A DNA stretch of 46,298 bases, taken from assembly GCA_002281535.1 (NCBI GenBank), contig NCGD01000038.1:1-46298 (forward strand), written 5' to 3'. The translations under genes and the position numbers were made by a program. The stretch comes from Sphingomonas sp. 28-63-12. Its GTDB lineage: Bacteria; Pseudomonadota; Alphaproteobacteria; Sphingomonadales; Sphingomonadaceae. The stretch's first letter is position 1. Every line of letters starts with the position of its first letter. Below are positions 1 to 46,298 of this stretch, piece by piece. Under the pieces are notes generated by a model that had not been told where the DNA came from, did not search any database, and saw nothing but the letters and a program-made list of their open reading frames with translations.

Positions 1-24
1 ATACCCCCCGTCAGGCCCGGCGGA

Positions 25-81
25 TCAGCGCCGCGTCCCCCGAACGAACTGAACCGACCCCATTGCTGAACCATGAGACAT
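25..81 (-). CDS. Possible 18-residue leader peptide behind a very strong RBS
   Basis: An ATG at 81 sits 6-7 bases behind a near-maximal Shine-Dalgarno and opens an 18-codon frame (MSHGSAMG...RGTRR) ending at 25. A second in-frame-open ATG at 74 (MVQQWGRF...) runs off the window edge and could instead be the 5' end of a real gene continuing to the left. I do not recognise either product. The RBS strength makes translation likely, but which frame is used cannot be decided from 80 bases. Confidence 0.3.
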   Translation of the reverse strand: MSHGSAMGSVQFVRGTRR

Positions 82-82
82 C

Positions 83-97
83 GGATCACCTCCTTTC
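83..97 (-). promoter_or_regulatory. Extended 15-nt Shine-Dalgarno
   Basis: Read on the minus strand this is GAAAGGAGGTGATCC, the full complement of the alphaproteobacterial 16S rRNA 3' tail (GGATCACCTCCTTTC) over 15 bases. Ordinary ribosome binding sites pair over 4-8 bases. It is not a 16S gene end, because the sequence on either side does not continue as rRNA. Confidence 0.6.
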
Positions 98-139
98 GCT
101 AGTTGAAACGGCGTACCCTGCCTGGGCACGACTCCTGTT

Positions 140-155
140 TGAATCATGTGATTCA
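140..155. promoter_or_regulatory. Inverted repeat TGAATCA-TG-TGATTCA
   Basis: Two perfect 7-bp arms are separated by 2 bp in an AT-rich stretch upstream of the minus-strand start at 81 and downstream of the lipoprotein gene. The symmetry and position suit a dimeric repressor operator. No regulator is identified. Confidence 0.35.
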
Positions 156-193
156 TAACAACAAGTCTTGTAATTAATTTCTTTTTGAGCGAT

Positions 194-775
194 TCAAGAG
201 GACTGTGCGCGATAATTGGCGCGACAGTCCCCAATCACCCCGCCGATCATCGCGTCCGCCGGAATCGCCAATGTCCGATTCGGTGCCGCGCTGCCTGTCA
301 GCATCACGCCGATCCGGCCGCTTGCGGTTGCCAGCGCAGCCGTCACGAAGCTGTCGTCAAACGGTACCGCCGCCATCGCGCCGGGGGCAAAGCGGCGCGG
401 CCGTGCGACGAAGCTCGCCGCGCCCGATCCGGTGATGATCTTTAGCATGCCGCCATCCCCGGCCGGCGCCGCGCGCACGAACAGCAACCGGTGCGCCGCG
501 CGGTCGCAGCGCATCGCGAACTGGGTCTGGCCGTGCTGATCGACAAATACCGCCGCATCGCCGGCCGGCGCTGAATCGCGCCGCCAGTGACCGGGGGTGG
601 TCGTCACCCCGTCCAGTTCGGGTGTCGGCAAGGCACCGGCGACGACGACCCGGTCGGGGCCAGCCACGCTCACCACAACAGCCGTCGCATTGCCCTTGTC
701 GGCAGCCTGATCCGGCGATGGCGCACAGCTGGCAAGCACGATCAGGCCGGCCATCGCCACCAGCTGCGCCCTCAC
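194..775 (-). CDS. Hypothetical lipoprotein (downstream paralogue)
   Basis: About 193 residues with a lipoprotein signal peptide: hydrophobic MAGLIVLA and a lipobox LASC, so probable lipid anchoring in the envelope. The C-terminal region contains a W-x-R-D...CDR segment also found in the gene upstream (772-1356), so the two look like tandem paralogues. I chose the GTG at 775 because it overlaps the upstream stop as GTGA and has GAGGA about 9 bases before it. A TTG at 784 and an ATG at 754 are alternatives. The function is unknown; no enzyme motif is visible. The pair is almost certainly co-transcribed and translationally coupled. Confidence 0.7.
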   Translation of the reverse strand: MRAQLVAMAGLIVLASCAPSPDQAADKGNATAVVVSVAGPDRVVVAGALPTPELDGVTTTPGHWRRDSAPAGDAAVFVDQHGQTQFAMRCDRAAHRLLFVRAAPAGDGGMLKIITGSGAASFVARPRRFAPGAMAAVPFDDSFVTAALATASGRIGVMLTGSAAPNRTLAIPADAMIGGVIGDCRANYRAQSS

Positions 776-1356
776 CGCCGGCAATCCTCGCTCACGCGCA
801 ATATCTCTGGCCAGGCGGGGATGACGAGCACCGGCAGGGGCGCCTGCTCGATGATGAACCGTCCGCGGCTATACCCCATCGCATCGAGCAGCGGATCGCT
901 GGGCGCGAGCGCAAAGGCCAAATAGGCTGGCGTCCCGCCGGTCGGCTGGGTCGCGATCGTGCGGGCCATGCTCGACGTGCGGATCGTCGCTGGCGCATTG
1001 GCGGGCGTGGCACCCCGTCGCGATATATAGATCTGGTCGGCAATGCGGTCGCAGCGGATCGTCAGTTCAGCATCGGCGCCGGGCACCCCGAACAGCGCAA
1101 TGCTGCCCCGCGCATCGCGGCGATAAACCCAGTCGCCGGACATCGCAGGCCAGTCGCGCCAGTCGCCGCGATATGCCGGGGGCGCGGGGGGGGCGCTGAT
1201 CGGCGACGGCATGGCGGCCGATCCCTCAGGCATCGGGATCGGCGCCACCGGCCGGGCAACCGGCTGAACCGGCGCAGCGACCCTCGCGGGCAATGCTTCT
1301 GGCGCACTGGCGCATCCGGCAACCAGCATCAGGGCGAAAATGGGTGATGGGTGCAT
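772..1356 (-). CDS. Hypothetical proline-rich lipoprotein (upstream paralogue)
   Basis: Roughly 194 residues. The N-terminus MHPSPIFALMLVAGC is a lipoprotein signal with lipobox VAGC, followed by an Ala/Pro-rich linker of about 50 residues and a folded part with GDWVYRRD and CDRIADQIYI. The matching W..RRD and CDR segments in the next gene mark them as paralogues. The start at 1356 is preferred over upstream in-frame starts because it places the signal peptide at the N-terminus and has AGGGAAG just ahead. The gene is divergent from the kgtP-like transporter. The function is unknown. Confidence 0.7.
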   Translation of the reverse strand: MHPSPIFALMLVAGCASAPEALPARVAAPVQPVARPVAPIPMPEGSAAMPSPISAPPAPPAYRGDWRDWPAMSGDWVYRRDARGSIALFGVPGADAELTIRCDRIADQIYISRRGATPANAPATIRTSSMARTIATQPTGGTPAYLAFALAPSDPLLDAMGYSRGRFIIEQAPLPVLVIPAWPEILRVSEDCRR

Positions 1357-1470
1357 CACTTCCCTATGCGCGATGCCGCCCGCCGGCTCAACCACGCATC
1401 GCCACCACTGGCCAACAAAGCGCTTCCCTTCGTCCCGTCCTTGGGCAACCAAGGGCGCGGCGGAGGCACG

Positions 1471-2739
1471 ATGGACGGCAAGAGGTTCAAATCAATCATT
1501 GGCGGCTCGGCGGGCAACCTCGTCGAATGGTATGACTGGTATGCCTATTCGGTGCTGACAATCTATTTTGCGCCCAGCTTCTTCCCCAAATCGGATCAGA
1601 CCGCGCAGTTGTTGAGCGCCGCGGCCATTTTCGCGGTGGGATTTCTGATGCGGCCAATCGGTGCCTGGATCATGGGCAGCTATGGCGACAGGCATGGCCG
1701 CAAGGCGGGCCTCGCGCTGTCAGTGGGGCTGATGTGCGGCGGATCGCTCATGATCGCGATCGCGCCAACCTATGCCCAGGCCGGCGTGATCGCGCCTGCC
1801 ATCCTCGTCATCGCGCGGATGCTGCAGGGGTTGTCGGTCGGCGGCGAATATGGCGCGAGCGCCACCTATCTCTCCGAAATGGCGACGAGGAAGCGCCGCG
1901 CCTTCTGGTCGAGCTTCCAATATGTCACGCTGATCGGCGGGCAACTGCTCGCCCTGGGCGTTACGCTGATCCTGCAGGGGTTTCTGAGCGAAGCCGAGAT
2001 GGGCGCCTGGGGTTGGCGGATCGCGTTCGTGATCGGGGCGGCGCTGGCGCTTGCCGTCTATGTCCTGCGCCGTCGGTTGGCCGAAACGGCGGCGTTCGCC
2101 GCGCTCGACAAGAACCGCGCAAAATCGACGGCCCGCAGCCTGTGGCGCGCCCATCGTCGCGAATTCCTGATCGTCGCGGCGATCAGCGGCGGCGGCTCCT
2201 GCGCTTTTTACGCTTACACTACCTATCTCCAGAAGTTCCTCGTCAACACCAGCGGCTTCGACAAGCAGAGCGCGACCGGGATCATGACGGCGGCGCTGAT
2301 CGTGTTTATGCTCAGCCAGCCGATTTTCGGCCTGCTCGCCGACCGGTTCGGGCGCAAGCCGATGCTGTTGCTGTTCGGCTTTGGCGGCATGGCCGTCTCG
2401 GTCCCGGTCTTCACCGCGCTCGCGGTGACGACAGATGCGGTGACCGCGTTTGCGATCATCCTGGTGCCGCTGATGCTGCTATCGGCCTACACATCGATCA
2501 GCGGCCTGATCAAGGCAGAGCTTTTCCCTGCGCATGTCCGCACGCTCGGCGTGGCTTTGCCCTATGCGATCGGTAACACCGTGTTCGGCGGGACGGCGGA
2601 ATATGTCGCGCTGAAGTTCAAGGATTTGCACCTTGAATCAGGGTTTTACTGGTATGTCACCATCATCATCGGCATGGCCACGATCGGTTTTCTGATGCTG
2701 CCCGAAACCAAACATGCGAGCTTGATTGTGGAGGATTAG
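1471..2739 (+). CDS. kgtP: 2-oxoglutarate:H+ symporter-like MFS transporter (KgtP type)
   Basis: A 422-residue, 12-helix major facilitator of the metabolite:H+ symporter subfamily, likely importing a dicarboxylate such as 2-oxoglutarate across the inner membrane. The opening GNLVEWYDWYAYSV, the loop GDRHGRKAG, LQGLSVGGEYGASATYLSE and ADRFGRKP are the family signatures. From memory the whole chain tracks E. coli KgtP closely, including SFQYVTLIGGQLLAL and the GIMTAAL segment. The start at 1471 has GGAGG five bases upstream; the frame is open further upstream but without an RBS. Substrate assignment is by similarity only; a related dicarboxylate is possible. The gene ends convergently with the small membrane ORF at 2736-2894, overlapping by three bases. 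Confidence 0.88.
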   Translation: MDGKRFKSIIGGSAGNLVEWYDWYAYSVLTIYFAPSFFPKSDQTAQLLSAAAIFAVGFLMRPIGAWIMGSYGDRHGRKAGLALSVGLMCGGSLMIAIAPTYAQAGVIAPAILVIARMLQGLSVGGEYGASATYLSEMATRKRRAFWSSFQYVTLIGGQLLALGVTLILQGFLSEAEMGAWGWRIAFVIGAALALAVYVLRRRLAETAAFAALDKNRAKSTARSLWRAHRREFLIVAAISGGGSCAFYAYTTYLQKFLVNTSGFDKQSATGIMTAALIVFMLSQPIFGLLADRFGRKPMLLLFGFGGMAVSVPVFTALAVTTDAVTAFAIILVPLMLLSAYTSISGLIKAELFPAHVRTLGVALPYAIGNTVFGGTAEYVALKFKDLHLESGFYWYVTIIIGMATIGFLMLPETKHASLIVED

Positions 2740-2894
2740 AGATAAGTCGCTAGCCAGCTGAGGAACAACAAGAACACTCCGACCAAGACGGCAATCATTG
2801 TCGTCGCCACAAGCCAAGCCCTGGCAAGCCCCCAGCGCTCCTCCACGGCATTTGTGACGATTGTCACAAATTCGAGGACCGCATCACCCCACAT
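2736..2894 (-). CDS. 52-residue single-pass membrane protein
   Basis: A short gene with the translation [20 protein letters not shown] followed by one strong transmembrane helix ([20 protein letters not shown]) and TYL. Its ATG directly follows the TAA stop of the upstream methyltransferase (TAAATG), and AAAGGG lies just upstream, so it should be translated with that gene. The short acidic N-terminal segment would face one side of the membrane with almost nothing on the other. No family is recognised. It could be a partner or membrane tether, but that is inference. The 3' end overlaps the convergent transporter stop by three bases. Confidence 0.6.
2850..2871. promoter_or_regulatory. CRP/FNR-type palindrome inside a small ORF
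   Basis: A perfect inverted repeat with 9-bp arms ATTTGTGAC / GTCACAAAT and a 4-bp centre. It contains TGTGA-N6-TCACA, the classical CRP-family recognition pattern. It lies within the codons of the 52-residue ORF rather than in a promoter, so it may be chance or an internal operator. Confidence 0.35.
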
Positions 2895-3671
2895 TTACCC
2901 TTTCGGCTTCCTGAATCGGAACGCAAACCGATCCGTCTTGCCGCGCACTGCCGGGTCGAACACCAGCTTGGTGTGATCGTCGCTCGCAGTGCGCAACAGG
3001 TCGCTCTCGGCCTGCAGCACGAAGCCCGCCTTCAAAAAATCGGCCTTGACCGTGGCGGGATCGATCCGGTGCAGCTTGTCGACTGTCGCGCGGGTATCGC
3101 CGGGCAGCGCGACATGATCGATCACCGCGACGGTGCCACCGGGCTTCATCGCCGCATAAAGCGTCGCCAGGAAGGCGGCCGGATCGGTCTTGGGCACCTT
3201 GAACTTGGCGCTTTCCCAATAAAGATCGTGGTAATCCAGGTGGATCATCACGAAATCATAGGCGTTGGCCGGCGCGGCAAACGCCTCGAACGGATAGGTT
3301 GTGTGGGTGACATTGCCCTCACGCCCCAGCAGCGCGGCCCACGCCGCCGCCGCCTTCTCATCACCCTCCACGAATTGCTTGGGATCATAAGCGGTGACGT
3401 GCCCCTTGGGGCCCACCGCGCGCGCCATGATCTCGGTATAATAGCCATTGCCGGCCATGATGTCGGCGACTTGATCGCCCTTGGCGAGCCCCATGAAGGT
3501 AAGAATCTCGACTGGCTTGCGCCCCTCGTCGAGCTTGATATCGTCAGCCGCGCGGCCTGGCGCAGCAATAGCGGCGGCGATATCGGGACGCGCCTGTTTC
3601 GCTGCTGCCGGCACCGCCAGCGCCAGAGTCACACCAGCCATCAGCCACAGGGTCGATCGCATCATCATCAT
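2895..3671 (-). CDS. Exported class I SAM-dependent methyltransferase (COG4798-like)
   Basis: About 258 residues with a Sec-type signal peptide ([21 protein letters not shown]) followed by a Rossmann methyltransferase fold. The SAM-binding motif I is [20 protein letters not shown], and motif II ends in an acidic residue at [17 protein letters not shown] fits the later strand-loop motifs. Family members are predicted periplasmic methyltransferases of unknown substrate. Four consecutive ATG codons occur at 3671-3660. AGAGGA directly precedes the first, so the third or fourth gives better spacing; the longest is listed. The small membrane ORF follows immediately and is probably in the same operon. 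No frameshift is visible. Confidence 0.8.
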
Positions 3672-3759
3672 CCTCTCGCTGTCCGTCGGCAGCGTTGCCG
3701 CGGGGTGTATTGCACAGTTAATACGGAGCCGGCGCGCCGTCAATCGCCCGCCCGCCGGG

Positions 3760-3783
3760 TTGGTTTAACTGGCCTTAACCAAT
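3760..3783. promoter_or_regulatory. Near-palindrome with CtrA-like TTAA halves
   Basis: TTGGTTTAA ctggcc TTAACCAA lies upstream of the methyl-accepting protein gene and of the divergent methyltransferase. CtrA boxes are TTAA-N7-TTAAC; here the spacing is N6, so the match is imperfect. A link to a chemotaxis or motility gene would be sensible but is not shown. Confidence 0.25.
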
Positions 3784-3839
3784 TGCCGCTAATCCGTGCC
3801 CTAACGTCCAACAGGGGTCCTGCGACGAAGGGGCATGAG

Positions 3840-5198
3840 ATGATCAACCGGAAAATCAGCGAGAGGCTGAGCGACGAAGACGTCGCCATGCGTGTTCGGC
3901 TGTATAATGAAGGTGGTCGCTTCCAACAGGCGCTGCGCACCGTATGGGCGCGCTCCTCCCACATCATCATGCCGATCCTTGAAGCGCAGTGGCGGGCGGT
4001 TTTCACCAATCCGCTGAGCGGCGTCGCGCCAGGCGATATCGACAATTTCGTGGCCATCGTCTGCGAGACGACGGAGCAGCGCTGGACCTGGCCGGTCGAT
4101 GCCAAATGGATCGCGCTGATCGCCCGGCGCGGGCGCGAACAGGCGGCGCTCAACATGTCGCTGCCGATGATCATCCGCGGGCTGATGGATTATGGCACCG
4201 CGCTGAACGAGGCGATCAAGACGCATTATGCCGACGATGTCGATTTCGTCGCGCTCGCGCTCGACACGATCCAGCGGCTGCATTGTATCGAAGTCGATGT
4301 CTGCATGACGCAAATCGGCGTCCTGCGCCGTGCACAAACGGCCGCCGAGCTCCAACAGCGCGGCCAATCCTATCTCGCCGAAATCGGGACGATGCTGCAC
4401 GATTCGGTTGCAGACGCCGCCGCCCTCCGGTCGCACACCGTGCAAACCGCGCGCGCGGCCCGCAACACGCTCGACCGAACATCCGAAGTCGCGATCGCCG
4501 CCGAACAATCGGCGGTGGCAATGCGCGAGGCGGCGCATACCGCGACCGGCCTGATCCGCGCCATCGATTCGGCGCGCCACGAAGTCCAGGCCGCCGCGCT
4601 GATCGCCGATCGGGCGAGCGACCAGGCCGAAGCCGCCGTCGGCCTGTCACACTTGCTGTCGGATCATGCCAAGTCGATCGAATCGATCCTCGGGCTGATC
4701 CGCGACATTGCCGGCCAGACCAATTTGCTCGCGCTCAACGCCACGATCGAAGCCGCCCGTGCGGGTGACGCCGGGCGCGGCTTCGGCGTGGTCGCGCAGG
4801 AGGTCAAAAGCCTTGCCAGCCAGACCGCGCGCGCGACCGATGACATTGCCGCCAAGATCGCCGCGATCCAGGCGGCCACCCGCTCAACCGTCGACACCAG
4901 CGCCTCGATCAAATCGACGATTGCCGCGCTTGCCGACGGCGCCGACCGGATCCGCGTGGCGATGGACGAACAGGCGCACACCGTCTCGACGATCACCGCC
5001 AGCGTCGACGAAACCGCCCACACCGCCGACACCATGTCGCACACCATCGCCGCAATTCGCCAGGACAGCGAGACAGTGGCGAGCGAGATTGACGGCCTGC
5101 AGACGCGGGTCTCGACGGTCGATGCGCGGCTGTCCACAATGGAAAGCGTGGCCGGCGCGTTCGTCGCAGGAATTGCCGGCGAACGCCGCGCGGCATAG
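3840..5198 (+). CDS. Soluble methyl-accepting protein with globin-like N-terminal domain
   Basis: 452 residues with no transmembrane segment, so a cytoplasmic receptor. Residues about 1-170 are helical and resemble the sensor domain of globin-coupled transducers such as HemAT, including an LP...RG segment near residue 115. Aligned by eye, the proximal haem histidine position appears to be alanine. The C-terminal half is a coiled-coil signalling domain whose hairpin tip (about 288-315) has the canonical [20 protein letters not shown] and [13 protein letters not shown]. It should couple to CheA/CheW; no other chemotaxis gene is in the window. The start at 3840 has GAAGGGG six bases upstream. 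Its stop lies four bases from the convergent higA. Confidence 0.82.
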
Positions 5199-5202
5199 TG
5201 CC

Positions 5203-5523
5203 TCAGGCGGCGCGGGGCGTGATGCGGTCCAGCGCGCCGTTGAGGGTGCGCTTGGCTTCGAGCAGATCATGATCCGCCTGTAGCCCAGGGAAAAAGCCTT
5301 CCGACATGCGGAAATAACGGGCGAGACGCAGGTCAAGCGCCGCATCCATCGGGCGCTCTCCAGCGATCACCGCATTGATCTGGTCGGGCTCAACATCGAT
5401 CGCACGCGCCAAGCTGTCGGCGTCAAGGCCGAGCGGCTCCATGAATTCAAGGGCCAGCAACTCGCCCGCATGGCTGTTGTGCAGCCAGTCGGGATCAGTG
5501 GTAGTCAGTGATTGCGACATCAT
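5203..5523 (-). CDS. higA: HigA-family antitoxin / XRE transcriptional regulator (orphan)
   Basis: About 106 residues matching the HigA pattern: HAGELLALEFMEPLGLDADSLA, then a helix-turn-helix (IDVEPDQINAVIAGERPMDAALDLRLARYF) and FFPGLQADHDL. HigA proteins bind a RelE-like HigB toxin and repress their own promoter. No higB is found on either side: nothing RelE-like precedes it at 5524-5856, and the next gene downstream in its direction is the convergent receptor gene. It is therefore an orphan or a solitary regulator. The start is uncertain, with two adjacent ATGs (5523, 5520) and only a weak RBS. Confidence 0.72.
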   Translation of the reverse strand: MMSQSLTTTDPDWLHNSHAGELLALEFMEPLGLDADSLARAIDVEPDQINAVIAGERPMDAALDLRLARYFRMSEGFFPGLQADHDLLEAKRTLNGALDRITPRAA

Positions 5524-5856
5524 CGGCGTTACCGTCTTTCCAGACCAAGCATTTACGCCAGTGCATATTAATGGAAATGGCATGCTGCCCGGCGCGGTTG
5601 CCCTTCAATGCATGAAGCCGGTTGCCGGGCGGGTTGCGCAGGTCGTCGAGCGCGCGCTATTCGATGTCCGGTGGATCGGCGCGACTTTTAAGCCCGCCCC
5701 AAATGCGGTCCATTTCGGAGCCTGCAATGGAGCGAATCATATTCCTACCCTAGCTGCGCGAATAGCGATTGCCATCTGCGCCTCATGCTAGCGGTTGAAT
5801 CGCCGAAGCTTTACCGCCGTCTGTTATCACGCGGTGCGCGACAACAAGCTGCTTCC
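5524..5856. other. Gene-poor gap between higA and uvrB
   Basis: About 330 bp with no ORF that looks coding on either strand and no strong terminator hairpin. It should contain the higA promoter and the uvrB 3' region. A long plus-strand frame here is antisense to higA and has a composition unlike the neighbouring genes. Confidence 0.4.
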
Positions 5857-8046
<2,190 letters not shown>

Positions 8047-8242
8047 AGCAGAACATATGGGGCCCACTGGCGCGCGCTGCAATCCGCATCGGCTGGCCGG
8101 CGTCAAGGGTCCGAACAGTCGACCGGCTTGTCGTCAAAACGCGGGATCAGGAGGCGCGGGCGTCGGATCGCCCGAAACAATCCCGATTGCCTCCCCCGCA
8201 GGATATGCGATGATCCGTCGCGTTCGGCGGAATCGGGAGAGG

Positions 8243-8842
8243 ATGATGCGTCAGGCAATGGTCGTCATCGCGGGCGCGCTCGCGCTGGCGGGATGTGGCG
8301 AGCAATCGACCAGGGAGAGCGCTGCCGTCACCGGCACCGTTTCGGTCAAGAATGCGTCGATGGCGGAGGTCGGTGCCCAGGTGATCGCTGCCAATCAGGC
8401 CGGCGACATGTTCCAGCCCGGTCATTGGCGCGGGACCGTCCGGATCGCCGATATCGCCCTTAACGGCGCGATGCCGGGCATCGAAAAGCTGCCGCCGGCG
8501 ATGCGCGCGCGGATGCAGGCACGGATGGCCGAGGGCCATGGCTTTGACAGCTGCCTGACCCCCGAAGAGGCCGCCGATGCCCGCAAGGCGCTCGCCAAGA
8601 ACCAGCGCAGCGACTGCAGCTATGACCATTTCGACATGACCGGCGGCAAGATCGATGCGGCCATGTCGTGCAAAGTCGGCGCCGCGCTGCAAAAGATGAC
8701 GATGACGGGCACCTACAGCCGTACCGAGTATCGGCTGATATCGCAGGCGAGCGGCGGTGGCGGCAGCCCCGCAGGTGCCATGTCGATGAAGATGGAGATT
8801 ACCGCGCACCGGATCGGTGATTGCGCGCCCGGGGCAAAATAG
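8243..8842 (+). CDS. DUF3617 family lipoprotein
   Basis: 199 residues. The signal RQAMVVIAGALALAGC ends in a lipobox (LAGC), so it is probably lipid-anchored in the envelope. The mature part has the DUF3617 layout: GHWRGTVRI near the start, then CLTPEEA, a second cysteine in SDCSYDHFDMTGG, a third in MSCKVG, and a closing C. Family members are common in sphingomonads and have no assigned function. GGGAGAGG lies immediately upstream of paired ATGs at 8243 and 8246. It is separated from divergent uvrB by about 200 bp and followed after 80 bp by the VOC gene. Confidence 0.85.
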   Translation: MMRQAMVVIAGALALAGCGEQSTRESAAVTGTVSVKNASMAEVGAQVIAANQAGDMFQPGHWRGTVRIADIALNGAMPGIEKLPPAMRARMQARMAEGHGFDSCLTPEEAADARKALAKNQRSDCSYDHFDMTGGKIDAAMSCKVGAALQKMTMTGTYSRTEYRLISQASGGGGSPAGAMSMKMEITAHRIGDCAPGAK

Positions 8843-8922
8843 CCGGCGATCGGATGGATCCGGCCCCGGGCGTTATCGGGCGGCCCTTGGGCAAACAGAC
8901 ACAAGGCAAAGGAGCAGGAACG

Positions 8923-9312
8923 ATGATCGGCTATGCAACCATTGGCACCAATGATCTTGAGCGCGCACGCGGCTTTTATGATGCGCTAAGCGCGGTGATT
9001 GGGGCAAAGCGGCTGATGGAGATGGAGCACGGCTTCACCATGTACGGCACCGGCTTCGGCCAGGCGGCGATTTGCGTCACCCCGCCACATGATGGCCAGG
9101 CTGCAACCCCCGGCAATGGCGCAATGATCGCGATCGTGGTGGACGAACGTGCCAAGGTCGATGCGCTCCATGCCAAGGCAGTCGCGCTTGGCGGCAGCTG
9201 CGAAGGCCCGCCGGGCGTTCGCGGCGACGAAGGCCCACAGGCTTTTTATGGCGCCTATTTCCGCGATCTTGACGGCAACAAACTCTGCGCCTTCCGGGTC
9301 GGGCCGGCCTGA
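8923..9312 (+). CDS. VOC family protein (glyoxalase/bleomycin resistance fold)
   Basis: 129 residues forming one vicinal-oxygen-chelate module. It starts IGYATIGTNDLERARGFYDAL, the typical first beta strand and helix, and ends with YFRDLDGNKLCAFRV, where the DGN and following residues sit at the metal-site strand. Many such proteins are lactoylglutathione lyase-like, but the substrate cannot be deduced. AAAGGAG lies nine bases before the ATG. It is followed by msrB on the same strand. Confidence 0.88.
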   Translation: MIGYATIGTNDLERARGFYDALSAVIGAKRLMEMEHGFTMYGTGFGQAAICVTPPHDGQAATPGNGAMIAIVVDERAKVDALHAKAVALGGSCEGPPGVRGDEGPQAFYGAYFRDLDGNKLCAFRVGPA

Positions 9313-9383
9313 TGTCGTTGGCAATGCTGCATCCATTTTGATCGGCATGGCGTAGCTGCCCTTATGCCAGGGGAGCAACGATC

Positions 9384-9872
9384 ATGATGGTCAATCGACG
9401 CTATTTTTTCACCGGGTCCGCCGTTGCCGTTGCCGTTGCCGCCGTCACCACCGGCGCGACGGCAGCAACGCGTGGCCGATATCGGATCAGGCTGACCGAG
9501 GCCGAATGGCGTAAACGGCTCAGCCCGGCACAATTTCGCACGCTGCGGCTGGATGCGACCGACACCCCGTTCAAAAGCCCGTTGTTGAACGAGCACCGGG
9601 CCGGCACGTTCAGCTGCGCGGGCTGCGCCCTGCCGGTATTTTCGTCAACGGCGAAATATGACAGCGGCACGGGCTGGCCGAGCTTCTTCCAGCCGCTGCC
9701 CGACGCGACCCGCACCGAAAGCGACATGACGCTGGGATTTGAGCGGGCCGAGGTCCATTGCCGGCGCTGCGGCGGACATCTGGGGCATGTTTTTGACGAT
9801 GGGCCCGCCCCGACGGGCAAGCGCTATTGCATGAATGGCACCGCGCTGCATTTCACCCCGGGGAAGGGGTGA
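9384..9872 (+). CDS. msrB: Peptide-methionine (R)-S-oxide reductase, exported
   Basis: 162 residues. MsrB reduces the R-sulfoxide of methionine in damaged proteins. The N-terminus NRRYFFTGSAVAVAVAAVTT has a twin-arginine-like signal (RRYFF then a hydrophobic stretch), so the enzyme probably works in the periplasm. Zinc is held by the CAGC and CRRC pairs, GTGWPSFF is the substrate-pocket motif, and the catalytic cysteine is C149 in RYCMNG. Usual family members read RYCINS or RYCVNS; the MNG variation is mild. GGGGAG precedes the ATG. An export role against oxidative damage in the envelope is inferred. Confidence 0.92.
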   Translation: MMVNRRYFFTGSAVAVAVAAVTTGATAATRGRYRIRLTEAEWRKRLSPAQFRTLRLDATDTPFKSPLLNEHRAGTFSCAGCALPVFSSTAKYDSGTGWPSFFQPLPDATRTESDMTLGFERAEVHCRRCGGHLGHVFDDGPAPTGKRYCMNGTALHFTPGKG

Positions 9873-9890
9873 TCGGAGCAGCGGCGTGCC

Positions 9891-10343
9891 CTAGCGCTCC
9901 CACCGATATGCTACCCGCCACATGATCAGCCCGATCAGGGCCGCAATGGCGGCGAGAACAAGGCTGGTCGCGGCGGCGCTCGCCCAGCGGAACAACAGGG
10001 TCTGGATATCGCTGGGCGGGGCATAAAACATGCCGAAACCATAGGTCTGGCCGAACACGAAGACGATAAAGCCCGTCGCCGCCCCGACCAGCGCGGCATG
10101 GCCAGCCCGGCGCCGGCCGGTCGCATGCAGCACGATCCACACCGGCGCGGCTACGGCGGTGATCGCCAGCGCACACAGCAGCGAACCGAGCATGAAGGCC
10201 GCAACCAGTGCCAGCGGCCCGCTCTCCGCACCCAGCGCGGCCAGCCCGGTCGCAACGGCGCCGCCGAGCACGCCGCCGACCGCGATCGCCAGTCCGGCGC
10301 GGTCGAGCGTCGTTTCATGGCGGCCAGTGCGCATATCGTTCAT
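9891..10343 (-). CDS. Hypothetical four-helix membrane protein
   Basis: About 150 residues with four predicted transmembrane helices: AGLAIAVGGVLGGAVATGLA, a LALVAAFMLGSLLCALAITAV stretch, ALVGAATGFIVFVFG and SLVLAAIAALIGLIMW. No family motif is recognised. The start at 10343 has GGGG seven bases upstream; longer in-frame starts lack an RBS. It faces msrB convergently with a gap of about 20 bp and lies downstream of the hydrolase gene on the same strand, so shared transcription is possible. Confidence 0.6.
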   Translation of the reverse strand: MNDMRTGRHETTLDRAGLAIAVGGVLGGAVATGLAALGAESGPLALVAAFMLGSLLCALAITAVAAPVWIVLHATGRRRAGHAALVGAATGFIVFVFGQTYGFGMFYAPPSDIQTLLFRWASAAATSLVLAAIAALIGLIMWRVAYRWER

Positions 10344-10414
10344 CGTAACCCCAATGTGATTATACCCCATCGATTGCCCCCGATCGACGCGACTCATGCC
10401 GCGCTTCGGGCAGT

Positions 10415-11593
10415 CTAGCGCATGGCGCGCACGCTGGGCGTATCAAGACAGGCAAGCAAAGCCGCCCGGGGCATCGCCGTCGTCCCAGCCGGGGACGTGT
10501 AGGACGCAATCCGCACCGGTTGACCGATCTCGACCGCATCGAACTGGCCGCGCTGGCGCGTGCACGCCATCGCCGCTGCAAGCAGCCGCGGCGGCGTATC
10601 ATAGCCCTCGCTGCTCAGCCGGAAGGTGCCCCAGTGCATGCCGATCGATCGTGACGCACCCAGCCGGCGCGCGACCTCCACTGCATCGACCGGGCCGATA
10701 TGGCTCCAGTCGCCCATCTGGCCGGGCGAAAAACGGAACGCACCAATCGGGATCAGCGCCAGCCGCACCGGGCCATAGCGCGCGGCCTCGTCCGCCCATT
10801 TGAGGTCGCCCGCCCCGGTATCACCGGCAAAGAACAGATTGCCGTGCGGCAGGCGAACGACAAAGCTTGACCAGAGCGCGCGGTTCTTGTCGCTCAACCA
10901 GCGCGAACCCCAATGATGGTTGCGGTTGACGATCACCTCGATCCCCGGCCGCACGCTGATCCGCCCGCCCCAGTCGAGCGTGCGGGCCGGCACACCGACC
11001 TGACCGATCACCGCATCATTGCCGAGCGAGGAAATGATCAACGGCCGGTCGCGGTCCCACAGCCGTTTCAGGGTCGCCAGGTCCATATGGTCATAATGGT
11101 CATGGCTCACGAGCACGAGATCGATTTTCGGCAGCCGGTCAAACGCGATGCCGGGGGGCGCTACGCGCTCGGGCCCGATTCCGAAGGGGCCAGCCCGATC
11201 GGACCAGATCGGGTCGGTCAGGATATTCAGCCCCTGGGTCTGAACGAGGAACGTCGCATGGCCGACCCAGGTGGCGACCATCGCATCGCCCATCACCCGC
11301 GCCGCGACCGGCCGAGCCGTCACCGCGATATGTTCTGGCCAACCCGGCGCTGCATCGGCTTCCTGCCCTGTCAGCCGTCGCCAGAGATAGCCGCCCGCCT
11401 TGCCGCGGGGCATGCGCCGGATCGAGTCATCACGATCCGGGTTGCGAAAGCGCTCGCCGTCGAAATGCGCAGTGACCGGCCCGCGATAATAGATCGCGTC
11501 GAGAAAGTGCGGCACGATCGTCAGCGCCAGACACAAGGCAATGACGGCAAAAAAAATTGTCGTTCCGATGATGCGCGCGATCCGCCAAACCAT
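10415..11593 (-). CDS. Membrane-anchored MBL-fold hydrolase (NAPE-PLD / UlaG-like)
   Basis: 392 residues. An N-terminal helix (IIGTTIFFAVIALCLALTIV) anchors a metallo-beta-lactamase domain. The metal motif is SHDHYDHMD, with further ligands in FFAGDTGAGD and MHWGTF near the end. The combination of WVGHATFLVQ, DPIWSDRAGP, NHHWGSRW and GMHWGTFRL is typical of the family that includes N-acyl-phosphatidylethanolamine phospholipase D and UlaG-type lactonases. The true substrate is unknown. The start at 11593 has AGGGGG at good spacing; a GTG at 11608 is possible. It is divergent from the serine hydrolase gene. Confidence 0.85.
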   Translation of the reverse strand: MVWRIARIIGTTIFFAVIALCLALTIVPHFLDAIYYRGPVTAHFDGERFRNPDRDDSIRRMPRGKAGGYLWRRLTGQEADAAPGWPEHIAVTARPVAARVMGDAMVATWVGHATFLVQTQGLNILTDPIWSDRAGPFGIGPERVAPPGIAFDRLPKIDLVLVSHDHYDHMDLATLKRLWDRDRPLIISSLGNDAVIGQVGVPARTLDWGGRISVRPGIEVIVNRNHHWGSRWLSDKNRALWSSFVVRLPHGNLFFAGDTGAGDLKWADEAARYGPVRLALIPIGAFRFSPGQMGDWSHIGPVDAVEVARRLGASRSIGMHWGTFRLSSEGYDTPPRLLAAAMACTRQRGQFDAVEIGQPVRIASYTSPAGTTAMPRAALLACLDTPSVRAMR

Positions 11594-11720
11594 GCCGCCC
11601 CCTGTCACACCGGATCGTCGCCCGCAAGCTGGTCACCAGGCCCTTTTTCTGTCGGGAGGCGCCCCATTGGCCGTGATCGCCGCGCTTGCACCTAGCGTGG
11701 GCGGCGCGCAGGATATGCCG

Positions 11721-12899
11721 ATGGTCTTCGTTCCGCTGATCGCCGCGACGCTTGCGGCCACCACGCCAGCGGCGCACGCCAGCGTCACTTTCGCCGATCG
11801 CCAAATCCTGCACCAGCGCAGCGAGGGGCGCGCGAACCGGGCAACCGGCCGCGCAACCCGGGCGGATGATCCCGTCCGCATTGCCTCGATTTCGAAGCTT
11901 GCCGTAGCGCTTGCGGTGATGCGGCTGGTGGACGCCGGCACGCTCGATCTCGATCGAGATGCGTCGCTATATTTGGGCTGGCCGCTGCGCCACCCGGGCT
12001 TTCCCGACGCACCGATCACGCTGCGCATGCTGCTGTCGCACACAGCAAGCGTCCGCGACGGCGCCGATTATGCGCTGAAGCTGGACGATGATCTGCCGAC
12101 GCATCTTCGCCAGGCGGCGGCCTGGGATGGGGCGCACACGCCGGGCGGCTATTTCAGCTACGCCAATCTCAATTTTCCGATCGTCGCCGCGATCATGGAA
12201 GGGGCGACCGGCGAGCGGTTCGATCGGTTGATGCAGCGGCTGGTGTTCGCGCCCCTCAAGATCGACGCCTGCTTCAACTGGGCCCTGTGCACCAACCGCG
12301 CGGTCCGCCATGCCGTAACCCTCTATCGCGCCGACGGCAGCGTCGCTCGCGACGATCTCCACGGCACCCGCCCGGCCTGCCCGGGCTCGGCAGCGCATGA
12401 TGGCAGTTGCGACCTTGCGACCTATCGCCTGGCGCGCAACGGCGCTTTTTTCTCGCCGCAGGGCGGAATGCGGATTTCCATGACCGGGCTGGCGCGGCTC
12501 GGCATGGCGTTGGACGGCGCCGTGACGGGCTTTCTCCGGCCCGCCAGCCTGCAGGCAATGACGACGCCGCAATGGCGGTTCGATGGCAGTAATGGCGATA
12601 CGGAGCGCGGCTTTTACTGCGGCTATGGCCTGGGGGTGATGCTGATCGCCTTGCCCGGCCGCCCCGCCGCATGCCGCGACGATCCGTTCGGTGATAATCG
12701 CCCCCGCATCGGCCATGCCGGCGATGCCTATGGGTTGAAATCGGGGCTGTGGATCGACGCGGTCACGAAACACGGCATCGCTTTTTTTGTGAGCGCCATA
12801 CCCGACGATGCGCCGACCGGTCCGCGTTCTGCCTTCACCGCTGCCGAGGAAAACGCGATAGCCGGGCGCGCACGATCAGCGGCATCAGCGCGAAAATAA
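11721..12899 (+). CDS. Exported serine hydrolase, class C beta-lactamase family
   Basis: 392 residues with a cleavable signal (VFVPLIAATLAATTPAAHA). The penicillin-binding-protein fold is shown by the S56-x-x-K59 pair (SISK), the Y147-A-N149 motif (YSYANLN) and a C-terminal HAGDAYG in the place of the KTG/HxG box. Such proteins act as esterases, D-aminopeptidases or carboxypeptidases in the periplasm; a true beta-lactamase role is not implied. I took the ATG at 11721, with GCAGGA seven bases before it, over the ATG at 11715, which has almost no spacing. The 3' end overlaps the convergent membrane gene by 65 bp. Confidence 0.85.
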   Translation: MVFVPLIAATLAATTPAAHASVTFADRQILHQRSEGRANRATGRATRADDPVRIASISKLAVALAVMRLVDAGTLDLDRDASLYLGWPLRHPGFPDAPITLRMLLSHTASVRDGADYALKLDDDLPTHLRQAAAWDGAHTPGGYFSYANLNFPIVAAIMEGATGERFDRLMQRLVFAPLKIDACFNWALCTNRAVRHAVTLYRADGSVARDDLHGTRPACPGSAAHDGSCDLATYRLARNGAFFSPQGGMRISMTGLARLGMALDGAVTGFLRPASLQAMTTPQWRFDGSNGDTERGFYCGYGLGVMLIALPGRPAACRDDPFGDNRPRIGHAGDAYGLKSGLWIDAVTKHGIAFFVSAIPDDAPTGPRSAFTAAEENAIAGRARSAASARK

Positions 12900-13239
12900 G
12901 CTGACCCGCCAGCCCGATCGGCCCGGGCATCCGCACCAGCGAGGCCAGCCAGCCCGCCATCGTCATCCCGAAGGCAAAGACCGCAAGCGCCGCTTCGGCG
13001 GCCATCAGCACTGCGAAGGCGATCGCCCCCGTGCCAATCGCCTCCCCGCGGGTCATCATGCGGGGTCGTCGCACGATCGGCCACGCCGCCGCCACACTCA
13101 CCATCAGGATCAGCGGCAGCTCGATCAGCACCGCCGCCGTCGCGCCGATCGCTGGTGCCAGCCACAAGGTCCTGAGCGTGCCGAATGCAAATGCGACGGC
13201 AAAGACGATCGCGAAATAGCGCAGACCGGCCGCGATCAT
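12835..13239 (-). CDS. Hypothetical membrane protein coupled to fumarase
   Basis: About 134 residues with four hydrophobic helices (YFAIVFAVAFAFGTL, AAVLIELPLILMVSVAAAW, GAIAFAVLMAAEAALAVFAF, GLAGQLIFALMPLI). No family motif is recognised. Its ATG overlaps the fumarase stop as ATGA, with GGGG just upstream, so the two are translationally coupled. The last 65 bases run antisense into the end of the serine hydrolase gene. Any functional link to fumarase is inference. Confidence 0.65.
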   Translation of the reverse strand: MIAAGLRYFAIVFAVAFAFGTLRTLWLAPAIGATAAVLIELPLILMVSVAAAWPIVRRPRMMTRGEAIGTGAIAFAVLMAAEAALAVFAFGMTMAGWLASLVRMPGPIGLAGQLIFALMPLIVRARLSRFPRQR

Positions 13240-14759
13240 GCCCCGGCCAGCAATCCTTCCCGCGCGATTTTCTCCTTCCATACCAGCGGCGCAAGCGTGT
13301 GGACATTGGCACCGCTCGAATCGACCGCCACCGTCACCGGGAAATCCTGCACCTCGAATTCATAGATCGCCTCCATGCCCAGGTCTTCAAAGCCGACCAC
13401 CTTGCTGCCCTTGATGGCGCGCGCCACCAGATAGGCCGCCCCGCCGACCGCCATCAAATAGGCGCTCTTGCCCTCGGCAATCGCCTTGGTCGCGTCAGGC
13501 CCGCGCTCAGCCTTGCCGACCATCGCCAACAGGCCCTGGCTGAGCATCATCCGCGTAAAAGAATCCATCCGCGTCGCCGTGGTCGGCCCTGCCGGCCCAA
13601 CGACTTCCTCGCCGACCGGATCGACCGGGCCGACATAATAAATGACGCGGCCCTTGAACTCGACCGGCAGCGGCTCGCCCTTGTCGAGCATGTCCTTGAT
13701 CCGCTTGTGCGCGGCATCGCGCCCGGTCAGCATCTTGCCGTTCAGCAGCAGCCGGTCGCCCTGTTTCCAGCCCTGGACCGTTTCCGGCGTCAGCGCGTCA
13801 AGGTCGACGCGGATTGCGGCCTTGTCCGGAGTCCAGTTCACGTCGGGCCATTCGGCAAGGTTGGGGGCTTCCAGATAGGCCGGCCCCGATCCGTCAAGGG
13901 TGAAATGCGCATGGCGGGTGGCGGCGCAATTGGGGATCATCGCCACCGGCTTGCCCGCCGCATGGCACGGCGCATCCATGATCTTGACGTCGAGGATCGT
14001 CGATAGCCCGCCCAGCCCCTGGGCGCCGATGCCGAGCGCATTGACCTTGTCGAAAATCTCGATCCGCAAGCGTTCGATATCGGTGGTCGGCCCGCGCCGC
14101 TTCAGCTGGGCCATGTCGATCGGTTCCATCAGGGCCTTTTTGGCGAGCAGGACGCAATGCTCCGCGGTCCCGCCGATACCGATTCCGAGCATGCCGGGCG
14201 GGCACCAGCCTGCGCCCATTTGGGGCAGCATCTCCACCACCCAGTCAACGATCGAATCGCTGGGGTTCATCATCTTGAACTTGGACTTGTTCTCGCTGCC
14301 GCCGCCCTTGGCCGCAACATCGATCGCGACGGTGTTGCCCGGCACCATCTCGACATGCAGCACACAGGGTGTGTTGTCCTTGGTATTGCGGCGCGTAAAG
14401 GCAGGATCGGTCAGCACCGACGCGCGCAGCTTATTATCCGGGTGGAGATAGGCGCGCCGAACGCCTTCATCGATCACGTCCTGCAAAGACTGCGCCGTCG
14501 TATCGAGCCGGCACTCCATGCCCCATGTGATGAACACATTGACGATGCCGGTATCCTGGCAGATCGGCCGGTGCCCCTCGGCACACATGCGGCTATTGGT
14601 CAGGATCTGCGCAATGGCGTCCTTGGCGGCGGGTCCCTGCTCGGCATCATAGGCGGCACCCAGCGCGCGGATATAGTCCATCGGGTGGTAATAGCTGATG
14701 AACTGCAGCGCGTCGGCGACGCTCTCGATCAGATCGGCGGTGCGGATGATCGTCGGCAT
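13236..14759 (-). CDS. fumA: Fumarate hydratase, class I (iron-sulfur)
   Basis: 507 residues, the usual size of two-domain class I fumarases, which interconvert fumarate and malate in the TCA cycle using an oxygen-sensitive [4Fe-4S] cluster. Candidate cluster cysteines are C67 in PICQDTG, the one in GAGWCPPG and the one in PNCAATRH. The C-terminal beta domain has VGPAGPTTATRMDSFT, a family signature, and ends in LVWKEKIAREG. The start at 14759 has GAGGAA six bases upstream; an earlier in-frame ATG lacks this. The downstream membrane gene overlaps by four bases. Some annotators name this gene fumB; the suffix carries no meaning here. Confidence 0.95.
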   Translation of the reverse strand: MPTIIRTADLIESVADALQFISYYHPMDYIRALGAAYDAEQGPAAKDAIAQILTNSRMCAEGHRPICQDTGIVNVFITWGMECRLDTTAQSLQDVIDEGVRRAYLHPDNKLRASVLTDPAFTRRNTKDNTPCVLHVEMVPGNTVAIDVAAKGGGSENKSKFKMMNPSDSIVDWVVEMLPQMGAGWCPPGMLGIGIGGTAEHCVLLAKKALMEPIDMAQLKRRGPTTDIERLRIEIFDKVNALGIGAQGLGGLSTILDVKIMDAPCHAAGKPVAMIPNCAATRHAHFTLDGSGPAYLEAPNLAEWPDVNWTPDKAAIRVDLDALTPETVQGWKQGDRLLLNGKMLTGRDAAHKRIKDMLDKGEPLPVEFKGRVIYYVGPVDPVGEEVVGPAGPTTATRMDSFTRMMLSQGLLAMVGKAERGPDATKAIAEGKSAYLMAVGGAAYLVARAIKGSKVVGFEDLGMEAIYEFEVQDFPVTVAVDSSGANVHTLAPLVWKEKIAREGLLAGA

Positions 14760-14833
14760 GGGGTTCCTCGGGGCAATCAATGATGCGCTTGCCATATCCG
14801 CCTACCCAGGCCGGGCCAAGCGCCCATAAAAAT

Positions 14834-14847
14834 CGGGCGATCGCCCG
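14834..14847. promoter_or_regulatory. 14-bp palindrome in a divergent intergenic region
   Basis: CGGGCGATCGCCCG is a perfect palindrome between the divergent fumarase and GGDEF-EAL genes. It has no T tract on either side, so it is not a terminator. It could be an operator or simply a GCGATCGC-type motif common in GC-rich genomes. Confidence 0.25.
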
Positions 14848-14903
14848 TGCGGGGGGTGGTGTTGATAACGCAAGTTAAACGATCACGGTTGTACGACGAT
14901 ATC

Positions 14904-17541
14904 ATGCCTGGCAAACAATCCAAGAACATCAAGACGTCAGGGCCCCAACGCGGCCTGTGGCAGGCACTGGCGCTGAACAGCACGACATCGGAGAGCGATG
15001 TCATCGATTTCGCACCAACGTTAGCGCAGGTCGCCCTGGTCTGGCCGGTCGCCTTTGCCGTGCAGTTCACCGCTGTCATAACGATGGCATGTGCGGTGAT
15101 CCTGTCCGAACGTATCGATCTCATCCGGGTGGCCGTGATCGAGGGCGCGGCGACCCTCCTGCTCGGGCTGTTGGGCCTCGTTCTGCTCAAATGCCCACCG
15201 ATGAACCGCTGGCGCACGCACCTGCAGGTCCGCTTCGCCGTAGGCTATGGCAGTGGGCTCGCCTGCACGATGTCGGGCATGTTGTGGGAAGCAAGCGCCC
15301 TCCCGATTGATCGCATGCAATTGGCCGCGTTCATCGCGGTGCTGGGCGCGCTGGGGGTGACGGCATTGGCGCTCCAACCGATTCGGGCGGCATTGCTGGG
15401 CTTTGCCGCCGCGATCGCGGTGATCATCGCGGCGCTGACCGGCCCTGGTCCGGGGACCTATATTGCCTGTGGTTGTCTGGTCGGGCTGGGCATGGCGATG
15501 AGCCGTCTGGCGCTGATGGATGGCGAGCAAGCCGTTCACCGGGTGCGCGATCACACCGAAGGGCTGCTGGCCGCGCGGCTCGTCCATGAATTTGAAAGCC
15601 AGGGCACGGGCTGGTTCTGGCAGACCAACCGCGAAGGCATTTTGACCTATATCTCGCCCAAGGTCGCGGTCGTGGTGGCCGAGCCCGATCTGGCGCCGAT
15701 CGGCCGGCCACTCAACGCTGTGTTCAAGATGGATAATGTCAGCCCCGGCACCGAACGCACGCTGGGCTTCCATCTCTCGTCGCGGACGGGCTTTTCCGAT
15801 TATCCGGTGCGCCCGGCGTCGATCAATACCAGCGACAGCTGGTGGTCGATCTCGGGCCGGCCAGTGATCGATGCCCACGGCAAGTTTCAGGGCTTTATCG
15901 GCAGCGGCAGCGACCTGACCGAGAAGCGACGGGCAGAGGCGGAAATCACCCGGCTCGCCTTGTTCGACGGGTTGACCGGACTCGCCAATCGCCAGCGGAT
16001 GCGGGTGTCGCTCGATCAGACGCTCAACCAGAAATCCACCCATTATCGCCCAACCGCGATCTTCCTGCTCGATCTCGATCGATTCAAGGTCGTCAACGAT
16101 ACGCTTGGCCACCCGATGGGCGATGCGCTGCTCGCGCAGGTCGGCCAGCGGCTGCTGCGCAGCATCGGCGATGCCGGGCTGGTCGGCCGGCTGGGCGGCG
16201 ACGAATTCCAGGTCGTGCTGCCCGGCGAAGACAATATCGAGGCGTTGTCGGAACTGGCGCGATCGGTCATCTCCACTTTGTCCCAGCCCTATTCGATCGA
16301 CGGGTCGTCGATCACGATCGGTTGCTCGATCGGCGTCGCGATCGCCCCCCAGGACGGGGCGGATTCGGAAACATTGGTCCGCAACGCCGATCTGGCACTT
16401 TATTCGGCCAAGGCCGATGGTCGCGGCGTCCACCGCTTTTACCGCGAGGAATTGCTGCACGGCGCGCAGAACCGTCGCCAGCTCGAAGATGATCTGCGCC
16501 ATGCGCTGGTCAAAAATCAGTTCCACCTCGTTTATCAGCCGGTGGTCTGCACCGAAAACGCCCGGATCACGGGCTATGAAGCGCTGATTCGCTGGGAACA
16601 CCCCACCCGCGGCAATATTTCGCCTGCTGATTTCATTCCGGTCGCCGAGGATTCGGGGATGATCGCCGCGATCGGCGAATGGGTATTGCGCACTGCCTGC
16701 CTCGATGCGGCGCGACGTCCGCGTCGGCGTCAACGTCTCGCCGATTCAGTTCGCCAATCCCTCGCTGCCATCAATCGTCACCAACGCGCTCGCCAAATCA
16801 GGGATCGCGGCCAGCCGGCTCGAGCTCGAAATCACCGAAGGCGTGTTCCTCGACGAAACCGCCTCATCGGACGCGATGTTCAAGGCGCTCAAGGGCATCG
16901 GCGTGCGCCTGGCGCTCGATGATTTCGGCACCGGCTATTCCTCGCTCGGCTATTTGAAGAATGCGCCGTTCGACAAGATCAAGATCGATCAGAGCTTTGT
17001 GCGCGGCGCGGTGATGGCCGGCAATCGCAATGCCGCAATCATCAAGGCGATCGTCACGCTGGCCACGACAATGCATATGGAAACCACGGCAGAAGGTGTC
17101 GAGACCCAGGACGAGATCGAGCTGATCCGCGCGCTGGGCTGCAGCCATATCCAGGGTTTTGTCTATGGCCGCCCGGCCCGCGCGGACGAGGTTTACCGTA
17201 TCCTCACCGAAGGCGGCGGCATGGCAACGGCGATCGGCTTCAAGGTCAGCCGCAGCCAGCGCACCGCGATGATGCGCTCGGCGCTGCTCCGGGTCGGCGA
17301 GGTCGAAGGCGAAGTCCGCATCCGCAACATCTCCTCGAGTGGCGCGCTGATCGACGGGATCGATTTCGGTCGCAACGCTGAAGACCTCTCGGTGCTCATC
17401 GAACTGGTCGAAGGCCAGATGTTTCCGGCGCGGGTAATGTGGAATCGTGAAGGCAAGGCCGGCATCGCCTTTGCCGAAAGCTTCAACATGGAACGGCTGA
17501 ACAGCCCGGCCGACGAACGCTTGGTCCGCCGCGCCGGCTGA
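14904..17541 (+). pseudogene. PAS-GGDEF-EAL-PilZ protein, frameshifted in EAL
   Basis: It would be an inner-membrane cyclic-di-GMP enzyme of about 880 residues. The first frame encodes about six helices (PVAFAVQFTAVITMACAVIL to YIACGCLVGLGMAMS), a PAS-like segment, a GGDEF domain with intact GRLGGDEF, and the start of an EAL domain with YEALIRWEHP. Near 16705-16715 the frame breaks, after RTACLDAA. Homologues normally continue with a WP-containing segment; here the next frame resumes at DVRVGVNVSPIQFANP. The second frame holds the rest of EAL (EITEGVF, DDFGTGYSSL, KIDQSFV, AEGVET) and a PilZ-like tail (RNISSSGALIDG). Phosphodiesterase activity should be lost unless this is an assembly error. 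The start is uncertain: an ATG at 14904 with a weak RBS. Confidence 0.8.
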
Positions 17542-17552
17542 CCGGACGTATC

Positions 17553-17576
17553 GGGTACGCGAAATATAATAACGCC
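17553..17576. repeat. Solo copy of the IS right-end inverted repeat
   Basis: 24 bp starting GGGTACGCGAAATATAATAA. It matches the true right end of the IS at 19671-19694 in 23 of 24 positions and has the same orientation. It is followed at once by the target duplication and then by the left end of the intact element. It looks like the stub of an earlier tandem copy whose body is gone. Confidence 0.75.
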
Positions 17577-17584
17577 CCAAAATA
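17577..17584. repeat. 8-bp target site duplication, left copy (CCAAAATA)
   Basis: CCAAAATA directly precedes the left inverted repeat and is repeated exactly at 19695-19702 after the right inverted repeat. An 8-bp duplication is the known size for IS1595-family insertion. Confidence 0.85.
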
Positions 17585-17608
17585 GGCGTTATTATACTTG
17601 ACGTACCC
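17585..17608. repeat. IS left terminal inverted repeat
   Basis: Begins GGCGTTATTATACTTG and ends CGTACCC. It pairs with the right repeat with two mismatches, at positions 13 and 17. Confidence 0.85.
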
Positions 17609-17647
17609 AGTGCGTCGGGATAGGGTCTGACTACAGGAGTTAGACCG

Positions 17648-18577
17648 ATGGTTTCCGCACTTTCCGCCCCGCATTTCCACAACGAAGAAGCTGCCTACGC
17701 CTATGTCGAGGCGCGGATTTGGCCGAACGGTCCTGTCTGCCCACATTGCGGCGGCGTGGAGCGCATTTCGAAGATGCAGGGCAAGAGCACCCGCGTTGGC
17801 GCTTACAAGTGCTATCAGTGCCGCAAGCCCTTTACCGTCAAGATCGGGACCATCTTCGAGTCGTCGCACGTGGCCATGAACCTTTGGCTGCAAGCGATGT
17901 ACCTGATCGCAGGCAGCAAGAAGGGCATTTCGAGCAATCAGCTCCATCGCATCCTCGGTGTTACCGTCAAGACCGCCTGGTTTATGTCGCACCGTATCCG
18001 CGAAGCCATGCGCTCGAATGATGCTGGTTTCTTTGGTGTAGGCGGTGGCGTTGTTGAGGTTGATGAAACCTATATCGGTACCGAGCCGGGCAAGGCGCAC
18101 AAGGGCGGCGGCGGTTCGCACAAGATGAAGGTTTTGGCGCTGATCGACCGCACCACTGGACGGTCGCGTGCGATGGTAATGGACACCATCACCATTGCCG
18201 AACTTCGCCCAATCATCGCGCATAACCTGTCGCGCGAAGCGCGGTTGTTTACCGATGAAGCCAACGTGTATCGTGCTTTCGGCCCTGCCTTTGCGGCGCA
18301 TGAAACCGTCAACCACGGCAAGCTGGAATATGGCCGGGGTGATGTCCACACCAACACCGTCGAGGGCTATTTCTCGATCTTTAAGCGTGGAATGAAAGGC
18401 GTTTACCAGCACTGCCAGAAGAAGCACCTCAACCGCTATCTGGCAGAGTTCGATTTCCGCTATACCAACCGGCAAGCGAACGGCTTCAACGACACCGATC
18501 GGGCCGACGCCCTGTTGAGCGGCATCGTTGGACGGCGGCTTACCTATCAAACAACTCGTGTCGGGGGCATCGGATAA
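17648..18577 (+). CDS. IS1595 family transposase
   Basis: 309 residues. The N-terminal zinc ribbon has CPHCGG and CYQCRKPFT, followed by a helix-turn-helix region (ISSNQLHRILGVTVKTAWFMSHRIR) and a DDE-type RNase H-fold catalytic domain. Likely catalytic residues are the D of VEVDETYIG, the D of LFTDEANVY and the E of NTVEGYFS. GSHKMKVLALIDR is typical of the ISXO2-like transposase domain. It catalyses cut-and-paste movement of this element. The ATG is preceded by CAGGAG. The reading frame is intact, so the element may still be active. The stop overlaps the next ORF as TAATG. Confidence 0.95.
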   Translation: MVSALSAPHFHNEEAAYAYVEARIWPNGPVCPHCGGVERISKMQGKSTRVGAYKCYQCRKPFTVKIGTIFESSHVAMNLWLQAMYLIAGSKKGISSNQLHRILGVTVKTAWFMSHRIREAMRSNDAGFFGVGGGVVEVDETYIGTEPGKAHKGGGGSHKMKVLALIDRTTGRSRAMVMDTITIAELRPIIAHNLSREARLFTDEANVYRAFGPAFAAHETVNHGKLEYGRGDVHTNTVEGYFSIFKRGMKGVYQHCQKKHLNRYLAEFDFRYTNRQANGFNDTDRADALLSGIVGRRLTYQTTRVGGIG

Positions 18578-18747
18578 TGCCAGCGAAGAAGGACAAGACG
18601 GAAAGCCCGGAAGCGCAGAGCGAGCGCTTCCGAAAGGCCGTGCGCGATCTCGTGGACGCTGGCGAACTAAACCCCACCGAGACCGATAAGGCGTTGGACA
18701 AGATAGTATCAACTCAGCTTCCATCGGAGCCTCGCGCGAAGCGATAG
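18577..18747 (+). CDS. 56-residue ORF in the IS, coupled to the transposase
   Basis: Highly charged peptide starting MPAKKDKTESPEAQSERFRK, with a predicted helix (FRKAVRDLVDAGELNPTETD) and a basic end EPRAKR. The start codon overlaps the transposase stop (TAATG), a common arrangement for coupled translation. No family is recognised. It could be a transposase accessory or regulator, but that is inference. Its 3' end overlaps the convergent DUF3800 gene by 34 bp. Confidence 0.6.
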   Translation: MPAKKDKTESPEAQSERFRKAVRDLVDAGELNPTETDKALDKIVSTQLPSEPRAKR

Positions 18748-19649
18748 AGATTGTTCGCAAGTGCTTTTTGCACCGTGGGGCCGACTAGGCCCGCAAGAGC
18801 TTCAACCATCTTTTCCTTGTCTATGTATATGACTAAGTTTGGAGTCGGGCTCTCGATCGTAGGGAACGGAAACCTGCCCTCTTCGATGTGGCCCGGTCCA
18901 TATTCCAGTGCCCATTTTCGAACCCACCACGCCCAAAAGTCTGCCGCTTGAATGGGAAGAAACTCCGTGTCATCTTCAAATCGGGGTTCAACCCCATATG
19001 CGGACCGGTACTTTTCGTCGCGATTTTCAATGTATGAACCCCACGTTCGTTGGACTCGCGCCTTGGAAGTCGTTTCATCAAAATAGAAATCCACAACATC
19101 ATCCAATGGAAATAGTTGTGGTGCCTCTACTCTGAATAAGTGAAACGCATCCATTAAAACTCGGAACGTAAAATAGAATGGGTCTCGAAGCGCATCCTTC
19201 ATGTGTTCAATGTTCGCTGGAATCGTGACATTGTCTTGCTGAATCGAAACGTGCAAACTATCAACGCTATGTTCAAGATCATACTTATTGATAACGCAAG
19301 CCACTGACATTTGAACGTTTCGAGCAATTACATTGTGGAATGCGGATACGTTCTCCATTCGGCCAAACCGAGCCATCTCCGACATTTTGAATCGAAAGGA
19401 GCCATCTTCTTGGAGGACGGATAGCGGAAGCCGCTCTTCCCATTCCTTCGCAAATGCGGCCCACCGCTGTGCCGATGAGATATAGCCCGCGAGGACGTAA
19501 ATCCCCGAGCCATCAACGCTGTCATCAATGTATGCCTGCAGTGTCAAAAAACGCCGATCAGAACTCTTGCTTGGACGAACCCCACACACCTGCGCCCAAA
19601 CGTGATCGGCTGCTGGCGACTCGCCCCAATTATGATGGAGAATGCTCAC
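18714..19649 (-). CDS. DUF3800 domain protein, IS cargo
   Basis: 311 residues. The DUF3800 pattern is visible: an early acidic strand AYIDDSVDGSGIYVLAGY, an acidic DFYFDETTSK in the middle, and PIQAADFWAWW toward the end. Together these suggest a metal-dependent RNase H-like site. The biochemical role of the family is not established; members occur often in mobile and defence-associated settings. The GTG at 19649 follows GGGGG and was chosen as the longest supported start; a TTG near the AYIDDS strand is possible. The gene is inside the IS, opposite to the transposase, and has lower GC than the chromosome around it. Confidence 0.82.
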   Translation of the reverse strand: MSILHHNWGESPAADHVWAQVCGVRPSKSSDRRFLTLQAYIDDSVDGSGIYVLAGYISSAQRWAAFAKEWEERLPLSVLQEDGSFRFKMSEMARFGRMENVSAFHNVIARNVQMSVACVINKYDLEHSVDSLHVSIQQDNVTIPANIEHMKDALRDPFYFTFRVLMDAFHLFRVEAPQLFPLDDVVDFYFDETTSKARVQRTWGSYIENRDEKYRSAYGVEPRFEDDTEFLPIQAADFWAWWVRKWALEYGPGHIEEGRFPFPTIESPTPNLVIYIDKEKMVEALAGLVGPTVQKALANNLYRFARGSDGS

Positions 19650-19670
19650 TTAGCACCCCCGCTCACGCTT

Positions 19671-19694
19671 GGGTACGCCAAATATAATAACGCC
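19671..19694. repeat. IS right terminal inverted repeat
   Basis: GGGTACGCCAAATATAATAA followed by CGCC. It is the reverse complement of the left end with two mismatches, and is followed directly by the duplicated CCAAAATA at 19695-19702. Confidence 0.85.
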
Positions 19695-19702
19695 CCAAAA
19701 TA
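19695..19702. repeat. 8-bp target site duplication, right copy (CCAAAATA)
   Basis: Exact copy of 17577-17584 on the far side of the element. Confidence 0.85.
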
Positions 19703-19861
19703 TTTCCGTTTCCCGTTCGTTCCCTTGCCTTTCGGCAACCCCGCTCAAGTCCACGCGTCGCGCCGCATTGCTGCCGCGCCGGCCCGACGAAGCGAATCAA
19801 AATAGCGACGAACCGAGTCGCTAATTTGTCATTTACCGTCTTGCGTCCCGATCGGATTGGG

Positions 19862-19875
19862 CACAATCTGTTGTG
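19862..19875. promoter_or_regulatory. Candidate NrdR-like box
   Basis: CACAA-TCTG-TTGTG is a perfect inverted repeat about 200 bp upstream of nrdA. NrdR boxes are 16-bp palindromes of the form aCACnATATnTTGTGt. The outer halves fit; the central four bases do not. NrdR sites usually occur in pairs and no second copy is seen. Confidence 0.35.
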
Positions 19876-20009
19876 GTTGAACTCGGGGGCGAGCCCAAGC
19901 ACTGGTAGGATCATGACAGCGACCTGAAATCGCTGATGGCTTTTTCCGTGCTTTCCTCAACGCGGATGGACACTTTTTGTTCTCCGCCGTGGCCGCCTGA
20001 TGATAAGAA

Positions 20010-20023
20010 GGGGGTTCGCCCCC
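20010..20023 (+). other. UUCG-capped hairpin in the nrdA leader
   Basis: GGGGG-TTCG-CCCCC forms a five-G:C stem with a very stable UUCG tetraloop, about 55 bp before the nrdA start. No U tract follows, so it is not an intrinsic terminator. It may protect or regulate the mRNA 5' end. Confidence 0.4.
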
Positions 20024-20076
20024 GATTCGAATGACGGATCGCGTCAATCGTGATTCGCGGGATGGGAGACGAGTCT

Positions 20077-22005
20077 GTGGATTTCAGAGATGGCCAGGAA
20101 GCGAGTACCGATATGGCAACCGATCTAATCGAGGCGGCAACCGCCGGCATCGCCACCGCGGCGAAAAAGGCGAAGGCAGCCGCGGCCGTGGCTGATTCCA
20201 AATCGATCAAGCCGCAGATCTTCCCGGTCGAGGTCGATCACAGCCGCGATGCCCTGCTCACCGATTTCGGTAAGGATACGCTGAACGATCGCTATCTGCT
20301 GCCGGGCGAAAGCTATCAGGACATGTTCGTCCGCGTGGCATCCGCCTATTCGGACGATGCCGCGCATGCGCAGCGCATCTATGATTATATCTCGAAGCTG
20401 TGGTTCATGCCCGCCACGCCGATCCTGTCGAACGGCGGCACCGGGCGCGGCCTGCCGATCAGTTGCTATCTGAATTCAGTGCCCGACAGCCTGGAAGGCA
20501 TTGTCGAGACCTGGAACGAGAATGTCTGGCTCGCCTCGCGCGGCGGCGGCATCGGCACCTATTGGGGCAATGTCCGGGGCATCGGCGAGCCGGTCGGCCT
20601 CAACGGCAAGACCAGCGGCATCATTCCGTTCGTCCGCGTGATGGATTCGCTCACGCTCGCGATCAGCCAGGGGTCGCTGCGCCGGGGGTCCGCTGCCTGC
20701 TATCTCGACATCAGCCATCCGGAGATCGAGGAATTCCTCGAAATCCGCAAACCCTCGGGCGACTTCAATAGGAAGGCGCTCAACCTGCATCACGGCGTGC
20801 TGATCCCCGATGCCTTCATGGAGGCCGTCCGCGCCGGCGAAGAGTGGAACCTCACCAGCCCGAAGGATGGCTCGGTACGTGGCACGGTCGACGCGCGCGC
20901 GCTGTTCCAGAAGCTGGTCGAAACCCGCCTCGCGACCGGCGAGCCCTATATCGTGTTCAGCGATCATGTGAACAACGCGATGCCCAAGCATCACCGTGAT
21001 GTCGGCCTCAAGGTGTCGACCTCGAACCTGTGTTCGGAAATCACGCTGCCGACGGGCAAGGATCATCTCGGCAATGATCGCACGGCCGTGTGCTGCCTGT
21101 CGTCGCTCAACCTGGAAACCTGGGACGAGTGGAAGGATGCCAAGGGCTTTATCGAGGACGTGATGCGTTTCCTCGATAATGTGCTGCAGGATTATATCGA
21201 CCGTGCCGAGCCCGGCATGGCCCGCGCCGCCTATTCCGCCGCGCGCGAGCGCTCGGTCGGCCTTGGCGTGATGGGCTTTCACAGCTTCCTGCAGGCGCGC
21301 GGCCTGCCGTTCGAAGGGGCAATGGCCAAGCAGTATAACCTGCGCATCTTCAAGCATATCCGTGGCCAGGTCGACGAAGCCTCGATGCAACTCGCGATCG
21401 AACGCGGTGCCTGCCCCGACGCCGCCGATCAGGGCGTGATGGAGCGTTTCAGCTGCAAGATGGCGATCGCGCCGACCGCGTCGATCAGCATCATCTGCGG
21501 CGGCACCAGCGCGTGCATCGAGCCGATCCCGGCGAATATCTACACCCACAAGACGCTGTCGGGCAGCTGGTCGATCAAGAACCCCTATCTCGAAAAGCTG
21601 CTGATCGAAAAGTCGAAGAATTCGGATGCGGTGTGGAGCACGATCCTGGAAAAGGGCGGCTCGGTCCAGCATCTCGATTTCCTCAGCCAGGAGGAAAAGG
21701 ACTGCTACAAAACCAGCTTCGAGATCGACCAGCGCTGGCTGCTCGAACTGGCGGGGGACCGCGCGCCCTTCATCGATCAGGCGCAGTCGCTGAACCTGTT
21801 CATCCCTGCCGATGTCGAGAAATGGGACCTGCTGATGCTCCACTTCCGCGCGTGGGAGCTGGGCATCAAGTCGCTTTATTATCTCCGCTCGAAATCGATC
21901 CAGCGCGCCGGCTTCGCCGGTGGCGTGGAGGCGGACAACACCGCCGAACTCAAGCAGATCGAGCTTGAGGAAAAGGATTATGACGAGTGTTTGGCGTGCC
22001 AGTGA
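20077..22005 (+). CDS. nrdA: Ribonucleoside-diphosphate reductase class I alpha subunit
   Basis: About 642 residues. It reduces ribonucleoside diphosphates for DNA synthesis, with NrdB supplying the radical. Catalytic parts are present: C130 in PISCYLN, the NLCSEI triad with C319 as thiyl-radical residue, VCCLSSLNLE, and the swinging C-terminal redox pair CLAC at the very end. The specificity region (SRGGGIGTYWGNVRG) is intact. An N-terminal ATP-cone is absent: the first ~40 residues are an Ala/Lys-rich segment, so overall activity control by dATP at that site should be missing. I chose the GTG at 20077 with GGGAG nine bases upstream; ATGs at 20062 and 20113 are alternatives. nrdB lies 1.75 kb downstream. 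Confidence 0.95.
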   Translation: MDFRDGQEASTDMATDLIEAATAGIATAAKKAKAAAAVADSKSIKPQIFPVEVDHSRDALLTDFGKDTLNDRYLLPGESYQDMFVRVASAYSDDAAHAQRIYDYISKLWFMPATPILSNGGTGRGLPISCYLNSVPDSLEGIVETWNENVWLASRGGGIGTYWGNVRGIGEPVGLNGKTSGIIPFVRVMDSLTLAISQGSLRRGSAACYLDISHPEIEEFLEIRKPSGDFNRKALNLHHGVLIPDAFMEAVRAGEEWNLTSPKDGSVRGTVDARALFQKLVETRLATGEPYIVFSDHVNNAMPKHHRDVGLKVSTSNLCSEITLPTGKDHLGNDRTAVCCLSSLNLETWDEWKDAKGFIEDVMRFLDNVLQDYIDRAEPGMARAAYSAARERSVGLGVMGFHSFLQARGLPFEGAMAKQYNLRIFKHIRGQVDEASMQLAIERGACPDAADQGVMERFSCKMAIAPTASISIICGGTSACIEPIPANIYTHKTLSGSWSIKNPYLEKLLIEKSKNSDAVWSTILEKGGSVQHLDFLSQEEKDCYKTSFEIDQRWLLELAGDRAPFIDQAQSLNLFIPADVEKWDLLMLHFRAWELGIKSLYYLRSKSIQRAGFAGGVEADNTAELKQIELEEKDYDECLACQ

Positions 22006-22018
22006 GGTGATTGGAAGT

Positions 22019-22137
22019 TGCCCTCACCCTTTCGCCGCTACGCGGCTCCCTCCCTCTCCCTGCGGGAGAGGGATAGCCCTCTCCCGCAGGGAGAGGGAGG
22101 GGCCCGCGCGGCAACGCCGCGTGGGAGGGTGAGGGCA
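22019..22137. repeat. 119-bp compound hairpin repeat upstream of DUF559 gene
   Basis: Outer arms TGCCCTCACCCT (22019-22030) and AGGGTGAGGGCA (22126-22137) are perfect complements. Inside are two smaller hairpins, CCCTCTCCC-TGC-GGGAGAGGG (22052-22072) and CCCTCTCCC-GCA-GGGAGAGGG (22077-22097), which are reverse complements of each other. It is a REP-like intergenic palindrome directly after nrdA. Its right arm supplies the GAGGG Shine-Dalgarno of the DUF559 gene. Confidence 0.85.
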
Positions 22138-22141
22138 GCCA

Positions 22142-22633
22142 ATGCGCACCTATGCGAATCAGCCGATCGGCACCGTACCGCGAGCGCGCGAATTGCGCCG
22201 GAATGCGAGTCCCATTGAGAAGCGTTTGCTGCGCGGCCTGCACGCATCATTCCCGGCGCTCAAGTGGCGGCATCAAGTACCGATCGGGCCGTTCTATGCG
22301 GACATATTGTGCTTCAGCGAAAGGATGGTGATCGAGGTCGACGGCGCGGAACATGCCCTCGCCGCGACACCCGACGCACGCCGCACCGCCTTCATCGAAC
22401 ACGAAGGCTACCGCGTCATTCGTTTCTGGAACAACGAAGTCATGCAGAATCTAGACGGCGTCCTGGCGCAAATTTCCCTCTCCTTTCAGGAGAGGGAAGG
22501 GGCCCATCGCGCCAGCGATGGGAAGGGTGAGGACAGCCCCAAAGCAAAGGGCAGTGCCGCCGCCGAAGCGCCCCTGCCCTCACCCGACCTCGCTTCGCTC
22601 GGCCACCCTCTCCCGATGGGAGAGGGAATTTGA
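22142..22633 (+). CDS. DUF559 endonuclease-like protein embedded in repeats
   Basis: 163 residues. Residues 1 to about 115 form the DUF559 domain, related to very-short-patch-repair and restriction-endonuclease folds. Visible acidic residues are the E of SPIEKRLL, the D of FYADILCF and the E/D of MVIEVDGAEH, with an arginine-rich YRVIRFWNNEV strand. A single-strand-nicking or DNA-processing role is inferred. The last ~48 residues (from about SFQEREG to PMGEGI) are encoded by the downstream palindromic repeats and are unlikely to be part of the fold. The start at 22142 uses a ribosome binding site (GTGAGGG) that belongs to the upstream repeat. It sits between nrdA and a convergent DUF2171 gene. 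Confidence 0.8.
   Translation: MRTYANQPIGTVPRARELRRNASPIEKRLLRGLHASFPALKWRHQVPIGPFYADILCFSERMVIEVDGAEHALAATPDARRTAFIEHEGYRVIRFWNNEVMQNLDGVLAQISLSFQEREGAHRASDGKGEDSPKAKGSAAAEAPLPSPDLASLGHPLPMGEGI
22476..22626. repeat. Second compound hairpin repeat, overlapping the DUF559 3' end
   Basis: It begins with CCCTCTCCT-TTC-AGGAGAGGG (22476-22496) and ends with CCCTCTCCC-GAT-GGGAGAGGG (22606-22626), with GGGTGAGG and CCCTCACCC segments between. Stem size (9 bp), loop size (3 nt) and flanking words match the repeat at 22019-22137. The unit lies inside the last third of the DUF559 reading frame. Confidence 0.8.
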
Positions 22634-22635
22634 CC

Positions 22636-22884
22636 TCATTTTTCCTCTTCGAACGTCACCGCGACATCGGCGTTCGCCGACAGCCGCACCTTGTCGCCCT
22701 CGACATCGGCCACCAGGCCGAGCGAGATGAAGTGGTGATGGTCGCCGTGCGGCCCGCTATGCGACTTGGTCAGCTGGATGCGCTCGCCTTTGACGTGGTC
22801 GACAGTGCCGACATGCACGCCGTCCGCACCGATGACGTCCATATGGTCCTTGATCCGGTCCTTGATGGCATGGTCGTGCGACAT
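22636..22884 (-). CDS. DUF2171 domain protein
   Basis: 82 residues: an N-terminal helix (AIKDRIKDHMDVI) and a small PRC-barrel-like sheet domain (GADGVHVGTVDHVKGERIQLTK, ISLGLVADVEGDKVRLS) with a His-rich loop GPHGDHHHFI. This is the DUF2171 pattern; the function is unknown, and members are common stress-associated proteins in sphingomonads. GGAGGAACGACC precedes the ATG. It is convergent with the DUF559 gene, with two bases between the stops. Confidence 0.85.
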   Translation of the reverse strand: MSHDHAIKDRIKDHMDVIGADGVHVGTVDHVKGERIQLTKSHSGPHGDHHHFISLGLVADVEGDKVRLSANADVAVTFEEEK

Positions 22885-22973
22885 GGTCGTTCCTCCTCGA
22901 TGTTGATGATGCCCCCTGAACGCGTAGGGCAGCGTTTGGGTGCATATCTTTCATGATCGCCGGGAAAACCACC

Positions 22974-23294
22974 ATGCTGCCAGCCAGTCGCGCACGCCGC
23001 CTTTCCGTCCTGCTGCTCCCTGCGCTCGCGCTCGCCGCCTGCGCGCATCAGGTGGCAAGCGTGGTCGAGCCGCAGGCGCCCGGCTTCTGGCTGGGCGTCT
23101 GGCACGGCTTCATCTTCCCGGTCGCCGCGATCGCTTCTTTCTTCGTGGCCGATATCGGCGTTTACGCCGTGCCCAATAATGGCGGCTGGTATGATTTCGG
23201 CTATTTCATCGGCATCGTCTTTCTCGGCGTCGGCTCGCACCGCACCAGGAAAGTCTATGTCGATCGCGTCGTCATCCGGCGGGAACGCGCATGA
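22974..23294 (+). CDS. Small membrane lipoprotein, first of a coupled trio
   Basis: About 106 residues. The signal SVLLLPALALAAC gives a probable lipid anchor, followed by two hydrophobic stretches (FIFPVAAIASFFVADIGVYAV and FGYFIGIVFLGVG) and a basic end. The next two genes follow with four-base overlaps, so this is the head of a three-gene set. An ATG at 22953 is possible but has no RBS. The function is unknown. Confidence 0.65.
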   Translation: MLPASRARRLSVLLLPALALAACAHQVASVVEPQAPGFWLGVWHGFIFPVAAIASFFVADIGVYAVPNNGGWYDFGYFIGIVFLGVGSHRTRKVYVDRVVIRRERA

Positions 23295-23503
23295 CGCGCG
23301 CGCTTGCCCTGTTCACCCCGCCGGTCATCATGGCGCTCGTCGCGTCGCTGGCGGGTCTATTGGCGGTATTCGTTGTCTCCCGCGGCGGGGTTAGTGATCA
23401 GGCACGCTACGCCAAGCGCATCGTCGGCACGATGCTGGCGGCGCTGGCGATCATCCTGGGCGGTTTCGCCTGGGCCCTGTGGACCTGGAGTAATGCAATA
23501 TGA
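23291..23503 (+). CDS. Small two-helix membrane protein
   Basis: 70 residues with two transmembrane helices (PPVIMALVASLAGLLAVFVV and VGTMLAALAIILGGFAWALW). ATGA overlaps with both neighbours indicate translational coupling. No family is recognised. Confidence 0.6.
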   Translation: MTRALALFTPPVIMALVASLAGLLAVFVVSRGGVSDQARYAKRIVGTMLAALAIILGGFAWALWTWSNAI

Positions 23504-23703
23504 CCCCCGCCCTGAGCCCGATCTTCGGCATCATCATCGGCCTCAACCTCGTCTTTGCCGGCTTTGTCATGGCCTTCATCGCGCCAAAGCCGGCCCGCGC
23601 GCCGCACAACCTGCTCACCTGGCTCGGCTGGAAAAAGCCGGGCTATGCGCTGATCGTGGCCGGCATTGTCTACGCCCTGTTCACCCAAGTCGCGGGCCGA
23701 TAA
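23500..23703 (+). CDS. Small two-helix membrane protein
   Basis: 67 residues with two transmembrane helices (IFGIIIGLNLVFAGFVMAFI and YALIVAGIVYALFTQV) joined by a basic loop containing WLGWKKPG. It begins in a four-base overlap with the preceding gene and ends 55 bp before nrdB. The function is unknown. Confidence 0.6.
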   Translation: MTPALSPIFGIIIGLNLVFAGFVMAFIAPKPARAPHNLLTWLGWKKPGYALIVAGIVYALFTQVAGR

Positions 23704-23758
23704 CCTTGGCCCGCCCCGCCCTTTTGTCCCTCATCGCGTTCCCGTCGGAGTAAGCCCC

Positions 23759-24746
23759 ATGTCTCTTCTCGAAGCCCGCAAAGCCTATAAGCCGTTCGAA
23801 TATCCCTGGGCTTATGAGTTCTGGAAGCGCCAGCAGCAGATCCACTGGATGCCCGAAGAGGTGCCGCTGGGCGAGGATTGCCGCGACTGGGCACAGAAAA
23901 TCTCGGAGCATGAGCGCAACCTGCTCACCCAGATTTTCCGCTTCTTCACCCAGGCCGATATCGAGGTGCAGGATTGCTATCACGAAAAATACGGCCGCGT
24001 GTTCAAGCCTACCGAGATCAAGATGATGCTGACCGCGTTCAGCAACATGGAAACGGTGCACATCGCCGCGTACAGCCATCTGCTCGACACGATCGGCATG
24101 CCCGAAAGCGAATATGGCGCCTTCCTCGAATATAGCGAGATGAAGGACAAGCACGATTATCTGCAGAATTTCGGCGTCGACAATGATGCCGATATCGCCG
24201 CGCTTCAACAAGATGAAGGGCATGGGCCAGATCGTCAGCTGGTCGGTCCGCGACGAAAGCCTGCACTGCGAAGGCATCATCCATCTGTTCCACGCCTTCT
24301 GCAAGGAACGCCAGTGCCTGACCAAGGCGGTCAAGGACGACATCATGGACGTCTGCCAGACGACCGTGCGGCTGGAAGACGCCTTTATCGATCTCGCCTT
24401 CGAACAGGGCCCGGTGACGGGGATGACGCCGAAGGAGATCAAGAAGTACATCCGCTACATCGCCGATTGGCGCCTCGGCCAGTTAGGCCTGAAACCCATC
24501 TACATGATCGACGAACACCCCCTCCCCTGGCTCGCCCCGCTGCTCAACGGCGTGGAGCACGCCAACTTCTTCGAACAGCGCGCGACGGAATATTCCAAGG
24601 GCGCGACGCGGGGGAACTGGAACGAGGTGTGGGACAGCTTCGACAAGCGGCAAAAGGCAAAGGCCGGGCCGGTCGATGTAGCGAATGAGGATGCGGGCGC
24701 AGGTGACGGCGATATGTTCGCAAGGGCGGGGATTGCGGCGGAGTAA
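23759..24746 (+). pseudogene. nrdB: Class I ribonucleotide reductase beta subunit with internal deletion
   Basis: NrdB holds the diferric-tyrosyl radical needed by NrdA. The first frame (from 23759, GGAG upstream) has the ligand pair ETVH and radical tyrosine in METVHIAAYSHLL, then NFGVDNDADIA at about 24199. The normal continuation, a helix containing a conserved iron-ligand glutamate (F-x-E-G type), is missing. The second frame picks up at PRFNKMKGMGQIVSWSVRDESLHCEGI and runs to 24746. Against the family sequence I recall, about 25 residues (roughly 77 nt, not a multiple of three) are lost. Without that helix and in two frames, the product cannot be functional. A second nrdB, or an assembly error, is expected elsewhere. 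Confidence 0.85.
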
Positions 24747-24865
24747 GCGAATGGCCACCCGATCAGCAGCGCGCGCATAATCCTTGGCGATCCAGTCGCG
24801 GCCAGTCGCGGCCAATCGCGGCCAGTCGCGGATCACCTCCAGATCCCTGCGCCTGCGGCGTGAAG
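24747..24865 (-). pseudogene. ParE-like toxin remnant
   Basis: Immediately downstream of the antitoxin gene the minus strand encodes DLEVIRDW and then IAKDYARAADRVAIR, which is the first helical region of ParE-family toxins. Between these lies an in-frame run of ten extra residues from a 10-bp tandem repeat. There is also no clean start: the frame before DLE appears shifted relative to the expected SFTPQAQ-type beginning. The remainder is absent because the nrdB 3' end follows. The toxin is dead. Confidence 0.55.
24792..24831. repeat. 10-bp tandem repeat, four copies
   Basis: CCAGTCGCGG repeated four times, with one C-to-T change on the minus strand (CCAATCGCGG) in the third copy. It lies inside the ParE remnant; three extra copies would add exactly 30 bp. 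Confidence 0.9.
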
Positions 24866-25039
24866 CTAATATTCAAGCTTGAGAGCGGCCAGCGGCTGTT
24901 CGACCGGGATCATCGCGCCGCGTTCCTGCGCCTGTGCCAGCCCGCGTTCGATCTTCGCCCGCGTCCACGCGCCATAACCGCGCTCGACCGGGCCATCGGT
25001 CTCGTCAGTCTTCAGGCGCGGATCGGCGATTGCCTTCAT
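24866..25039 (-). CDS. ParD/RelB-like antitoxin (toxin lost)
   Basis: 57 residues with the C-terminal toxin-binding pattern WTRAKIERGLAQAQERG-MIPVE followed by an aliphatic tail. It should have bound the ParE-like toxin whose remnant follows. I chose the ATG at 25039 because a strong promoter ends exactly there, giving a leaderless message; an in-frame TTG at 25099 would add 20 residues. The reading frame is intact while the partner is broken, so it is an orphan antitoxin. The family label rests on this short motif only. Confidence 0.5.
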   Translation of the reverse strand: MKAIADPRLKTDETDGPVERGYGAWTRAKIERGLAQAQERGAMIPVEQPLAALKLEY

Positions 25040-25073
25040 CCGCTGATCATACCCCAGCGCCAAATCGGCACAA
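25040..25073 (-). promoter_or_regulatory. Sigma-70-like promoter for the antitoxin
   Basis: On the minus strand, TTGTGC (25073-25068), a 16-bp spacer and TATGAT (25051-25046), then six bases to the ATG. The expected transcription start coincides with the A of the start codon. Confidence 0.45.
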
Positions 25074-25098
25074 TGAAGCGTGCACAACTCGTCACTCA

Positions 25099-25124
25099 AG
25101 CCCCTCCCCTTCAGGGGAGGGGCT
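25099..25124. repeat. Third intergenic hairpin (AGCCCCTCCCCT)
   Basis: Perfect 12-bp arms AGCCCCTCCCCT / AGGGGAGGGGCT around a 2-nt loop, between the antitoxin and the M15 peptidase gene. It has the same pyrimidine-rich style as the DUF559-flanking repeats but a different core, so probably a related class. Confidence 0.75.
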
Positions 25125-25191
25125 GGCCCGCCCGATCTCCACCGCCTTTAAAATCATGGCGCCGGACAAGGCACCGTGCCAGCCTAACCCC

Positions 25192-25947
25192 ATGCGCGCG
25201 CCCCTAACCCTCCTCCTCGCCCTGATCGCGTCCACCCCCGCCGCCGCGCAAGCCCCCGCGCCGCCCTGGGCCGCCCCCCTCATCACCGGCTATCCCGGCC
25301 TCGTCACCCAGGTCACCGCCAGCGAAGTCATCCTCAGCAACGGCACCCGCCTGCCGCGCACGCTCGGGCCCGCCGCCGCTACGGAGGCCGAGCGCCAGGC
25401 GCACCCCGATATCGATGCCATGTTCGCTGATCCTTATCCCGCCGGCGCGCCGCTTTCCCCCGCCCCCACAACCGATCCCGGCCGCACCCGCTACGAACCC
25501 TTTTTCGATGCGATCTATGGTGATTGCCGCAAGGGCACCGTCCGCTTGCGCGATGTCGCGTGGCTGCCCGGGCGCGGCGGCGGCAGCATCCGCGTCACCA
25601 CCACCAACCATGTCGCCGAGCAGCTCGAAGCCGTCCTCCGGGATCTCGAAAAACTACCGCCCGCAATGACGCGCTATCTCGTCCCCAACTCCGGCGGATA
25701 CAGCTGCCGCGCGATTGCCGGCACCGCCCAGCGCAGCATGCACAGCTATGGCATCGCCGTGGATCTCGCGAGCGGGCAGGCCGATTACTGGCGCTGGTCA
25801 GGCGGCGAGCGCGCGCGCTATCGCAACCGCCTGCCCGCCGTCATCGTCGCCGCGTTCGAACGGCACGGCTTCATCTGGGGCGGCCGCTGGCGCCATTTCG
25901 ATACGATGCACTTCGAATTTCGGCCAGAGCTGCTGCCGGGGCGTTAA
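25192..25947 (+). CDS. Exported M15-family D-Ala-D-Ala carboxypeptidase-like protein
   Basis: 251 residues with a signal peptide (PLTLLLALIASTPAAAQA). The C-terminal part is a peptidase M15_4 domain: MHSYGIAVDLASG gives a histidine and an aspartate metal ligand, and DTMHFEFRPEL gives the last histidine. GFIWGGRWRHFDTMHFE is typical of peptidoglycan endopeptidases and carboxypeptidases of the LAS group. It likely trims cell-wall peptides in the periplasm. A central SxRVTTTNHVAEQLEAVL segment is of unknown role. The RBS is weak. It is preceded by the hairpin at 25099-25124. Confidence 0.8.
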   Translation: MRAPLTLLLALIASTPAAAQAPAPPWAAPLITGYPGLVTQVTASEVILSNGTRLPRTLGPAAATEAERQAHPDIDAMFADPYPAGAPLSPAPTTDPGRTRYEPFFDAIYGDCRKGTVRLRDVAWLPGRGGGSIRVTTTNHVAEQLEAVLRDLEKLPPAMTRYLVPNSGGYSCRAIAGTAQRSMHSYGIAVDLASGQADYWRWSGGERARYRNRLPAVIVAAFERHGFIWGGRWRHFDTMHFEFRPELLPGR

Positions 25948-25952
25948 AGCCG

Positions 25953-26519
25953 CTATTTCTTCTCTTCGGGCTTGCGATAGGTCGTGTGGCATTCGCCGCA
26001 GGTCTTGGCGAGCGTCTCGAACTGAATCGCGAAACCCGCCGTGTCGCCGGCCTTGCCGAGATCGGCGAGCGCGCGCGCCGCGACGCTCATCTTGGCGGCG
26101 GCGGCTTCGAAACCGGCGCGGTCGGTCCATATGCTGGGCAACGCATCGCTTTCGGGCGTGTCGCTGTGCGGCGGAAACATCGTCGGGATCGCCTTGCCCC
26201 AGCCGGCGATGGCGGCGGCGGGCAGCGCCAGCGTCTTCACATCGGCACCGCGCGCAATACCGGCCTTGATGCCCAGAAAGGCAGCAACGGTCAGGTGGAA
26301 GCCAGCCTGCCGCGCCTGGACGATGGCCGCGTGGTCCATCATGCCGTGCCCGGCCATCATCCTGGCATGATCCATCGGCGGCATCGGCGGCATCGGCGCC
26401 ATGGGCGGCTTGGGGGGCGCAGACGGCATCGGCGGCATGGGCGCGGTCTGCGCGAGCGCGACACTGCCGGCAAAGACCAGGCAGGACAGGGCAAAGATCG
26501 AAGGGGTGGCGCGCATCAT
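25953..26519 (-). CDS. Cytochrome c' / c556-type haem protein
   Basis: 188 residues. A signal peptide (SIFALSCLVFAGSVALAQ) is followed by a proline/methionine-rich linker with PMPPMP repeats and then a four-helix bundle. The haem-binding CGECH near the C-terminus, with TYR after it, is the cytochrome c' signature. VQARQAGFHLTVAAFLG forms helix 1. Periplasmic electron transfer or gas binding is typical of the family. GGAG lies upstream of two adjacent ATGs (26519, 26516). It faces the M15 peptidase gene convergently. Confidence 0.85.
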   Translation of the reverse strand: MMRATPSIFALSCLVFAGSVALAQTAPMPPMPSAPPKPPMAPMPPMPPMDHARMMAGHGMMDHAAIVQARQAGFHLTVAAFLGIKAGIARGADVKTLALPAAAIAGWGKAIPTMFPPHSDTPESDALPSIWTDRAGFEAAAAKMSVAARALADLGKAGDTAGFAIQFETLAKTCGECHTTYRKPEEKK

Positions 26520-26662
26520 CTGGTGCTCCTGCAACGGGAATTGACGTCAGCGATCCTATGCCGGCCACGGGCATGGCACAACTGCGCACGCACGCAGGTC
26601 GACCGGACAATTAACCCTGTCATCGAGCGATCGGTTAACCCGGCCGGGCGCATCATCGCGCC

Positions 26663-26872
26663 ATGCCCTTCGCCAAACTCTTTCGCAGCCGCTGGTCGGC
26701 CCTGCTCTGGTCGGGCGGCATTTTATGGACGGCCTATGACGTCGCCGGCGCCACCCCCACCCCCGCGCCGGCGGCGGCCAACAGCACCGCCCCGGTCGAT
26801 GTCACCGGCACCCCGGTCAGCGCCAACGATCTCGCGGTGCTCGCCCATTTCGGTGATAGTGGCCAGCGCTAG
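26663..26872 (+). CDS. Small hypothetical protein
   Basis: 69 residues: one hydrophobic N-terminal helix (SALLWSGGILWTAYDVAG), an Ala/Thr/Pro-rich linker and a short end. It could be membrane-anchored. No family is recognised. The RBS is weak. It ends six bases before the convergent YdeI-type gene. The frame has the codon bias of its neighbours, which favours a real gene. Confidence 0.5.
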   Translation: MPFAKLFRSRWSALLWSGGILWTAYDVAGATPTPAPAAANSTAPVDVTGTPVSANDLAVLAHFGDSGQR

Positions 26873-26878
26873 GCGCGC

Positions 26879-27475
26879 TCAGCAGCTTTCGTGTTTCCAG
26901 TTTCGCCGTTTCCCCTCGTGCAGCCATATAGCCGCATCGGCGGCACGCTTGTCGCGGGTTTCCTGGCGCTTGGCCTCGCCGATCCAGTCACAATATTCGC
27001 GCCGGCAGCTGGGCGCAAAGGCAGCGAAATGGCCGGCCGCGACGGGATCGGCCGCCAATATCGCTGCGAGTTCGGGGGGCACAATCGGTGCAGGCTTGGA
27101 CGGGCGCACCGGGCGCATCGGTTTGCCGGCGCCGCCATCGATCAGCGCCACGGCATCGGCCACCAGCGCGGCGAAGCTGGCCGGATCGGGCAGGTCGGCG
27201 ATGGCAGCCAGCTTGCCGAACTGGCCCATCGCCTCGCCCTCCTTGCCCGTCGGCAGGCCCGCGCGCTGCCAGAAGCCAAAGCTCGCATGCGCCTTGAACG
27301 CCGCCATATTGGCGAGCGGTTTGCCGGCATAGGTAAAGAACGGCATCCCCCATTTGATCGTCTCGACCACCTCGGGCTGCGCGGCATGGACGCGCGCGCG
27401 CAGCTCGGTCAGGATCGGCCGGGCGAAATCAGCCTGGCGCGCAATATAGGCATCGACGCGCGGATCGGTGGGCAT
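26879..27475 (-). CDS. YdeI/OmpD-associated family protein
   Basis: 198 residues. The N-terminal half matches the DUF1801/YdhG fold (VHAAQPEVVETIKWGMPFFTYAGKPLANMAAFKAHASFGFW), and the C-terminal part has the bacteriocin-protection (YdeI) motif with SCRREYCDWIGEAKRQETRDKR. Family members are linked to resistance against cationic peptides, but no mechanism is proven. GGAGGAATTGCGCC precedes the ATG. The acidic-protein gene is upstream on the same strand. Confidence 0.85.
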   Translation of the reverse strand: MPTDPRVDAYIARQADFARPILTELRARVHAAQPEVVETIKWGMPFFTYAGKPLANMAAFKAHASFGFWQRAGLPTGKEGEAMGQFGKLAAIADLPDPASFAALVADAVALIDGGAGKPMRPVRPSKPAPIVPPELAAILAADPVAAGHFAAFAPSCRREYCDWIGEAKRQETRDKRAADAAIWLHEGKRRNWKHESC

Positions 27476-27537
27476 GGCGCAATTCCTCCAGCGCCGCCAT
27501 GCTGCGATTCGCGCGTCGCGCCGTCAAGCCGGGGCGA

Positions 27538-27957
<420 letters not shown>

Positions 27958-28050
27958 TGCCTGCTCTCCGAAAAGGGCCGCGAAATGCGGCCGTCCGGAA
28001 GTGCCAACGGCAGGCAGCGGCGGTTGTTCCGATGCGGGCGGCGATCGGGC

Positions 28051-29292
28051 TCAGCTGGGCCGAAAAAGCCGGCCGCGCTCGACAATGGCGACGACACCCA
28101 GCGCCAGCAGACTGGCGGCAAGAAAGCCAATATAAAGCGGCACCGTGGTGCCATTGAAGGACTGGCCGATCGCCGCGCCGATCAACGCTCCCGCCGTAAC
28201 GCTGATGAAACCCTGCACGCTGGAGGCGGTGCCCGCGATATGGCCCATCTTCTCCATCGCCATCGACGAGAAATTGGCGGTCGCGAGGCCAAAACAGGCC
28301 ATCGCCAGCGCCTGCAGGATCGTGAAGCTGTAGATCGTCTCGCCACCCGTCGCTGCAATCGTCAGATGCACCGCCGATAACAGCACCAGCCCGACCAAGG
28401 CGCTATGCGATATCCGGCGCGTGCCGATCCGCATGACAATGCGCGAATTGAGCAGATTGGCGAGCGCCATCATGCCCGCAACGCCGATAAACACCGGCAC
28501 AAGCAGGCGATTGTCGCCCGTCAACGCCGCGACGATCTGCTGGACCGAATTGATGAAGCCATAAAGCCCCCCCATCAGCGCCGTGGCCGCCAGCGTGTAG
28601 CCGATCGAGTAGCGATCGGTCAGCGTCTGCCGCCACCCGCTCCACAAGCGCTCGAACGACAAGGGCTGCCGATCCTCAATCCGCTGCGTCTCGGGCATCC
28701 GGAAAACGAACCAGATGAGGATAAAGGCGGTAATCACCGCGATCATCACGAAGATCAGCCGCCACGATCCGAACATCAGGATCAGCTCACCAACGCTTGG
28801 CGCCAGCACGGGCGCGGCCATGAACACCATGAAGGCCAGGCTCATCACCCGCGCCATGGCGCGTCCCGAATAGCAATCGCGCACCAGCGCCACTGTCACC
28901 ACGCGCGAAGCGGCGATTGCGGTGCCCGCCGCGAAACGGGCGACCAGCAGCAGCACAAAGCTGGCGGAAAAGGCGGCGATCAGATTGGCGACGACATAGG
29001 CGGCCAGCGCAGCAACCAGCACCGGCCGCCGACCGAATCGATCGGCAAGCGGGCCATGCACCAGCTGGGCGATCCCAAATCCGATCAGGAACACCCCGAT
29101 GACCAGCTGGCGATCATTGGCCACGCCAACCCCCAGCGCCGTGCCGATTGCCGGCAGCGCCGGCAGCATCGCATCGATTCCCAGCGCAGTCAGCGCCATC
29201 AGCGACGCGATCAACGCCACGAATTCAACAAAGCCGATCGGCAGTTGTGCTGGCGCAGCGATGGTCTGTTGAACAGTCATGTCGGCGGCCAT
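28051..29292 (-). CDS. Bcr/CflA-type multidrug efflux MFS transporter
   Basis: 413 residues with 12 predicted helices. TALGIDAMLPALPAI in helix 1, LADRFGRRPVL in the loop after helix 2, and LVRDCYSGRAMARVMSLAFM in helices 4-5 mark the Bcr/CflA drug:H+ antiporter group. Substrates cannot be deduced. The second half includes GLYGFINSVQQIV and ISVTAGALIGAAIG. The first ATG (29292) is close to GAGG; an ATG at 29280 is an alternative with poorer spacing. Divergent from a lipoprotein gene starting at 29401. Confidence 0.88.
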   Translation of the reverse strand: MAADMTVQQTIAAPAQLPIGFVEFVALIASLMALTALGIDAMLPALPAIGTALGVGVANDRQLVIGVFLIGFGIAQLVHGPLADRFGRRPVLVAALAAYVVANLIAAFSASFVLLLVARFAAGTAIAASRVVTVALVRDCYSGRAMARVMSLAFMVFMAAPVLAPSVGELILMFGSWRLIFVMIAVITAFILIWFVFRMPETQRIEDRQPLSFERLWSGWRQTLTDRYSIGYTLAATALMGGLYGFINSVQQIVAALTGDNRLLVPVFIGVAGMMALANLLNSRIVMRIGTRRISHSALVGLVLLSAVHLTIAATGGETIYSFTILQALAMACFGLATANFSSMAMEKMGHIAGTASSVQGFISVTAGALIGAAIGQSFNGTTVPLYIGFLAASLLALGVVAIVERGRLFRPS

Positions 29293-29400
29293 GCCTCAAG
29301 CGTGGCTGTCGGTCGAGCCTGTGCCGCCACAAAACAACGATCGCCTTGACGAACAACCGTCGCTGTGTATTATAACATCAACACACCAAGGGGATCAACG

Positions 29401-29997
29401 ATGCGCCGATCGATGCTGATGCTGATGCTATGTGCCCTGCCGCTGGCCGGCTGCGGCGATGCCGGCAAGGACGGCACGACGATCTCGATCAAGTCGGGCG
29501 GTGCGGATGGCAATGTCATCGCCGGCGTGGACGGCAAAACCGGCGAAGTGGCGATCAACACGCCGGGCTTTTCCGGCAAGCTCACGCTCCCCAAGCTCTC
29601 GCTCAACAGCAGTGATTTCGATCTCAATGGCGTCCATCTCTATCCCGGCTCCACGATCAGCGGCATGAATATCGTTGCCCATGATGGCAAGAATGGCAGC
29701 GACAAGAGCCAGGTCCGCATCACCTTTGACAGCCCGGCTGCGCCAGCCATTGTCCGAGACTGGTTTTTCGACAAGCTCGGCAAGGCCAAATTCACGCTGA
29801 CCAAGGACGGCACCGGCCTGACGGGCAAGGATGACGAGAAAAAGCCGTTCAAGCTTGAACTGACCCCCGCCGCCAATGGCCATTCCACCGGTGTTATTGT
29901 GGCCGGGGGCGAAGACCTGGCGGATCGGCGCGGTTGCGTCCAAAAACGGTGCCGGATACTGGCAGTGCTTGACCAACCACCGCTGGCTCGCGTCTGA
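29401..29997 (+). CDS. Hypothetical lipoprotein A of a tandem pair
   Basis: 198 residues. The lipobox LAGC follows a short signal. The folded part contains LYPGSTISGMNIV, an ITFDSPAAPAIVRDWFFDKLG helix and KLELTPAANGHSTGVI, each with a counterpart in the next gene. After HSTGVI the paralogue ends within a few residues, whereas this one continues for about 30 unlike residues; a late frameshift could explain the odd tail. AAGGGG precedes the ATG. The function is unknown. Confidence 0.65.
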   Translation: MRRSMLMLMLCALPLAGCGDAGKDGTTISIKSGGADGNVIAGVDGKTGEVAINTPGFSGKLTLPKLSLNSSDFDLNGVHLYPGSTISGMNIVAHDGKNGSDKSQVRITFDSPAAPAIVRDWFFDKLGKAKFTLTKDGTGLTGKDDEKKPFKLELTPAANGHSTGVIVAGGEDLADRRGCVQKRCRILAVLDQPPLARV

Positions 29998-30029
29998 AGG
30001 CGCCTATCACCATCGGCGTGGAGGCAAGC

Positions 30030-30449
30030 ATGACCCGATCTCGTTCACTGGCCGGGGCATTGGCGGCCGTCATCGCGATCTCGCTTGCGGGCTGTACCGA
30101 ACCGGCGTCGGTCCCGGCGGCAATGGCCGGCAACAATGCGATGGACATGCCGATGCCTGACGGGAGCGCCGTCGATATGGCCGCACTGCCGCTCTATCCG
30201 GGGTCGACGATGATCGACCTGAAGATCATGCCGCACGAAGTGGACGATATGGTCGACATGGCGTTCGATAGCCCTGCCGACCCGGAGACGGTCCGTGCCT
30301 GGTATGCCGAAACGCTCGGCAAGCAGGGTTATTTGCTCAAGGCCGACGGCTCGGCGCTTGCCGGGACCGACGCCAAGGGCAAGCCGCTTCGTATTGACAT
30401 ACAGCCGGCGGCAGGCGGGCACAGTACCGGCACGATCAGCAAGGGATAA
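30030..30449 (+). CDS. Hypothetical lipoprotein B of a tandem pair
   Basis: 139 residues, signal with lipobox LAGC. LYPGSTMIDLKIM, MAFDSPADPETVRAWYAETLG and IDIQPAAGGHSTGTIS align with the upstream gene, so this is a tandem duplicate. The region after the lipid anchor is Met/Ala/Asp-rich. GGAGG lies eight bases before the ATG at 30030. The conserved FDSPA..VR.W..LG module may bind a ligand, but nothing more can be said. Confidence 0.68.
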   Translation: MTRSRSLAGALAAVIAISLAGCTEPASVPAAMAGNNAMDMPMPDGSAVDMAALPLYPGSTMIDLKIMPHEVDDMVDMAFDSPADPETVRAWYAETLGKQGYLLKADGSALAGTDAKGKPLRIDIQPAAGGHSTGTISKG

Positions 30450-30542
30450 GGCGACCCAAGGGATAAGGCGGCCAAGGCCCCCTGTTCGAACCCGGCACGG
30501 CGCTCTATGTTGTGGGGCCAAACGCCAAACGGACGCCTGCCG

Positions 30543-31496
30543 ATGCTCGATACGCCGACTGCCCATGTTCCTGCCCTGTCGTTGACGCAGGACCGAAACG
30601 ATCCCGACGGCTTTGCCAGCGCGCTGGGCGCATCGTTCGAGCGGTTCGGCTTTGCCGTGGTCGCCGATCACGGCATTGATCAGGCGCTGATCGATCAGGC
30701 GTGGCGGCATACGCAGGAATTTTTCGCCCTGCCCGAAGCCGAAAAGCGCAGCTATTATACCCCGGCTGGCGGCGGACAGCGCGGCTACACGCCGTTCAAG
30801 ACCGAGATCGCCAAGGGCGCGAGCATCGTCGACCTCAAGGAATTCTGGCATGTCGGGCGGGATCTGCCATCGGGGCATCGCTTTGCCGATGTCATGCCGC
30901 CCAATATCTGGCCCGCCCGGCCCGCGGGGTTCCACGCGACGCTGGACGCGCTGTTCGCCGCCTTTGATCGTGCTGGCGATACCATCCTGTCGGCGATCGC
31001 GCGCCATCTCGGCCTCGCCGCAGACTGGTTCGATCCGGCGGTCAAGGATGGCAATTCGATCCTGCGCCTGCTCCATTACCCCCCGATCCCCGCCGATGCC
31101 CAGGGTGTCCGCGCCGGCGCGCATGAGGACATCAACCTGATTACCTTGCTGCTGGGCGCCGAGGAGGCCGGACTCGAACTGCTCGACCGCGACGGCGAAT
31201 GGCTGGCGATCAAGCCGCCCGCCGATGCAATGGTCGTCAATGTCGGCGACATGCTGCAACGGCTCACCAACCATGTTCTCCCCTCGACCACCCACCGCGT
31301 TGTGAATCCCCCCCCCGAACGCCGCGCCCTGCCCCGCTATTCGATGCCCTTCTTCCTCCACCCGGCGCCCGATTTCTTGATCGAGACACTGCCCGGCTGC
31401 ATCAGCGCCACCAACCCGAACCGCTACCCGACCCCGATCACCGCGCATGATTATCTGCACGAGCGCCTGGTTGAAATCGGCCTTGTGAAGGGCTGA
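30543..31496 (+). CDS. Isopenicillin N synthase-like 2-oxoglutarate/Fe(II) oxygenase
   Basis: 317 residues in the isopenicillin N synthase/2-oxoglutarate-dependent dioxygenase family. The N-terminal DIOX_N part has SFERFGFAVVADHGI, and the jelly-roll core has iron ligands H194 and D196 (AHEDINLIT) and H251 (TTHRVVNP), with R265 in RYSMPFF as the 2-oxoglutarate-binding arginine. It oxidises an unknown small molecule. The start at 30543 is uncertain: the RBS is weak and an upstream ATG at 30507 is in frame. It follows the lipoprotein pair by about 90 bp. Confidence 0.88.
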   Translation: MLDTPTAHVPALSLTQDRNDPDGFASALGASFERFGFAVVADHGIDQALIDQAWRHTQEFFALPEAEKRSYYTPAGGGQRGYTPFKTEIAKGASIVDLKEFWHVGRDLPSGHRFADVMPPNIWPARPAGFHATLDALFAAFDRAGDTILSAIARHLGLAADWFDPAVKDGNSILRLLHYPPIPADAQGVRAGAHEDINLITLLLGAEEAGLELLDRDGEWLAIKPPADAMVVNVGDMLQRLTNHVLPSTTHRVVNPPPERRALPRYSMPFFLHPAPDFLIETLPGCISATNPNRYPTPITAHDYLHERLVEIGLVKG

Positions 31497-31501
31497 GCGA
31501 C

Positions 31502-31798
31502 GTGAATCTGGCATGGCGCTACGGCGCACTATGTCTGGGCGTCATCGGAACAGCGCTGGTCACGGTCACGCTGCTGCTTGCGGCAGTCAATTGGCAGCTT
31601 GTGCCCAATTTGGATTGGCAAGCGGGCTTTCCCCTGAGCATTTCCATCCTATCCGGCTTCCTTCAATGGATCGTGTTCCAAAGACGCCAGTTTCGGGCGG
31701 CGATTACGCTCTTCATGGTGACCATGCCGCATGGTTCTTTGCAGTGGGTTGGCAAGTCAACCGACAGATGCGCGACTGCGCCGCCCAAGGCTGTGTGA
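31502..31798 (+). CDS. Small membrane protein, possibly frameshifted
   Basis: 98 residues from a GTG, with two hydrophobic helices (LCLGVIGTALVTVTLLLAAV and FPLSISILSGFLQWIVF) and a basic loop. After about residue 74 the frame reads PHGSLQWVGKSTDRC, while another frame over the same bases reads HAAWFFAVGWQVNRQMRDC to CVIIIKPTYRP, which looks more protein-like. A frameshift near 31720 is therefore possible. Five bases separate it from the oxygenase stop. Confidence 0.4.
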   Translation: MNLAWRYGALCLGVIGTALVTVTLLLAAVNWQLVPNLDWQAGFPLSISILSGFLQWIVFQRRQFRAAITLFMVTMPHGSLQWVGKSTDRCATAPPKAV

Positions 31799-31860
31799 TC
31801 ATCATTAAGCCGACCTATCGGCCTTGACGCAACGCAGCGCCGGGGGCACGCGTCGCCCCC

Positions 31861-33156
31861 ATGATTGAAGCAAAACCTCTCCGTATTGCCCTCGCCGGGC
31901 TCGGCACCGTTGGCGCGGGCGTCATCCGGCTGATTGACGCCAATGGCGCGCTGATCGCCCGGCGCGCGGGCCGTCCGATCGAGATTGTCGCGGTCTCCGC
32001 GCGCGACCGGGCCAAGGATCGCGGCGTCGATATCGCGCGTTTTGCCTGGGTCGACGATACGACAGCACTTGCCCAGCGTGGCGATGCCGATGTCGTGGTC
32101 GAATTGGTTGGCGGTTCGGATGGACCGGCGCTGACCCTGGCCCGTGCCACCCTGGCGGCGGGTAAGGGGCTCGTCACGGCTAACAAAGCGATGATCGCGC
32201 ATCACGGCCTTGAGCTTGCCCGCGCCGCTGAGGCCGCAAGCGCCCCGCTCAAATTCGAAGCGGCGGTGGCCGGCGGCATTCCGGTCATCAAGGGCTTGCG
32301 CGAAGGGGCGGCCGCGAATGAAATCGTGCGTGTTTATGGCATCCTCAACGGCACCTGCAATTTCATCCTAACCAAGATGGAGGCCGAGGGCCGCGATTTC
32401 GGCGATGTCCTCGCCGAGGCCCAGGCGCTCGGCTTCGCCGAGGCCGACCCGAGCTTCGATATTGATGGCGTGGATGCCGCGCACAAATTGTCGATCCTCG
32501 CCAGTATCGCCTTCGGTACCCAACCCGCCTTTGCCGACGTCCAGGCGGGTGGCATTCGTGATGTCCTCGCCGCCGATATCGCCGAAGCGGCGACGCTTGG
32601 CTATCGCATCAGGCTGATCGGGATCGCCGAATCGAACAGCTATGGTCTGTTCCAGCGCGTGCATCCGCATCTCGTCCCAACCAGCCATCCGCTGGCGCAT
32701 GTAACCGGGGCGACCAACGCTGTTGTCGCAGAAGGAAACTTCGTCGGGCGCTTGCTGTTCCAGGGCGCGGGCGCTGGCGAAGGGCCGACCGCATCGGCGG
32801 TGGTCGCTGATCTGATCGATATTGCGCGCGGTGAATATGGCCCGCCTTATGCGATGCCGGCCGATGCGCTGATAGCCCAGGCCGCCGCCGATACCGGCGA
32901 CCGGCGCGGCCGCGCCTATGTGCGATTCTCGGTTGCAGACAAGGTCGGCGTGCTCGCGGAAATTGCCGCAGCGATGCGCGACGCCGGCGTCTCGATCGAA
33001 AGCCTGATGCAGCGCGGCCATAGCGGCGACGGCAGCGTGCTGGTGGCGATTGTGACGCATGAAGGACCTGAACGCGCGGTCGCCCAGGCGCTCGAAAAGC
33101 TGCGTGGGTCGCCAAGCCTGACCGGCGCGCCGCTATGGATGCACATTCTGGCCTAA
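31861..33156 (+). CDS. hom: Homoserine dehydrogenase
   Basis: 431 residues, full length. It reduces aspartate semialdehyde to homoserine on the route to threonine and methionine. An N-terminal Rossmann fold (IALAGLGTVGAGVIRLI) binds NAD(P); VVVELVGG and VTANKAMIA follow, and the catalytic domain has ILNGTCNFILTKM, AEADPSFDIDGVDAAHKL. A C-terminal ACT domain (VADKVGVLAEIAAAMRDAGVSIESLMQ) is likely for threonine feedback. The RBS is weak; a preceding 100 bp holds the promoter. The stop overlaps the convergent gene by four bases. Confidence 0.96.
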   Translation: MIEAKPLRIALAGLGTVGAGVIRLIDANGALIARRAGRPIEIVAVSARDRAKDRGVDIARFAWVDDTTALAQRGDADVVVELVGGSDGPALTLARATLAAGKGLVTANKAMIAHHGLELARAAEAASAPLKFEAAVAGGIPVIKGLREGAAANEIVRVYGILNGTCNFILTKMEAEGRDFGDVLAEAQALGFAEADPSFDIDGVDAAHKLSILASIAFGTQPAFADVQAGGIRDVLAADIAEAATLGYRIRLIGIAESNSYGLFQRVHPHLVPTSHPLAHVTGATNAVVAEGNFVGRLLFQGAGAGEGPTASAVVADLIDIARGEYGPPYAMPADALIAQAAADTGDRRGRAYVRFSVADKVGVLAEIAAAMRDAGVSIESLMQRGHSGDGSVLVAIVTHEGPERAVAQALEKLRGSPSLTGAPLWMHILA

Positions 33157-33518
33157 GGCGAGAGCGGCCGGACGCCGCCGATATGCGTACCTCGCCCGCC
33201 AGTGGTGAGGCTGACCCCAACCATGCCGCAGCCGATCAGATAGGGGCCATGATCCTGGCATGGCGTGGTTTTGGCCTGGAGCCGCTCGGCCTGTTCATAA
33301 ACGCCTTCATGATGCGGGTCGCCTGCGTCAAAGCTGATGAGCGGGAGGCGATAGCGGTCGGCATGGCGCGCGCCGCAGACCAGAATTTCGTCAGGATCGG
33401 CGGTTGGCGCGCAGCGATATTCGGCGCGGGTCTTTTCCCGATAGGCTTTAAGCAGAGTGGCGATGTCCGCCCGGTCCTCCGCTCCTGCCATCAGCAGCAT
33501 CAGTGTCACAACCAGCAT
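33153..33518 (-). CDS. Conserved hypothetical exported protein
   Basis: About 121 residues with a short signal (LVVTLMLLMAGA). Cysteines occur in YRCAPT, ILVCGARHADRYRLPLIS, TPCQDHG and IGCGMVGVSL. This ILVCG-R-ADRYR / GCGMVG pattern is one I associate with sphingomonad exported proteins of unknown function. I used the ATG at 33518 with GAAGGT nine bases upstream; two GTG codons lie just before it. It is convergent with hom. Confidence 0.65.
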   Translation of the reverse strand: MLVVTLMLLMAGAEDRADIATLLKAYREKTRAEYRCAPTADPDEILVCGARHADRYRLPLISFDAGDPHHEGVYEQAERLQAKTTPCQDHGPYLIGCGMVGVSLTTGGRGTHIGGVRPLSP

Positions 33519-33598
33519 GATCACCACACCTTCAAGTAGATGGAGCCTATATCCATGGCTTTGTGCCGAAAAAGCTGGCTAAGGGCAATCCACAGGGG

Positions 33599-34027
33599 TT
33601 AGCCGATCGGTGCGACCTGCAACCGCCTGAGTTCGATTGCCGGGCACCGATCCATGACGACCTGCAACCCGGCCGCTTCGGCCCGTGCGGCTGCCGCTTC
33701 GTCGATCACCCCAAGCTGCATCCAGACCGCCTTGGCACCAACTGCGATCGCCTGATCGACAGCAGCGCCCGCCGCCGCCGAATTGCGGAAAATATCGACC
33801 ATGTCGATCGGGTCGCCAAGCACCGCCATGTCGCCGAAGATGAACTCGCCGTGGAGATGTTCGCCCGCAATTTGCGGATTGATCGGGATCACGCGGTAGC
33901 CATGGTGCTGCAGCGTCGCCATCACCCCGTAAGACGGCCGATCGGGCCGATCGGAGGCGCCGACTAGCGCAATCGTCCGGACGCTTTCGAGCAGCGCCTT
34001 GATGTCGTCATCCGAAGTCAGTGGCAT
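33599..34027 (-). CDS. CoA-binding domain protein
   Basis: 142 residues with a Rossmann CoA-binding fold: IALVGASDRPDRPSYGVMATLQHHGYRVIPINP, then a second strand MVDIFRNSAAAGAAVDQAI and KAVWMQLGV at the end. The family (YccU-like) binds coenzyme A or another nucleotide; the role is unclear. GGAGGCAAGC lies before the ATG at 34027. The start overlaps the 3' end of mrp by 20 bases, so the pair is an operon. Confidence 0.88.
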   Translation of the reverse strand: MPLTSDDDIKALLESVRTIALVGASDRPDRPSYGVMATLQHHGYRVIPINPQIAGEHLHGEFIFGDMAVLGDPIDMVDIFRNSAAAGAAVDQAIAVGAKAVWMQLGVIDEAAAARAEAAGLQVVMDRCPAIELRRLQVAPIG

Positions 34028-34991
34028 GCTTGCCTCCTCGATCGAGCCAATCGCGCACGATCGTGGCGATTTCGATGAACGCGGCGCGCTCCGGCCCGTT
34101 CCCGGCCACCGGCGGCATGCCGCCATCCGATCCGGTGCGAATCGCGATCTCTAGCGGTATCCGCCCGAGGAACGGGATGTCGAGCGTATCGGCGGCGAGT
34201 TCCGCCCCGCCGGTGCCGAACGGATCGGAGATGGCGCCGCAGGACGGGCAGGCATAACCGGCCATATTCTCGACCAGGCCGACGATCGGGATGCCCGCCT
34301 TGACGAACAGATCGATCGCCCGCCTGGCATCGATCAACGCCAGATCCTGCGGCGTCGAGACGATTACCACCCCGGCCGGGCGATGTTTCTGAATCATCGT
34401 CAGCTGCACGTCGCCGGTGCCCGGCGGCATGTCGACCACTAGTGTATCGGCCTGCCCCCAATCGGCATCGACCAACTGGCCAAGCGCCCCCGCTGCCATC
34501 GGCCCGCGCCACGCAATCGCCTGATCCGCCGCAACCAATTGGCCCATCGACAGCAGCGGGACGCCATAAGCCGTCTCCACTGGCAGCAGCAGCTTGTCGG
34601 GCGCCGTCGGGCGGCTGCCTTCGACGCCCATCAATTTAGGCTGCGAGGGGCCATAGATATCGGCATCGACCAACCCAACCTTGCGCCCAAGCTGGTGAAG
34701 CGCGATCGCCAGATTGGCCGAGACGGTCGATTTGCCGACTCCGCCCTTGCCGCTGGCGACGGCGATCAGCTGGCGCTGGCTGCGCTGGCTGGTCATCGCC
34801 ACGCGCACTTCGACAATGCCGGCCAGCGCGGAGACTTCGGCCCGAACCGCCGCTGCCATCATATCGCGCGCCGTCGGTTCGAGCCCACTCACGTCCAGGA
34901 TGATCGAGGCACGGCCCTGCTCGAGCCTGGCGGTCGCGCGGCTGCCGGCGATCGGGGCCAGCGTTGCGTTAAGGGTGTCAATATCAGTCAT
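34008..34991 (-). CDS. mrp: Mrp/ApbC iron-sulfur cluster carrier ATPase
   Basis: 327 residues. Mrp/ApbC proteins carry [4Fe-4S] clusters to target enzymes and are P-loop ATPases. The deviant Walker A is IAVASGKGGVGKST, Walker B-like DMPPGTGD and ADIYGPSQPKLMG are present, and the cluster-binding CPSC is in GYACPSCGA. A short N-terminal DUF59-like domain precedes it. The start at 34991 (MTDIDTLNATL) is chosen from domain position; an in-frame GTG at 35048 would add 19 residues. It is divergent from hflK. The iron-sulfur fumarase in this window could be one client, by inference only. Confidence 0.92.
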   Translation of the reverse strand: MTDIDTLNATLAPIAGSRATARLEQGRASIILDVSGLEPTARDMMAAAVRAEVSALAGIVEVRVAMTSQRSQRQLIAVASGKGGVGKSTVSANLAIALHQLGRKVGLVDADIYGPSQPKLMGVEGSRPTAPDKLLLPVETAYGVPLLSMGQLVAADQAIAWRGPMAAGALGQLVDADWGQADTLVVDMPPGTGDVQLTMIQKHRPAGVVIVSTPQDLALIDARRAIDLFVKAGIPIVGLVENMAGYACPSCGAISDPFGTGGAELAADTLDIPFLGRIPLEIAIRTGSDGGMPPVAGNGPERAAFIEIATIVRDWLDRGGKHATDFG

Positions 34992-35061
34992 GTCGATGGC
35001 ATTAGGGCTGTCTTGGACACTTGCCACTGTTTTTCCCGTTTCAGACACCTATAAAGGGCTA

Positions 35062-36171
35062 ATGATCAATACTCCGGCCTGGCTGCAGCGCTTCTCCACC
35101 CTGATGACCGAAAAGCCGAAAAGCCCCTGGGGCAATTCCGGCGACGACAATGAGGGGCCACGCAACCCCTGGTCGGTTCCGCCCGGCGGCAATCGCCCGC
35201 GTGGCGTGAAGCCGACCGCGCTTGATGAATTCATTCGTCGTGCCCGCGGCACGGGTGGCGGCGGTGGCGGTAGCGGCTTTACCGGCTTCCCCACCGGCGG
35301 CGGTGGTCGCGCGATCTGGCTGATCGGGTCAGCGCTGATCGTGGCTTTATGGGTCATCTTTACCAGCGTGCACCAGATCGCGCCGCAGCAGCGCGGCGTC
35401 GTCGCCTTTTTCGGTCGCTATTCCGAAACGCTTGATCCCGGCATCCGGCTGACCTGGCCAGCTCCGATCGCTACCGTCGCCAAGGTCGATGTGCAGGCCA
35501 TCCGCACCGAGGATTTCCCCGAAGGCGGCACCGGCGAGAATTTGATGCTGACCGGTGATCAGAACATCATCGATCTGGCTTATTCGGTCCGCTGGGACAT
35601 CGCCAACCCGCAGGATTATATCTACCAGATCCGCAATCCCAAAGAGACGGTCCGCGCGGTCGCAGAAAGCGCGATGCGCGCCGTGGTCGCTACCGTTACG
35701 CTTGACGAGGCAATTGGCAGCGGGCGCGACCGGATCGGCGTGCGCGCGCAGGATCTGATGCAGTCGATCCTCACCGAATATAATGCCGGGATCCGCATCC
35801 AGGGCATCGCCATCAAACAGGCCGATCCACCGTCCAAGGTGATCGACGAGTTCAAAAAGGTGAGTGCTGCCCAGCAGGAAGCCGAATCGAACCTCAATGA
35901 AGCCCGCACCTATGCGCAGCAGATAACAGCCCGCGCGCAGGCCGAGGCAACCCAATTCGATCTGGCCTATGCTCAGTATAAGCTGGCGCCCGTGGTGACC
36001 CGTCGCCGCATGTATTATGAAACCATGGAGGCCGTGCTGGCCAAGACCAACAAGACTATCGTCGAAACCGGCGGCGTCGTGCCCTATCTGCCACTGCCCG
36101 GCTTGCGCGCCAAGCCGGAAGCTGCCGCGCCCGTCGCCCTGCCCAATCCAGCGACGGAGGTGAGCCAATGA
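35062..36171 (+). CDS. hflK: HflK, membrane protease modulator
   Basis: 369 residues. HflK and HflC form a large SPFH/prohibitin cage that surrounds and controls the FtsH protease. The N-terminal region is Gly/Pro-rich (KSPWGNSGDD, GGGGGGSG), followed by one transmembrane helix (IWLIGSALIVALWVIFTSV) and the SPFH domain (VHQIAPQQRGVVAFFGRY, VTLDEAIGSGRDRI, ADPPSKVIDEFKKVSAAQQ). The start has AAAGGG just upstream; an ATG at 35104 is possible. The stop overlaps hflC by four bases. A TATAAA-like box at 35051-35056 may drive it. Confidence 0.95.
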   Translation: MINTPAWLQRFSTLMTEKPKSPWGNSGDDNEGPRNPWSVPPGGNRPRGVKPTALDEFIRRARGTGGGGGGSGFTGFPTGGGGRAIWLIGSALIVALWVIFTSVHQIAPQQRGVVAFFGRYSETLDPGIRLTWPAPIATVAKVDVQAIRTEDFPEGGTGENLMLTGDQNIIDLAYSVRWDIANPQDYIYQIRNPKETVRAVAESAMRAVVATVTLDEAIGSGRDRIGVRAQDLMQSILTEYNAGIRIQGIAIKQADPPSKVIDEFKKVSAAQQEAESNLNEARTYAQQITARAQAEATQFDLAYAQYKLAPVVTRRRMYYETMEAVLAKTNKTIVETGGVVPYLPLPGLRAKPEAAAPVALPNPATEVSQ

Positions 36172-37043
36172 ACGCCACCTTGGTCCGCAACCCGATCGCG
36201 CTCGGCATTGCCGCGCTGCTCGCGCTGATCCTTGCAACGAGCAGCTTCGTAATCGTGCCCGAAACCGAACAGGCCGTGATTCTGCGCTTCGAACAGCCTG
36301 TCTATACCGTCAATGTCTGGAAGCCTGACCAGCCCTTTGGCCGCACCGGTGCGGGGCTGCTCGCCAAATTCCCGTTCATCGACAAGGTCGTCTGGGTCGA
36401 CAAGCGCGTCCTTGATGTCGATCTCGAAAACCAGCAGGTGCTGTCAACCGATCAGCTGCGGCTTGAAGTCGATGCCTTTGCCCGCTTCCGGATCATCAAC
36501 CCGCTGAAAGCCGTCGTCTCGACTGGCAGCACCTCCGCGACCGAAGACCGGATCGCAGAGCAGCTGCGCCCATTGCTTGGCTCGGCGCTGCGCAACGAGC
36601 TTGGCAAGCGCCCCTTTGCTGCCTTGCTCAGCCCGGAGCGCGGCCAGGTGATGGATAATATCCAGAACGGGCTGCAAAAGCTCGCCTCGCAATATGGCGT
36701 GCAAATCGTCGATGTCCGGATCAAGCACGCCGATCTGCCCAGCGGCAGCCCGCTCGACAGCGCGCTCAACCGGATGCGGACCGCGCGGCAGCAACAGGCG
36801 GCGACGATCCGTGCCCAGGGCCAGAAATCGGCGCAGATCATCCGCGCCGAAGCCGATGCCAATGCCTCGCGCATTTATGCCGAAAGCTTCAACAAGGACG
36901 CGGATTTCTATGATTTCTACCGCGCGATGCAATCCTATCGGCAGACCTTCGCGGCCGATGGCAGCACGCCGCAAAGCGAGACATCCATTATCCTTTCACC
37001 CAATAATGAATATCTCAAGCAGTTCACCGGGCGACCACGCTGA
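36168..37043 (+). CDS. hflC: HflC, partner of HflK
   Basis: 291 residues: a transmembrane helix (IALGIAALLALILATSSFVIV), then the SPFH domain VPETEQAVILRFEQPV, DKRVLDVDLENQQVLSTD and the helical region with VDVRIKHADLPSGS and RAEADANASRIYAE. It assembles with HflK to regulate FtsH in the inner membrane. The ATGA overlap with hflK shows coupling. About 85 bp separate it from degP. Confidence 0.95.
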   Translation: MNATLVRNPIALGIAALLALILATSSFVIVPETEQAVILRFEQPVYTVNVWKPDQPFGRTGAGLLAKFPFIDKVVWVDKRVLDVDLENQQVLSTDQLRLEVDAFARFRIINPLKAVVSTGSTSATEDRIAEQLRPLLGSALRNELGKRPFAALLSPERGQVMDNIQNGLQKLASQYGVQIVDVRIKHADLPSGSPLDSALNRMRTARQQQAATIRAQGQKSAQIIRAEADANASRIYAESFNKDADFYDFYRAMQSYRQTFAADGSTPQSETSIILSPNNEYLKQFTGRPR

Positions 37044-37127
37044 CAATTGGTTCATATTCAATCGCCGTTAAGGCACGCACCGGCAAAGGCTGCTGTGTTG
37101 CGACGGACAAGAGAGGAATAATCTAAC

Positions 37128-38663
37128 GTGCGTTACGCTTATGCCATCACCGGGGCTCTCCTTCTGGGCGGCGCTGCCGCTGCTGTAACCCTCCAGCCGC
37201 CGGCCTCGGCGCAAACCGCGCAAAATGAGCCCGCTGCCATGGCGGCGATCGCGCCACGTGCCGGCGCCCCGGTCAGCTTTGCCGATCTGGTCGCCAAGCT
37301 CCAGCCAGCGGTCGTCAATATTTCGACCAAGCAGAGCATCAAGGTCCAGCAGGCTCCTGCAAACCCATTTGCGGGTACGCCCTTTGCCGAATTGTTCGGC
37401 GGCCAGGGTCAGGGCGGTGGAGCCCCGGCGGTGCGCGAAGCCCAGTCGCTCGGGTCGGGTTTTCTGATTTCCGATGACGGCTATGTCGTCACCAACAATC
37501 ACGTCGTGGCCCCTGGTGCCAAGGGCGCAACGGTCGACTCGATCACGGTGATCCTGACCAATCGCAAGGAATATACCGCCAAGCTCGTCGGGCGCGACCC
37601 GATCTCCGATCTTGCGCTGCTTAAGATCAACGCGACCGGCCTCCCCTTCGTCAAGTTCGGGGATTCGACCCGCGCCCGTGTGGGCGATTGGGTGATCGCG
37701 ATCGGCAATCCGTTCGGCATTGGCAGCACGGTGACGGCGGGTATCGTCTCGGCGCTCCACCGCGTCACTGGCGCCGGCGCCTATGACCGCTTCATCCAGA
37801 CCGATGCGGCGATCAACCAGGGCAATTCGGGCGGTCCGATGTTCGATCTCAGCGGGAATGTCATCGGCATCAACTCGCAGATTTTTGCCGGCCAGTCGGG
37901 CGGCAATATCGGCATCGGCTTCGCCATTCCCGCGGAAGATGCCAAACCCGTAATCGACAAGCTGATGAAGGGCACGGCCATCGCCCGCGGGTATCTCGGC
38001 GTCGGCCCGCAGCCGCTCGATGACGATAGCGCAGCCGCGCTCAATCTGCCCAAGAACACCGGCGAACTGATCCGCAGCGTCTCGCCCGGTGAACCCGCCG
38101 ACAAGGCCGGTATCAAGGTCGGCGACGTCGTCGTCTCGGTCAATGGCAAGCCGGTGACGCAGGACGCATCGCTCAGCTATCTCGTCGCCAACGAAACGCC
38201 GGGATCGCGCATCCCGGTCGAACTGGTCCGCGCCGGCAAGAAGATGACGGTATCGGTCGTGATCGGCACGCGCCCGTCGGAAGATGCGCTCCTAGCGGCA
38301 TCAGGTGCCAATGACGACGAGGATGGCATGAGCCAGCCCGACACTGAAGGCCCGGCTTCTCCCGTCGCCAACAAGCTGGGCCTCGCCGTTGTTGCGCTCA
38401 CCCCGCAGATCGCCCGCAACATTGGCGTCGATTCGACCGTCAGTGGCGTCGTCGTCAGCGGCACTGATCCATCGAGCGATGCCGGACAGAAGCTCAAGCG
38501 CGGCGATGTGATCGTTTCGGCCAACGGCACGCCGGTCGGCACGCCGGAAGCGCTCTCTGCCATCGTATCGCAGGCGATCCGAGACGGTCGGCCGACGGTG
38601 CTGCTCTACGTCCAGCGCCAGCGCCTGCCAGGCGCTTTCGTGCCGATCAAGCTGAAGAAATAG
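37128..38663 (+). CDS. degP: Do-family periplasmic serine protease (DegP/HtrA)
   Basis: 511 residues. A signal peptide (ITGALLLGGAAAAVTLQPPASA) is followed by a trypsin-like domain with triad H125 (TNNHVVAPG), D161 (DPISDLALLKI) and S234 (NQGNSGGPM), then two PDZ domains (IRSVSPGEPADKAGIKVGD and GVVVSGTDPSSDAGQKLKRGD). It degrades or refolds misfolded envelope proteins. A GTG start at 37128 has GAGAGGAA about ten bases upstream. It follows hflKC and is closed by the strong terminator at 38689. The combination of FtsH regulators and an envelope protease suggests a shared protein quality control theme. Confidence 0.95.
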   Translation: MRYAYAITGALLLGGAAAAVTLQPPASAQTAQNEPAAMAAIAPRAGAPVSFADLVAKLQPAVVNISTKQSIKVQQAPANPFAGTPFAELFGGQGQGGGAPAVREAQSLGSGFLISDDGYVVTNNHVVAPGAKGATVDSITVILTNRKEYTAKLVGRDPISDLALLKINATGLPFVKFGDSTRARVGDWVIAIGNPFGIGSTVTAGIVSALHRVTGAGAYDRFIQTDAAINQGNSGGPMFDLSGNVIGINSQIFAGQSGGNIGIGFAIPAEDAKPVIDKLMKGTAIARGYLGVGPQPLDDDSAAALNLPKNTGELIRSVSPGEPADKAGIKVGDVVVSVNGKPVTQDASLSYLVANETPGSRIPVELVRAGKKMTVSVVIGTRPSEDALLAASGANDDEDGMSQPDTEGPASPVANKLGLAVVALTPQIARNIGVDSTVSGVVVSGTDPSSDAGQKLKRGDVIVSANGTPVGTPEALSAIVSQAIRDGRPTVLLYVQRQRLPGAFVPIKLKK

Positions 38664-38688
38664 GCTGTCGCCCTATAGCGTCGAACAG

Positions 38689-38720
38689 CCGCCCGGTCAG
38701 CGATGACCGGGCGGCCTTTT
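38689..38720 (+). terminator. Intrinsic terminator after degP
   Basis: Perfect 11-bp stem CCGCCCGGTCA / TGACCGGGCGG with a GCGA tetraloop, followed by CCTTTT. Confidence 0.92.
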
Positions 38721-38781
38721 CGTGTCTTGCCGCGCTCCCCCCAAACGCGCGATAGCGGTGGGAGAGCGTAGGGAGAGTGAT

Positions 38782-40428
38782 ATGGCGGACGGTAGCATCT
38801 TCATTGGGACCGGTGGCGGCAAACCCCAGGCACTCGAACTCAAACGCGCCAATCGCCACGGTCTGATTGCCGGCGCCACCGGCACCGGCAAGACGGTGAC
38901 GGTACAGGGCATTATCGAAGGCTTCTCGGCCGCCGGCGTCCCCTGCTTCGTAGCTGATGTAAAGGGCGACCTTGCCGGGCTCGCCATGGCCGGCTCTCCC
39001 ACCGGCAAGCTCCACGACATCTTCGCTGCCCGCGCCAAGGAAATCGGCGATGACGATTGGGCCTATGCCGACACGCCCGTGCAGTTCTGGGATTTGTTCG
39101 GCGAACAAGGCCATCCGATCCGCACCACCATTTCCGAAATGGGGCCCCTCCTGCTAGCGCGGCTAATGGACCTGAACGAAGTTCAGGAGGGCGTCCTCAC
39201 CATTGCCTTCCACGTCGCCGACAAGGAAGGATTGCTGCTCCTTAATCTCGATGATCTCCAGGCCATGCTCGCCCACTGCGCGACGCGCGCCGATGAGCTG
39301 ACCACCACCTATGGCAATATGTCGAAGGCCAGCATCGGAACGATCCAACGCTCGTTGCTCCAGCTTCGCTCGCAGGGCGGCGAGCATTTCTTCGGCGAAC
39401 CCGCGCTCGCCATGGCCGACATGATCGCGCTCGATGACAAGGGCCGCGGCGTCGTCAACATCCTCGCCGCCGACAAATTGATGCAGAGCCCCAAGCTCTA
39501 CTCCACCTTCCTGCTCTGGCTGCTGAGCGAGCTGTTCGAGCATCTCCCCGAGGTCGGCGACCCCGATAAGCCGGTGCTGTGCTTCTTCTTCGATGAGGCG
39601 CATCTGCTGTTCAACGATGCGCCCAAGGCGCTGCTCGACAAGATCGAACAGGTTGTCCGGCTGATCCGTTCAAAGGGCGTCGGCGTCTATTTCATCACCC
39701 AGAATCCGATCGACATCCCCGATACCGTCGCGGGCCAGCTCGGCAATCGCGTCCAGCACGCCCTGCGCGCCTTCACCCCGCGCGATCAGGCCGCCGTCAA
39801 GTCAGCGGCTACCACCTTCCGCGCCAATCCCGGCGTCGATGTCGAGACGATCATTACCGAATTGAAGGTCGGTGAGGCCCTGGTATCGTTGCTCCAGCCC
39901 GACGGTGCGCCATCGCCGGTCGAGCGTACGCTGATCAAACCGCCATCGACCCGTGTCGGGCCGCTCGACGCCAAGGAACGCGGCGTGATGATCGCCACCG
40001 ATGCGATCGGCGAGAAATATGACACGGTGATCGATGCCGAATCGGCCGAGGAGTTGCTCGCCGCCAAAGCAGAGGAGGCGTCAGCCGCCGCCGCCGAGGC
40101 GACGGCCAAGACCGAAGCCGACAAGCAGGCCGCCATTCAGGCCAAGGACGATGCCCGCGCGGCCAAGGAAGCCGAACGCGCCCGCATCGCCGCCGACAAG
40201 GAAGCGGTACGCCAAGCGCGCGACGCTGAGCGCGCCGCTGCCAATAATCCCTGGAACAAGATCGCCACGGCCGCGACGCGTACCGCCACGACGACCATCA
40301 CCCGCACCGTCGCCAATGAAGTCGCCAAACAGGTGTTCGGCACGAGTTCAAGACGCGGATCGAGCAGTGGCGGCCTGATTGGCGGGCTGGTCCGCGGCGT
40401 ATTGGGCGGGCTTTTCAAGGGCAGATAG
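38782..40428 (+). CDS. HerA-like (DUF853) ATPase
   Basis: 548 residues. P-loop GATGTGKT near residue 31, Walker [11 protein letters not shown], and the DUF853 motifs [22 protein letters not shown] and [13 protein letters not shown]. Residues about 430-500 are a charged, Ala/Lys/Glu-rich coiled coil, and the C-terminus has a glycine-rich [18 protein letters not shown] tail that may touch membrane. The family is related to the HerA/FtsK translocases; the function of DUF853 proteins is unknown. GGGAGAGTGAT precedes the ATG at 38782. A second terminator follows the stop. Confidence 0.92.
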
Positions 40429-40434
40429 GCAAAC

Positions 40435-40470
40435 GGCGCGGCACACCTGAGGGGATGCCGCGCCACTTTT
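40435..40470 (+). terminator. Intrinsic terminator after the HerA-like gene
   Basis: 9-bp stem GGCGCGGCA / TGCCGCGCC with a 12-nt loop and an ACTTTT end. It may also serve the convergent glycine-zipper gene. Confidence 0.85.
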
Positions 40471-40489
40471 ACCTAAGAAGCGGCCGGGT

Positions 40490-41035
40490 TTACCGGCACT
40501 TGATCGGCTGGCTGTTCTGATCGACCGACTTGCCGATAATCGCCCCAAGGGCGCCACCGATCAGCGTGCCGGCCGCGCGCGAATGGCCGCCGTCGATCAC
40601 ATTGCCAAGCACACCGCCGCCAATCGCGCCAACGATCAGCCCGGTCGTGCCATCATTGCGCTTGCAATAATAGCGCCCGTCATTGCCGCGATAGACGCGA
40701 TCGTCCTCGGCCAGCACGCGCTCCTGGTAATTGGGGCCATCGCGATAATAGCGTGCCGCATCATAACCGTTTTCGTCGCGGTCGGCATAACGGGGATCGT
40801 TATAGCGCGGGTCGTTATAGCGGGGATCGTTGCGCTGATCGCGATAGCTCGAGCGGCTATTGCGCGCGGCCTGATAGCGATCGAACTCGGTGCGGAATAT
40901 CTGCATTTCGTTCTGGAAACGCTGCTGCGCCGCCTCAAAGCGTTGCTCCTGCTGCGCTGTCTGCGCGAGGACCGGAGTGGACAATGCGATGCACGACGTG
41001 GCGATGATAGCGGCGATACGGGTAAAACGGGTCAT
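40490..41035 (-). CDS. Glycine-zipper 2TM envelope protein
   Basis: 181 residues. A signal peptide (IAAIIATSCIALSTPVLAQ) leads into a Gln-rich helical stretch (QQEQRFEAAQQRFQNEMQIF), a repeated RYNDP block, and a C-terminal glycine-zipper pair (GLIVGAIGGGVLGNVI and GTLIGGALGAIIG) of the type found in outer-membrane-associated proteins. YYCKRNDGTTG precedes the zipper. GGAGACCACC lies before the ATG at 41035. It is convergent with the HerA-like gene. Confidence 0.8.
   Translation of the reverse strand: MTRFTRIAAIIATSCIALSTPVLAQTAQQEQRFEAAQQRFQNEMQIFRTEFDRYQAARNSRSSYRDQRNDPRYNDPRYNDPRYADRDENGYDAARYYRDGPNYQERVLAEDDRVYRGNDGRYYCKRNDGTTGLIVGAIGGGVLGNVIDGGHSRAAGTLIGGALGAIIGKSVDQNSQPIKCR
40791..40835. 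repeat. 15-bp tandem repeat encoding RYNDP
   Basis: Three units of the form CGGGGATCGTTATAG, CGCGGGTCGTTATAG and CGGGGATCGTTGCGC. They encode repeated pentapeptides (RYNDP RYNDP) in the glycine-zipper protein. Confidence 0.75.
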
Positions 41036-41140
41036 GGTGGTCTCCTCAATCTGCAGGCCATAACAACCCAAGTCACCGTAACGTTGCATGAACGAAATTA
41101 TCGGCGGCGTTCAGGTGGCCCGCCAGTTGCCCACGGGCGA

Positions 41141-41497
41141 TCAAGCCGCCGGTTTTGCCCCCTTGGCACCATAGGCCACCCCGCGTTCCTGCCACAGCGC
41201 ATGCACGGCCGACCAATCGGGCACGCCATCGCTTTCATACCCGAAGGTCGACCCGGTCGCGATGGCCGGAAAGGCCCGCATCGCTTTGGCATGCGCGCCC
41301 GACACCATGAAGCGCCGCATTGCCGCCCGGTCGGTCCACACCGTCAGCGTATGCTGCACCCCGTTGATCGCCCGCGCTTCGGCCCGCAAATTCCCGGCGG
41401 CGCTCTGCGCCTGCGCCATCGAACGCAGCGCATGCCACCAGAACCGCGCGGCATGCAGTGGCCCATTGAGCCTGAGCCCGGTGATCGAGACATACAT
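41141..41497 (-). CDS. Dimeric alpha/beta-barrel (monooxygenase/DUF3291-like) protein
   Basis: About 118 residues. MYVSITGLRLNGPLHAARFW, HTLTVWTDRAAMRRFMVSGAH and AMRAFPAIATGSTFGYE fit the small ferredoxin-like alpha/beta barrel of antibiotic-biosynthesis-monooxygenase and DUF3291-type proteins. A catalytic residue cannot be named. The ATG at 41497 has GAGG about ten bases upstream. It is divergent from the SDR gene, with the 17-bp operator lying between, so it is probably controlled by the TetR. Confidence 0.55.
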   Translation of the reverse strand: MYVSITGLRLNGPLHAARFWWHALRSMAQAQSAAGNLRAEARAINGVQHTLTVWTDRAAMRRFMVSGAHAKAMRAFPAIATGSTFGYESDGVPDWSAVHALWQERGVAYGAKGAKPAA

Positions 41498-41513
41498 TGA
41501 CAAAAACCTCGCC

Positions 41514-41530
41514 GGTTGACAGTGTCTACC
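41514..41530. promoter_or_regulatory. 17-bp palindromic operator between divergent genes
   Basis: GGTTGACAGTGTCTACC fits GGT-n-GACA-n-TGTC-n-ACC exactly. It contains a TTGACA -35 hexamer for the rightward SDR-tetR transcript and lies 17 bp from the divergent start at 41497. The best candidate binder is the TetR encoded two genes to the right. Confidence 0.7.
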
Positions 41531-41564
41531 ATTAACCGATCGACCTGTTCACGGCAAGCTCAGC

Positions 41565-42419
41565 ATGAAAGCGAGTACCACCATGAAGCCAGAGACGCGC
41601 ACCACAGGCTGGACCAGGATCTACGGTCCTTGGGCATTGGTGACCGGCGCATCGGACGGGATCGGCCGGGCGATCGCGAGCGACTGTGCGGCGCGCGGGC
41701 TCAACCTGATCCTGGTTGCGCGCAACCAGGTGGCGCTGGACCTGCTCGCTGCTGAACTGACCCGCGCTCACCTGGTCAGAGTCCGGGTGGTTGCCGCCGA
41801 TCTTGGCGACTCTGGCGCGCTCGACCGGTTGCTGGCGACGCTCGGCGATATCGATATCGGCTTGCTCGTTCTCGCCGCCGGCTTCGGCACCGCCGGATCC
41901 TTTCTCGCTACCGACCTGACCGAGGAACAGGCGATGCTTGCTGTCAATTGCGGGGCAGTGCTGACGCTCAGCCACGCCCTCGCCCCCGGGCTGGTCGCGC
42001 GCGGCCGGGGCGGGATCATCCTGTTCAGCTCGATCGTCGCTTTCCAGGGCGTGGCGCGCGCCGCCCATTACGCCGCGACCAAGGCTTATAATCATGTCCT
42101 GGCCGAGGGGCTGTCCCGCGAATTGGCGCCGCTGGGGATTGATGTGCTGGCCTGCACGCCCGGCCCCGTCGCCAGTGGCTTTGCCGCCCGATCCCAGCTG
42201 CAAATGGGCGCTGCAGCCAATCCCCAGCGCATCGCACACGAAACACTGCAGGCGCTCGGCAAGCGCCACATCGTCCGCCCTGGCCTGCAATCCAAATTAC
42301 TGATCTATGGCCTGTCGACATTGCCCCGCGTCGCGCGTGGCGCCATCATGAGCGCCATCATGGCCGGGATGACACGCCATCACCACGACACGAAAACCAA
42401 CACCTACCGACCTGCGTGA
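41565..42419 (+). CDS. Short-chain dehydrogenase/reductase
   Basis: 284 residues. A Rossmann fold with VTGASDGIGRAIA for NAD(P), AAGFG in the place of NAG, a catalytic-serine strand LFSSIVAFQG and Y-AAT-K. CTPGPVASGF closes the active site. Substrate unknown. The C-terminus MTRHHHDTKTNTYRPA is odd and overlaps the tetR coding frame; see the tetR entry. An ATG at 41583 is a second possible start. It probably forms an operon with tetR. Confidence 0.88.
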   Translation: MKASTTMKPETRTTGWTRIYGPWALVTGASDGIGRAIASDCAARGLNLILVARNQVALDLLAAELTRAHLVRVRVVAADLGDSGALDRLLATLGDIDIGLLVLAAGFGTAGSFLATDLTEEQAMLAVNCGAVLTLSHALAPGLVARGRGGIILFSSIVAFQGVARAAHYAATKAYNHVLAEGLSRELAPLGIDVLACTPGPVASGFAARSQLQMGAAANPQRIAHETLQALGKRHIVRPGLQSKLLIYGLSTLPRVARGAIMSAIMAGMTRHHHDTKTNTYRPA

Positions 42420-42444
42420 GGCATGCCTTACCGAAGCGCTTGCC

Positions 42445-43014
42445 GTGATCGCCGAGACCGGGATTGAGCAACTGAGCCTGCGCGAAGTCGCCCGTCGCCT
42501 CGGCGTATCCCATCAGGCGCCCTACAAGCATTTCCCCAGCCGCGATCACATCCTGGCCGAAGTGGTGGCGCGCTGTTTCGATGGCTTTGCCGCGTTTCTG
42601 GAAACCGCCGATCGCAGCGGCGCCCCACCCGAAGCGCTGGGTGCGCTTGGCCTGGCCTATTTCGCTTACGCGCGCGCGCACCCGCTCGAATATCGGCTGA
42701 TGTTCAATACCCCATTGCCCGACGGTGCCAAGCACCCAGCGATGATGCAACGCGCGCGTTACGCCTTTGAGCTGCTTGAACGGAGCATCGCCCGCATGAC
42801 GCTGCAGCCGCTCGCCCCCGTCTCGGTGCCGCTCGACGCGCTGTTTGTCTGGTCGACGATCCACGGACTGGCCAGCATCTTGCAGTCCGACACACTTGAA
42901 AAACTGGGTCTGAGCCCAGCCGAGCGCGACGGTGCGATTGCCCGGTGCATGGCCCGGATCGGCCTGGCGCTCGCGCCCGAAAACAGCATCTCGGCCTATC
43001 ACTCTCCCCCCTGA
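42445..43014 (+). CDS. TetR/AcrR-family regulator (5' end unclear)
   Basis: At least 189 residues. LSLREVARRLGVSHQAPYKHFPSRDHILAEV is the TetR helix-turn-helix, and the C-terminal part (YRLMFNTPLPDG, HGLASILQ) is a WHG-type ligand domain. Homologues start about 20-25 residues earlier (DLREACLTEALAVIAE in the same frame), but no ATG, GTG or TTG is available: the frame is open only from 42373 and has a CTG at 42412. The listed GTG at 42445 would cut helix 1. A 1-2 base indel near 42408 would join it to the ATG at 42369. The regulator likely binds the 17-bp palindrome at 41514. Confidence 0.8.
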   Translation: MIAETGIEQLSLREVARRLGVSHQAPYKHFPSRDHILAEVVARCFDGFAAFLETADRSGAPPEALGALGLAYFAYARAHPLEYRLMFNTPLPDGAKHPAMMQRARYAFELLERSIARMTLQPLAPVSVPLDALFVWSTIHGLASILQSDTLEKLGLSPAERDGAIARCMARIGLALAPENSISAYHSPP

Positions 43015-43067
43015 TCAACGCCGGCCGATCAATCCAAATGCGGGCCCACTTGCATGGCTACGCCCAA

Positions 43068-43091
43068 GGTGTATGATTCACGTGATACACC
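43068..43091. promoter_or_regulatory. Inverted repeat upstream of the TonB receptor
   Basis: GGTGTAT and ATACACC, 7-bp perfect arms around a 10-bp centre that includes TTCACGTGA. It lies 12 bp before the receptor start, over the probable RBS/5' end of the message. It is an operator or leader structure; the regulator is unknown. Confidence 0.5.
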
Positions 43092-43102
43092 CTGGAGCGT
43101 TG

Positions 43103-45226
43103 ATGCAAGCGTCTTTGATCCTTTTCGGCGATAGGGCGCTACCGATCAGGCGGCGGCGGCTGTCGCGCCAGGCGCTGCTTGCGATGGGGCTGTGCGCCGC
43201 CACCGGATACGCCGATCGGACCAGCGCTGCCCCGCCGCAGGAACCCGTCATCGCGACCAATGGCGCGCGGTCCTACACGCCCGCCGACTTTGCTCGATTT
43301 GCACCGAGAACGGCGTATGATTTGCTCGTCCAGGTTCCGGGGTTCACGATCCGCGGCGCCGATACGGCACGTGGCCTCGGCCAGGCTTCCGAAAATATCC
43401 TGATCAATGGCCAGCGGATCACCGACAAGACGGGCGGCGCTGCCGCGCAGCTCCAGAAAATCGCGGCGAGCGATGTCGCACGCATCGACATCAAGGAAGC
43501 GGCCTCGGTCGGCATCCCTGGCCTGACCGGCGAAGTTGCCGACATCATACTCAAAACCGATCGCAAAGGCACCGGCAATTATAGCTGGAGCCCGGCACTA
43601 CGCGCTTATTATGCCCGCCCGCGTTGGCTCGCCGGATCGATCAGCTATAACGGCACGACCGGCAACCTCGGCTACACCTTCTCGCTGGAGGACAATGCCG
43701 GGCGCGGTGCGCTGGGTGGCAACGACTATCGCATCCTCTCACCGACCGGGGCACTGATCGAGCGCCGCAACCAGGTGCAATGGAACAGCTTCGACGACGC
43801 CAAATTCTCCGCCATTCTGAAATATGGCAACAAGGGGCCGATCAAGGCCAATCTGACGCTCGTCTATGATCCCTATTGGAGCCGCGGCAACAATTTTCAG
43901 CGACGGGCTCGCGCGAGTGGGGAGACCGTTGATTGGAACAATCATAGCCGCACCTTTGGCTTTCAATATGATGTGAGCGGCGATGTATCGGCCCCACTGG
44001 GTAGCGGGCAGGTCAAATTCATCGGCCTGCGCCATTTCGAACACGCACCGTTCCTGATCGATCAGCGTGCCGACTATGACAGTGGGGCGCCGGGCGACGG
44101 CATCCGCTATGGCCAGGACAACCGGACCGAGGAAACCGTCGGTCGGGTGGAATATCATTGGAAGGGCGGGCCCAACGACTGGACGATGTCGATCGAGCGG
44201 GCGAATAACCGCCTGGCGCAAACCAGCACGCTCGCCAGCCTTCAGCCCGACGGCAGCTATGCCGACATTCCCTACCCACAGGGTAGCGGTACGGTGGTCG
44301 AGACGCGCTACGAGGCGATCGCCTCGCTCAGTCGACCGCTTTCCAGGCAGCTCGATCTGCAGCTGACCGGCGGCGCCGAATATTCCCAGCTGGGCGAGAT
44401 CAGCATCGGCAATCGGCCGCGCCAGTTTTTCCGCCCGAAAGGCAGCGCATCGCTTGCCTGGCGGCCGGCAGCGGGCTGGGATTCAAGCCTCAAAATCGAA
44501 CGAAAGGTCGGCCAGATCAGCTTCGGTGACTTTCTCGCCAACCAGGATGTGACGAATAATCGTGCCAACGCTGCCAACCCAAATCTCGTGCCGCCGCAAA
44601 GCTGGGAGGTGACCGGCGAACTCAGCCGCAATTTCGGCCGTTGGGGCAAAACGCGACTCAAGGCCTATCATTATTGGATCGAGGACATTGTCGACCGTAT
44701 TCCCGTTGGCATCGACGGCGATGCGGTTGGCAACCTGCCGCGCGCCACGCGCTTCGGCATGGAAAGCACCAGCACGATCCAGTTTGATCCGATCGGCTGG
44801 CACGGGGCCAAGCTCGACGCGGAAATCGGGTTCGAGCGCAGTGGCGTCATTGATCCGCTGACCGGCCAGTCCCGCACAATCAGTGCCACTCATGATGGCT
44901 GGGCGGAACTAACGTTGCGTCACGATGTCCCGGGCAGCCAGTTCGCCTGGGGTGGCGGCCTTTCCTACCAGCATTATGGGCTGGCCTATTATCTGGACGA
45001 GGTGAACCAGAACTGGGAGGGCCCTTATGCGAGCAGCTTTGTCGAATGGAAGAATTTCCACGGAATCAAGGCGAACTTCCAGATTTTCAACATCAACGAT
45101 GGCCATGTACGCTTTTACCGCACCGTCTATACCGGCCGCCGCACCATCGCACCGATCGCTTTTTACGAACGCCTGCACCAGCGTGTCGGGCCGATTTTCA
45201 AGCTCACGCTGAGCGGGGCGTTTTAA
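43103..45226 (+). CDS. TonB-dependent outer-membrane receptor
   Basis: 707 residues. The N-terminal signal is atypical (basic RRRRL then LLAMGLCAATGYADRTSA). The plug domain runs from about residue 55 (DFARFAPRTAYDLLVQVPGFTI, ENILINGQRITDK, ARIDIKEAASVGIPGLTGEVADI), followed by a beta-barrel with YSWSPALRAYY, VTGELSRNFGRW and GAF at the end. A terminal aromatic residue is typical of outer-membrane barrels. The ligand is unknown and no TonB box is obvious. GGAG precedes the ATG. The SDR-TetR pair lies directly upstream on the same strand, so a shared substrate is possible. Confidence 0.9.
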   Translation: MQASLILFGDRALPIRRRRLSRQALLAMGLCAATGYADRTSAAPPQEPVIATNGARSYTPADFARFAPRTAYDLLVQVPGFTIRGADTARGLGQASENILINGQRITDKTGGAAAQLQKIAASDVARIDIKEAASVGIPGLTGEVADIILKTDRKGTGNYSWSPALRAYYARPRWLAGSISYNGTTGNLGYTFSLEDNAGRGALGGNDYRILSPTGALIERRNQVQWNSFDDAKFSAILKYGNKGPIKANLTLVYDPYWSRGNNFQRRARASGETVDWNNHSRTFGFQYDVSGDVSAPLGSGQVKFIGLRHFEHAPFLIDQRADYDSGAPGDGIRYGQDNRTEETVGRVEYHWKGGPNDWTMSIERANNRLAQTSTLASLQPDGSYADIPYPQGSGTVVETRYEAIASLSRPLSRQLDLQLTGGAEYSQLGEISIGNRPRQFFRPKGSASLAWRPAAGWDSSLKIERKVGQISFGDFLANQDVTNNRANAANPNLVPPQSWEVTGELSRNFGRWGKTRLKAYHYWIEDIVDRIPVGIDGDAVGNLPRATRFGMESTSTIQFDPIGWHGAKLDAEIGFERSGVIDPLTGQSRTISATHDGWAELTLRHDVPGSQFAWGGGLSYQHYGLAYYLDEVNQNWEGPYASSFVEWKNFHGIKANFQIFNINDGHVRFYRTVYTGRRTIAPIAFYERLHQRVGPIFKLTLSGAF

Positions 45227-45338
45227 GGCTGCGCCGGATGCGAGTCATGCGGGCGACGGTGGCCGACCAGCGATCACCATCGGTTCGGCGTCCATATGGA
45301 TTGGGAGCCCGGCATTGAGGCCGCCTTTGCCGGCGGCG

Positions 45339-46298
45339 CTACAGCGGAATATTATCGTGCTTCTTCCACGGGTTCTCGAGCACCTTCCCGCGCAACTTCC
45401 GCAACCCCAAAGCCACCCGCCGCCGCGTCGAATGGGGCTGGATCACCTCGTCGATAAAGCCCTTCGATGCGGCCACGAACGGATTAGCGAAGCGCGCCTC
45501 ATATTGCGCGGTGCGCTCGGCAATTTCTTCCGACGTCTTGCCGCGAAAAATGATCTCGACTGCGCCTTTCGCGCCCATCACCGCGATTTCGGCGGTGGGC
45601 CAGGCATAGTTCAGATCGCCGCGCAGATGCTTCGACGCCATCACGTCATAGGCACCGCCATAGGCTTTTCGGGTAATGACGGTAATTTTGGGCACGGTCG
45701 CCTCGGCATAGGCGAAGAGCAGTTTTGCGCCGTGCTTGATGATGCCGTTCAGCTCCTGTGCGGTGCCGGGCAGGAAGCCGGGCACGTCGACAAAGGTGAT
45801 GATCGGAATCTCGAACGCATCGCAGAAGCGTACGAAGCGCGCCGCCTTCTTCGATGAATTGATATCAAGGCAACCGGCCAGCACCATCGGTTGGTTGGCG
45901 ACGACGCCGACCGTGCGCCCCTCGATCCGCCCGAAGCCGACGATGATGTTGCCCGCATGCGCGGGCTGGATTTCGAAGAAATCGCCCTCGTCGAGCGTCT
46001 TGCGGATCACTTCGTGCATATCGTAGGGCTGGTTCGCATTGGCCGGAATCAGCAGGTCAAGGCTTTCCTCCAGCCGGTCCCACGGGTCGGCCGTCGGGCG
46101 TTCGGGCGCTGCATCGCGGTTCGATGCGGGCAAGAAGTCCACGAAGTCGCGGGCGGCCAACAGCGCTTCGATATCATCATCGAATGCGACATCGGCGACC
46201 CCCGACTTCGTGGTATGCGTCACGGCACCCCCGAGTTCCTCCTGCGAGACCACTTCGTTAGTGACGGTCTTCACCACATCGGGGCCGGTGACGAACAT
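45339..46298 (-). CDS. pccB: Propionyl-CoA carboxylase beta subunit, C-terminal part
   Basis: 319 residues of a carboxyltransferase that continues beyond the right edge; the full protein is normally about 510 residues. [75 protein letters not shown] and [19 protein letters not shown] are family signatures of acyl-CoA carboxylase beta subunits. It carries out carboxyl transfer from biotin to propionyl-CoA. The Met at the window edge is internal, not a start. The 3' end is complete ([17 protein letters not shown]). Confidence 0.93.

Follow-up and report, generated by a model that had tools for sequence, protein, structure and literature searches.

A DUF559 nuclease gene framed by triplex-type hairpin arms: a candidate small mobile element in Sphingomonas and other bacteria

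The stretch of Sphingomonas sp. 28-63-12 DNA analyzed here (46,298 nucleotides; hereafter the window) contains a DUF559 open reading frame of 163 amino acids (22142–22633), which is flanked by nrdA and a DUF2171 gene and lies within hairpin repeats. Its PF04480 domain spans residues 14–113 (E 8.4e-28; 96.9 bits compared with a curated cut-off of 20.6). The features of the locus, in window coordinates, are:

20050–22005, plus strand: nrdA, ribonucleotide reductase large chain, the upstream neighbor; the junction at its 3' end served as the insertion site for comparison within the genus
22019–22073, minus strand (reversed orientation): outer arm, made of a tail word, an inner hairpin and a 9-bp stem hairpin (22052–22072)
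22077–22138, plus strand: forward arm of the element proper, made of a stem hairpin (22077–22097), an inner hairpin and the mirror tail GGGAGGGTGAGGGCAG immediately 5' of the start codon
22142–22633, plus strand: DUF559 gene, 163 aa, with its last ~52 residues encoded by the right-hand arms
22475–22538, plus strand: second forward arm, within the 3' part of the ORF, made of a stem hairpin (22476–22496), an inner hairpin and the tail GGGTGAGGACAG
22574–22633, minus strand: closing reversed arm, made of the tail CTGCCCTCACCC and a stem hairpin (22606–22626), stop codon included
22077–22633, plus strand: the element as delimited, comprising forward arm, DUF559 gene and reversed arm (557 bp)

The first-pass annotation had described two compound repeats of the same architecture around this gene. 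The repeats are present where it placed them, each of the four CCCTCTCCC-type hairpins has the 9-bp stem and 3-nt loop that it gave, and the outer words GCCCTCACC and GGTGAGGGC are both found in the left repeat. The two repeats are built of the same kinds of parts, but the order of the parts is opposite: the left repeat has its hairpins at the center with both tails facing out, and the right repeat has its hairpins at the two ends with both tails facing in. Along the locus, the order is reversed arm, forward arm, DUF559 gene, forward arm, reversed arm, and the best inverted-repeat partner of 22574–22626 is the forward arm at 22077–22138. The right repeat encodes the C-terminal end of the protein, as had been claimed, although it contributes ~52 residues instead of ~48. 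When folded as DNA, the left 120 nt reached −68.4 kcal/mol, compared with −29.2 (sd 3.1) for 200 shuffles (z −12.7); for single right arms, the difference from shuffles was z −5.8 for the forward arm and a weak z −1.9 for the reversed one. To judge from its sequence, the left repeat plausibly supplies the Shine-Dalgarno of the DUF559 gene. Further downstream, nrdB is apparently split over two frames (23666–24746). The start of ORF 23666–24688 resembles NrdB by eye; the Pfam small-chain match (positions 174–280) is in ORF 24183–24746, which overlaps it in a different frame. The cause would be either a misassembly or a true frameshift.

A model of the window protein predicted from a 48-row alignment (pLDDT 88.2) matched NGO0050 (3hrl, E 9e-9) and the homing endonuclease I-Bth0305I (3r3p, 2.1e-5 and 1.5e-4); the match to Vsr (1cw0) had E 2.9e-3, short of the 0.001 line. 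Sequence profiles also matched 3hrl (E 3.9e-34) and 3r3p (E 2.5e-4), and NCBIfam PRK09767 was matched below its cut-off. The predicted fold is a nuclease fold of the Vsr/EDxHD homing endonuclease type. A PADLOC search for defence systems recognized neither the window protein nor that of L020; for P0002 it returned DpdF (8.1e-7) and mREase_II (0.003).

The source genome (G000; 94.8% complete) has four PF04480 matches, each of them between inverted hairpin arms, with inverted-repeat scores of 39 for the window gene and 64, 90, and 62 for the other three. The arms of these three all differ: CCCTCTCCCC with tail TTGGGAGAGGGG, CCCCTCCCC with tail TTTGGGGTGGGG, and TCCTCCCCGAG with tail GACGGAGGGG. 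The hairpin pattern CCCTCTCCN{3,8}GGAGAGGG occurs in 22 copies in this genome, compared with 1 copy of a control pattern, and four pairs of exact hairpins without a gene each span ~100–120 bp. Such gene-less arm pairs are dispersed and lie in frame within conserved genes, namely valS, uvrA, and ileS (families confirmed by NCBIfam). Matched hairpins that surround DUF559 genes and are also dispersed without them suggest a mobile element of very small size, and with it a partner gene for a widespread repeat.

We searched 59 genomes of one bacterial family, one per genus, with the DUF559 profile and obtained 132 matches in 53 of them. Analysis was carried out on 95 matches, mostly the higher-scoring ones, in 93 loci; the 37 left out are lower-scoring and include fragments and long multi-domain frames. 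The median pairwise identity of the family proteins was 41%. A domain was considered bracketed when the 250 nt upstream and the 250 nt downstream of it gave an inverted-repeat score of at least 33. Matched inverted arms bracketed 80 of the 95 family domains; control positions taken from those loci passed in 9 of 2234 cases. For a set of named loci, the best 80 of at least 572 confirmed matches as ranked by similarity to six of the family proteins, the result was 55 of 80 compared with 11 of 1829 controls (two genes are common to both sets: L109 = L020 and L128 = L021). The passing named loci, many of which are metagenome bins, come from Alpha-, Beta-, and Gammaproteobacteria, Thermodesulfobacteriota, Chloroflexota, Nitrospira, Binatia, and Bipolaricaulota; those of Spirochaetes (30), Omnitrophota (31), Bacteroidetes (25), and Auribacterota (19) scored under the threshold of 33.

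A second test, in which a pyrimidine-stem hairpin had to lie in the right orientation within 220 nt of DUF559, gave a hit on either side of 154/175 DUF559 genes and on both sides of 110/175; the remaining ORFs of these loci, counted from a length of 80 aa, gave 45/497 and 2/497, counts that are not independent trials because the loci share ancestry. The background was 257 such hairpins in 951,815 bp, both orientations taken together. The association between DUF559 and the repeats, by which the first-pass annotation had proposed to judge its own idea, is real and general. Bracket scores below 30 were found for 36 of 175 DUF559 genes; on a quick tree these do not form one clade, and the bracketed label changes 23 times, compared with a mean of 33 when shuffled. 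A further 18 intervals scored high: one proved to be another DUF559, that of L135 carried triplex-type arms, and 16 resembled weak G+C-rich matches. The L135 arms (1865–2609) are ~700 bp apart, with no DUF559 match by profile between them.

Of seven loci from a plasmid collection, L337 (score 53) and L333 (41) passed, and L334, L335, L336, L338, and L339 (17–27) failed. At L333, on a plasmid of Deinococcus sp. NW-56, the DUF559 arms have the opposite orientation, with the tail outward and the hairpin facing the gene. At L334, from Neisseria gonorrhoeae, a diverged triplex-type hairpin is immediately 5' of DUF559, with no partner arm downstream. From viral contigs, 28 of 71 loci were tested; one was at a contig edge, and 15 of 27 passed.

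Several lines of evidence show that the DUF559 gene and its arms form a unit. Besides the bracketing itself, the size range is narrow: the 135 bracketed elements have a median length of 468 bp, with the middle half between 446 and 504 bp. The window element exceeds this simple form because of its extra forward arm. Arms also co-vary with the protein. Across 80 bracketed genes from 38 genomes, arm similarity tracked protein similarity between genomes at 0.47, a value not reached in any of 2000 trials in which arms were swapped among the DUF559 genes within each genome (null 0.10, sd 0.05, highest 0.29). The nearest foreign protein's arm was also compared with two arms of the genome at hand, the gene's own and that of another DUF559: of 170 such comparisons, the gene's own arm was the closer in 146 and the other in 17, with 7 ties. 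The inverted arms are terminal inverted repeats of the kind by which a MITE or DNA transposon is recognized. At L132 (3800–4490), the whole element is present in tandem copies with a 69-bp spacer. At the single site analyzed, purifying selection acts on the DUF559 protein, with dN/dS of 0.04–0.10 in 15/15 pairs of six orthologues, some dS values being saturated; a second Sphingopyxis element gave an uninterpretable 0.53 from a single pair that is 33% identical.

We consider it probable that the gene and its two inverted hairpin arms together are one mobile element, ~470 bp in its simple form. Arms that fold stably directly 5' of a start codon, and an ORF that extends into or beyond the right arm in 116 of 135 elements, would also suit arms that regulate or insulate the nuclease gene, as terminators or as hairpins for RNA stability or translation, and are kept for that. 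This seems very unlikely to us, given the gene-less arm pairs inside the valS, uvrA, and ileS frames; nor would regulation alone explain dispersal or the presence and absence of whole units described below.

Hairpin copies were counted in each genome with the pattern CCYTCYCCN{3,8}GGRGARGG. Genomes in which a fetched DUF559 bears class I, class II or unclassed arms had a median of 16.5 copies (n = 28, range 0–139), and those with only TCCTCCCC arms had 6.5 (n = 10); the median was 0 where DUF559 is present with none bracketed or fetched (n = 15) and 1.5 in genomes without DUF559 (n = 6). Repeats equally common in genomes lacking DUF559 had been named beforehand as an outcome that would count against the association, and the medians of 16.5 and 1.5 speak for it. 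The class I, II, and unclassed group differed from all others at p = 1.3e-5 and from the TCCTCCCC-only group at p = 0.06, in a grouping that is rough because only part of the DUF559 genes were fetched. Certain genomes with an armed DUF559 hold just 0–3 hairpin copies.

Conserved gene junctions were then compared among relatives. At the nrdA junction, where 30 of 56 matching genomes were read, DUF559 was present in 16 of 30, with a score of at least 33 in 15 and of 32 in one. Among the 18 junctions legible by motif, the 11 with arms all had DUF559 and the 7 without arms all lacked it. Gene-less arm pairs that had seemed present at several nrdA loci were ruled out when a longer scan found DUF559 there. 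At the nrdA site of L275, the DUF559 match is in two pieces, probably a broken gene. The valS site, read in 30 of 51 matching genomes of the genus, was legible in 25; three of these carry an insertion, with two arm classes among them, and 22 carry none. At a third junction, between what we take by eye to be odhB and lpd, 30 of 60 genomes from the genus of G038 were read: 6 loci have one DUF559 element, 8 have an unrelated DUF559 element, 2 are empty, and 14 contain other sequence. All 14 DUF559 elements at this junction are bracketed (scores 58–104), and in the two empty junctions the stop codon nearly touches the next start. The loci occupied by unrelated sequence of other kinds, which by eye is coding in part, are Sphingopyxis-type (L344, L345, L347, L349, L350, L353–L355, L357, L358, L361–L363, and L368). 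The odhB-lpd junction is a hot spot for small inserts; since both it and valS also hold unrelated sequence, such junctions may simply tolerate them. Whole units are thus present or absent at conserved gene junctions, and the empty sites that had been looked to for support do exist in relatives.

The same junctions can recur in different genera: nrdA in the genus of the window and in L057, sufB in L002 and L337. The sufB-DUF559-sufC arrangement is also found on the Sphingomonas parapaucimobilis plasmid of L337. Such recurrence, together with I-Bth0305I being among the closest solved folds, would be expected of a free-standing homing endonuclease gene that cuts empty alleles at particular junctions and is copied in by repair, with arms that aid repair or protect the locus and a separate origin for gene-less dispersal. 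We judge homing of this kind unlikely. It does not account for tens of dispersed gene-less copies per genome or for two arm classes at one valS site, and two unrelated DUF559 elements at the same odhB-lpd junction speak for site tolerance.

A search of element ends for target duplications gave no excess of short shared words (11/133, compared with 8.0 expected). Long direct repeats abutting the element were present in 5/133 cases (L002, L087, L132, L162, and L174), compared with 2/5291 shuffled pairs; as target duplications, two of them were rejected, L132 being a tandem copy of the element and L174 having gene-less copies on both sides. At L002 (1000–1740), the last ~16 codons of sufB (48 bp) recur beyond the DUF559 element, whose DUF559 reading frame enters this second copy. 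At L087 (4850–5470), a 57-bp duplicate of the first codons of a gene, presumably ispE by eye, is present on both sides of the element. These two gene-end duplicates would fit widely staggered nicks, too little for a claim.

Each arm consists of a pyrimidine stem, a loop, a purine stem, a spacer (~2 bases or the inner hairpin), and a purine tail. In sequence it repeats the purine stem in mirror order, with A or T opposite A; in 125 asymmetric stems, mirror repeats outnumbered direct repeats by 63 to 14, with 48 ties. A mirror purine tail has the geometry of an intrastrand purine triplex. In sequence, the DUF559 arms are the intrastrand triplex motif called TM or TMECO, earlier PIT (PMC4666352). 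That motif is widespread in bacteria as single arms and inverted pairs, is listed in 23 copies for E. coli K-12, is reported to form a triplex in vitro in its E. coli version, and is associated with genome instability in that organism (Holder et al., 2015, PMC4666352). In the extracts of the paper, no activity giving genetic mobility is described near TM sites, the origin of the motif is called unclear, no partner gene is named, and the words "duf" and "endonuclease" are absent (PMC4666352). With the arms being TM/PIT, DUF559 (YcjD in E. coli) would be the missing mobility partner of the motif.

The ycjD gene of E. coli K-12 carries a DUF559 annotation, and its 3' end bears a decayed right arm; a matched left arm was not visible at this locus (inverted-repeat score 20). 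An intact TMECO, number 9, is in the ycjD-fabI interval, ~170 bp from ycjD, at coordinates that agree with the published table (PMC4666352). In some phylogroups, ycjD takes the place of the eef operon (PMC12817139), and YcjD was earlier assigned to the PD-(D/E)XK superfamily (PMC1189080). At two inverted arm-pair loci of MG1655, a clean empty site was sought among strains and none was seen; the strains vary by deletions between arm words, by partial deletions, and by unrelated replacement sequence.

The first-pass annotation had drawn a likeness to REP elements and RAYT transposases. A Y1 transposase (PF01797) was not found in the source genome or in the repeat-rich G001, G014, G025, G034, G038, G042, and G049, and the repeats are not accounted for by such an enzyme; the PF01797 profile is present in 13 of 59 family genomes, among them G024, G027, and G053. 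A conserved end tag (GTAG or CGTC) was sought in the 10 nt outside the stem of 221 arms and none was detected, the highest single-base frequency being 0.43. With DUF559 as the enzyme instead of Y1, and with no outer tag, REP/RAYT membership was ruled out. What stands of the parallel is that enzyme and hairpins co-vary; a reading of the repeats as REPs in the strict sense, with their tag and Y1 enzyme, is not supported, and the hairpins are of the triplex class. The earlier interpretation is partly supported.

Deletion between arm words at the two E. coli loci, and the link between triplex motifs and genome instability in E. coli (PMC4666352), could also mean that a different enzyme moves the arms or that they arise by triplex-induced instability, DUF559 having been carried along since one ancient capture. 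We find this improbable as well. Among the 18 other high-scoring intervals, L135 alone has triplex-type arms around something other than DUF559, no Y1 transposase was found in the source genome or the seven repeat-rich ones (Y1 being the one class searched), and a passenger would leave both the low dN/dS and the tracking of copy number with armed DUF559 without a reason.

For a DUF559-bearing mobile element, we envisage that the Vsr/I-Bth0305I-like nuclease would recognize its own arms, folded as a hairpin or an intrastrand triplex, when they are single-stranded, e.g., at replication forks. By nicking or cutting, it would open the DNA at the ends of the element and so move the arms. To our knowledge, PD-(D/E)XK nucleases do not join strands on their own; joining would therefore need host repair, which would finish the insertion. 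Gene-less arm pairs would be mobilized in trans, as REPs or MITEs are. More tentatively, the elements may constitute a new class of mobile DNA, found in several phyla, bounded by triplex arms and moved by a lone Vsr-fold domain of ~100 residues, and could be the source of PIT/TM in E. coli (through YcjD) and many other bacteria; we can entertain this broader proposal without yet favoring it. If it is true, such elements, at ~470 bp, would be among the smallest self-mobile DNA elements, and a nuclease that moves its arms would represent mobile DNA without DDE, HUH, tyrosine or serine chemistry. DUF559, to date a family without an assigned function, would gain a role, and the P-, S-, G-, and E-rich peptides that lie in frame within essential enzymes would have an explanation. 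For the abundant bacterial triplex repeats, whose origin the 2015 study left open (PMC4666352), DUF559 is a candidate partner gene, and a single small protein together with a single DNA hairpin would suffice to put the question to the test.

No description of a DUF559 gene with arms as a unit was found in the open-access literature searched. The closest arms are those of TM/PIT, which are alike in pyrimidine stem, loop, purine stem, and mirror purine tail; what is added here beyond PMC4666352 is the gene between two arms, the co-variation of arms and protein, and the insertions within genes. YcjD, NGO0050, and other DUF559 proteins are of the same family as the window protein and have so far been single genes of unknown role, with one Caulobacter member linked to DNA damage (PMC12907096). 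I-Bth0305I and the Vsr-like mobile nucleases share the fold; unlike them, DUF559 has inverted arms and dispersed gene-less relatives, with no intron or intein at the sites read. Rickettsia palindromic elements are likewise palindromic and in frame in protein genes, but are a different sequence family, and no partner gene is given in the extracts of the review (PMC10969869). A similar organization is that of REP/RAYT (REPtrons and REP doublets), which also has dispersed hairpins, inverted pairs, in-gene copies, and the gene of a DNA-cutting enzyme flanked by hairpins of its own type, in enzyme-specific hairpin families (extracts of PMC3733652). The two systems differ in the enzyme, a Y1 (HUH) transposase there and a PD-(D/E)XK/Vsr-type nuclease here, and in the arm, which there has a GTAG or CGTC tag and here a purine tail. 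As an analogy only, the co-variation of DUF559 proteins with their arms may correspond to the enzyme-hairpin specificity of REPtrons.
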